A stretch of 37,336 nt of DNA, from NCBI GenBank assembly GCA_018818595.1, contig JAHIRM010000032.1:1-37336 (forward strand), written 5' to 3'. This document shows positions 1 through 37,336 of this stretch, piece by piece. Below the pieces are notes generated by a model that was not told where the DNA came from, did no database searches, and saw nothing but the letters and a program-made list of their open reading frames with translations. Position 1 is the first letter of the stretch; the number at the start of each line of letters is the position of its first letter. This DNA comes from Bacillota bacterium. GTDB lineage: Bacteria > Bacillota_I > Bacilli_A > Izemoplasmatales > Hujiaoplasmataceae. The position numbers and the translations under genes were made by a program.

Positions 1-97
1 CAGTATGAGTTCCACTTTCATAGTCCCTTACTGCACTCAGTTTGAACTCTTCTGTAAATCTACGCCGTACTGTTACTTCTCTTTGGTTTTTTGACAT
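1..97 (-). CDS. Transposase N-terminus, IS3/IS911 OrfA-like (runs off the left edge)
   Basis: Only the first 32 codons are inside the window. The ATG at 97 follows a perfect AGGAGG (105-110) with a 7-base spacer. The peptide begins MSKNQREVTVRRRFTEEFKL, and its RRRFTEEFK..AV segment is the usual start of the helix-turn-helix OrfA protein of IS3/IS911-type elements, which binds the ends of the insertion sequence. The rest, including any DDE catalytic OrfB, lies outside. The strong Shine-Dalgarno is unlike most genes of the glycan cluster, in keeping with a mobile element. Family assignment rests on this short motif alone. Confidence 0.7.
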   Translation of the reverse strand, partial: MSKNQREVTVRRRFTEEFKLSAVRDYESGTHT

Positions 98-99
98 CT

Positions 100-123
100 G
101 TTGACCTCCTTTTTTCGGTCAAC
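100..123 (-). promoter_or_regulatory. Inverted repeat overlapping the transposase ribosome site
   Basis: GTTGACC (100-106) and GGTCAAC (117-123) are perfect 7-base inverted arms with a 10-base loop. On the minus-strand RNA the AGGAGG of the transposase lies in the loop and the 3' stem arm. Hairpins that hide the transposase ribosome site in read-through transcripts are known from several insertion sequences, so this could limit transposase translation from outside promoters. The element's terminal inverted repeat should lie a little further right, but I could not fix its boundary. Confidence 0.5.
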
Positions 124-141
124 CTATGCTAGGGAAAGACA

Positions 142-241
142 GAATAGTGAATAGTGAAATAAATGAAATTGATAAACTCCTTAAATCCAAATTCATTTCT
201 GTCTACTGCTTGCTCCCTACGCATTTCTGCTTACTGCTTAC
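142..241. repeat. Heptanucleotide microrepeats between IS end and cluster
   Basis: Two perfect heptamer pairs are visible: GAATAGT twice at 142-155, and TGCTTAC twice at 228-241. Between 202 and 227 lie decayed versions of the second unit (ctactgc, ttgctcc, ctacgca). Such 7-base intergenic arrays are seen in a number of Bacteroidota and relatives; that is general knowledge and not checked here. The array touches the stop codon of the last cluster gene (246-248). Nothing else is visible in the 148-base gap between the transposase start and that gene. Confidence 0.5.
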
Positions 242-245
242 TTCT

Positions 246-1676
246 TCAAGATGCTCCTCTTCCAAATAAAACTACTGGAATCGTCTTTAGAAGTATTTTA
301 AGATCAAGCAACAGTGACCAATTATCGATATACTCTAAGTCCATCCTTACCCGTTCCTCAAAATCATTTACTGCATTTCTACCATTGATTTGCCAAATGC
401 AGGTTATTCCGGGTTTGAAACTTAATTTTCTTCTCTGCCAACTTTGAAATTTGCTAAGTTCATTGGGAAACACAGGCCTTGGACCAACCAAACTCATATC
501 TCCCTTTAATACACTAAAAAGCTGAGGCATTTCATCAATGCTAAATTTTCTAAGAATTCTACCAATAGGTATTATTCTCGGATCATTCTCTATTTTAAAT
601 ACCGGCCCATTGATTTCATTTTTATCTACTAGTTCATTTTTTAAAAGATCAGCATTCTTCACCATAGTTCTTAATTTCCAGCTCTTAAAGGGTTTTTTGT
701 TTAACCCCACTACATTCCAATTATATAGGATTGGTCGACCATCCGTAATCCAGATGCCAAAAATCGCGAATAACATAAAAGGTGTAAAAAAAATAATTGC
801 AAGAACTGAAAATATTATATCAATCAAGCGTTTACTGTATAACTGTATTTCAGACTGCGCCACCATATGGAAGCTAATAATATTTTGTCCAAAAACATTA
901 TCAACGGTTACCCTTTTAGTAATGTAACCCAGAAAATCTGAATTAAGCCTTACCATTACTCCTTCACGTTCACAGATTTCAATTATTCGTTTTATAGAAG
1001 CGAATCTGTCCGTTGACAGAGTGATCATCAATTCATCAGGGATATTCTTTTTTAAAACTGACTCTAAATCATCGATCAATCCTAAAACTTTAACCCCTTG
1101 TAACTCTTTCCCAACGTCACTTCCGGAATCTGTCAGAACACCAATGATATCCAAACCCCAACTAAAATTATTTTCCACAGATTCAATAAATTGACCAGCA
1201 TTCCCATTCGCTCCAACCAGGAGAATCTTTTTTCTGTCAAGCCCTTTTTTTCTGATAAATGAAGCAATAAAAAATAATATCGTTTTTTGAAGCGAAAATA
1301 TGACAAGACTAACGAAGAAATAAACTATCATTAAAGTACGGGGAAACTCCCTAAAACCAGCGAGAAAGATAATTACTACCGCAATTAGAGATGTCAGTAA
1401 ACATACTTTAAGCACAATACTATATTCCCTTATTAAAGATGTAAATCTTTGATAACTATAGGCTTTATATCCTTTGAATAGGATAACTGTCAAAACACAG
1501 ATCATTAAGGCAAGACTAAAATAAAAATAGCTGAATTGAGTTGGAACTCTAAAAATCGAAGGATCCAGTTTAGATAGATATTCTGATAAATAGTAGGATA
1601 TAATCAATCCCAAAAACGCAGTTATAATATCTGCAAACTGTGCTATTCTATGATGATATGTTGAGCGCCAGATCAT
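246..1676 (-). CDS. Undecaprenyl-phosphate sugar-1-phosphotransferase (polyprenyl glycosylphosphotransferase)
   Basis: This inner-membrane enzyme would transfer a sugar-1-phosphate from a nucleotide sugar to undecaprenyl phosphate, the first step of repeat-unit assembly. The layout is classical for the 476-residue WbaP/EpsE class: four hydrophobic segments at about 15-33, 48-66, 90-107 and 114-130, a Rossmann-like domain with GANGNAGQ at 155-162, a further membrane segment at about 286-308, then the catalytic bacterial sugar transferase domain. That domain shows KLRTM (334-338), NDPRI (364-368), SIDEMPQL (379-386) and GDMSLVGPRP (392-401), so the catalytic part looks intact. The ATG overlaps the previous stop as ATGA. 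It is the last gene of the cluster. The sugar it loads cannot be read from sequence. Confidence 0.93.
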   Translation of the reverse strand: MIWRSTYHHRIAQFADIITAFLGLIISYYLSEYLSKLDPSIFRVPTQFSYFYFSLALMICVLTVILFKGYKAYSYQRFTSLIREYSIVLKVCLLTSLIAVVIIFLAGFREFPRTLMIVYFFVSLVIFSLQKTILFFIASFIRKKGLDRKKILLVGANGNAGQFIESVENNFSWGLDIIGVLTDSGSDVGKELQGVKVLGLIDDLESVLKKNIPDELMITLSTDRFASIKRIIEICEREGVMVRLNSDFLGYITKRVTVDNVFGQNIISFHMVAQSEIQLYSKRLIDIIFSVLAIIFFTPFMLFAIFGIWITDGRPILYNWNVVGLNKKPFKSWKLRTMVKNADLLKNELVDKNEINGPVFKIENDPRIIPIGRILRKFSIDEMPQLFSVLKGDMSLVGPRPVFPNELSKFQSWQRRKLSFKPGITCIWQINGRNAVNDFEERVRMDLEYIDNWSLLLDLKILLKTIPVVLFGRGAS

Positions 1677-2848
1677 TTAATGTTTTTATAAAAAGTGTCA
1701 ATTTTATTAACAATTCGATTCCAATTAAAATCTGTTTCAGCCAGCTCTCTTGCATTGACACCAAATGTATTTGCCTGTTCTTCATTCAGTAGTAATTCCT
1801 TTACCTTTCGAATAAAATGCTCTGTATTGTCATCGACCATAAATCCAATTCTATATTTTTCAAATGTTTCTCTCAATACATCCAATTTTGTACATAAAAT
1901 GGGTCTCCCAACTGCAAGATAGTCATTCAATTTTGAGGGCCAAATTCCATTTCTGGCAACAGATTTGCCATTAAATGGTAGCATAAGAATATTGCATGCC
2001 GACATATAATAGTTCACTTCTTCATATGTAATCCATCCAGTTGTTATGAAAAATTCTTTGGCGCCATCATCCAAATATTTCTGATACTTAAAAGCTGGAT
2101 TACCAATTAAAATACAATAAATTTTTCCAGGTATGTTCATCTCATTTAAATGTTTTACAATATCATTCAGTCGAATTATAACATCCTCGCGTAACCTGCC
2201 CGTATAGCCTAAATAATATGCACATTTATTAAGCTTAATTTTCTCCCTGGCATATTCAATATGGTAAGTTTTAATATTGTCGATATCGCAACCATGTGTA
2301 ATGGTTAGTACTTTCGATTTTGGCGAATACTCTAATGCTCGATTTGTTAATGGTAAGCCCAATCCAATGCTACCATCGGCAAACTTTCGAAATTTCTCCT
2401 CAAAGAATGTCTCAATTGGCAACATAAACCATTTTATATATTTACTTCTCTCAGTCGCAGTACCATTCTTTCCAAACCAATCTAACCACTCAATAACTAG
2501 TTTCGACTTGAAGAAGTATTTTGCTATCAAAGCTGGAAATATTACTACAGGTCGAGTATCGAGTGCATGGACCATATCAAACCTCTCTCTCCTGATATAA
2601 AAACATCTGCGCAATATATTATAAAGATCCCAGCCATTTCTTGCACTTCCAAATAGTAGATCTGGGAATTCAATTAATTTGACTTCATCGACTATACTTC
2701 TATTAACTCTCAACAAACTCTTTTTTGAAGTTGAAAAAATTGACACTTCATGACCTAACTTTGCCAAACCCTTTGAAATATGCAATGCATGAAAAAACGC
2801 GCCGCCTCCTTTCCATGAAACTGAATGAACAATTAGCAAAATCTTCAA
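1673..2848 (-). CDS. Glycosyltransferase, GT-B fold, GT4 family
   Basis: A 391-residue cytoplasmic glycosyltransferase likely to add one sugar of the repeat unit. The N-terminus MKILLIVHSVSWKGGGAFFH has the glycine-rich loop of family 4 enzymes, followed by ISKGLAKLGHEVSIFS, the usual first helix and strand of the GT-B fold. The C-terminal half carries GYTGRLRED and NILMLPFNGKSVARNGIWPS, where the nucleotide-sugar site is expected. The classical E-x7-E pair is not evident there, as in several subfamilies with a KLNDYLAVGRPILCT segment. The start is a TTG two bases after the preceding stop, with only a weak upstream GGGA. Donor and acceptor are unknown. Confidence 0.87.
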   Translation of the reverse strand: MKILLIVHSVSWKGGGAFFHALHISKGLAKLGHEVSIFSTSKKSLLRVNRSIVDEVKLIEFPDLLFGSARNGWDLYNILRRCFYIRRERFDMVHALDTRPVVIFPALIAKYFFKSKLVIEWLDWFGKNGTATERSKYIKWFMLPIETFFEEKFRKFADGSIGLGLPLTNRALEYSPKSKVLTITHGCDIDNIKTYHIEYAREKIKLNKCAYYLGYTGRLREDVIIRLNDIVKHLNEMNIPGKIYCILIGNPAFKYQKYLDDGAKEFFITTGWITYEEVNYYMSACNILMLPFNGKSVARNGIWPSKLNDYLAVGRPILCTKLDVLRETFEKYRIGFMVDDNTEHFIRKVKELLLNEEQANTFGVNARELAETDFNWNRIVNKIDTFYKNIK

Positions 2849-2850
2849 TA

Positions 2851-3843
2851 TTATGATTCCCGGTTAATTTGTTTGTATATCCAATCATACTGTTCTTTTA
2901 ATCCAGAAGATAAATCAGTTTTAGGTCTCCAACCAAGTACATTTCTTGCTAACGAAAAATCTGCTGCTCTGGATTTATCACCCTCTGGTTTTGTGTTATC
3001 ATATTTAATTGCAATGTTTTTACCAGAAAGTTTTACAATTTCTTCTGCAATTTCAGCAATTGTAGTACAAATACTCGGGCCAATTTGGATTGTATCCTCT
3101 TGCCAGCCTTTTTTTATCGCTAAATAAATAGCCTCCACAACATCATTAACATGAACAAAAGCTCGTCCCTGTTTACCAGACCCCCAAACAATAAAATCCT
3201 CTTCTGGATAATTTATTGCCTTACGAATCAAAGACGGAATGACTTGACTTTTTTCTATACTAAAATCACAGGGGGAACCATAAACATTATGTAACATTAA
3301 AGACAAACTTGGTATATTAAACTCTTGTTCCAAGAGCTTTGTTTCATATTGCCCCATTAACTTACTCCAGCCATAAGCTGATTCAGGGTTTGCTGGGAAT
3401 AATTGACTCTCTTTTAATTGCTTTGATTGGAGTTCATTTTGTAGACTTTCTGGGAAACTACATGCAGTACCAACATATAAAAAGCCTTTTATTTTAGAGT
3501 TTTTAACTGCATTAATTACATTAGAATTAATTAGTAAATTCTGCCGAAAAATAAAAGACTGGTTATCAAATACGTACCCAATACCCGCCACAATATCCGC
3601 TAAGTGAATTACGTAATCAATATCATCTAGTAAGTGGTCTAGTGATCCTTGGAAACTTAAATCGATTGCATAAAAATTATTATCGATATCAAACAAAGAT
3701 TTACCATATCCAAAATTCAAATAATCAAGTTTGCCACGCCAAAGATTATCCACAACAGTAACTTGGTTTTTCTCACTAATTATTTTTTTAACCAAATTAC
3801 TACCGATCATACCAGCACCACCAGTTATTAAAATTTTACTCAT
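2851..3843 (-). CDS. NAD-dependent sugar epimerase/dehydratase, extended SDR
   Basis: A 330-residue extended short-chain dehydrogenase acting on a nucleotide sugar. GGAGMIGS near residue 8 is the NAD-binding loop, GTACSFPE supplies the active-site region and YGWSK is the Tyr-xxx-Lys pair. The AC-x-PE and YGWSK segments recall GDP-mannose 3,5-epimerases and GDP-fucose synthases, so a GDP-sugar is possible, but the sequence does not decide between epimerase, dehydratase and reductase. The ATG has a clear GAGG site 9 bases upstream. It follows a 296-base gap, so it may begin its own transcript together with the two genes downstream. Confidence 0.87.
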   Translation of the reverse strand: MSKILITGGAGMIGSNLVKKIISEKNQVTVVDNLWRGKLDYLNFGYGKSLFDIDNNFYAIDLSFQGSLDHLLDDIDYVIHLADIVAGIGYVFDNQSFIFRQNLLINSNVINAVKNSKIKGFLYVGTACSFPESLQNELQSKQLKESQLFPANPESAYGWSKLMGQYETKLLEQEFNIPSLSLMLHNVYGSPCDFSIEKSQVIPSLIRKAINYPEEDFIVWGSGKQGRAFVHVNDVVEAIYLAIKKGWQEDTIQIGPSICTTIAEIAEEIVKLSGKNIAIKYDNTKPEGDKSRAADFSLARNVLGWRPKTDLSSGLKEQYDWIYKQINRES

Positions 3844-4139
3844 TTCTAATTGTCCTCATTAAAACAAAAATTATTAAGGTAAAAATTTTTGTTTTGTTTA
3901 CATCATTAGTAGAATTAGTTATTTGCAGTCAAAACTCATTCCAATTTTCAGACCAGAAAATCAACTTTCTATTTCTGCAAATATTTTAGGATAAATGTTA
4001 CTTTATATTATTGTTAACTTATTTATAGGCTTATTTTGGTGAAAAATCAGCTGAATGAACAGTATCACAAGACTCAAAAATGATATAGTATAAAATTTTT
4101 AAGAAACGAAATATTTTTATGAACGCAAATCGTGGATAG
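3844..4139. other. AT-rich intergenic gap
   Basis: This 296-base gap between the SDR gene and the first DUF115 gene contains no convincing frame on either strand. On the minus strand there is a weak promoter-like pair: TTGACT (927-932 of the 3000s, i.e. 3927-3932), 16 bases, then ACTAAT (3905-3910), about 60 bases before the SDR start. It also holds the long inverted repeat listed separately. The promoter reading is tentative, because the -10 matches only 4 of 6 consensus positions. Confidence 0.35.
3861..3895. repeat. 12-base perfect inverted repeat upstream of SDR gene
   Basis: AAAACAAAAATT (3861-3872) and AATTTTTGTTTT (3884-3895) are exact inverted copies separated by 11 bases. The structure sits 18 bases upstream of the SDR start codon at 3843. 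It could be an operator, an AT-rich RNA hairpin in the leader or a bidirectional terminator-like element. The stem contains a single G-C pair, so as an RNA hairpin it would be weak; a protein-binding site is equally possible. Confidence 0.45.
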
Positions 4140-4976
4140 CTACTTTTCAGAATTGTATAATAGCGTAGAAAGATCAACCTTTTCGAAAACATTTAGCTGA
4201 CCGTTAATTGTGGCATCCTTTATGATTTTTTTTTCATACTCAAATACTCGTTTAGCAATTCGATAAGCGTACTCCTCAGATTTTAAGTCTGGTGCATCCC
4301 AAGTCATATTAGGTTTATAATATCCCTTAATAAAATGATTTTCTTCGTTTCCATCACTTAAAATAGGGACTCCTACTTTTTCATCAGTGTTATATGTATG
4401 ATCTTTTCCGATTAAATAAACCTCATCAAACCCCATAAAATATGCTAACTGAATACACGCGTAAGTAACTGTCTTACCACTACCGTACGGCTCCTTAACT
4501 AAATCTTTAGAAAACTTGGGATTTAATTTTTCTTTTAAGAATATGTGCCTGTTTTTATGCTTAAAAACATTCCTCAAGTCCCAATTGTAAAATGCGGGGA
4601 AATCTATATTATCATAATCATCCGTAAATTGAAGCGTCTGTGATTTTTTATCTATACAAACTAAATATGTAGGTACGAAACCATTTACTTCCTTCATCAA
4701 ATATATTCTGTTCATACCGATTGTTATCTCATTCTTTAATTTTCCAAAGTCGACATACTTTAAACTCGGACCGTTAGCTATGATGAAGACTCTTTTACCA
4801 GCATGAATATCTTTATATTTAGCCAATCGATTTCTATTCTCCTCAGCAAATCCAAAAGGTAGTTTCCACAAAAAAAATTGTGGGATATTAGCTAACCTCC
4901 TGAAAAAGGCTAAAATAATTCTTTTAAAGGTGATATCTTTTCGTGCCAAAGTGAAAAATCTTTTGATATTTTCCAT
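4140..4976 (-). CDS. DUF115/MptE-like protein, related to motility accessory factors (possible glycosyltransferase)
   Basis: A 278-residue protein with the core of the DUF115 family: VFIIANGPSL at 63-72, then EITIGMNRIYL (83-93) and, later, VYLIGKDHTY. Known members include MptE pterin kinases and the motility accessory factors that transfer nonulosonic acids to flagellin. In this cluster, next to CMP-nonulosonate genes, a glycosyl- or glycerophosphotransferase role is more likely than a pterin kinase (inference). The basic, aromatic N-terminus (1-45) suggests peripheral membrane contact. The ATG is preceded by AGAGGA at a 9-base spacing. Gaps of nearly 300 bases on both sides make it look like a separately inserted cassette. 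Confidence 0.6.
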   Translation of the reverse strand: MENIKRFFTLARKDITFKRIILAFFRRLANIPQFFLWKLPFGFAEENRNRLAKYKDIHAGKRVFIIANGPSLKYVDFGKLKNEITIGMNRIYLMKEVNGFVPTYLVCIDKKSQTLQFTDDYDNIDFPAFYNWDLRNVFKHKNRHIFLKEKLNPKFSKDLVKEPYGSGKTVTYACIQLAYFMGFDEVYLIGKDHTYNTDEKVGVPILSDGNEENHFIKGYYKPNMTWDAPDLKSEEYAYRIAKRVFEYEKKIIKDATINGQLNVFEKVDLSTLLYNSEK

Positions 4977-5261
4977 ATATTAGAAATTCCTCTACTTAAA
5001 TTAAATAGCTAACTATTGACGAATAGTAATAAAAAAATCAATATTGTAATAACTCAAATCTTTTTGTTAAATCTTAAGAATCAGGCAGTATATTTTTTTC
5101 CAACTCTTCCTTCATTATAGATTTCAACCAGTAACGAGAATATTTTAGAATTACTTCAACAACATAACTTCATGTTGCATACTAATAAGAATTATATTGA
5201 CTTAGTCCAAAATAAATTCATTTTATTCAATGATATCTTTTAAAAAAACTAACAATAATAA
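4977..5261. other. Intergenic gap with possible gene remnant
   Basis: This 285-base AT-rich stretch separates the GT2 gene from the first DUF115 gene. Apart from the short decayed frame described separately (5074-5169) it shows two small inverted repeats: CAACAT/ATGTTG at 5160-5177, and CTATT/AATAG around the sequence attgacgaat near 5015. I see no tRNA, no clear terminator and no strong promoter. Confidence 0.35.
5074..5169 (-). pseudogene. Short open frame, possible C-terminal remnant of a lost gene
   Basis: On the minus strand a frame runs from just after a stop at 5170-5172 to a TAA at 5074-5076, encoding SYVVEVILKYSRYWLKSIMK followed by EELEKNILPDS. The composition (aromatic and charged residues, no low-complexity run) resembles a real protein C-terminus more than the AT-rich noise around it. 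There is no proper start, although an internal ATG gives MKEELEKNILPDS. I do not recognise the family. It could be a leftover of a gene displaced when the neighbouring DUF115 gene arrived, or chance. Confidence 0.25.
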
Positions 5262-6176
5262 TTATTTTTTTATGAGACCGTTATAAAATGATTTTTGTAT
5301 GAGAAAAAAAGTTTTCAAATCATGTTTATATTTGCTTGTCAATAGAAAATGGGCATTCATTCTAAAATAGTGGTAAAAAATAAAAAAAGTGGATGAGATA
5401 GTTTTTTGATTTTTAAGAAAGTAGACTAAATTTTTAGTTCTATACTCAATATAAAAATTTGAAAAAACATTTTTATTTTTGTTTTTTTCGCTCGATCTGG
5501 TCAAACTTCCAACTTTATGAAAAAAACTAACATCATCCAAGTACACCAACTTATGCGAACCATTTTTTAATATTCTATACATAAAATCTACATCATCAAA
5601 ATAAACGAAATAATTTTCGTCCATCAATCCAACGTCGCGAATAACCTGAGTATCAAGAAGAACACAGCAGGTAGGCGCATACGTGATCACTTCAATATTA
5701 GAATATTGACCAATATCTTTTTCCCCAATACCTCTATGTGATGGTGTGTAACCTCTATATTTCGAAAGGAATCCGCCTGCATACCAAATTACATCGGGCT
5801 CTGAGAAATATAATATCTTAGGCACAACAAGTCTACATTTTACGGATGACTGTACATTCAATAACTTAGAAATTAAATTAATTTCAAATTCGGTATCATT
5901 ATTAATCAATAGAATTTTCTCACACCCATCCTTCATTGCTGCTGAGATACCTATATTATTTCCAGAAGCAATTCCCAAGTTTTCCATATTAACAAACAAT
6001 TTAATTCTATTGTCTTTGTACTTTGATAATAAAGATAAAGTTTTATCTCGCGATGCATTATCAATAATATATAAAAAATAATTGGAGTAGTCCTGAATTA
6101 GAATACTCTGAAGAAAGCCTTCAATAACTTTTTCGCTGTTGTAAGTTACTGTGACAATACCGATAACGGAATTCAT
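5262..6176 (-). CDS. Glycosyltransferase, GT2 family (GT-A fold)
   Basis: A 304-residue family 2 enzyme of the rhamnosyltransferase/WcaE-like type that would add one sugar in the cytoplasm. IGIVTVTYNSEKVIEGFLQS opens the GT-A fold, DNASRDKT supplies the first nucleotide-binding Asp, LLINNDTEF is the DxD-equivalent and FDDVDFMYRI holds the acid residues before the acceptor site. ENLGIASGNNIGI is the usual subfamily loop. The C-terminus ends in a hydrophobic, aromatic segment that probably touches the membrane. The ATG overlaps the stop of the upstream epimerase gene as ATGA, so the two are probably coupled, which fits an enzyme making a sugar and one using it. Confidence 0.9.
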   Translation of the reverse strand: MNSVIGIVTVTYNSEKVIEGFLQSILIQDYSNYFLYIIDNASRDKTLSLLSKYKDNRIKLFVNMENLGIASGNNIGISAAMKDGCEKILLINNDTEFEINLISKLLNVQSSVKCRLVVPKILYFSEPDVIWYAGGFLSKYRGYTPSHRGIGEKDIGQYSNIEVITYAPTCCVLLDTQVIRDVGLMDENYFVYFDDVDFMYRILKNGSHKLVYLDDVSFFHKVGSLTRSSEKNKNKNVFSNFYIEYRTKNLVYFLKNQKTISSTFFIFYHYFRMNAHFLLTSKYKHDLKTFFLIQKSFYNGLIKK

Positions 6177-7309
6177 TTGAGAATACCTGCGTTTTCCATC
6201 TCTCTCAAAGATAATTCATAATTATCTACTGTTAGTGCTTCACCCTGGACCCAGTTGGTAAAACGAGAAATACCCTCCTCCAAAGTTATTTGAGGATGAA
6301 AATCTAGTGACTTCCTAATTTTTGATATATCCGCAAAGTTGTTTCTAATATCACCAAGACGAAAGTTACCAGATATATTTAATTCAACATCAATTTTGTA
6401 TTTTTTTATTAAAATGTTTGCCATATCAATAACCGAGGTTGCAATACCCGACCCCACATTAAAAACATTATTTCCCGAAATATTCTTTTCAATGACATAC
6501 TCTAAGGATTTTATAACATCATCAATATAAACAAAGTCTCTGCTCTCTTTTCCATCTTCAAAAATATTGATACTCTTCCCCCTCAAAATTTGATTTGAAA
6601 AAATCGATAATATCCCTGTATAGGCGTTGGATAATGATTGACCTGGTCCGTAGACGTTCTGAAATCGCAAAATTGATATTGGAATTTTTAAAGTACTCGC
6701 AGTTGAAGCTAGTATTTGTTCCTGGCATAATTTTGTAATCCCATATATTGATATTGGATTAGTTTGCGACTGCTCATCAGTCGGCACAGATGATACGTTT
6801 CTATTACAAAATGGACATTTTATGTTAAAATCTTTTTTCAGTAAATTCAATTCAGTACGAAGTGAAGGGTAAACATATTTGTGATCTGGACAAGAATACT
6901 TCCCTTCTCCATATACAGCTCTCGAAGATGCTAAAATAATTTTTTTTATTTTTCTTGATCTATCGTTAACTAGTATATCACCTAGCAATGCAGTTCCTCT
7001 CAAATTAACGTCAACATATTTCTCCATATTATACATTGACTGACCAGTGCCAGTCTCAGAAGCTAAGTGAACAATAATGTCACAACCATTTACCGCTTCA
7101 GTCAATTCTGACTTTGATCTGATATCCGCATGAATAAAGTTGGATATATTTTCAACTTTTTTATATAAACTACTTTTTCTATAATCCCCATGTATTTGTT
7201 CAGATAAATTGTCAATAATTGTAACATCATAATTTTTATTTACTAAACTCTGAGTTAAGTGTGAACCAATAAAACCAGCGCCACCTGTTATTAATATCTT
7301 TTCTTTCAT
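6173..7309 (-). CDS. NAD-dependent nucleotide-sugar 4-epimerase with a Cys/His insert (dTDP-L-rhamnose 4-epimerase type)
   Basis: A 378-residue extended SDR. GGAGFIGSH (9-17) binds NAD, ASSRAVYGEG gives the active-site Ser region and YGITK (189-193) the Tyr/Lys pair. Between residues 140 and 168 lies an insert with CPDH (140-143) and CPFC (165-168), spaced like a zinc ribbon. This insert is characteristic of the dTDP-L-rhamnose 4-epimerase group, which makes dTDP-6-deoxy-L-talose. No rmlABCD genes are in the window, so the rhamnose donor would have to come from elsewhere. It is followed with an ATGA overlap by a GT2 gene of rhamnosyltransferase type. Subfamily call is moderately sure, fold is certain. 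Confidence 0.85.
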   Translation of the reverse strand: MKEKILITGGAGFIGSHLTQSLVNKNYDVTIIDNLSEQIHGDYRKSSLYKKVENISNFIHADIRSKSELTEAVNGCDIIVHLASETGTGQSMYNMEKYVDVNLRGTALLGDILVNDRSRKIKKIILASSRAVYGEGKYSCPDHKYVYPSLRTELNLLKKDFNIKCPFCNRNVSSVPTDEQSQTNPISIYGITKLCQEQILASTASTLKIPISILRFQNVYGPGQSLSNAYTGILSIFSNQILRGKSINIFEDGKESRDFVYIDDVIKSLEYVIEKNISGNNVFNVGSGIATSVIDMANILIKKYKIDVELNISGNFRLGDIRNNFADISKIRKSLDFHPQITLEEGISRFTNWVQGEALTVDNYELSLREMENAGILK

Positions 7310-7354
7310 AATTATTTCAGTTTGTTAAAAAATAAGCTGGATAAATAATTTGTT

Positions 7355-8587
7355 TTACTTTTCAATTGAATATTTTATAGGTAATTGTTGATAATTTTGA
7401 ACAACATTTGCATAGGAGAAAGATAAGCCAAAAACCAAAAACAACATATTTTGGGAGTACGTTGCACCCATCATGTTGAAAACAAATGCAAAAAACATTA
7501 GTACGATAGTTTTTTTTTCAATTTCTGGTTTAGAAACAGCGAGGTTCTTAAAAAATTTCATGATTATTACAAAATAAAGAATGATGCTGAACACACCATA
7601 ATTTATAAATTCTTGAATGAAGTAGTTTTCAGAGGAACTTGAAATAAAATATGCTACTCGAGTATTATTAAAATAGCCTTGTCCAAATAAATATTTAGAT
7701 ATATTTAGAAAAAATGTTTCCCAAATATTTATTCGTCCATAGATATTAATATCTGAGACTAATCTTATTGAATAAGAAAATATATCTTGTCCAACAACAA
7801 ACAACGGAACGATTAATAATATCAATATAAACACCGCAAAACTTATTTTTATCCAGTTTTTACTTGCATTCATTACAACAAAAAGAAGTACAAGGAGAAA
7901 AAAAGCAATATAAGCCATCCTTGTAAATGTTAAAAACAATGCAATAAGAGCAAATGTAAAAATTATTATTTTAGTTTTGTTTTTCTCAATAAGTCCATAA
8001 AATGTTAAACAAATTACAAAAAGTATACCATTGGCACTATTAGCAGGATGAATATCAAGAAAAGATCTAAATCGATTTAAATCATAAATTTTAGTGTATA
8101 CAAGAATATCACTTTCATCGATCCATGGAGATAAAACCACTCCGGTATAATATTGATAAAATCCAATCATTATATAAGAGACAAATAGAATTATTAATAA
8201 TGATTTCAAGAACATTTTTAGATCAGAATAATCTCTAACAAATAAGGCGCACAAAGTAACAATAATAAATTGGAAACCTACTACTCTGACCATTCCAATT
8301 AAATATTCTTTGGTTATCCCATCACCTGTAAAAATAAAGACTAAAGCATAAAAGCTGAACAGAGGTAAAATAAACTTAAGTTTATTTATACTATATTTTG
8401 TATTCATTAAGGAAAACAATACAATTACAGTAATTGAAAATGCAAAAAAAAATGATTCTTTGGGGATAAGATACATTATAAAAAATGAAATGATTGCAAA
8501 ATTGACAAATTTCTTTGACTCATAAACAATCATGAATGAAAAAACTGCAAGTATAAACGCAACAAATATAATTAGTTGATTAAACAA
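7355..8587 (-). CDS. O-antigen polymerase/ligase-like membrane protein (Wzy)
   Basis: A 410-residue integral membrane protein with about ten to twelve hydrophobic segments and little sequence identity signal, as is usual for Wzy polymerases. The segment LFLTFTRMAYIAFFLLVLLF resembles the Wzy_C core (T-x-S-R-x-x). A longer, more polar stretch between about residues 270 and 330, after VVGQDIF, would be the large periplasmic loop. It is the only polymerase candidate in the cluster, so it probably joins repeat units in the periplasm; a ligase role cannot be excluded. The start is a TTG with only a weak AGAAG upstream; the next ATG would remove the first membrane helix. Confidence 0.8.
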   Translation of the reverse strand: MFNQLIIFVAFILAVFSFMIVYESKKFVNFAIISFFIMYLIPKESFFFAFSITVIVLFSLMNTKYSINKLKFILPLFSFYALVFIFTGDGITKEYLIGMVRVVGFQFIIVTLCALFVRDYSDLKMFLKSLLIILFVSYIMIGFYQYYTGVVLSPWIDESDILVYTKIYDLNRFRSFLDIHPANSANGILFVICLTFYGLIEKNKTKIIIFTFALIALFLTFTRMAYIAFFLLVLLFVVMNASKNWIKISFAVFILILLIVPLFVVGQDIFSYSIRLVSDINIYGRINIWETFFLNISKYLFGQGYFNNTRVAYFISSSSENYFIQEFINYGVFSIILYFVIIMKFFKNLAVSKPEIEKKTIVLMFFAFVFNMMGATYSQNMLFLVFGLSFSYANVVQNYQQLPIKYSIEK

Positions 8588-8591
8588 TTTA

Positions 8592-9755
8592 TTATTCTTC
8601 TACGATATTCAAAAAATCTAAGGAAAATTTCTTAATTAATGATTTGTATCGATCATTATTAGGCTCTTCATCCACAAATTGCCCGCAAGAAATCATTTTT
8701 AACAAATTAGATAATTCTGTAGGATTATCCGGATTAAAATAAACTGCATTTGCAGGTGCTTGTTCTTTGTTTACAGGTATATCAGAAATAATAATTTTTT
8801 TGCCAAGTGCTTGTGCATCTTCAACAACAGTACTCCAGCCTTCAAACTTTGAAGGTTGGATTATTCCAAGAGAATTTTTCATAATGGACAATTGATCCGT
8901 TCGGGGGATTAATCCAAGAATTCTAACATTCTTATCAATTTCATTATCTTTGATATAACATTTCATTTGCTCAAAAAATTTCTCATTCCGGTGATCAAAA
9001 GTTTTACCAGTAAAAACGACATTTATATTAGTTCCAGCTTTTAACAGCAGGATTATTGCATTTAGAACTACAATATGATTTTTATGTGCCCACCATTGAT
9101 TTGAAACACAAAAATAATTCCCTGGCAAATTATATTTACCTAGGTTAGTACGAAAATTATGATTTTGATATTCCGTATCAATTATAGATCTGAATTGTAA
9201 GACGAATAACTTTGACTTATTGAAAGAATAATACTTATGAAAAGTATTCAGTGCGTCATAACTGCTAAAAATTATTTTTGATGCATCGTTGGCTAATGAT
9301 TTATAATTTTTTTCTCTTTCTTTGATTTGTTTCGCTGTAAAATACTGACTATAGAACTTATGTTGTAAATCCGGTACCCAAGCAATCCAGGGGACAGGAA
9401 ATTTTTTCGTTAGCGTTGAGTAAACTGGGTAAATCACGTCAATTCTATTATTAATCAGGATTTTAGAAAAACTATAATCATATCCTTTACCTAAAAGTGA
9501 TCTGATTTTTCTAAATACTCGGTGAAGCATTACATAACGGGATTCGATACTTTTTTTATCAGGATAAAATAGAATTTCAATATTCGCGGATAAATCACTG
9601 TATAAACTTTTACTGATCCATGGGGGAACAATTAAAACTAAATAATGCTTTTCATTTTCAGTGTTATTATTAAGAGCAAGAATAATATTTTTTATATAAT
9701 ATACTCCCCCAAGCCAATTTTCACTACCAGTGAATAATAATCCAATTCTTTTCAT
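8592..9755 (-). CDS. Glycosyltransferase, GT-B fold, GT4 family
   Basis: A 387-residue family 4 glycosyltransferase. The N-terminus has TGSENWLGGVYYI, the acceptor-side glycine loop; WVPDLQHKFY is typical of mannosyl- and rhamnosyltransferases of this group; the donor site reads FEGWSTVVEDAQALG. In the E-x7-E pair the second Glu appears as Asp, a conservative change seen in some members. FCVSNQWWAHKNH marks the start of the C-terminal domain. ATGA overlap with the upstream SDR gene and a 4-base gap to the polymerase place it inside the repeat-unit assembly set. Its sugar specificity cannot be told from sequence. Confidence 0.89.
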   Translation of the reverse strand: MKRIGLLFTGSENWLGGVYYIKNIILALNNNTENEKHYLVLIVPPWISKSLYSDLSANIEILFYPDKKSIESRYVMLHRVFRKIRSLLGKGYDYSFSKILINNRIDVIYPVYSTLTKKFPVPWIAWVPDLQHKFYSQYFTAKQIKEREKNYKSLANDASKIIFSSYDALNTFHKYYSFNKSKLFVLQFRSIIDTEYQNHNFRTNLGKYNLPGNYFCVSNQWWAHKNHIVVLNAIILLLKAGTNINVVFTGKTFDHRNEKFFEQMKCYIKDNEIDKNVRILGLIPRTDQLSIMKNSLGIIQPSKFEGWSTVVEDAQALGKKIIISDIPVNKEQAPANAVYFNPDNPTELSNLLKMISCGQFVDEEPNNDRYKSLIKKFSLDFLNIVEE

Positions 9756-10675
9756 TTAATAGTTTCTCTAAACCACTTTACATATTCATTAATACCTTGA
9801 GAGATTTCAATTTTTGGGACAAATCCAAGTTTTTGAATTGCTGTAATATCTGCACACCAGTTAAAAGGATCTCCTTTCCGAATGATTGTAGTGAAGTTTA
9901 ATTCTTTATTCGATCCAAATGCTGAAAGAACTAATTTTGCTAATTCAGCGATTCTGACCTCCTTTCCCGACGCTAAATTATAAATCTCCCCATTAAAAGA
10001 GCTCCTTTTTAATACAAGTTCAACAGCTTCACAAAAATCCTTCAGGTTAATAAAATCTCGAGTTTCATCCCCACTACCACCGAGTTGGACAATATCATCA
10101 TTTATCACTTGCTGACAAATATCCCAGAATATTCGTGTATGAAGGCCCTTACCATATACAGAAAATATCCTAAACACAGTTGATTTTACTCCATATATAT
10201 CATTATACTCTCTCAAAATCTGTTCGCAAATTAATTTATGATATCCATATGGAGAAATTGGTAACAGATCACATTCTTCTGAAATAGGTATTTTTTTTGC
10301 ATTCCCATAAACAGCAGCACTAGAAAAAAATAATACTTTTGTTTTTCTTGAATGTAGCCTAAGATTATCTAAAATGGTTAACAAGGAATTAACAGAGTAA
10401 TAGAAATCATCATGTGGCATTTCAAAAGAATTTTGAACAGATGCTGATCCCGCGGCGTAAATCAAGTAGTCAGGCATTGTTTCTTTAATGACATTAGTGA
10501 TATCTGCATGAGGCAACTGCATTTTGTAATATTTCATACTCGATGCAAATGTGCTCTCTGAAACATGATCAGTACAGTCGATACCAATTATTTCATAATT
10601 TAGATTATAGAAATATTTAGCTAAAGAGGAGCCTAGAAATCCATTAACGCCAATAATAAAAATTTTATTTTTCAA
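9752..10675 (-). CDS. NAD-dependent sugar epimerase/reductase, extended SDR
   Basis: A 307-residue nucleotide-sugar SDR. GVNGFLGSS (9-17) is the NAD loop, in which the usual second Gly-x-Gly is G-V-N-G. FFSSAAVYGN holds the active-site Ser and YGYHK the Tyr/Lys pair. Overall it is closest in pattern to UDP-glucose/UDP-GlcNAc 4-epimerases and to GDP-6-deoxy-lyxo-hexulose reductases; DETRDFINLKD is the common substrate-binding motif of that group. The start is a TTG after an AGGAG (10-base spacing), four bases past the preceding stop, and no ATG is available nearby. Which sugar it acts on is open. Confidence 0.85.
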   Translation of the reverse strand: MKNKIFIIGVNGFLGSSLAKYFYNLNYEIIGIDCTDHVSESTFASSMKYYKMQLPHADITNVIKETMPDYLIYAAGSASVQNSFEMPHDDFYYSVNSLLTILDNLRLHSRKTKVLFFSSAAVYGNAKKIPISEECDLLPISPYGYHKLICEQILREYNDIYGVKSTVFRIFSVYGKGLHTRIFWDICQQVINDDIVQLGGSGDETRDFINLKDFCEAVELVLKRSSFNGEIYNLASGKEVRIAELAKLVLSAFGSNKELNFTTIIRKGDPFNWCADITAIQKLGFVPKIEISQGINEYVKWFRETIK

Positions 10676-10678
10676 AAA

Positions 10679-11524
10679 TCAATATCTCCTTATTGCTACG
10701 CCAACACCGTATCCTATATCTGTATACTCCCATGTAGAAAACCTAGGATTAGACTTTACTACATTTCTCCATACTTCCTGTAGATATAAAACTTCTGGAT
10801 GAGCAATATCATCAAAGACGAGTGCTCCTCCAATCCTAACTTTTGAGAGGACATCCACTAGATCCTGAACAGCACCATAGAAGGAATGGTCACCATCAAC
10901 TGTAATAAGGTCGAAACTTATATTCGGATTATTGGTGAAAAATTTTTTTAATGTAACATGACTATCTCCCTCAATAAAAGTTGAATTCCCTTGGTAATTA
11001 AATTTTTCTAACTCTTTGACTACAAATTCTTTTCCCGGGTTTTCTATTTCAGCATAGTTATCAATCCACATATCAAAACCATAAACCTCACACTTGGGTG
11101 AATTGTGCGTAACCATAACCATACTTCGCCCCTTCCGAACTCCGATTTCAAGGTAATTCTCTGGTCTAAGTAGTTTGCTTAAGCAGAATAATACTGTTGC
11201 AATATCGGCATATTTCCAATGCTCTTTATATTTGTCCATGCTATTACTTAAATACATTATTGTATAATCAACATACGGGTCTTTATCTAGTTTATTAATA
11301 ATCTCGATAACAGATGTTAATATTTCTGTTTGATATACATATTGTTCGAAGGTTAATTTGCCCAGATCAACTTTTCCATAGCTATACATTTCACTATGAT
11401 CAAAATTAATCGTCGTGGTTTTAACCATTGCATTTGTAAATGGTTTTGTATTCATTTTGATATAAACATATGATCTTATTTTATCAAAGAGACGCCTAAT
11501 AAAATTTTTCACTTTTTTAATCAT
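10679..11524 (-). CDS. Class I SAM-dependent methyltransferase (Methyltransf_24 type)
   Basis: A 281-residue protein with the Rossmann methyltransferase core: YLEIGVRKGRS is motif I, VYGFDMW carries the acidic residue for the SAM ribose, and DLITVDGDHSFYGAVQDLVD with GGALVFDDI is the hallmark of the Methyltransf_24/cephalosporin-hydroxylase-like group, often found in glycan clusters as sugar O-methyltransferases. I place the start at the ATG at 11524, with AGGAG six bases upstream; a TTG one codon earlier is less likely. The basic N-terminus (IKKVKNFIRRLFDKIRSYVY) may bind the membrane surface. The substrate is probably a sugar of the repeat unit (inference from context). Confidence 0.8.
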   Translation of the reverse strand: MIKKVKNFIRRLFDKIRSYVYIKMNTKPFTNAMVKTTTINFDHSEMYSYGKVDLGKLTFEQYVYQTEILTSVIEIINKLDKDPYVDYTIMYLSNSMDKYKEHWKYADIATVLFCLSKLLRPENYLEIGVRKGRSMVMVTHNSPKCEVYGFDMWIDNYAEIENPGKEFVVKELEKFNYQGNSTFIEGDSHVTLKKFFTNNPNISFDLITVDGDHSFYGAVQDLVDVLSKVRIGGALVFDDIAHPEVLYLQEVWRNVVKSNPRFSTWEYTDIGYGVGVAIRRY

Positions 11525-11632
11525 CAAAAACTCCTAGATTCAAAGAAATAATTCTAATCCTTTATAAATACATAAATTCATTTTAATTACTGAATGGTCT
11601 GGTGATGTGCTTATCATTAGAAACTGAAAATA

Positions 11633-12235
11633 TTATTTTCTAGCATTTCCCAATACTTCACATGGATTACCAGCTACTATCGTATATGGAGCAACATTTT
11701 TCATCACTAGTGAACAAGCTCCAATTATTGCTCCATGCCCAATCGTGACTCCTTTTAAAATAGTCGAATTGAAACCAATCCAAACATCATCCTGAATAAT
11801 TATAGGTTCATCCTCCACATCTTCCAAAACTGAAGGCATACCTGATGTAATAATATCATAAAAATGTTTATGTCTATTCTCTGCAGATAGAGAATGAGCA
11901 TTTCCATCATGTATGTTCACCCCATGAGATATTAGAACACGGTTCCCAATTGTAACAGATGAAGAAGACCAAATATATGACCCTTCTCCAATAAAACTAT
12001 ACTGACCAATCTTGATTCTACCTGAATGTCCATAGACAAGTAACTGTCCTTTTATTCTGCAATGAGATTCTATAACGATTGCACTTTTTTTAGCCTGAAA
12101 ATTTTCGATACGACTTTGAGGATACAATCTTACGTCCTTCATTGCAGTACATTTTTGTTTTTTATAATTCTCTTCAATTATATCATAGATAGTGATGGGT
12201 AATGTGGCAAACTTTCTTAAGTAATTTATTAACAT
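11633..12235 (-). CDS. Acyltransferase with left-handed beta-helix (hexapeptide repeat, WbbJ-like)
   Basis: A 200-residue trimeric O- or N-acetyltransferase. From about residue 70 on it is built of hexapeptide turns ([ILV]-G-x-x-x-x), for example IKIGQYSFIGEG, VTIGNRVLIS and VTIGHGAIIGACSLV, interrupted by a loop with HDGNAH that holds the likely catalytic His. The end TIVAGNPCEVLG is typical of the maltose/chloramphenicol acetyltransferase branch. It would use acetyl-CoA in the cytoplasm to decorate a sugar; with two aminotransferases in the cluster an amino sugar is one option, a hydroxyl another. It stands alone between gaps of about 75 and 108 bases. Confidence 0.87.
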   Translation of the reverse strand: MLINYLRKFATLPITIYDIIEENYKKQKCTAMKDVRLYPQSRIENFQAKKSAIVIESHCRIKGQLLVYGHSGRIKIGQYSFIGEGSYIWSSSSVTIGNRVLISHGVNIHDGNAHSLSAENRHKHFYDIITSGMPSVLEDVEDEPIIIQDDVWIGFNSTILKGVTIGHGAIIGACSLVMKNVAPYTIVAGNPCEVLGNARK

Positions 12236-12311
12236 TAAAAATAATCCTACTTATTTTAGACACCGATAAAAAATAATGTTTCCTCAGAAATCAATAAAGA
12301 GATGGGAGCTT

Positions 12312-13172
12312 TCATATTTTTGTCGCAACAACCATATCCTGGTTTCCCAAATAATCCCTCCTACCGCACCATGAGCCGTAATAAATCGGGTCATTGATAA
12401 GCAGATTATTGTTTTTGTACAAGTTAACAATATATGGTAATTCATATGCTACAGCAAGCTCTGGCATATTCTCATCAATAGTCCGATAATTTTCTCTGAT
12501 ATACTGAAAATCTAGTTTTCTTCCACTGTAAGCTTTCGCATTCGCTCGATTTATCAATGATAAAGCTTCTTCATCCAGAAGGAAAAAAGTTATCAACGAT
12601 TTTCCTCCTTTCTTCAAAACTCTGCTTATTTGTGAAATATAATTTTCAATATCTATTGGCAGCATATGTGTAAAAACAGAGCCTAGAACTACTAAATCGA
12701 AAGTTTCATCATCATAAGGGAAAACAAACTCAGAAGCATTAATCTTGCCATTAGGATTATACTCCAAATTATACACATCAACATGTGTAAAGTTAAAATT
12801 AGGAAACTTTTTAGTAATATTCTTTTTTAACCAATCGATACCTTCTTCGATTATATCCAACCCCTCATATAAGCCCTCTTCGTCAAGAAAATCTACTAAG
12901 GGGATAGTTTTTCTTCCTATTCCACATCCTACATCAAGTATTTTATTGTTAGATTTGATCTCACAAAGGTCCCGATAATACCGGAAAAATTCTTTACCAT
13001 TCTCTATAAAAATTTGAGTATTTTTAGGCCCGTCAAATCTCAATCTTCTTGGAGGAATTGAAGAATTCCCTATTCCCATTAGAGTATCAATTTTATCAAG
13101 ACTAAAGAAGAGTATCCTTCTTAGGAATGATTTAACAGGCTTAGGAACAACTTTTTTAATTTGTTTAAGCAA
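12312..13172 (-). CDS. Class I SAM-dependent methyltransferase (Methyltransf_11/25 type)
   Basis: A 286-residue methyltransferase. Motif I is ILDVGCGIGRKT (78-89); EGLDIIEEGIDWLK follows as the acidic loop, and FDLVVLGSVFTHMLP with ISRVLKKGGKSLITFF are motifs IV and VI of the UbiE-like fold. A basic first 30 residues (MLKQIKKVVPKPVKSFLRRI) suggests membrane association. The end WCGRRDYLGNQDMVVATK recurs in methyltransferases of capsule and O-antigen clusters. The start is a TTG with a good AAGGTG site five bases before it. It probably methylates a sugar or a chain end; which one is not visible. Confidence 0.85.
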   Translation of the reverse strand: MLKQIKKVVPKPVKSFLRRILFFSLDKIDTLMGIGNSSIPPRRLRFDGPKNTQIFIENGKEFFRYYRDLCEIKSNNKILDVGCGIGRKTIPLVDFLDEEGLYEGLDIIEEGIDWLKKNITKKFPNFNFTHVDVYNLEYNPNGKINASEFVFPYDDETFDLVVLGSVFTHMLPIDIENYISQISRVLKKGGKSLITFFLLDEEALSLINRANAKAYSGRKLDFQYIRENYRTIDENMPELAVAYELPYIVNLYKNNNLLINDPIYYGSWCGRRDYLGNQDMVVATKI

Positions 13173-13203
13173 AATATCACCTTATACAATATTAACTATT
13201 TAA

Positions 13204-14136
13204 TTACTTTTTAAAAATATCATTATAGTTTATGACGGGAAAGACATCAAGAAAACTATCAGGCGAAGCATTTAATATTTCAATTCCCATTTTATCAAGG
13301 GCTTTTTTAAGCACCTTATATGCTTTCCAGACAGTCACCGCTTCACGACAATAGAAATCATAATCACCATGAATGGTGGACCCTACTTCTTCCTCAATAA
13401 GTGCGTCCTCTTTTTTAAAAAAATGAGTTGTACTCCCTCGCTGTGTAAGCCAGTCGTGATCGAATCCCAAAAGATAAATCGGATTACAACCCATATATAC
13501 CGCAGTAATTATTGCAGTCACTCCAACAGTCTTGGAGCTTGGAATATTTCGGGTCAAGTCAAAATTTACATTCCGGACTCTGTGAAGTTCTTTACCAAAT
13601 GAAATAAATTTTGTTCTGTCCAAAGGGAATAGTTGTTGTGTTTCAATTATTTTTTTTTCTCTTAATCTCGTTAATAAAGTAGATTTTTTAGAGATCAATT
13701 GAAATTCTGAAAAATATTTTTTCCATGAATCAGATTTTTGGTACTCCGTCTCAATAGGATGAACATAACATATAACTTCGGGCTCCCATTTAGTAAAATC
13801 ATAATGCTGCCAAATGGAATTTACTCCTATTGTAACTTCTCCATTTAGAAGATCAAGATCAACTTTATTTAATGATGGTCCCGTCGCAAGAATAAAGCAT
13901 CGCTGATTTTTGTATTTATGTTTGAGTACATTGTTTTTCTCTAATAATTTCTTATCAGCTTTGTTTATCCATTTGCTGGGTTCAATTAAATCTGATGCTA
14001 TTGTGCTATATCTGGCAAGTAAGCAAAATAATTTTGACACAATTTTTCGGAATGTAAAGTTTGGATGTAAAAAATATTCATAAATTTCATATTGCATAGA
14101 ACACTCGTTTAATAAATTAATTAAGCTGGAAGACAT
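13204..14136 (-). CDS. DUF115/MptE-like protein, related to motility accessory factors (possible glycosyltransferase)
   Basis: A second, divergent member of the DUF115 family, 310 residues. The core reads CFILATGPSLNKVDLDLL (80-97), EVTIGVNSIW (100-109) and IYLLGFDHDWL, followed by a conserved-looking RGSTTHFF. It shares the GPSL and T-I-G-x-N blocks with the protein at 4140-4976 but little else, so it is not a recent duplicate. Motility accessory factors of this superfamily transfer pseudaminic or legionaminic acid. Given the NeuB, NeuA and PseB genes in the same cluster, transfer of a nonulosonate or related group is a fair hypothesis. A pterin or thiamin kinase role cannot be excluded by sequence alone. 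Confidence 0.6.
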   Translation of the reverse strand: MSSSLINLLNECSMQYEIYEYFLHPNFTFRKIVSKLFCLLARYSTIASDLIEPSKWINKADKKLLEKNNVLKHKYKNQRCFILATGPSLNKVDLDLLNGEVTIGVNSIWQHYDFTKWEPEVICYVHPIETEYQKSDSWKKYFSEFQLISKKSTLLTRLREKKIIETQQLFPLDRTKFISFGKELHRVRNVNFDLTRNIPSSKTVGVTAIITAVYMGCNPIYLLGFDHDWLTQRGSTTHFFKKEDALIEEEVGSTIHGDYDFYCREAVTVWKAYKVLKKALDKMGIEILNASPDSFLDVFPVINYNDIFKK

Positions 14137-14177
14137 ACTGTTAAATATAATCTTGTTGTATTTCTACTATTCATTAA

Positions 14178-14891
14178 TTAATCAGTACGTTTTGACTCGT
14201 AATTACCTAGCTCAAGTTTCTCTTTAACAGATAAAAACAAATCAAATGGCATAGGTTTGTAATAATTTCCTTCCCTTTGAATAAGTAAAGAACTCGCTTT
14301 GAACTCATCGTTTTTCAATTTTAGTAAGGCTTTGTAAATTAAATCTATTTGATGAAAAAGCATTTTCGTTCTGATTATATCGTATGGCAAACCTGGTGCA
14401 GTTTCCAAAATTTCTTTTAATATTATTGGTCCATCATCAATTTTTGGAGATATAAAGTGTGCAGTAGCTCCTAAATTGTCATCATTATAAATACTCCACT
14501 CCAAAGCCATACATCCTTTATACTCAGGTAAAAGTCCGGGATGTGAATTAATAATTGGTACTACCTGCGATATAAATGATTCATTAAGTATTCTGGGTGT
14601 CCCCGCATTTAAAACATAATCGACCTTATACGAATTAATTAGGTTAACACATGATTCAGAATTATGGTTCTGAACAAAATGAAAGGGGAGATTTGGGAAA
14701 TCTAATTCAGTCAAATCTTTAATAATAAAGTTCTGATCCAATCTTCCTTTTTCGATAGCCCGATCCCTTTTATTTAACTTTCCATCTATTATTACTACTT
14801 TACAAATTATACTATCATCAGATAATAATTTATGTAAAAGCGGCTCTAAAAAACTTATCCCATCACAAGATAAAATAGCAACTTTGATCAT
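14178..14891 (-). CDS. Sugar N-formyltransferase (methionyl-tRNA formyltransferase fold)
   Basis: At 237 residues this has only the catalytic domain of the Formyl_trans_N family. The catalytic set is readable: Asn115 and His117 in INSHPGLLPEYKG (114-126), then GATAHFISPKIDDGPI (141-156) with the conserved Asp at 152 or 153. Family members use N10-formyl-tetrahydrofolate to formylate an amino group. The missing tRNA-binding C-terminal domain and the location exclude Fmt and suggest a nucleotide-activated amino sugar, as made by the DegT/Gfo pair just upstream (16014-18311). ATGA overlap links it to the GT-B gene before it. Confidence 0.83.
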   Translation of the reverse strand: MIKVAILSCDGISFLEPLLHKLLSDDSIICKVVIIDGKLNKRDRAIEKGRLDQNFIIKDLTELDFPNLPFHFVQNHNSESCVNLINSYKVDYVLNAGTPRILNESFISQVVPIINSHPGLLPEYKGCMALEWSIYNDDNLGATAHFISPKIDDGPIILKEILETAPGLPYDIIRTKMLFHQIDLIYKALLKLKNDEFKASSLLIQREGNYYKPMPFDLFLSVKEKLELGNYESKRTD

Positions 14892-16027
14892 TTCAGTAAT
14901 CCATTTATTATTTTAATGACACGTTTACTTGATAATCCGTCAAGTATTATATCTCTTGTTTTATCTTCACATGTCGCATGCCAATTATTAAGTAAGTGCT
15001 TCATGTATATTAGTAATTCATCCGTTCTATATATCGGTTTAGTTATACCTAGTAAATTACTAAATAGATTGTCCTCACCTACTAATCCAGGTTGAAAGCT
15101 GATTGTTGGTTTTCCCAGAATTACTGATTCCATTAAAACTATTGATTCAATACCGATAACTATGTCAGAAGCTAATATAAGTTTTCTCTGATCGAACTCT
15201 TTAAGGAATCGATATCTAATCATCGAATTCTCTACCTCATCGAGTATGAATTTACCGTCTTCTTTTGGATGTAACTTGATGAGTAAGACTATGTTTTTTG
15301 ATAAATAATTATTTAACTTTTTTATACAATATACAATACCCTTCAGCACATCTTTTTCCGTGAAACCTTTGAATAACAGATTTGAATTATCCGTTCCATA
15401 ATCTATGGAATGAGGCTCGGAAAAAAAAGTGATTATGAAATCATCATCTTTTAGTAAGAGTTCCGTTCTAACACTTTTGGAACTTTCTACATTTTGATAA
15501 TTTATAATCTCATCAAAATATGGATTACCCGTAACGATTATATTTTCATTTTTAACTCCAAATTTCAATATATTTTCTTTGACAAATTGATCCATTACTG
15601 CAAGTTTATCAGGTAAATAAATTAAATCAACACCTAAATCATCTTCATTAAAACGCAAACCTAAATTTGTCCAATTGTCCAAAATCCCAATCGAACATAC
15701 CTGCAACTCCCTTGATGCCAATACTAATGCTTTTTCCAAATTAAATCCATCTGATGTACCACACAATAACAAATCAGGTTTTTCAATTTTAATAATTCTT
15801 TTAGCCGTTTGCATGAGTGAATTATCGTCATAGAAATCATAAATCTTCCTCGGATCATCAAAGTTAATTCTGGACTTCTTAAAACTGACTGCTGAATAAT
15901 TATACCCAAGTGTTTTGATTCTAATATCGTAGTTATATTTTAATTCTCTTATAACTGGACTAAGGACATTTGCACCACCATATTGATGCGCAATGGCTAA
16001 TATTTTTTTCAGTCTAATTCTCTCCAA
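14888..16027 (-). CDS. GT-B-fold protein of surface polysaccharide biosynthesis (glycosyltransferase or epimerase-like)
   Basis: A 379-residue protein with the two Rossmann-like halves of the UDP-GlcNAc 2-epimerase/CDP-glycerol transferase superfamily. KKILAIAHQYGGANVLSP opens the first half, and IVTGNPYFDEI and LLIKLHPKEDGKF mark the second; IGIESIVLMESVILGKPTISFQP is the usual donor-site helix. The classical NeuC catalytic pattern is not visible, so I do not call it a hydrolysing epimerase. The start is unsure: TTG at 16027 has only a weak GAAG, whereas a CTG at 16012 follows GGAGAG at 7 bases and begins exactly at the conserved LKKILAI segment. Placed between aminotransferase and formyltransferase, it may transfer the formylated sugar. 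Confidence 0.68.
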   Translation of the reverse strand: MERIRLKKILAIAHQYGGANVLSPVIRELKYNYDIRIKTLGYNYSAVSFKKSRINFDDPRKIYDFYDDNSLMQTAKRIIKIEKPDLLLCGTSDGFNLEKALVLASRELQVCSIGILDNWTNLGLRFNEDDLGVDLIYLPDKLAVMDQFVKENILKFGVKNENIIVTGNPYFDEIINYQNVESSKSVRTELLLKDDDFIITFFSEPHSIDYGTDNSNLLFKGFTEKDVLKGIVYCIKKLNNYLSKNIVLLIKLHPKEDGKFILDEVENSMIRYRFLKEFDQRKLILASDIVIGIESIVLMESVILGKPTISFQPGLVGEDNLFSNLLGITKPIYRTDELLIYMKHLLNNWHATCEDKTRDIILDGLSSKRVIKIINGLLK

Positions 16028-17318
16028 AATTCTTCAACTCTTCGAGGTTCGATATAACTTTATAAAATGCATCATAAATATCATCCATATCTTTCTCAGT
16101 TAATGGATGATGACAAAAGTCCCCTATGAATAATTCTTTGAAATGCATCCGCTCCGCTGTCGGGCACAAACCTATATCGAAATTACAACCATCTTTTTTC
16201 GGACCCCCACATAAACTACAAAATCCCTCTGGAGCATTTGGAAATCTACCACTTCTTTTTTGATACATGCTTTGAAGATAGAGTGGTTTTACATAGCCTT
16301 CCTCTACAGGTATCCCTTCAGCTACTAACGCTTTGCAAAATGTGGATCTTGAAATTTCGCACTTGTTCTCAAGAAATCGGATAGGATACAAATAACGAGC
16401 ACTCTCAACTCCATTCTCAATCTTAGGGAGACCAAGACAATCAAATTCCGATAATTTTTTCGTTAAATAATCTGCCAAATTATTCCGAACCTCATAAAGA
16501 TAGGATAATTTATCCAGCTGACAGCGAGCGATAGCAGCTTCAATTTCATTCATCCGGTAATTTGAACCAATAGTATGGGAGATATTCGATAAATTAAAAT
16601 GATCAACGGAGGTTTCACCATGGTTTCGTATTAGTTTACATCTGATGGCTAGCTCTTCATCATCAGTAAAAAGAATACCACCTTCACCACAATGGATTAT
16701 CTTATGATAATTCAGACTCAAGACTCCTATGTCCCCAAGTGTGCAAGCCATTTTCCCCTTGTATTTGGCATTAGCTGCCTGAGCTCCATCTTCAATAATT
16801 TTTAAATTATGTTTCTTTGCTATAGCTCGTATCTCATCCCAATGAGCAGGTTGTCCAAAAATATCAACCATCATTATAGCTTTTGTTCGAGATGTTATTT
16901 TCGCTTCAACTTTTAAAGGGTCCAAACAATATGTATTTTCATCAATATCAACAAATACCGGGCAAGCGTTCTGTAATAATACAACTGCCGCCGAAGCTGT
17001 CATAGTATACGGGGTTACTATGACTTCATCACCTGGACCAATGCCAAGAGCAGCAACAGCCGTGTGTAATGCCGTTGTAGCAGAATTCACTAATATTGCG
17101 TGCTTAGCACCAAAATAATTAGCAAATTTCTTTTCTGTCACTTGTACAATGGGACCCCCAAAAAACTCGGGACAATATTCTCCAATAAACCCAGATAAAG
17201 CACCTGATTCGATAACTTTAACTGCTGCATTCTTCTCCTCATCACCAATACTATTCTGGTGAGGGAAAGGAGTTTTTCTCACTTTTTCACCACCGAAAAG
17301 AGCCAATTTAGATTTCAA
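16014..17318 (-). CDS. PLP-dependent DegT/DnrJ/EryC1/StrS sugar aminotransferase with Cys-rich tail
   Basis: A 434-residue aminotransferase that would convert a keto-nucleotide sugar to an amino sugar. NSATTALHTA (78-87) binds the PLP phosphate, EDGAQ (176-180) carries the Asp that contacts the pyridine N, and Lys206 in LNYHKIIHCGEGG is the Schiff-base lysine. It is longer than the usual 370-390 residues; the extra length includes a C-terminal cluster CSLCGGPKKDGC..GLCP, four or five cysteines that could bind metal. The TTG start has a perfect AGGAG six bases upstream. The oxidoreductase gene just upstream (gap of 9 bases) could supply its keto substrate, as in 3-amino sugar routes. Confidence 0.9.
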   Translation of the reverse strand: MKSKLALFGGEKVRKTPFPHQNSIGDEEKNAAVKVIESGALSGFIGEYCPEFFGGPIVQVTEKKFANYFGAKHAILVNSATTALHTAVAALGIGPGDEVIVTPYTMTASAAVVLLQNACPVFVDIDENTYCLDPLKVEAKITSRTKAIMMVDIFGQPAHWDEIRAIAKKHNLKIIEDGAQAANAKYKGKMACTLGDIGVLSLNYHKIIHCGEGGILFTDDEELAIRCKLIRNHGETSVDHFNLSNISHTIGSNYRMNEIEAAIARCQLDKLSYLYEVRNNLADYLTKKLSEFDCLGLPKIENGVESARYLYPIRFLENKCEISRSTFCKALVAEGIPVEEGYVKPLYLQSMYQKRSGRFPNAPEGFCSLCGGPKKDGCNFDIGLCPTAERMHFKELFIGDFCHHPLTEKDMDDIYDAFYKVISNLEELKNFGEN

Positions 17319-17327
17319 TTTTTTCTC

Positions 17328-18311
17328 CTATTCGTCAATAAATATTTTTTTATCAAGTTTAATTGATTCTTTAATAGCATCAACAATTTTTAATACCCTA
17401 TATCCATCATTTGCATTACAATAAGGCTCATTGTCAGAATCAATGCAGCTACAGAGTTGTTCGATAATATTAACAAAAACATTATTTAAATTCCTGTTCG
17501 AATTCTTCACCTTAAAAATATCCAGATCATCAAAGTATGGATTGCGTGAAAGTTCATAAAAATTACCGACAAATCCTTCATCCTGAAATTCGAATTTCGC
17601 CCTATCAAAGATTAAAGTATATTCAAATAAATCAAAACTTTGCCTGTGCGATGATAATAAATTGCATCCAATTCCTGATTCTGTTAAAAGATAAACATCA
17701 AGTGAAGGATCCTCAAATTTTTCCATTAATCGATTATTAGCCCAGACCCATTTTATTTTGCCAAACCAAAAATGAATGAGGTCAATTATATGAGTACCAT
17801 AATTACTAATCCCTCTTAAATAATTACATTGAAGCGTACTCGGTTTTCCAAAAGTCGAGTTCTCAATAATTTTTTGAATTTCTCGATGATATGGATCCCA
17901 TCTTCGTCTATAATTCACTGCAATTTTCGTCTGTTTTTCTCTACAATACTCAACTATTTTCTTTGCTTCGGTTGAATTGGCTGCTAATGGTTTCTCACAA
18001 AATATAAGTTTTACTCCAACATCAACAGCCTTTTTAATTACTTCAAATCTATTTTTTGGAGGTGTGCAAATACTAAGAATATCAAGATCATTATTATCAA
18101 GCATCTCATTAAAATTTGTATAGCCTTTATTTATTTCCCAAAATTCTGTAAAATTTTCAAGATTCTTTATATTGGTGTCTGTAGCAGCAACCATTGTAGC
18201 GTTTTCATTCAATAAAAAAGCTTTAGCATGAGTTCTTATCAGATTATCCATCTTCTTTTGGTCGTACCCTCCTGCTATATCTCCACAACCAATTATTGCA
18301 ACCTTGAGCAT
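17328..18311 (-). CDS. Gfo/Idh/MocA-family NAD(P)-dependent sugar oxidoreductase
   Basis: A 327-residue oxidoreductase. VAIIGCGDIAGG (4-15) is the dinucleotide loop, CEKPLA (105-110) contains the catalytic Lys107, and YGTHIIDLIHFWFG holds the Asp/His pair at the substrate C-atom. These are the standard features of the family, which oxidises or reduces ring hydroxyls of free or nucleotide sugars. In glycan clusters it is often paired with a DegT aminotransferase (for example WlbA/WlbC, WbpB/WbpE), forming a 3-amino sugar. The same pair occurs here, followed by a formyltransferase. One base separates it from the SpsF-like gene upstream. Confidence 0.9.
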   Translation of the reverse strand: MLKVAIIGCGDIAGGYDQKKMDNLIRTHAKAFLLNENATMVAATDTNIKNLENFTEFWEINKGYTNFNEMLDNNDLDILSICTPPKNRFEVIKKAVDVGVKLIFCEKPLAANSTEAKKIVEYCREKQTKIAVNYRRRWDPYHREIQKIIENSTFGKPSTLQCNYLRGISNYGTHIIDLIHFWFGKIKWVWANNRLMEKFEDPSLDVYLLTESGIGCNLLSSHRQSFDLFEYTLIFDRAKFEFQDEGFVGNFYELSRNPYFDDLDIFKVKNSNRNLNNVFVNIIEQLCSCIDSDNEPYCNANDGYRVLKIVDAIKESIKLDKKIFIDE

Positions 18312-18312
18312 A

Positions 18313-19068
18313 TTATCTGATGTCTTTTTGTTTTATATTCGAGTTTATTCGGACAAATTCCGGCTTTTGTTTTAGAAACTCAACTATTTCTTTAATTCCA
18401 AATAATTGATTAGAAGGATACAAATTTTCATAGATATAACTAATAAGCTTATAATCTTCTTGCGTATCTAATGTTAATCTTAATTCAGGCCACATCTCAT
18501 CTGAACTTGCCGTAACATCTATCATCTTATATTTATTCCTGTTTTCATTCAGCTCAAGTGTAACGTGTTCATGATAAGCCGGATCAGTTGAGGAAGTATT
18601 AATTTTTTGTAAGGTTGCTAATCGACAAATTTCAGCTTCTGTGCCCACAGGCCAAGATTCTTTCCATGAATTTGATGCATAGTCAGCATTATTCTTGAAA
18701 TAAGCAGAAATGACACAATCGACGACGTAAGGATCTATTATTGGACTATCACCATTTACAATCACAACGTGCTCCGAATTCGAAATTTCACCGGCTTTTA
18801 CAGTCCTGTCCAAGACATCATCTTCACTACCTGAAAAACAAAGAACTCCATTCATTTTCGCACATTCTCTTATTTTATCGTCAGTATTATTTGTGGTGGT
18901 CGCCACAATAATTTGATCAATAAATCTGCTTGCTTTCAGTCGATTTATGATATGTTCTAATGATGGTATCCCACACAGCAACGCCATGGATTTACCAGGC
19001 ATTCTGGACGAATTCATTCGAGCAGCTATGATTGCAGTAATTAATCCTTTATTATTTTTTGCGTACAT
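18313..19068 (-). CDS. SpsF-like cytidylyltransferase family protein (second copy)
   Basis: A 251-residue protein of the CTP_transf_3 family. AAIIAARMNSSRMPGKSM is the nucleotide-binding loop with the family's R-x-x-S-x-R-x-P-x-K pattern; VNGDSPIIDP is the metal-binding Asp region; HEHVTLEL and LRLTLDTQEDYKLIS are blocks shared with Bacillus SpsF. It is related to but clearly different from the SpsF-like protein at 30301-31068, in which the metal site reads VTADDPFKDP. Family members activate keto-acid sugars with CTP or are otherwise involved in nonulosonate glycans; the substrate is unknown. It sits between the flippase and the oxidoreductase genes. Confidence 0.78.
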   Translation of the reverse strand: MYAKNNKGLITAIIAARMNSSRMPGKSMALLCGIPSLEHIINRLKASRFIDQIIVATTTNNTDDKIRECAKMNGVLCFSGSEDDVLDRTVKAGEISNSEHVVIVNGDSPIIDPYVVDCVISAYFKNNADYASNSWKESWPVGTEAEICRLATLQKINTSSTDPAYHEHVTLELNENRNKYKMIDVTASSDEMWPELRLTLDTQEDYKLISYIYENLYPSNQLFGIKEIVEFLKQKPEFVRINSNIKQKDIR

Positions 19069-19084
19069 TACTTTATGCTCATTA

Positions 19085-20665
19085 TTATTTAGTATTGAAC
19101 TTAATTTTAAGAGATAGTAACCTTTGGAATAATTCTTTTACACTCAAATATAATTTATATATTTCCTCAACATGGAATATCTTGCTTAATAGGATCGTAA
19201 AACTCAGGAACATCAAATAGTATAAAAATATCGCTACCGCAGTTAAATACACCGGTTCTTTTAATAAAAAATACTCATTGATGATAAATCTAAAGATAAT
19301 TATCGGCATAATGCCCAGGATTATTATCGCAACAATTGATAGTATTTTTTTTATTTCATTCCAACTATACTTGAACGCAAATATTTTTCTTTGCATTAAA
19401 TAATAAATAAATGTCATAAAAAAATAAGTGAATGATGTACTAAGGAGTACTCCGATAATACCCCATCGTTCAGCCAAGAAATATACTAATGCTATGTAGA
19501 TTACTTGATGAAGTATCATAAATATATTTGCCAATGTAGTTTTATGAACGCTAATGAAAGATTTCCTGGACATCACTGAATAAATAGCAAACGGTAAGCT
19601 GAAAGATTGAACGAGTAAACAATAATATAGTATATTTGCGTCACCTTGCGAAAATTTACCTCTCACAAAAATTATTGACAATAATTCTTCGTTACCTAGT
19701 AGGATTAAAGATATTACTATGAGACTAACTGGTAAAGCATAACTGTAAACACTTTTGAATAGTCGAGCAAACTTTTCTAGTGAAGAATTAATTGCTTCAG
19801 ATAGCTCTACATAAGCTACAGTAACAATTGGTCCTGTTGTTATGCGGCTCATTTTATCAAAAATATTTTGTGAATATTTTAGAATGGCTAAACTTCCTTG
19901 CGGAAGAAATGATACAATGGATGTTGTAAAAAAAATAACACCTTGAGTAATAAATGTGTATCCAATGAAAGGAGTAATTTTAAATAAACTGGAAGTAACT
20001 TCTTCATCTTTCAGATTTAACTCAAATCTGAAATTCTTTATCACATCTCTAATTTGAGTGGAAACAAATACTATTCTTACAATCGGAGCGCACATAAATG
20101 ATATCAACAATGCATAAATATTAAGAGATCCAACAAGTAAAAGAAATAAACAAAGACCAATAATTTGGCTTACCAAAATCCCTCCTTCTGTAATTCCAAA
20201 TCGTTTACGAGCTTGTAAAATTGCATCAAAAATTGAGTTAACAATTACGATAGGCAGTAACGGAAGCACGTAAATATAAATGACAGTCGAGTTGGAGATA
20301 TCTTCAGTAGAAAAGCCCGGGATTAAAAAAGACATTAAAGGTTTTGCGAGGAATATAAGCATTATTATCAGAAGTATGCCAATTAAAATAAATATACTTA
20401 TCAGTGAATTCGCATATTTGTAATAAAATGGTGTATCTGCATATTTTACGAAATAAGGTATAAATACTTCACTAATGATTCCGGAATGAGATAATTTTTG
20501 TGCCAATTGGAAAAGCGTAAGTGCAGCAAAATAAATTTCAAGCTCTCTAGAAACTCCAAAATAATACGCAATTAGAAGAGAATTGAAAAAGGAGAATAAA
20601 ACATTTAAAAAAGTTACATTGCTTAAAATACCAACTGATTTAGCAAATTTTTTCTTATCTAGCAC
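19085..20665 (-). CDS. MurJ/MviN-like lipid-linked oligosaccharide flippase (Wzx role)
   Basis: A 526-residue integral membrane protein with about fourteen hydrophobic helices, as in the MOP superfamily. The early segment FNSLLIAYYFGVSRELEIYF, the later QARKRFGITEGG loop and the GNEELLSIIFVRGKFSQGDA loop match the MurJ/MviN branch more than classical Wzx. In this setting the likely cargo is the undecaprenyl-pyrophosphate-linked repeat unit, moved across the inner membrane for the Wzy-like polymerase (7355-8587). No other flippase or ABC exporter is in the window. The start appears to be GTG, overlapping the previous stop (GTGCTAG). Confidence 0.88.
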   Translation of the reverse strand: MLDKKKFAKSVGILSNVTFLNVLFSFFNSLLIAYYFGVSRELEIYFAALTLFQLAQKLSHSGIISEVFIPYFVKYADTPFYYKYANSLISIFILIGILLIIMLIFLAKPLMSFLIPGFSTEDISNSTVIYIYVLPLLPIVIVNSIFDAILQARKRFGITEGGILVSQIIGLCLFLLLVGSLNIYALLISFMCAPIVRIVFVSTQIRDVIKNFRFELNLKDEEVTSSLFKITPFIGYTFITQGVIFFTTSIVSFLPQGSLAILKYSQNIFDKMSRITTGPIVTVAYVELSEAINSSLEKFARLFKSVYSYALPVSLIVISLILLGNEELLSIIFVRGKFSQGDANILYYCLLVQSFSLPFAIYSVMSRKSFISVHKTTLANIFMILHQVIYIALVYFLAERWGIIGVLLSTSFTYFFMTFIYYLMQRKIFAFKYSWNEIKKILSIVAIIILGIMPIIIFRFIINEYFLLKEPVYLTAVAIFLYYLMFLSFTILLSKIFHVEEIYKLYLSVKELFQRLLSLKIKFNTK

Positions 20666-21975
20666 TCTAATATCTTATTAATTTCAGATACATATTTCTC
20701 AAAAATATTACTCTCGATATTTGCAATATGACTACATGTTTGGTAGAATTGATTTCTAATTTCTTTTTCAATCCTTCCATTGTAGCAACCAATTATCATA
20801 TTCAACATCTCACTTTCAGATCTTGACAAATATTCTTGAGGCATATTTTTTATCATATGCTGCATGTGAGGCCAACCATCATGCGGCATATTTTTTTCGT
20901 TCGGATCACCAGGTTTGAACATTGGCATTAAAACCGGTACATTTAGTAATCCAGCCTCCAAACATACTGTGGATTGATACGAAATAACACAGACTGAATT
21001 TTTAATTTTTTTATAAAATTTGAATAAATTTTTCTCATCGGTTGAGTAGACAAATATTTTACTGATATCTACTTCATCATCCAGAATAAGATTTTCATTT
21101 TTAAGAAGGTCTGACCACCAATTATTTCTGTCATTCGGATGGGGTCGAAACAAGACTTTAAGACCTTTCAATTCTGGCTTACTGCTTATCCAATTTAATA
21201 ATTGTCTTACTAGCTCTGCCTCCCATGTATAATTATTCTTTGTAACTCCTATATAGTATATGTATTTACTTTCGTTTTCAATAATTTCAATTCCTTTTAC
21301 AGTTTTCAATATCGCAAAATGTGGCGGGGCAATTTTAATCAGTCTATCAAAAGGTAATCTGAGATATTTGATTGACTCTTCATAATTTTGCTCACCCCAA
21401 ACGATTAATTTATCGGGATTAAAAACGAACTCTCCTTTTGATGAAGGATTATCCCAACTTGTAACATGAGCCACCCAAGGCTTTCCAATTTTTTGAAAAT
21501 ATAACCCAACCATTGCATCATAATATTGCCATATGTATGTACTTGACAAATATAAGTCATAGTCATCGAACTCTACCCATCTTCTTTTATTTAATATAAA
21601 ATCCATTTGGCATAATTTCATAAGTATGTTTTTAGATTTATCACCAAATAATTTTCTTGTTATCCCTACAAATTTCATTGTGGAATACCCAGCCATCCAT
21701 TTTTTTCTATGAATGGCGTTGTCATTTGTATTTATTGCATTCTGGTATCTTGCTGCAAAAAATAATAATTGTCGTAGCTTTCTAAATCTAAATTTTCCAA
21801 TAGATTTTACAGATACATTAGCAGGCAAATTTGGGCATTCTAAAAAAATATCATTATTAGATAGTAGCAAAATTGATGAAAAACCACTTGAGAGATAATC
21901 TAATAACCCGCTCCCAACAAGATTTCTATACTGAATATTAAAGTCGAACGAAATAACAATCTTTTTCTTTTCCAT
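20659..21975 (-). CDS. GT-B-fold protein, putative glycosyltransferase of surface glycan synthesis
   Basis: A 438-residue protein that I place in the broad GT-B group with CDP-glycerol transferases and UDP-GlcNAc 2-epimerases. Evidence: a central WVAHVTSWDNPSSKGEF and DKLIVWGEQN, then VLFRPHPNDRNNWW and VISYQSTVCLEAGLLNVPVL in the C-terminal half, where these families place their nucleotide site. The N-terminal 120 residues are variable. I use the ATG at 21975, which overlaps the preceding stop by one base (TGATG); an upstream TTG adds only three residues. No donor can be named. Being between the flippase and the methyltransferase, it probably adds or caps a sugar. Confidence 0.65.
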   Translation of the reverse strand: MEKKKIVISFDFNIQYRNLVGSGLLDYLSSGFSSILLLSNNDIFLECPNLPANVSVKSIGKFRFRKLRQLLFFAARYQNAINTNDNAIHRKKWMAGYSTMKFVGITRKLFGDKSKNILMKLCQMDFILNKRRWVEFDDYDLYLSSTYIWQYYDAMVGLYFQKIGKPWVAHVTSWDNPSSKGEFVFNPDKLIVWGEQNYEESIKYLRLPFDRLIKIAPPHFAILKTVKGIEIIENESKYIYYIGVTKNNYTWEAELVRQLLNWISSKPELKGLKVLFRPHPNDRNNWWSDLLKNENLILDDEVDISKIFVYSTDEKNLFKFYKKIKNSVCVISYQSTVCLEAGLLNVPVLMPMFKPGDPNEKNMPHDGWPHMQHMIKNMPQEYLSRSESEMLNMIIGCYNGRIEKEIRNQFYQTCSHIANIESNIFEKYVSEINKILEC

Positions 21976-22757
21976 CAGTAACAAGGCGAATTATTATTTG
22001 TTTTTTGAAAATGATACAGAGCTTTTGCACCATTAGATACTGTTTCCACTTCATACTGAGAGGCTTTTAATAACCACTCCAAGAGTAGATCTACATTAGT
22101 GTTGTTAAAATTTGCATCGCTTAACGCATTGGTAAGTCTCTTCTTTAAATCATAAATCATTTTGTCTCCAGAGCCTTGATCATGCCTAAACGTAAACCAT
22201 TTTAATGATAAGTTACACTCCTGTGCCCATTTTTCCATATCAAATGGTGAAATAAAATGTTTGTCGGTTAAAGACATAGGGACATTGAAAAGTAATTGTA
22301 GTGTCATCCAAACATATCCACGAATATTCAAAAATGAAGGGCAAGTAAGAATCAAATGTCCTTTATCTTTTAAATGCTCAGTTAATTTTTGTATCGTTGA
22401 ATATGGATTATCAGTATGTTCAATAACTTCCTGCATAATAATACAATCATATTTTCCAACAACGTGTTCAATTGATTTGACTTCGAATTTCAAATTAGAC
22501 TTGATATAGTTGCCTTGAGCTGTTTTAATCGCACTTTCCGAATAATCAACAGCCGTTACTAATTTTGGATCCCTCAAAGAAATTTCATAAGCTGTCTCTC
22601 CAGTTCCACATCCAATTTCGAGAATTTCTAAGTCTTTGTAATTTAATTCATCTGCTATTTTTTTTGTAATGTCAAGAGTGTCGAAAGTAAAAAACTTCTC
22701 TTTCCCTTGTGAGTACACTCTTTCATAAATATCCTGCAAATTCTTATTACTTGTCAT
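21975..22757 (-). CDS. Class I SAM-dependent methyltransferase (UbiG/UbiE-like)
   Basis: A 260-residue methyltransferase. LEIGCGTGETAYE is motif I, VTAVDYSESAIKTAQ the acidic loop, and YDCIIMQEVIEHTDNP with HLKDKGHLILTCPS motifs IV-VI. This pattern is common for sugar or lipid-linked glycan methyltransferases in polysaccharide clusters. The ATG at 22757 forms an ATGA overlap with the NeuA gene; a GTG six bases earlier is possible but has no better ribosome site. Coupling to neuA/neuB homologues makes a methylated nonulosonate conceivable, although a methylated repeat-unit sugar is as likely. Confidence 0.84.
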   Translation of the reverse strand: MTSNKNLQDIYERVYSQGKEKFFTFDTLDITKKIADELNYKDLEILEIGCGTGETAYEISLRDPKLVTAVDYSESAIKTAQGNYIKSNLKFEVKSIEHVVGKYDCIIMQEVIEHTDNPYSTIQKLTEHLKDKGHLILTCPSFLNIRGYVWMTLQLLFNVPMSLTDKHFISPFDMEKWAQECNLSLKWFTFRHDQGSGDKMIYDLKKRLTNALSDANFNNTNVDLLLEWLLKASQYEVETVSNGAKALYHFQKTNNNSPCY

Positions 22758-23464
22758 ATCCACTCGGTATTATTGTAGTTTTTCAAATAATATTCAGCAA
22801 CATAAAAATCACGTAGATTATCAATATTGACTGAATATTCTTCTGTCATTATGTAAGGTAAGCATTTCTCACCTTTGAAAGTATTCCCATTAATTAATGT
22901 ATTTCTTTTAGTAGCATATATTGCGCCATTAACAATATAAATTTTAGGTAAACTTTGCCTAGGGGGATTCTCCAGAGAAGATTTTTGATAATCGAATAAC
23001 AAATTATCTTTAATGACCTTCATCTTGAAAGGGTGATTATTATCAACATCAACTACACTGATAATGCTATCAGCGTCAGAGGAGATTAAATAACTCAACG
23101 ATTCATCTATATGTCTGGCAGTTCTAAGTGGTGCTGTTGGTTGAAGCATTATTACATAATCGTACACAATATTATTAATCCTTTCCATTTCAAGAACTGC
23201 ATGCTTTATAGTTGGTACTGCTAAAGCCATATCGGTGGATAACTCAGGTGGTCTCATAAATGGAACATTTGCACCGAACTCAATAGACTTATCTTTAATT
23301 TCTTCGTCGTCTGTAGTGACAATAATTTCAGTTAGCATCCTTGATTTTTTTGCGGAAAAAATTGAATAATAAATCAAAGGGTAACCAGCCAAGGGATATA
23401 AATTTTTCCTTGGTATTCCTTTAGATCCTCCTCTGGCTGGAATGACACCAAGAATTTTAATCAT
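22754..23464 (-). CDS. CMP-nonulosonate cytidylyltransferase (NeuA/LegF/PseF family)
   Basis: A 236-residue cytoplasmic enzyme that activates a nonulosonic acid with CTP, giving the CMP sugar used by transferases. IPARGGSKGIPRKN (8-21) is the unmistakable CTP-binding loop; LQPTAPLR holds the conserved Gln/Pro/Thr block, and NIDNLRDFYVAEYYL is the C-terminal Asp-containing helix. Length matches NeuA (about 220-240). It overlaps the NeuB gene upstream as ATGA, so synthase and cytidylyltransferase are made together, the usual arrangement for neuraminic, legionaminic or pseudaminic acids. Which acid is made cannot be settled from this protein. Confidence 0.92.
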   Translation of the reverse strand: MIKILGVIPARGGSKGIPRKNLYPLAGYPLIYYSIFSAKKSRMLTEIIVTTDDEEIKDKSIEFGANVPFMRPPELSTDMALAVPTIKHAVLEMERINNIVYDYVIMLQPTAPLRTARHIDESLSYLISSDADSIISVVDVDNNHPFKMKVIKDNLLFDYQKSSLENPPRQSLPKIYIVNGAIYATKRNTLINGNTFKGEKCLPYIMTEEYSVNIDNLRDFYVAEYYLKNYNNTEWI

Positions 23465-24420
23465 TTAAAAATTACCTCACTTTCTTCCCAATTGTAAACA
23501 TAATTCCCATCCTTATTACGGCTTGCAAATCTTCCTCTATAATAATTTCTATTGAGCAATTCAGCGGGTGTCAGTTCCCGCGTAATATTGCCGAATGTCT
23601 TCTCATATTCTGGGAATTTTTCTTTTAAATAAATCAATAATTCTTCTTTACTGAGGTTCGACACTCTTTTTATTTCTTTAGTTTGTTCAGGAGTAATTGA
23701 TACTGGTCCATCTTTTGTTTTATCTTTAGGTAAAATAGTAAAATGTCTCTCAATAATTGAAGCGCCGTAATATAGTGCAGCAATAGTGCCCCAAATGTTA
23801 TCCCTTTCTACTAAGCTGTGATCACTCCATCCAACATTATTAGAATATTTTTTGAGGAATTCCATGCGCGCCAAATTGAAACTATCTGTAGGTGTAGGAT
23901 AGATAGTTACACAATGTAAAAAGCTGAATTGACTCCCACCTAAAACCTCGGCAGCTTTAATAATTTCATTATCGTAGGTTGCTCCAGTAGAAACATATAT
24001 GTTAGTAAAATTATTTTTAACTTCATTTAACAACGGGAATGAACCACAATCGTAACTCGCAATTTTGATATCATCAAATCCGAGTTCCTTTAATTTTAGT
24101 ACCGAATCCCTGGTAAAAACTGTAGTTAATGGTTTAATTCCTGCTGATTTGCATAGTGTGATAAAATTTTCTTGCTCCTTATAAGTTAATTCTAACTTTT
24201 TCAGTCTTTCATATTCCGCTTGGTAGGGTCGCTTAATCGTTACTACAATATCGTTCTCTGTCACACCTTGTTCAAACTCACCTCGAAAAGTTAGCATATC
24301 AGCAAAAATATTTTGAATTTTTGCGTAATCAGCACCACTCTCTTTCGCAGCCCAAACCATATCTTTTAGAATTTCGAAATCTCCATTATGGTTTTGACAA
24401 AATTCAGCAATAAAAATCAT
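23461..24420 (-). CDS. NeuB-family nonulosonate synthase with shortened C-terminus
   Basis: A 319-residue PEP-dependent condensing enzyme of the N-acetylneuraminate synthase family. AEFCQNHNGD (5-14) is the barrel start (AEIG-x-NHNG in most), VGWSDHS and IERHFTI carry the metal and active-site residues, and KDGPVSITPEQ replaces the more usual GPDH..S..P. The barrel is complete, but the protein stops soon after NRNYYRGRFASR, where the antifreeze-like SAF domain should begin, so about 30-50 residues of that domain are missing. In NeuB dimers this domain reaches over the partner's active site. The ATG has AAGGA nine bases upstream. It is well apart in sequence from the NeuB at 28069-29133. Confidence 0.88.
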   Translation of the reverse strand: MIFIAEFCQNHNGDFEILKDMVWAAKESGADYAKIQNIFADMLTFRGEFEQGVTENDIVVTIKRPYQAEYERLKKLELTYKEQENFITLCKSAGIKPLTTVFTRDSVLKLKELGFDDIKIASYDCGSFPLLNEVKNNFTNIYVSTGATYDNEIIKAAEVLGGSQFSFLHCVTIYPTPTDSFNLARMEFLKKYSNNVGWSDHSLVERDNIWGTIAALYYGASIIERHFTILPKDKTKDGPVSITPEQTKEIKRVSNLSKEELLIYLKEKFPEYEKTFGNITRELTPAELLNRNYYRGRFASRNKDGNYVYNWEESEVIFK

Positions 24421-24435
24421 ATTTCACTTTCCTTA

Positions 24436-25470
24436 TTAATAATTTCCAGTAATTAATTTTGCAGTTGCAAGAACACCATCTGTTCTTAGATGTGAAGTAC
24501 GAAAAATTTGCAATTCAACTTTATCATTATCTGAAATGAATTCTAAAGCTTTTCTATACGAATCATAAGGATTCTTGCAACTTTCTCCAACTCCCAGTTT
24601 TTCAAGTATTTTGGAATTATACTCCATTTCAAAAGAATTTTCTGTTGAAAAAGAAAAGATTCTAGTCCTGTTTACTAAGGAGTCAGATATTGTTCCCATA
24701 CCTGGCCTAATGCAAACAGCTAAACAATTATGAAACATGTTATCAGAAAAATCGGCTTTTTCTATCCAACTAGGATAACTATTTGGTAGAATTCTCTTTT
24801 CAACGAATAGAGTTTTCGGAGGTTTTAGATTTTCTTCAATAATTCTTTGAAGAGCCGTTTTTGTAACATCTTCTTCTTCTCCACCAAGTCCGCAAGAAAG
24901 AAGAATATTGTTTTCTTTCTTTTCTTTAAAAGTAATATTGTACCGATACAATCCTACGGGACAGAACCTTTTTACATTTTTTATTTCAGGTGTGGAAAAA
25001 TACTCGTTACCTGCTATTATTGGCTCCGTTTTTCTAATTAATTCTCGCTGTTCAATAATAAATTCCTGTAATTCTGAATTATGATTTGAATGGCTAAATA
25101 CTTCATGCCAGAAAAATGATCCGGTAATAATTGCATCCGGTCTATCCTTCAGTACTTGAGTTATATTATCACTCCAAACCACATCAAAATCATCGAGATT
25201 TGGAAGATCAATTTGTAACCACTTCTTTTCAAAAAGTGATTTTGTTTTCCTATCAGGGATGATAGGATATTTAAAATCACAAATACTAACGGATGGATGA
25301 TTAAGGAAATATTTTGTTTCAGTCCAATTTCCTAAAATTTCCAAATGAGAAGATGGCAGAAAAGCAGTAATATTTCCCTTGAACCCACTTCTTAAAATGT
25401 ACGATGAAATGGCGATAACACGACGAACATGCCCTAATCCATTGGAACAGGCCAAAATGGCAATTTTCAT
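24436..25470 (-). CDS. MurG/PseG-like GT-B protein (glycosyltransferase or nucleotide-sugar hydrolase)
   Basis: A 344-residue GT-B protein. MKIAILACSNGLGHVRRVIA has a G-x-GH-x-x-R loop at 11-16 like MurG, macroside glycosyltransferases and PseG, the UDP-sugar hydrolase of pseudaminic acid synthesis. The C-terminal half contains ILLSCGLGGEEED and CIRPGMGTISDSLV, a typical uracil-nucleotide site. I take the ATG at 25470, directly after the upstream stop; the frame is open 20 codons further but would overlap the dehydrogenase gene by 59 bases, and homologous proteins start at the KIAIL strand. Since no other PseG is present and NeuB and NeuA follow at once, a hydrolase role is plausible, a transferase role equally so. 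Confidence 0.65.
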   Translation of the reverse strand: MKIAILACSNGLGHVRRVIAISSYILRSGFKGNITAFLPSSHLEILGNWTETKYFLNHPSVSICDFKYPIIPDRKTKSLFEKKWLQIDLPNLDDFDVVWSDNITQVLKDRPDAIITGSFFWHEVFSHSNHNSELQEFIIEQRELIRKTEPIIAGNEYFSTPEIKNVKRFCPVGLYRYNITFKEKKENNILLSCGLGGEEEDVTKTALQRIIEENLKPPKTLFVEKRILPNSYPSWIEKADFSDNMFHNCLAVCIRPGMGTISDSLVNRTRIFSFSTENSFEMEYNSKILEKLGVGESCKNPYDSYRKALEFISDNDKVELQIFRTSHLRTDGVLATAKLITGNY

Positions 25471-25471
25471 C

Positions 25472-26779
25472 TTACCAGCAAGCTCCCTCATAATTTTGGA
25501 GATCATGTAAAGAAGTAATGTTCGCCACATCTATTATAAACGCATCTTCTTTTATAGCACTTTTTACTTCTGAAATTAGATGGCTGTCATGTACAAATAT
25601 TAATAAATCGTTATTTGCAACAAATTCGTTAAGATCCTCGGTAAGTAGAGAATCGATATGTGGTAAATGGTTGATAAGAAATTCCTTATTCTTTCCAACC
25701 AATCGGGAAATATTTACATTTTCGTCATATATAGTTACAGAGAATCCTTTTCCAATTAATCTCTCGCACAATTCTAAGCTTGGACTGAATCTTAAATCAT
25801 CCGTATCGGTTTTAAAAGATAAACCAAAAACACCTATTTTTTTTACGTTTTTCGATATTATCAAATTATATATAAAATCTGTTTGAACAATATTGCTATT
25901 ATTAATTGCTTCCAAAATAGGCACATTAACATAATAATCGTGAGCTAATAAATTTAATGCTTTCAAATCTTTTGGTAAGCACGAACCGCCGTACGAAAAT
26001 CCCGGTTTGAAATACTTTTTCGAAATATTAAGTATTGAGTCCTCAGCAAATAAATTCATCAATTCGTAACTGTTAATGTTCATGGACTTACATAGCCTGC
26101 CTATTTCATTTGCAAAGACAACCTTTAAGGCGTGAAAGGAATTGTTTATAAATTTAATCATTTCTGCAATTTCAATTTCTACTTTATATAAAGGTGCGGA
26201 AATAAATGAAAAAATATCTTCGACAATTTTTATACCTTGAACTGAGCTCCCGCCAACAACAGTATAGGGTGGGGAATAAAAATCTTCAATCGCGCTCCCT
26301 TCTCTTAGAAATTCAGGATTCGAGATAACAGCAAAGTCAATATCCTCTCTCCTACCAGATAATTCTGAAATAATTTTAGATACTGCCCTATTTGTGCCTG
26401 GAGGTACAGTACTTCGGATTGTAATCGTAAAGAATTCTTTCTTGGATTTCAGGGCATTTCCAATTTCTTTAGCAACAGCAAATATTTGCTGAGTATTAAG
26501 ATGACCTGTATTAGTATTGGGAGTTCCGACACATATAATGCCTACATCGCTTTCAGTTACTGCATACTCGCTATTATTAGTAGCTTCGATTAATTTTCTT
26601 TCAACTCCTTTATTAATTAGATCATCAAGACCATTTTCAATTATTGTTGCTTTGCCAGAGTTTATCAAGTCGATTTTATTTCGATTTATATCAACTCCTA
26701 TTGTAGGGAACCCTTCATTAGCAAAACAACCTATTGAAACACAACCAACATATCCGAGTCCGAAAATAGATATACGCAT
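25472..26779 (-). CDS. UDP-glucose/GDP-mannose dehydrogenase family, AlgD-like
   Basis: A 435-residue nucleotide-sugar 6-dehydrogenase that makes a uronic acid donor with two NAD. MRISIFGLGYVGCV is the NAD loop, ICVGTPN and IRSTVPPGT are the conserved mid blocks, NPEFLREGSAIEDF holds the catalytic Glu region, and Cys in FSYGGSCLPKD (residue 267 from this start) is the nucleophile. The run FANEIGRLCK and the SYGGSCLPKDLKAL block resemble AlgD (GDP-mannose dehydrogenase) more than Ugd. The ATG at 26779 has AAGAG at five bases; a GTG two codons earlier is less likely. No GDP-mannose genes are in the window. Product probably GDP-mannuronate, UDP-hexuronate being the alternative. Confidence 0.88.
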   Translation of the reverse strand: MRISIFGLGYVGCVSIGCFANEGFPTIGVDINRNKIDLINSGKATIIENGLDDLINKGVERKLIEATNNSEYAVTESDVGIICVGTPNTNTGHLNTQQIFAVAKEIGNALKSKKEFFTITIRSTVPPGTNRAVSKIISELSGRREDIDFAVISNPEFLREGSAIEDFYSPPYTVVGGSSVQGIKIVEDIFSFISAPLYKVEIEIAEMIKFINNSFHALKVVFANEIGRLCKSMNINSYELMNLFAEDSILNISKKYFKPGFSYGGSCLPKDLKALNLLAHDYYVNVPILEAINNSNIVQTDFIYNLIISKNVKKIGVFGLSFKTDTDDLRFSPSLELCERLIGKGFSVTIYDENVNISRLVGKNKEFLINHLPHIDSLLTEDLNEFVANNDLLIFVHDSHLISEVKSAIKEDAFIIDVANITSLHDLQNYEGACW

Positions 26780-26843
26780 AATCACTCTTATTTATATAGA
26801 TTATAATTAATTAAAAATAACCTTGTCATTGGCAAATAATAAT

Positions 26844-27506
26844 TTACGTTAATGAATCCACGTATGAATACAGTTTGCTGATTTTCAAATGTCTATGAAT
26901 GCTAAATCCATTTTTATTCATACCTTGTGAATCGACATATTTACCAACATATATCTGATCCCCGATATGGTCTGTATCATAGCACCACAAAAAATCATGT
27001 TTCCACAAAATTTCGCCATTGTTCAGTAAATAGTATGAAAAAAATACGTAGGCTAAAAGGACTGCAAAAGGTAACATCTGCTTAGAATGATTTTTTTTAA
27101 TGATTTCTGTTGAGTCAAAACCTCTTGAATCCTCATAGACTTCTTTCCTGATTAAATACCAATCTAATTCCAATATTCCCTTTTGCGCAAATTTTTCATT
27201 GACATACCAATCTTGATTATAAAAACACGGTTCGGAATTATCTGGATCCCAGCCAAAATGCTTTCTCATTTTGACAATTGTTAACGGAGTTTTATCCTTA
27301 TAATATGGAATTCCAAGGATAAGGATATAATCACTCTTAATAGTTTTTAGAAAATCTTCATCAAACTGAATATTCGGTGGATTTTTAAGTATATCAGACG
27401 GCAAGAAAATCCCCATCTCACTCTCAATTGATTTCAATTCAGCTGGGCCAATAAAGTTGGGTCCCATAATTTTTTTTGCGTCTTTTAGACTTGTTTTTCT
27501 TTCCAT
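26844..27506 (-). CDS. Conserved-looking protein of unknown function next to YdcF and NeuB
   Basis: I do not recognise this 220-residue protein. It starts with IMGPNFIGPAEL (13-24), has a strand DYILILGIPYY (59-69), a Trp/Tyr-rich middle (FGWDPDN, YNQDWYVNEKF, LELDWYLIRKE), one strongly hydrophobic stretch LPFAVLLAYVFFSYYLL (145-161) that could be a membrane helix or buried core, and a polar block CYDTDHIGDQIYVG (175-188) with several Asp and His, like a metal or active site. No signal peptide is seen. Its ATG lies 22 bases inside the YdcF gene, so the two are surely co-translated. Position after PseB, aminotransferase and NeuB suggests a role with the nonulosonate, but this is inference only. 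Confidence 0.75.
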   Translation of the reverse strand: MERKTSLKDAKKIMGPNFIGPAELKSIESEMGIFLPSDILKNPPNIQFDEDFLKTIKSDYILILGIPYYKDKTPLTIVKMRKHFGWDPDNSEPCFYNQDWYVNEKFAQKGILELDWYLIRKEVYEDSRGFDSTEIIKKNHSKQMLPFAVLLAYVFFSYYLLNNGEILWKHDFLWCYDTDHIGDQIYVGKYVDSQGMNKNGFSIHRHLKISKLYSYVDSLT

Positions 27507-28072
27507 TCCTGATACTCTAATGCAAATTCATATGATGCCAGATGACCAAGTGAAGAATATTTATCAATTCTTTTAAACTCATTTTCCAGCAAATTAATTC
27601 TTTTCCCCCATCCAGTTTCATCATACCAAGCTAAATCTTTAACAGGCGCGTTATAGATAATTAACTCGGGATATTTTTTCTTAACAATCCCTAAAAACGT
27701 TAAATAAGCCCTATACTGGTGATAATGTGAAGCAACTAGTATTATTTTTCTCCATTTGTTTTCAATAGCTAAATTGACTATTTCTTGAGCTTGTTCGAGA
27801 GTATTGGTCGATTTTCTTTCATGGAGAATTTTATTCTCAGGTATTCCTGCATCCTTAAAATGGGGTAATATTTTTGTAAGAGGAAAACTTCCATACGCCG
27901 GGTCATCAATTTCACCTGAGAATACTATAAGATCACTCATCCCTTGATTATAGATCTCAACAGCTCGCTTAATTCTGTACCAACCATCTCCCTCTAATAT
28001 CACGATTGCGTCAGAAGGTTTGATAATATCATTGTCCACAAGTATGATATACTGTTCTCTTGTTGTAATCAT
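27485..28072 (-). CDS. YdcF/SanA/ElyC-family protein (DUF218)
   Basis: A 195-residue DUF218 protein. The family blocks are all readable: DAIVILEGDG..R (normally -x-VLGGG), DLIVFSGEIDD, the STNTLEQAQ motif and VASHYHQYRA near residue 123. Unlike SanA and ElyC, it has no N-terminal membrane anchor, so it should act in the cytoplasm. The biochemical role of the family is poorly known; some members affect envelope assembly. Start ATG overlaps the NeuB stop as ATGA, and its end overlaps the unknown gene downstream. A link to sugar or lipid-carrier metabolism is suggested by context only. Confidence 0.85.
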   Translation of the reverse strand: MITTREQYIILVDNDIIKPSDAIVILEGDGWYRIKRAVEIYNQGMSDLIVFSGEIDDPAYGSFPLTKILPHFKDAGIPENKILHERKSTNTLEQAQEIVNLAIENKWRKIILVASHYHQYRAYLTFLGIVKKKYPELIIYNAPVKDLAWYDETGWGKRINLLENEFKRIDKYSSLGHLASYEFALEYQEWKEKQV

Positions 28073-29133
28073 ATATTTTCCCAGTAAATTGGACTATCCG
28101 CATCAATATCATTTTTCGCAACTTTTCCAGCAACAATATTTTTGAATTTTGGCAAAACACCTAATGCTGGTCTTAATTCAACGATATCCTCCAACCTAAT
28201 GATATTACCTTGTGCAATTTTCTTATTTGTATATAATCCTCTTCTCTGAACAATAACAGTCTCACTTTCTTCTTCTACGACAACTTTTCTCGAAGTACCT
28301 AATGCAGCTTCAAGCTCTTTAATATATTCAACCATCTTTTTAAATTCATTTGCATCCATTGAATGTGGGTGATCAGGTCCAGCATCTGTCTTATCAAGTG
28401 TAAAATGCTTTTCAATTACTTTAGCTCCTAATGCTATTGCCCCAAGAGCAACAACAGGTCCGGGAGAATGATCTGAATAACCCACCATGATGTTGAACGC
28501 AGTTTTATAGTTATCCAGAACACGAATATTTGCGCTTTCAATTTTGGAAGGATAGTTAGTAATACACTGCATTAGCATTAAATCGGTATTACCAGTCGAT
28601 TCGATTACTTTCAAAGCTTCATCAATTTCTGCCATAGTTGCATCGCCGGTTGCTAAAAACATAGGTTTGTTTTTACGGGCAATGTAATCAAGCATTTCAA
28701 GCCACGTAATTTCTCCCGATCCGATTTTGATGAAAGGTAAATCAAGTTGTCCACAAAGATCTACTGCTTCAAAATCATAAGGTGATGTTGAGAAGTGTAT
28801 ACCAATTTCTTTACAATAATCATTCAATTCTTTATGCCATTCTCTTGGAAATTCTGCATCTCTGAATACTTCATGGACAGGTCTTCCCCAACTCCCATGG
28901 ACACCCTTCAATTGCATTTTTGCAAATCCACCTGCCGACACAATTTTTTCTGCCCTAAAACTCTGGAACTTTGCACAATCAGCCCCACATTCCTTTGCTG
29001 AAAAAATTAATCGTTTTGCTTTATCAATGTTACCATCGAAATTTGCACCTATATCAGCAATTATATAGCAGGGTTTATCTTCACCAATAGAACGATCGCC
29101 TATTTTAATTACTTTTGGAAATGCATTTTTCAT
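28069..29133 (-). CDS. NeuB/PseI/SpsE-family nonulosonate synthase with SAF domain
   Basis: A 354-residue synthase that would condense PEP with a 6-carbon N-acyl sugar to give a nine-carbon 3-deoxy-2-keto acid. The barrel has IIADIGANFDGN (usually AEIG-x-NHNG; here NFDGN), AKFQSFRA, FSTSPYDF, VGYSDHSPG, IEKHFTLDK and GPDHPHSMD, all active-site or metal regions. From about residue 290 follows a full SAF domain (RGLYTNKKIAQGNIIRLEDI). The His of the N-terminal NHNG being replaced by Phe-Asp is unusual. With PseB and a DegT aminotransferase directly upstream, a pseudaminic-type acid is the leading guess. ATG with AGGGG upstream. Confidence 0.9.
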   Translation of the reverse strand: MKNAFPKVIKIGDRSIGEDKPCYIIADIGANFDGNIDKAKRLIFSAKECGADCAKFQSFRAEKIVSAGGFAKMQLKGVHGSWGRPVHEVFRDAEFPREWHKELNDYCKEIGIHFSTSPYDFEAVDLCGQLDLPFIKIGSGEITWLEMLDYIARKNKPMFLATGDATMAEIDEALKVIESTGNTDLMLMQCITNYPSKIESANIRVLDNYKTAFNIMVGYSDHSPGPVVALGAIALGAKVIEKHFTLDKTDAGPDHPHSMDANEFKKMVEYIKELEAALGTSRKVVVEEESETVIVQRRGLYTNKKIAQGNIIRLEDIVELRPALGVLPKFKNIVAGKVAKNDIDADSPIYWENI

Positions 29134-29141
29134 AAGAACCC

Positions 29142-30314
29142 CTAAAAGCTGTTTATTGTTTTGTTTAATATTTCTGCTTGATTATAAGCTTCTTCTAAAT
29201 TCCAATAATTTGTCTTAAATTGTATCATTCTTGGTTGTAAGTACTCAGCATTCGGGCATAAACCTGTTTTGTATTTTTGCCACACACCGCAATAATTTTG
29301 TACAATATTGATAAATAATGGCTCCATATATGATAGTTTCCAAGCCGCATAAAAACCATCTCCACCATTTTTTTGAAATGAATCTCTAAATTTATACCAA
29401 TCCTTCTCAGGATTTTTTGTATCAAGCACAACGCTGTAAGACCAATAAGTATTTTTATAACCATCTGGAACAAGTTGCTTTTTAAGAAGAGATTGATTAT
29501 TCACAACCTCATCATATATTGAAGCAACTTTAATTCTCTGTTCAACTAACTCTTCAACTCTTTCTAACTGACCCAATATTACGGCTGCGTTAACCTCCGC
29601 CATCCTATAATTAAACCCAAGCGAGATGTGTCTGCTATAATTCGGATCCTGAATATCATTTCTAGAGATTTTTCCTTGTTTAGAGTTTACTCCGGCATAA
29701 CCTAAGCTACTAAATTTCCTTGCCTTATCAGCAAGTATTTCATCATCAGTAATTAAAATGCCACCTTCACCACAAGTGATATGCTTACTTGCCTGAAAAC
29801 TGAAAGAAGCACAATCACCAAATTGTCCAACCTTTTTACCTTTGTATGTTGCAAAGAGAGCTTCAGCATTATCTTCAATCAGGTAAAGATTATTTGAATT
29901 ACACAACTCTTTTATTACATCATATTCAGGAGAGAGCCCGTATAAGGCAACAGTTATAATAGCTTTAGTCCGGTGAGTAATTTTATTTTTTATTGATTCC
30001 GGATCAATGTTAAATGTATTAATATCAACGTCGGCAAAAACCGGCATGGACCCATTTTGCAATACTGCTATTGCAGTACTAGACATGGTTAATGGTGGAA
30101 CGATCACTTCATCGCCAGCCCCCACTTCTAACGCATTGAGTGCTGTGTGCATCGTTTGAGTACCATTTACATGATTAATTGCGAACCCGACATCATGAAT
30201 TTCAGCAAATTTTTTTTCCATTCTACTACAAAACACACTGTTTTTTGAGGTTTGAAATTCATTGTTCAGGGCATCCATTACATAATTTTTCTCGATATCA
30301 CTAATTCTTTTCAT
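29142..30314 (-). CDS. PLP-dependent DegT/DnrJ/EryC1/StrS aminotransferase (PseC/SpsC position)
   Basis: A 390-residue sugar aminotransferase. NGTQTMHTAL (50-59) binds PLP phosphate, EDNAEA (147-152) carries the ring-contacting Asp, and Lys177 in FQASKHITCGEGG is the Schiff-base residue; VNAAVILGQLERVEEL is the usual C-terminal helix after FNYRMAE. In the cluster it stands where PseC stands in pseudaminic operons, next to PseB, and would turn the 4-keto sugar into a 4-amino sugar. It differs markedly from the DegT enzyme at 16014-17318, so they serve separate routes. It overlaps the SpsF-like gene upstream by 14 bases. Confidence 0.9.
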   Translation of the reverse strand: MKRISDIEKNYVMDALNNEFQTSKNSVFCSRMEKKFAEIHDVGFAINHVNGTQTMHTALNALEVGAGDEVIVPPLTMSSTAIAVLQNGSMPVFADVDINTFNIDPESIKNKITHRTKAIITVALYGLSPEYDVIKELCNSNNLYLIEDNAEALFATYKGKKVGQFGDCASFSFQASKHITCGEGGILITDDEILADKARKFSSLGYAGVNSKQGKISRNDIQDPNYSRHISLGFNYRMAEVNAAVILGQLERVEELVEQRIKVASIYDEVVNNQSLLKKQLVPDGYKNTYWSYSVVLDTKNPEKDWYKFRDSFQKNGGDGFYAAWKLSYMEPLFINIVQNYCGVWQKYKTGLCPNAEYLQPRMIQFKTNYWNLEEAYNQAEILNKTINSF

Positions 30315-31068
30315 TACTCATCCCTTTTCTATACATATCACTCCTTTCAACTCCAGAATTTATTTCACTTATCCAAGAATTCACCTCCAGTAACTGGAGA
30401 ATATCCCTGAACAAAAATACTTCCTTATCATTAAATAAGTATTTATAGACAGTTCTTGCCATTTCTAAATCTTGTACCTTATCAATTGTCCATCTAAGAT
30501 GGGATAAGTCTGAATGATAAGAGCAGTTCCCTTGCTTAATTAATAAAGGATTCTTGTAAAAATACTGAGTCACATGTTCATGTTCGAAGGCATCTGTGGA
30601 TGTCTCATAGGCCTTTTTTAGTGCTTCCATGGTGAATACTTCAGTATCTAAACCTTCAGGATAAGAAGGTGGATTATTGTTGTATGCAAATTCAAGTTTT
30701 TCTTCAATCATAAAATCAATAACTTCATCAGTTATTTCAGGATCTTTGAAAGGATCATCTGCAGTTACTCTAACGATAATATCAGTATGACTCTCCAAAG
30801 CCGCAAAATAATATCGCTCAAGAACATTATTCTCACTACCTCTAAAAGATTTTATATTATTTTTGCCGCACCATTCGCCTAATAAATCATCTTCTTTATT
30901 AATCGTGGTTGCAACTACAATATCGTTGATTCTCATGCTTTTTTTGATTCTATTAATAATATGCCAGATTAGCGGATACCCTTCGATTTCAGCAAAAGTC
31001 TTATTTGGCAATCGTGTCGAATTAAGTCTTGCTTGTATTATTGCTGAAATTACCAAATCAATCTCCAT
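30301..31068 (-). CDS. spsF: SpsF-like cytidylyltransferase family protein
   Basis: A 255-residue member of the CTP_transf_3 family in the SpsF branch. SAIIQARLNSTRLPNKTF is the nucleotide loop, RVTADDPFKDP the metal site, HEHVTQYFY and LRWTIDKVQDLEMART the two diagnostic C-terminal blocks. Bacillus SpsF lies in the spore-coat polysaccharide operon with SpsC (aminotransferase) and SpsE (NeuB), exactly the combination found here, so CTP activation of the product of the neighbouring synthase is likely. The ATG overlaps the pseB stop region by 11 bases; the order pseB-spsF-aminotransferase-neuB is compact. Confidence 0.85.
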   Translation of the reverse strand: MEIDLVISAIIQARLNSTRLPNKTFAEIEGYPLIWHIINRIKKSMRINDIVVATTINKEDDLLGEWCGKNNIKSFRGSENNVLERYYFAALESHTDIIVRVTADDPFKDPEITDEVIDFMIEEKLEFAYNNNPPSYPEGLDTEVFTMEALKKAYETSTDAFEHEHVTQYFYKNPLLIKQGNCSYHSDLSHLRWTIDKVQDLEMARTVYKYLFNDKEVFLFRDILQLLEVNSWISEINSGVERSDMYRKGMSNEKN

Positions 31069-32098
31069 AGATTATATCGTTGGCACCGTCAACATTTTTG
31101 ATTGTTAAATCTCTTATTTCATCAACCGTTAGAAAAATATCATTCTCACTACTATTGTAAGAAAATCCTAAATCACAATTATGCCCTTCCTTCCCGTTAC
31201 TTTCTTTTCTGAATTTTTTAATATCCCAAAACTTTGTTGATGGAAGAATAACGAAATAATCATCAAATTCTATACTACTTATGGAATCTGTGGAGGTGAT
31301 CATTTCTTCATGAAGTTTTTCCCCAGGTCTAATACCGACGATTCTTGTCTCAATGTCTGGTGCAATTGCTTTTGCTAAATCCATAATATTATATGAAGGT
31401 ATTTTTGGTACAAATAATTCTCCTCCCCACATACGTTCAAGATTGTCAATAACAAAATCAACTCCTTTTTGTAGTGTAATATTGAAACGAGTCATTCTTT
31501 CGTCGGTAATCGGTAGAAACCCATTTTTCTTGTGGTTAAGAAAATACGGGATAACAGATCCACGACTACCCATGACATTCCCATATCTCACGACTGAAAA
31601 TTTAATATTTCTCCACCCCTTGTAATTATTGGCTGCAACAAAGAGCTTATCAGAAGTAAGTTTTGTAGCACCATAAAGATTGATTGGCGCCGCAGCTTTA
31701 TCAGTGCTTAGTGCTATTACTTTTTCTACCTTATTGTATAGTGATGCATCAATTACATTCTGTCCGCCAATAACATTGGTCATTACAGCTTCAAAAGGAT
31801 TGTACTCACAGGCAGGGACTTGTTTCAAAGCAGCCGCATGAATAACAATATCAACATCCTCCATGGCTCTTTTTAATCGATTTAAGTCACGAACATCACC
31901 AATAAAATATCGCATAATATTCTCAAAAGGTTTGAAAGCATCTGATTGTTGCATTTCAAACTGTTTTAATTCGTCACGACTGAATACAATTACCTTCCTT
32001 GGTTTGTAGCGATCAAGAATTGTTTTAATGAATTTTTTACCAAATGATCCGGTACCACCGGTAATTAAAAATGTTTTATCTGAGTTCAAACTTTTCAC
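31058..32098 (-). CDS. pseB: UDP-GlcNAc 4,6-dehydratase (inverting), PseB
   Basis: A 346-residue SDR of the FlaA1/PseB type, soluble because it lacks the membrane domain of CapD/PglF. GGTGSFGKKF (14-23) is the NADP loop, FSRDELKQFEM (39-49) the cofactor-specificity loop, HAAALKQVPACEYNPFEA the substrate loop, and TDK (132-134), Tyr142 and Lys146 the catalytic set. RYGNVMGSRGSVIP is diagnostic. It commits UDP-GlcNAc to the pseudaminic-type pathway by forming the 4-keto-6-deoxy-L-altro sugar. The start may be GTG at 32098 or TTG at 32089, the latter with GGTG six bases upstream. Tail of about 60 residues after the GIRPGEKLHEEM block is variable. Confidence 0.94.
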   Translation of the reverse strand: MKSLNSDKTFLITGGTGSFGKKFIKTILDRYKPRKVIVFSRDELKQFEMQQSDAFKPFENIMRYFIGDVRDLNRLKRAMEDVDIVIHAAALKQVPACEYNPFEAVMTNVIGGQNVIDASLYNKVEKVIALSTDKAAAPINLYGATKLTSDKLFVAANNYKGWRNIKFSVVRYGNVMGSRGSVIPYFLNHKKNGFLPITDERMTRFNITLQKGVDFVIDNLERMWGGELFVPKIPSYNIMDLAKAIAPDIETRIVGIRPGEKLHEEMITSTDSISSIEFDDYFVILPSTKFWDIKKFRKESNGKEGHNCDLGFSYNSSENDIFLTVDEIRDLTIKNVDGANDIIYGD

Positions 32099-32144
32099 CG
32101 CCCATTATATTTTTAGTAATTGGAATTCTTATCATCAAATGATA

Positions 32145-32234
32145 CTATCTAATATTTTTCAGCAAACAATATTTCATTAGTTGCGCTCCACTAAAACCAC
32201 ATGCACCAGTTACAATTTTTTTTGTAGTACTCAT
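32145..32234 (-). pseudogene. N-terminal remnant of an SDR sugar epimerase/dehydratase
   Basis: Six bases after the stop of the intact SDR gene an ATG opens a 29-codon frame: MSTTKKIVTGACGFSGAQLM followed by KYCLLKNIR and a stop. IVTGACGFSGAQL is a recognisable first strand plus G-x-x-G-x-x-G loop of an extended SDR, and the frame then breaks off within the first helix. It is not a copy of the neighbour's N-terminus. The best reading is a truncated, non-functional leftover of another nucleotide-sugar SDR gene, probably lost by recombination at the junction between the aldolase cassette and the pseB module. Confidence 0.6.
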
Positions 32235-32240
32235 ATAGAA

Positions 32241-33188
32241 TTAGCTATTATTATTTGAAACCCCTTTTCCATTCTTTTCAACTAAAAACCCCTCATTTTC
32301 CCTCAATTCATCATGGATGTTTTTGTGAACCTCCCCAATAAGATTCAATAAACCTTGACCCAGGTCTATATGTGGATTATTAACCAACTTGCGTGCTATC
32401 TTTGGATTGAATGAGTAAGGAGAAAGTTTATAATGAGTTTTAGATTTACTTTCTTCAAGAATGATACTGACTTTATTATGTAGAATTTCCCTGATCATGT
32501 TAAGGAGATCAAGATATTCAATGGAAGAATTTCCAGTTAAAAGAAGATTTTGATTTGAATACTTGGGATCCAGAGCTTTAACACTTAGATCTGCCGCATC
32601 CCTAATATGAATAAACTCTCTTTTCTCGTTTCCCTGACCATGATAAACAATTTTTTCCTCTTTCAAGGCATCTTCAATTAGCCTATGAATACTGTTTCTC
32701 CGGTCAGCTCTTTCTCCATACAACGATCCAAACCTTAGAATAACATAATCCAAGTTAAATTTTTCCTGGTACCCTTCAATAATAAGCTCTGATGCTTGTT
32801 TGCTTATTCTGTAAAAGGAGCCAGTATCACTATAAACGTAAGCGGAACTAGAAAATAAAACTTTTTTAACCTGATTTTTAACACACGCTTCCAGTATATA
32901 GGTAGTGCCTAGAATATTATTTTTAATCGCATCAAGAGGCTTTTCTGCGCATTCATCTATGTCTGCCATGCCTGCCAAATGATAGACGTAATCGACATTT
33001 CTCGTTGCTTCGTCCAGTTTTTTTTCATCGAGAATATCACCAATAATCTGGGATTGGTTATCTTTTAAGTGAGGTGACATTTTCTGATCAAAAATGGTCA
33101 CATCGTAGTCAGCATCAGTTAGCGCATCCGAAATGTGGCTGCCCAGAAACCCGGCACCACCAATAACCAATACTTTTTCTCTATTCAT
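32241..33188 (-). CDS. NAD-dependent nucleotide-sugar epimerase/dehydratase, extended SDR
   Basis: A 315-residue extended SDR. VLVIGGAGFLGSH is the NAD loop, FSSSAYVYSD the active-site Ser region and YRISK the Tyr/Lys pair, so the catalytic set is present. KREFIHIRDAADLSVKAL is the common substrate-site motif. I start at the ATG at 33188, which overlaps the upstream stop by eight bases and has GGGAGGAG further upstream; a GTG 45 bases earlier would only add residues buried in the neighbour gene. Co-translation with a D-2-hydroxyacid dehydrogenase and CMP-transferase suggests that it modifies an intermediate of the same unusual sugar-acid route. The substrate is unknown. Confidence 0.86.
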   Translation of the reverse strand: MNREKVLVIGGAGFLGSHISDALTDADYDVTIFDQKMSPHLKDNQSQIIGDILDEKKLDEATRNVDYVYHLAGMADIDECAEKPLDAIKNNILGTTYILEACVKNQVKKVLFSSSAYVYSDTGSFYRISKQASELIIEGYQEKFNLDYVILRFGSLYGERADRRNSIHRLIEDALKEEKIVYHGQGNEKREFIHIRDAADLSVKALDPKYSNQNLLLTGNSSIEYLDLLNMIREILHNKVSIILEESKSKTHYKLSPYSFNPKIARKLVNNPHIDLGQGLLNLIGEVHKNIHDELRENEGFLVEKNGKGVSNNNS

Positions 33189-34164
33189 AATCAGCTTTAT
33201 TCTCCTCCCAGGCATCATGTTTAGGTTTTTCACCTTTTAGTACCCTTATACAGTCTTCTGCTGCCCCTAATTCCATTAAGTACCTGGACTCTTTTGCGGA
33301 GGCCCCCATATGAGCTGTTAAAATAATATTCTCCAATCCTGCAAGCGGTCCATCATAAGGTTCTTTTGCAAAAACGTCCAATGCGGCCCCCTCAATGTGC
33401 TTCTGTTTAAGAGCATCATACAAGGCTTCCTCGTCAACAATATTTCCTCTTGAAGTATTTACTAAAAAACTTGATGATTTCATAGAGGCGATTGCTTTCC
33501 GGTCAATGAAATGGTGGTTTCTCTGATTATATGGAATATGAACCGTTATTAAATCCGCTTCCCTTAAAATTGATTCTTTTTCATGCCATTCAAGATTATA
33601 ATGTCGCCCAAATTCAAGATCTGGATTAATATCACAAGCAAGTATATTTGTGTTAAAAGGCTGTAATAGTTTTACTAATATTTTCCCGATTCTTCCAATT
33701 CCTATGACTCCAATTTTTATTTCTTTGAGAAGATAACCTATATATCTATTCCAGGCCAATTGTCGTACTGAATGATCGGACAACTGCACGAATCTTACTA
33801 AACTTATAATGTTAGCTAAAGTAAGTTCCGCAACACCTTGCGATGGAGCATCAGGTGTATAAGTAACCATTATTCCCAGTTCCTTTAGCTCCTTCAAAGG
33901 AACATTGTCTAAACCTATCCCAACCCTTGAAATTACTTTAATATTCGCAGACTTGAGAGCGTTGATCATATATGGCTCAGTACCTGCAATAACTGCATCA
34001 ACATCCTGAATTAATTCTTCGACTTCACCAGCCTTTAATCTACGTGCATGGGGATTAAAGATTAATTCGCATCCATTTGCTTCAAGTATATCAAGCGGCT
34101 CGCGGTTACTCTTACCAAAAGGATAAGTAGCAATTAGAATTCTGTTTTTTTTAAGAGTATCCAT
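33181..34164 (-). CDS. D-isomer-specific 2-hydroxyacid dehydrogenase (SerA-like)
   Basis: A 327-residue NAD-dependent dehydrogenase. GVIGIGRIG (152-160) binds NAD, and the catalytic triad reads Arg239 (NTSRGNIVDE), Glu268 (FAKEP) and His285 (TAHMGA). VGIGLDNVPL is the substrate-side loop shared with phosphoglycerate dehydrogenases. The regulatory ACT domain of SerA is absent. Such enzymes interconvert 2-keto and 2-hydroxy acids. Within this cassette the natural candidate is a 2-keto-3-deoxy sugar acid or its precursor, rather than 3-phosphoglycerate, but this is inference. It lies four bases after the CMP-transferase stop. Confidence 0.89.
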   Translation of the reverse strand: MDTLKKNRILIATYPFGKSNREPLDILEANGCELIFNPHARRLKAGEVEELIQDVDAVIAGTEPYMINALKSANIKVISRVGIGLDNVPLKELKELGIMVTYTPDAPSQGVAELTLANIISLVRFVQLSDHSVRQLAWNRYIGYLLKEIKIGVIGIGRIGKILVKLLQPFNTNILACDINPDLEFGRHYNLEWHEKESILREADLITVHIPYNQRNHHFIDRKAIASMKSSSFLVNTSRGNIVDEEALYDALKQKHIEGAALDVFAKEPYDGPLAGLENIILTAHMGASAKESRYLMELGAAEDCIRVLKGEKPKHDAWEENKADYE

Positions 34165-34168
34165 ATAC

Positions 34169-34849
34169 TTATGTCTCTTTTGAATATAGTGCCATTAGTT
34201 CAGCAAGCTTGAAAGTAAATTCATCATCAATATCAATAGACTCAATCTTGGGAATCTCATACAGCAGAGGTTCAGATCCTATTCTGGTTTTTCTTTTCTT
34301 AAACGATTCTTTACTAAATATATATAAACAAGAATTCTCTTCATAAAGAGGTGGTAAATCCTGAGTACGGAGTAACTCCTCTGCTTTGTGATTCACAGGA
34401 ATTCCATTTTGGTCATAAAATCTACTCTGAAACCTATTTACGGAAAACAAAGAATCGTTTGAGTTTCCACTTTCTAAAAACTTTCTTAATGCTGAAGCGA
34501 TAGTCTCTGATTTAATTAATGGATTAGTGGCATGCGTCTGTAGATATATATCCCCTTCAGTTTTGGATATATCATGTTCAATTATTTTATTAACTGAGAC
34601 AAAATCACCTATCAAATCTTGCGGCCTATCATGGATCCTGACCTTGCTAAATAATTGGGGTGCTTCATTCATAACGACATGACTATCTGTATTAATTATA
34701 ACTTCATCCACGGCGTATGTGCGTTCAAGTGTATTCAATATGTGGTGGTAAAGTGGTTTATCACCAAACATTCTAAAATTTTTATTTTTAACTCTTTCAC
34801 TGTGTTCTTTAATTGGGATTAAAGCTATCACTATTTTATTCTGAATCAT
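34169..34849 (-). CDS. CMP-sugar-acid cytidylyltransferase (acylneuraminate/KdsB-like)
   Basis: A 226-residue CTP_transf_3 protein. IPIKEHSERVKNKNFR (12-27) is a variant of the NeuA loop IPARxGSKxIPxKN, in which KEHSERV replaces ARGGSKG; INTDSHVV, LQTHATNPLI and IDIDDEFTFKLAE are the other conserved blocks, including C-terminal acidic residues for Mg2+. It should activate a 3-deoxy-2-keto acid as its CMP derivative. The K-E-H-S-E-R-V variant is found in a distinct subgroup of the family, whose substrates are not established to my knowledge. It overlaps the aldolase gene as ATGA, which ties activation to the aldolase product. Confidence 0.86.
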   Translation of the reverse strand: MIQNKIVIALIPIKEHSERVKNKNFRMFGDKPLYHHILNTLERTYAVDEVIINTDSHVVMNEAPQLFSKVRIHDRPQDLIGDFVSVNKIIEHDISKTEGDIYLQTHATNPLIKSETIASALRKFLESGNSNDSLFSVNRFQSRFYDQNGIPVNHKAEELLRTQDLPPLYEENSCLYIFSKESFKKRKTRIGSEPLLYEIPKIESIDIDDEFTFKLAELMALYSKET

Positions 34850-35607
34850 TTTTTCATTTCCTTAATCTGATTAACACCCTCTCTGAAAAATTTACCTATT
34901 ACTGTGATATCTAAACTATAGGCAATAAACTTAAATCCGGCTTGAATTTGGTTTATTACGTTTTCAGGCTCCGGCTGGACTACATGAATTCCGGGCATTA
35001 GATTATGCTTTTTTGCTTTCATTAAGATTTCATTTTTAACTTTTATGAATTCCGGATTGTTAAATTGTCCTGTCATTCCCATTGACGCAGATAAATCATA
35101 GGGCCCAATAATCATTGCATCAATTCCATCCACGGAAAATATATCGTCTAAATTTGCGATGGCATCTAAGTGTTCAATCTGCACACAAACAAAAGTTTCC
35201 TCGTTTGCATTCTTCATGTACTTGTCAAATGAAAAGCCATAACCATGACTTCTTCCAAATCCAACACCTCTTGTGCCAAGAGGAGGATACTTAACAGAAT
35301 CAACCAGGTACTCAGCTTGCTCAGCATTGTTAATCAAAGGAGCTATTACACCCATTGCACCAAGATCAAGATACTTTTTCGTCACTTCGTAGTTATTCCC
35401 AGGTAATCTGACGAAAGGGAGACATTTTGGATTACCAGCTTGTATAGCTTGAAAAATTTGTTGGCAAATTTGAAAATCCGCAACAGAATGTTCTGTATCC
35501 ACAACCAGGAAATCAAATCCACAATTGCTCATTATTTCCGCAACAACCGGGCTAGCAGTATTGATCCAACTTCCAAGTAAAAATTCTTTGTCGTTCGTTA
35601 TCTTCAT
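34846..35607 (-). CDS. HpcH/HpaI-family class II pyruvate aldolase
   Basis: A 253-residue metal-dependent aldolase. Readable active-site residues are His40 (VVDTEH), Arg67 (PFVRLPG), Glu145 (VQIEH) and Asp171 (GPYDLSASMG), the two acidic ones being the metal ligands. The length equals HpaI. Members cleave or form 2-keto-4-hydroxy acids from pyruvate and an aldehyde. In a catabolic setting it would break down such an acid; here, coupled to a CMP-transferase and among glycan genes, it may form a 2-keto-3-deoxy sugar acid, taking the part normally played by NeuB or KdsA. ATG with GAGAAG three bases upstream. No PEP-mutase motifs are present. Confidence 0.9.
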   Translation of the reverse strand: MKITNDKEFLLGSWINTASPVVAEIMSNCGFDFLVVDTEHSVADFQICQQIFQAIQAGNPKCLPFVRLPGNNYEVTKKYLDLGAMGVIAPLINNAEQAEYLVDSVKYPPLGTRGVGFGRSHGYGFSFDKYMKNANEETFVCVQIEHLDAIANLDDIFSVDGIDAMIIGPYDLSASMGMTGQFNNPEFIKVKNEILMKAKKHNLMPGIHVVQPEPENVINQIQAGFKFIAYSLDITVIGKFFREGVNQIKEMKK

Positions 35608-35674
35608 TTTCTTCTCAAAATAATTTCACCTAATATTAAATATGCCAAATGAAACAAACTTACTACTTAATATA

Positions 35675-36328
35675 TCAATTAATCAGGTTGTCAGAAATGG
35701 ACATAAGTTCAAAGTAATCTTCAAAACTACCTAGAATACCTGGCAATTTAAGCATACTTTGGTTAAAAGTAGTTCTCCTTAAAATAAAAGGAATATCAAA
35801 TTTTGTGGCAGCTTCATAGTCAGTGTTTGAGTCACCAATAAAAATACATTTTTCTATGGATATTTTTCCATTATCAATTAAATACTTTATCCAATCAATT
35901 TTCGATGTTGGCGATCCTAGAACATCTGAAAAATGATCTTTAAGGCTTTTTCGATTAACAATTCTTATCAACTCATCTCTTGGTGTGGCGCTTATCACCT
36001 TATAGTCAATACTTGATTTATAAAATCCTATAAATTCCGTAAGTCCGGCCACAAGTGGGGCACTTACAACGTTATCTATTACTAAAAATGAAAATCTATC
36101 AGCTAATTCCATTAATTCTCTATTTGTTAATTCCTTCTCCAAAAAGTTCTTATGATAAAATTTGATTTTTTCATACCTTGATATTCCAAGGTTATTTTCG
36201 TGATGCTTTACAACCATATCCGCAATATCTGATCCAAACGGAAGATATAATTTATGAAACGCCTTTGTTTTCTCATGGATTGACTCGCAAATAACCCCAT
36301 CAAAATCAAATAATATATGATCAATCAA
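35675..36328 (-). CDS. HAD-superfamily phosphatase
   Basis: A 217-residue HAD hydrolase with a helical cap. FDFDGV near the N-terminus contains the nucleophile and acid Asp, ISATPR the motif II Ser/Thr, a Lys before the last sheet (SKIDWIKYL) motif III, and GDSNTDYEAA motif IV. It is the phosphoglycolate-phosphatase-like class. Both possible starts are TTG; I prefer 36328, giving MIDHILFDFDG, because GAGG lies six bases upstream and the overlap with the cyclase gene is only eight bases; the other is at 36343. In the cassette it could remove a phosphate from a sugar-acid intermediate, as KdsC or NANP phosphatase do. A 67-base gap separates it from the aldolase. Confidence 0.85.
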   Translation of the reverse strand: MIDHILFDFDGVICESIHEKTKAFHKLYLPFGSDIADMVVKHHENNLGISRYEKIKFYHKNFLEKELTNRELMELADRFSFLVIDNVVSAPLVAGLTEFIGFYKSSIDYKVISATPRDELIRIVNRKSLKDHFSDVLGSPTSKIDWIKYLIDNGKISIEKCIFIGDSNTDYEAATKFDIPFILRRTTFNQSMLKLPGILGSFEDYFELMSISDNLIN

Positions 36329-37019
36329 CCATAACCTCTGCAAATACAGTCACAGGCGCACCATCAGAATCTTTAAATCTAAGTGGAGAAACCAGTATCT
36401 TTCCGAAAACAGTGGAAGAATCCACGTTAGAAAGGTCCATATCTTCCACAATTAAAAGGTCATTTTTAATTAGAAATTCATTGTGGGCAATTCTCCCAAC
36501 ATCCCTATTTTTTGCCCCGGAAAGTGACATGGAATCAAAACCGATTATCTTTAGTTCAGGACATTTTTGCTTTAAATAAGTTGCAAGTTCCGGATGAAAA
36601 CCTGGATTTGACTCATAATAAGCAGCTTGATTTCTGATATACGTATAATGTGTCTTAATGATTATAAATTCGGTTTTCTCACAAAGTTCATATTCCTGAA
36701 AGTGATCTGTAAGTATCAGTTCTGTTTCATCTTCCAGACAATTAATTTCGACTAATTTTATTTCCGAAAAGATAAAAGCCCCGGCTCTATAATTTTCCCC
36801 TTTATTCCCGCTATCTGAAAAGTGGTATGGGAAGTCTATATGCGTTCCAAAGTGAGAAGAAAGTGAAAGATGCGAAGTGTTACAACTGGCGCTTTCACTT
36901 ATTTTTTTTTTCTTCTTCAAATTCAGGGCTTCTGTATTTCTATAACCTGTTAATTCTTGCGTAAGCAGATGTGATAAATAAATCCACTCGGTTTTCATTT
37001 GTTCGTACCAGCTTAACAT
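36321..37019 (-). CDS. Cyclase-family metal-dependent hydrolase (kynurenine formamidase-like)
   Basis: A 232-residue member of the cyclase family PF04199. The metal signature HFGTHIDFPYH (56-66) supplies His56, His60, Asp62 and His66, and later GFDSMSLSGAKN and AHNEFLIKNDLLIVEDMDL match the family's C-terminal catalytic and dimer blocks. Known members hydrolyse N-formyl amides (kynurenine formamidase) or cyclic esters and carbamates. Nothing around here points to tryptophan breakdown. In a glycan cluster it might open a lactone or remove a formyl or acyl group. The ATG has no Shine-Dalgarno and overlaps a tiny upstream frame. First gene of the aldolase cassette. Confidence 0.86.
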   Translation of the reverse strand: MLSWYEQMKTEWIYLSHLLTQELTGYRNTEALNLKKKKKISESASCNTSHLSLSSHFGTHIDFPYHFSDSGNKGENYRAGAFIFSEIKLVEINCLEDETELILTDHFQEYELCEKTEFIIIKTHYTYIRNQAAYYESNPGFHPELATYLKQKCPELKIIGFDSMSLSGAKNRDVGRIAHNEFLIKNDLLIVEDMDLSNVDSSTVFGKILVSPLRFKDSDGAPVTVFAEVMVD

Positions 37020-37144
37020 TTGTAAATTAGAATTTGCTTGTCAAAATTATTCACGGTTTTAAAACCTGATAATTTTTTATGCCCTAATTCATATAGGCTT
37101 TTCAGGTAGTTTTCCTCCCTGCAGCGGTCAGGATAATCTTTCAT
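37013..37144 (-). CDS. Small open frame, unknown (doubtful gene)
   Basis: An ATG at 37144 opens 43 codons (MKDYPDRCREENYLKSLYEL, then GHKKLSGFKTVNNF and a short tail) ending inside the start of the cyclase gene. A purine-rich GAAAAAGAG precedes it. The composition is protein-like, with charged and aromatic residues, and could be a small leader peptide or a leftover of a larger gene. I recognise no family. Overlap of its last codons with the cyclase ATG would allow translational coupling, which might explain why that ATG has no ribosome site of its own. Confidence 0.3.
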   Translation of the reverse strand: MKDYPDRCREENYLKSLYELGHKKLSGFKTVNNFDKQILIYKC

Positions 37145-37167
37145 CAACTCTTTTTCTTTTTACCAGT

Positions 37168-37336
37168 CTACCTGAATTTTAGCAGAGCAAAATTGACTTC
37201 AACAAAGGTTTCTGTATCGGATACATGCATATCGCTCTCCAGTATTTCACTCATCAGTTCTGCACTTTTTTTCAAGAGTCCGTTTTTAATTTCTTCTTTA
37301 GTTTCAGCCATTTCGTTTAGATTCCTACCCAGTTCC
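37168..37336 (-). CDS. Partial gene of unknown function (5' end outside window)
   Basis: A frame is open from the right edge to a TAG at 37168-37170, giving 55 residues with ELGRNLNEMAETKEEIKNGL near its beginning and VNFALLKFR at its end. The strong Glu/Lys helix content suggests a helical or coiled-coil C-terminus. It could also start internally at the ATG at 37311 and be a 47-residue protein. I do not recognise a family. It ends about 150 bases before the cyclase gene and may mark the edge of the cluster. Confidence 0.35.
   Translation of the reverse strand, partial: ELGRNLNEMAETKEEIKNGLLKKSAELMSEILESDMHVSDTETFVEVNFALLKFR

Follow-up and report, generated by a model that had tools for sequence, protein, structure and literature searches.

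Keto-acid sugars activated with CMP form part of the coat of flagella, capsules, and other surface glycans and matter in host and phage recognition. In the Neu, Leg, Pse, and Kdo routes to these sugars, the carbon skeleton is built by PEP-dependent synthases. The locus studied here lies in a 37,336-nucleotide stretch of contig JAHIRM010000032.1 from a small-genome Bacillota bacterium (hereafter the window), and it sets a gene for a CMP-transferase (CMP-T) behind a gene for a pyruvate aldolase of the HpcH/HpaI family. Does the aldolase, in place of the usual PEP-dependent synthase, supply the CMP-T with a sugar acid? Such a replacement would point to an undescribed sugar pathway, and our search of the open-access literature agrees with the initial annotation, which knew of no described pathway with this gene set.

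The six-gene set and its predicted enzymes

The ORF listing of the window gives six uninterrupted, complete, and tightly packed minus-strand ORFs at 32241-37019. Their order and families are those that had been annotated, and the Pfam matches of all six proteins exceed the gathering scores:

36321-37019, minus strand: cyclase-family metal hydrolase, first gene of the set (232 aa, PF04199)
35675-36343, minus strand: HAD-family phosphatase-like hydrolase (222 aa, PF13419)
34846-35607, minus strand: HpcH/HpaI class II pyruvate aldolase, as predicted (253 aa, PF03328)
34169-34849, minus strand: CMP-T of the CTP_transf_3 family, distinct subfamily (226 aa, PF02348)
33181-34164, minus strand: D-2-hydroxyacid dehydrogenase, phosphoglycerate/glyoxylate reductase-like (327 aa, PF02826/PF00389)
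32241-33233, minus strand: extended SDR of the GalE-like epimerase/dehydratase family (330 aa, PF01370)

The cyclase and HAD genes overlap by 23 bp, 67 bp separate the HAD gene from the aldolase gene, and the CMP-T and dehydrogenase genes are 4 bp apart. The ATGA coupling of aldolase to CMP-T reported in the initial annotation is present as a stop/start overlap at 34849-34846. The SDR and dehydrogenase genes overlap by 53 bp with the listed SDR start and by 8 bp with a Met16 start (ATG 33188), the latter being the probable true start. The active-site motifs, also annotated as intact, were read directly from the protein sequences: SHFGTHIDFPYH in the cyclase, with HxGTHxDxPxH intact; FDFDG...SATP...K...GDSNTD in the HAD protein; GIGRIG and R81/E268/H285 in the dehydrogenase; and GGAGFLG and Y141xxxK145 in the SDR.

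Family score (117.7 bits against PF03328, gathering 25), residues, and predicted fold all indicate a class II pyruvate aldolase. Its H40, R67, E145, and D171 correspond to the catalytic and metal residues H45, R70, E149, and D175 of Escherichia coli HpaI and are invariant among aligned homologues. The predicted model has a pLDDT of 90.8, with best PDB matches in the HpcH/HpaI family; alignment rows for the structure models came from the window and from genome and viral sequences, plasmid-derived rows being left out. The protein resembles HpaI, GarL, and RhmA in fold (TM about 0.8-0.88) and in metal- and pyruvate-handling residues, and it scores under every curated equivalog cut-off (HpaI: 169/368.8 bits; GarL: 149/406.75 bits; RhmA: 133/441 bits). 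Whereas those three belong to catabolic operons, the window aldolase stands in glycan loci beside a CMP-T. HpcH aldolases take polyhydroxy aldehydes, e.g., glyceraldehyde and erythrose (PMC7610986).

The CMP-T scores 92 bits against PF02348 (gathering 22.6), and its predicted fold is closest to CMP-NeuAc, CMP-Kdn, and CMP-Pse synthetases (Foldseek, TM 0.74-0.84). The CTP/Mg2+ residues K23, N24, R75, D206, and D208 are retained. Residues R12, Q104, R165, and F192 of the Neisseria meningitidis CMP-Neu5Ac synthetase (roles of the last three: PMC2901514) are K14, H106, T162, and R189 here, so that T162, R189, and I190 stand in place of the carboxylate-binding Arg165 and the N-acetyl pocket F192/F193; R189 is invariant. 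Loss of R165 alone is not decisive, since PseF 9ftb also lacks it (Ser there). The protein falls below the curated cut-offs for PseF (83 vs. 205.7 bits) and KdsB (28 vs. 193 and 27.7 vs. 255 bits). Judged by sequence and predicted model, it is neither KdsB nor a standard NeuA or PseF, with the CTP/Mg2+ site kept and the sugar pocket rewired.

Distribution of the aldolase and the CMP-transferase

The aldolase/CMP-T neighborhood, whose conservation the initial annotation had left to be checked, was found far outside this genome and in other phyla, where the CMP-T relatives are 42-63% identical; because of this recurrence, the co-location of the genes is more than chance. The aldolase adjoins the CMP-T in six further loci (L007, L124, L126, L127, L128, and L129), and one gene lies between them in L123. 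The window aldolase belongs to a seven-member clade (support 100/98), five members of which adjoin a CMP-T. Our aldolase scan of genome contigs returned a single relative, L004 (titled Verrucomicrobia), with a dehydrogenase and without a CMP-T; L004 was used as an entry point to its phylum, in which HpcH is adjacent or one gene off in 6 of 12 CMP-T genomes. By HpcH census, four of these six genomes (G557, G621, G347, and G667) hold exactly one HpcH gene, the cassette copy. In each carrier genome, the cassette CMP-T is accompanied by a further CTP_transf_3 gene with a higher score.

An Acuticoccus plasmid (L007) carries five of the six cassette genes, the cyclase gene not being found there, with aldolase and CMP-T genes adjacent and overlapping. 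Its HAD relative is 31% identical, and its SDR relative (41%) is the sole match among 72,556 plasmid records at E <= 1e-30; SDR relatives also occur in L041 and L042. Dehydrogenase relatives (57-62% identity) lie beside the CMP-T in L122, L123, and L124. The plasmid search for the cyclase gave one distant, uninformative match. HAD neighbors were discarded as a pathway clue, the Azospirillum relatives lying in unrelated contexts and only Leisingera L023, where the HAD relative has an aldolase gene and a KdsB-like gene next to it, being informative. Phages gave no CMP-T match; two relatives of the CMP-T came from viral contigs, as did two SDR loci that were informative.

A close CMP-T is absent from 60 genomes of this organism's own family/order and from the rest of 295 phylum-sampled genomes, the sample giving one match at 32% (G241). 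The cassette is thus not ancestral in this lineage and, given its absence from the 60 close relatives, was probably acquired horizontally; these sequence comparisons suggest a transferable gene set.

In L126 and L128, a YhcH/NanQ-family gene, of which there is none in the window set, lies directly behind the aldolase. The L126 protein matches PF04074 (122.7 bits); that of L128 exceeds the TIGR00022 cut-off (86.7 vs. 45.5 bits) and is below that of the Neu5Ac anomerase equivalog (88.5 vs. 160 bits). E. coli YhcH is an anomerase feeding Neu5Ac aldolase (PMC8141875), and a gene of this family would be expected behind the cassette aldolase if the product is a cyclizing 2-keto sugar acid. The pairing resembles YhcH/NanQ with NanA in sialate catabolism, but the cassette aldolase has the HpcH fold, not the NanA fold, and, being paired with CTP activation, it probably runs opposite to the catabolic direction of NanA.

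The two genes also part company. Seven loci (L125, L130, L131, and L009, and L005, L006, and L008 on plasmids) have the CMP-T, a dehydrogenase, and a nearby GT2 gene with no adjacent aldolase, often together with an SDR nearest to glucose 1-dehydrogenase/aldose dehydrogenase models; in L125, a PF04199 cyclase-family gene lies between CMP-T/GT2 and the dehydrogenase. The census found no HpcH gene anywhere in G509, G607, or G710. The CMP-Ts of L131 (no adjacent aldolase) and L126 (aldolase) are 75% identical, the best among such pairs. Because similar CMP-Ts occur in aldolase-free loci, the aldolase is not the sole way to feed this family, and the CMP-T may obtain its substrate along a different route. 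Conversely, G692 and G722 have close aldolases (67-69% identical to that of L128) without a cassette-type CMP-T, and aldolase and D-2-hydroxyacid dehydrogenase pair without a CMP-T in L142, L144, L150, L161, L164, and L004. The aldolases of L158 and L159 also lack a CMP-T. These two loci were considered as sugar-catabolic operons that might name the aldehyde and were rejected, as the neighbors (housekeeping genes, a peptidase, and a dehydrogenase in L158 or a YhcH-family gene in L159) give no substrate clue.

Surroundings of the cassette in the window

Directly downstream of the cassette, the same strand carries a separate Pse/Leg-type set (28069-32098), which the initial annotation had omitted together with the window's three CMP-transferases other than the cassette CMP-T. 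Candidate users of CMP-activated acids are also present:

31058-32098, minus strand: PseB, directly downstream of the cassette
30301-31068, minus strand: SpsF-like CMP-T of the Pse/Leg-type set
29142-30314, minus strand: DegT aminotransferase of the same set
28069-29133, minus strand: NeuB of the same set
4140-4976, minus strand: Maf/MptE-like gene, candidate user of CMP-activated acids (PF01973)
13204-14136, minus strand: second Maf/MptE-like gene (PF01973)

L123 is arranged likewise, with the cassette followed by PseB, aminotransferase, and NeuB. PF01973 relatives lie close to the CMP-T, a few genes away at most, in L124, L125, L126, L128, and L129, and both CMP-nonulosonates and CMP-Kdo serve as donors for Maf enzymes (PMC11339370). 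Flagellin glycosylation is unlikely in this organism, since no flagellin was found in its 95%-complete genome.

A proposed route and its alternatives

We propose, with moderate confidence, that the cassette is a horizontally spread route to a CMP-activated 2-keto (ulosonic) sugar acid other than Neu, Leg, Pse, or Kdo. The aldolase would join pyruvate, possibly hydroxypyruvate, to an aldehyde and, by making the C-C bond, would take the place of a PEP-dependent synthase. The HAD enzyme probably acts like KdsC in the Kdo pathway and strips a phosphate, here from the aldol product or from a precursor of it; dehydrogenase, SDR, and cyclase may prepare the aldehyde or keto-acid precursor. Family, fold, and retained CTP/Mg2+ residues suggest that the CMP-T uses CTP to activate the product at its anomeric carbon. 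The resulting CMP-sugar would enter a surface glycan that the cluster's own Maf-like and polysaccharide genes build. Aldol addition of free pyruvate can also run backward, and the consumption of CTP would have to pull it forward. The initial annotation had the aldolase replace the synthase; the conserved pair, catalytic residues, and fold favor this, whereas aldolase-free loci with similar CMP-Ts oppose its strict version.

The proposed route shares with the CMP-nonulosonate pathways (NeuB-type synthase, then NeuA/PseF) a 2-keto acid sugar, CTP_transf_3 activation, and subsequent Maf-like/polysaccharide glycosyltransferases. In contrast to them, the six genes include an HpcH aldolase and no NeuB-type synthase (NeuB being only in the downstream set), and the CMP-T lacks the N-acetyl pocket phenylalanines. 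The order of C-C bond formation, HAD phosphatase, and CMP activation is that of the Kdo pathway (KdsA, KdsC, and KdsB); however, there is no KdsA among the six genes, the aldolase is of another family and would use another donor, and the CMP-T scores far below the KdsB cut-offs, while other CTP_transf_3 genes of carrier genomes reach far higher scores.

The CMP-T might instead receive a 2-keto aldonic acid that arises through oxidation, with the SDR converting a sugar to a lactone, the cyclase opening it, and the D-2-hydroxyacid dehydrogenase oxidizing C2 before activation; the aldolase would then be a side branch, recycler, or alternative supplier. CMP-T and dehydrogenase are the most widespread pair, the aldolase-free loci add the SDR and, in L125, the PF04199 gene, and 2-ketogluconate reductase structures are among the relatives of the cassette dehydrogenase. 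D-2-hydroxyacid dehydrogenases, however, usually favor reduction, and the fetched neighborhoods of L126-L129 have aldolase and CMP-T without dehydrogenase, cassette-type SDR, or cyclase, so that we consider an oxidative origin rather unlikely. It is improbable that the aldolase clears surplus 2-keto-3-deoxy acid by degrading it, or catalyzes another HpcH-fold reaction (e.g., a Claisen or decarboxylative condensation), while the acid for the CMP-T comes from elsewhere: in four genomes the sole HpcH gene is the CMP-T-coupled copy in a glycan locus, and among the cassette genes none was recognized as a catabolic kinase, dehydratase, or transporter, even though known HpcH aldolases work in catabolism (PMC7610986), structure comparison places citrate synthase SbnG and macrophomate synthase in the same fold, and L158 and L159 have the aldolase without a CMP-T.

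The juxtaposition with PseB, aminotransferase, and NeuB in both the window and L123, and the capacity of D-2-hydroxyacid dehydrogenases to make hydroxy acids, would suit a cassette that decorates the product of that set (e.g., with a D-hydroxy-acyl group), its CMP-T activating the modified nonulosonate. Such decoration seems very unlikely, as L126-L129 and L007 have no adjoining PseB/NeuB set, an SpsF-like CMP-T already comes with the downstream set, and the cassette contains neither an acyl-activating nor an acyltransferase gene. Ordinary Kdo or sialate metabolism, i.e., a normal KdsB or NeuA beside a purely catabolic aldolase with unrelated neighbors, had been raised in the initial annotation as the outcome that would overturn its proposal. 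PF02348 and PF03328 are indeed broad families, but scores far under the curated KdsB, PseF, and HpaI/GarL/RhmA cut-offs, the presence of other, better-scoring CTP_transf_3 genes in these genomes, and the recurring adjacency leave it hardly credible.

If the proposed aldolase route is correct, it would add a second chemical logic for CMP-sugar acids, point to at least one new sugar, and offer a compact aldolase and CMP-T pair with which CMP-sugars could be made from inexpensive pyruvate. We give little weight to a bolder version, in which the cassette makes an undescribed glycan-sugar class, a class II aldolase ulosonic acid that is perhaps 3-hydroxylated (not 3-deoxy) from dehydrogenase-supplied hydroxypyruvate, or ulosaric (dicarboxylic), with R189 of the CMP-T binding the extra acid group. 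HpcH together with CTP_transf_3, optionally accompanied by YhcH and Maf-like genes, could serve as an annotation signature. Loci in Leisingera (L023) and a viral contig (L040), equally undescribed in function to our knowledge, likewise set an aldolase next to a CTP_transf_3 (KdsB-like) gene and a HAD gene, but that aldolase is of the HMGL type (PF00682), unrelated to the cassette HpcH.

Conservation and spread of the cassette

All six cassette genes are intact and closely packed on the minus strand (ORF calling and Pfam), and they are likely to form a single transcription unit; an ATGA at 34849-34846 is common to the stop of the HpcH/HpaI aldolase gene and the start of the CMP-transferase (CMP-T) gene. 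The window is a complete contig from a 1.87-Mb draft genome; GC content is ~33%, and relatives' genomes measure 0.7-2.5 Mb. The best PDB match of the host's RpoB is 6wvj, the Bacillus subtilis enzyme (1395 bits along the full length), and this Bacillus-type RpoB, taken with the genome sizes and GC content, indicates that the host is probably a small-genome member of a Bacilli lineage. Neither a flagellin gene nor SSU rRNA was found in this draft (G000, 95% complete).

The plasmid NZ_CP094833 of Acuticoccus sp. I52.16.1 carries consecutive genes for aldolase, CMP-T, dehydrogenase, HAD and SDR, whose products share 31-45% identity with their window counterparts. Among 72,556 plasmid records, the cassette on this plasmid was the sole match to the window SDR at E<=1e-30 and to the window dehydrogenase at E<=1e-40. 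Of 388 genomes from the phylum to which L004 (a compared locus titled Verrucomicrobia) belongs, 12 had CMP-T relatives (<=63% identity to the window CMP-T). The HpcH gene adjoins CMP-T at five of the loci in these genomes (L124, L126, L127, L128 and L129) and lies one gene off in L123, giving 6/12; the dehydrogenase beside CMP-T in L122, L123 and L124 is 57-62% identical to that of the window. An HpcH census counted 0-4 HpcH genes per CMP-T genome, with exactly one, the cassette copy, in each of G557, G621, G347 and G667. We estimate the probability of these pairings arising by chance to be negligible, because so few HpcH genes are dispersed among thousands of genes. CMP-T was not found in any close relative of the host, and we infer that the cassette was horizontally transferred.

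Partial modules were also observed. HpcH aldolase and D-2-hydroxyacid dehydrogenase are paired without CMP-T in L142, L144, L150, L161, L164 and L004, and this pair is possibly an ancestral module. The putative viral contig L042 (IMG/VR) has aldolase, dehydrogenase and SDR, the last two at 40-43% identity.

Aldolase and CMP-transferase

The window aldolase belongs to the HpcH/HpaI family with every catalytic residue present, and its confident structural model matches HpcH/HpaI structures. A 35-aldolase tree places it within a seven-member clade (support 100/98), five members of which adjoin CMP-T; the exceptions (L158 and L159) have no neighboring CMP-T, and their genomes have one CTP_transf_3 gene each. 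A YhcH-family gene directly follows the aldolase in L126 and L128, which lends independent support to a cyclizing 2-keto sugar acid as the compound on which the aldolase acts.

The window CMP-T is a CTP_transf_3 protein that scores well under the curated PseF and KdsB cut-offs; its fold is nearest to CMP-NeuAc, CMP-Kdn and CMP-Pse synthetases, with KdsB less near, and its CTP/Mg residues are retained. Of the Neu5Ac-binding residues of the Neisseria meningitidis enzyme, Q104 is replaced by H106 (14 of 15 aligned rows), R165 by T162 and F192 by R189 (both invariant in 15 rows). Single residues are not diagnostic, because PseF (9ftb) carries Ser where the N. meningitidis enzyme has R165, and positions 189 and 191 are occupied by Arg and Gly in CMP-Kdn synthetase (9t4z). 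Taken with the lost N-acetyl pocket, the changes suggest that the substrate is more acidic or has no N-acetyl group. On the enterobacterial plasmids L010 and L011, in a capsule-type locus, a CMP-T relative (32-34% identity) adjoins inositol-monophosphatase-family and NeuB-family genes.

Candidate route and source of the acid

The aldolase would likely perform the aldol step and CMP-T the activation. By analogy with KdsC and with the Leisingera plasmid locus L023, where a HAD of the window type adjoins a different aldolase and a KdsB-like gene, the HAD enzyme would remove a phosphate. The dehydrogenase may supply hydroxypyruvate, an accepted nucleophile for some HpcH aldolases (PMC7610986), or oxidize an aldonate. 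The cyclase is a putative hydrolase of a lactone or amide, and the SDR is putatively of the sugar epimerase/dehydratase type. The acceptor would be a surface glycan, and the activated acid could plausibly be used by Maf-like enzymes, because characterized Mafs take CMP-nonulosonates and CMP-Kdo (PMC11339370).

Alternatively, though less probably, the SDR, cyclase and dehydrogenase could generate the CMP-T substrate by oxidation. This explanation, the strongest competitor of the aldolase-fed route, is founded on related CMP-T loci without aldolase: L125, L130, L131 and the plasmids L005, L006, L008 and L009 have CMP-T, dehydrogenase and a nearby GT2, some with a classical SDR, and L125 with a PF04199 cyclase. 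No HpcH gene was found by the census in G509, G607 or G710. The CMP-Ts of L131 (without aldolase) and L126 (with aldolase) are nevertheless 75% identical: either one acid has both aldol and oxidative sources, or specificity shifts more quickly than identity suggests. The window set combines parts of both locus types.

The aldolase-fed route resembles Kdo and nonulosonate biosynthesis in its logic, and no pathway with the cassette's combination was found in the open-access literature. An HMGL-type aldolase (PF00682), unrelated to HpcH, occupies the same position beside a CTP_transf_3 gene in L023:4625-7627, with a HAD hydrolase, and in the viral contig L040:892-4218, with a PfkB kinase. This parallel suggests that aldolase-fed CMP-acid routes may form a wider theme.

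Surrounding glycan locus

As a whole, the 37 kb resembles a surface-glycan locus, with a sugar transferase, glycosyltransferases, Wzy-like and MurJ-like genes, two Maf/MptE-like genes, methyltransferases and aminotransferases. It includes four CMP-transferases, those outside the cassette lying in or with:

28069-32098, Pse/Leg-type set directly downstream of the cassette: PseB, SpsF-like CMP-transferase, DegT aminotransferase and NeuB
22754-24420, second NeuB with a NeuA/PseF-like CMP-transferase
18313-19068, further SpsF-like CMP-transferase adjoining a MocA-type oxidoreductase and a DegT aminotransferase

PseB of the downstream set scores 508 bits, above the curated cut-off of 408. With an ordinary Pse/Leg-type set, a second NeuB pair and a further SpsF-like CMP-transferase in the same locus, the cassette probably provides an additional activated acid rather than another form of the adjoining NeuB route. 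A similar arrangement of cassette beside Pse/Leg-type set occurs in L123, and the putative viral contig L041 (IMG/VR) carries PseB, SpsF-like, class-III aminotransferase, CMP-T-related and SDR genes.
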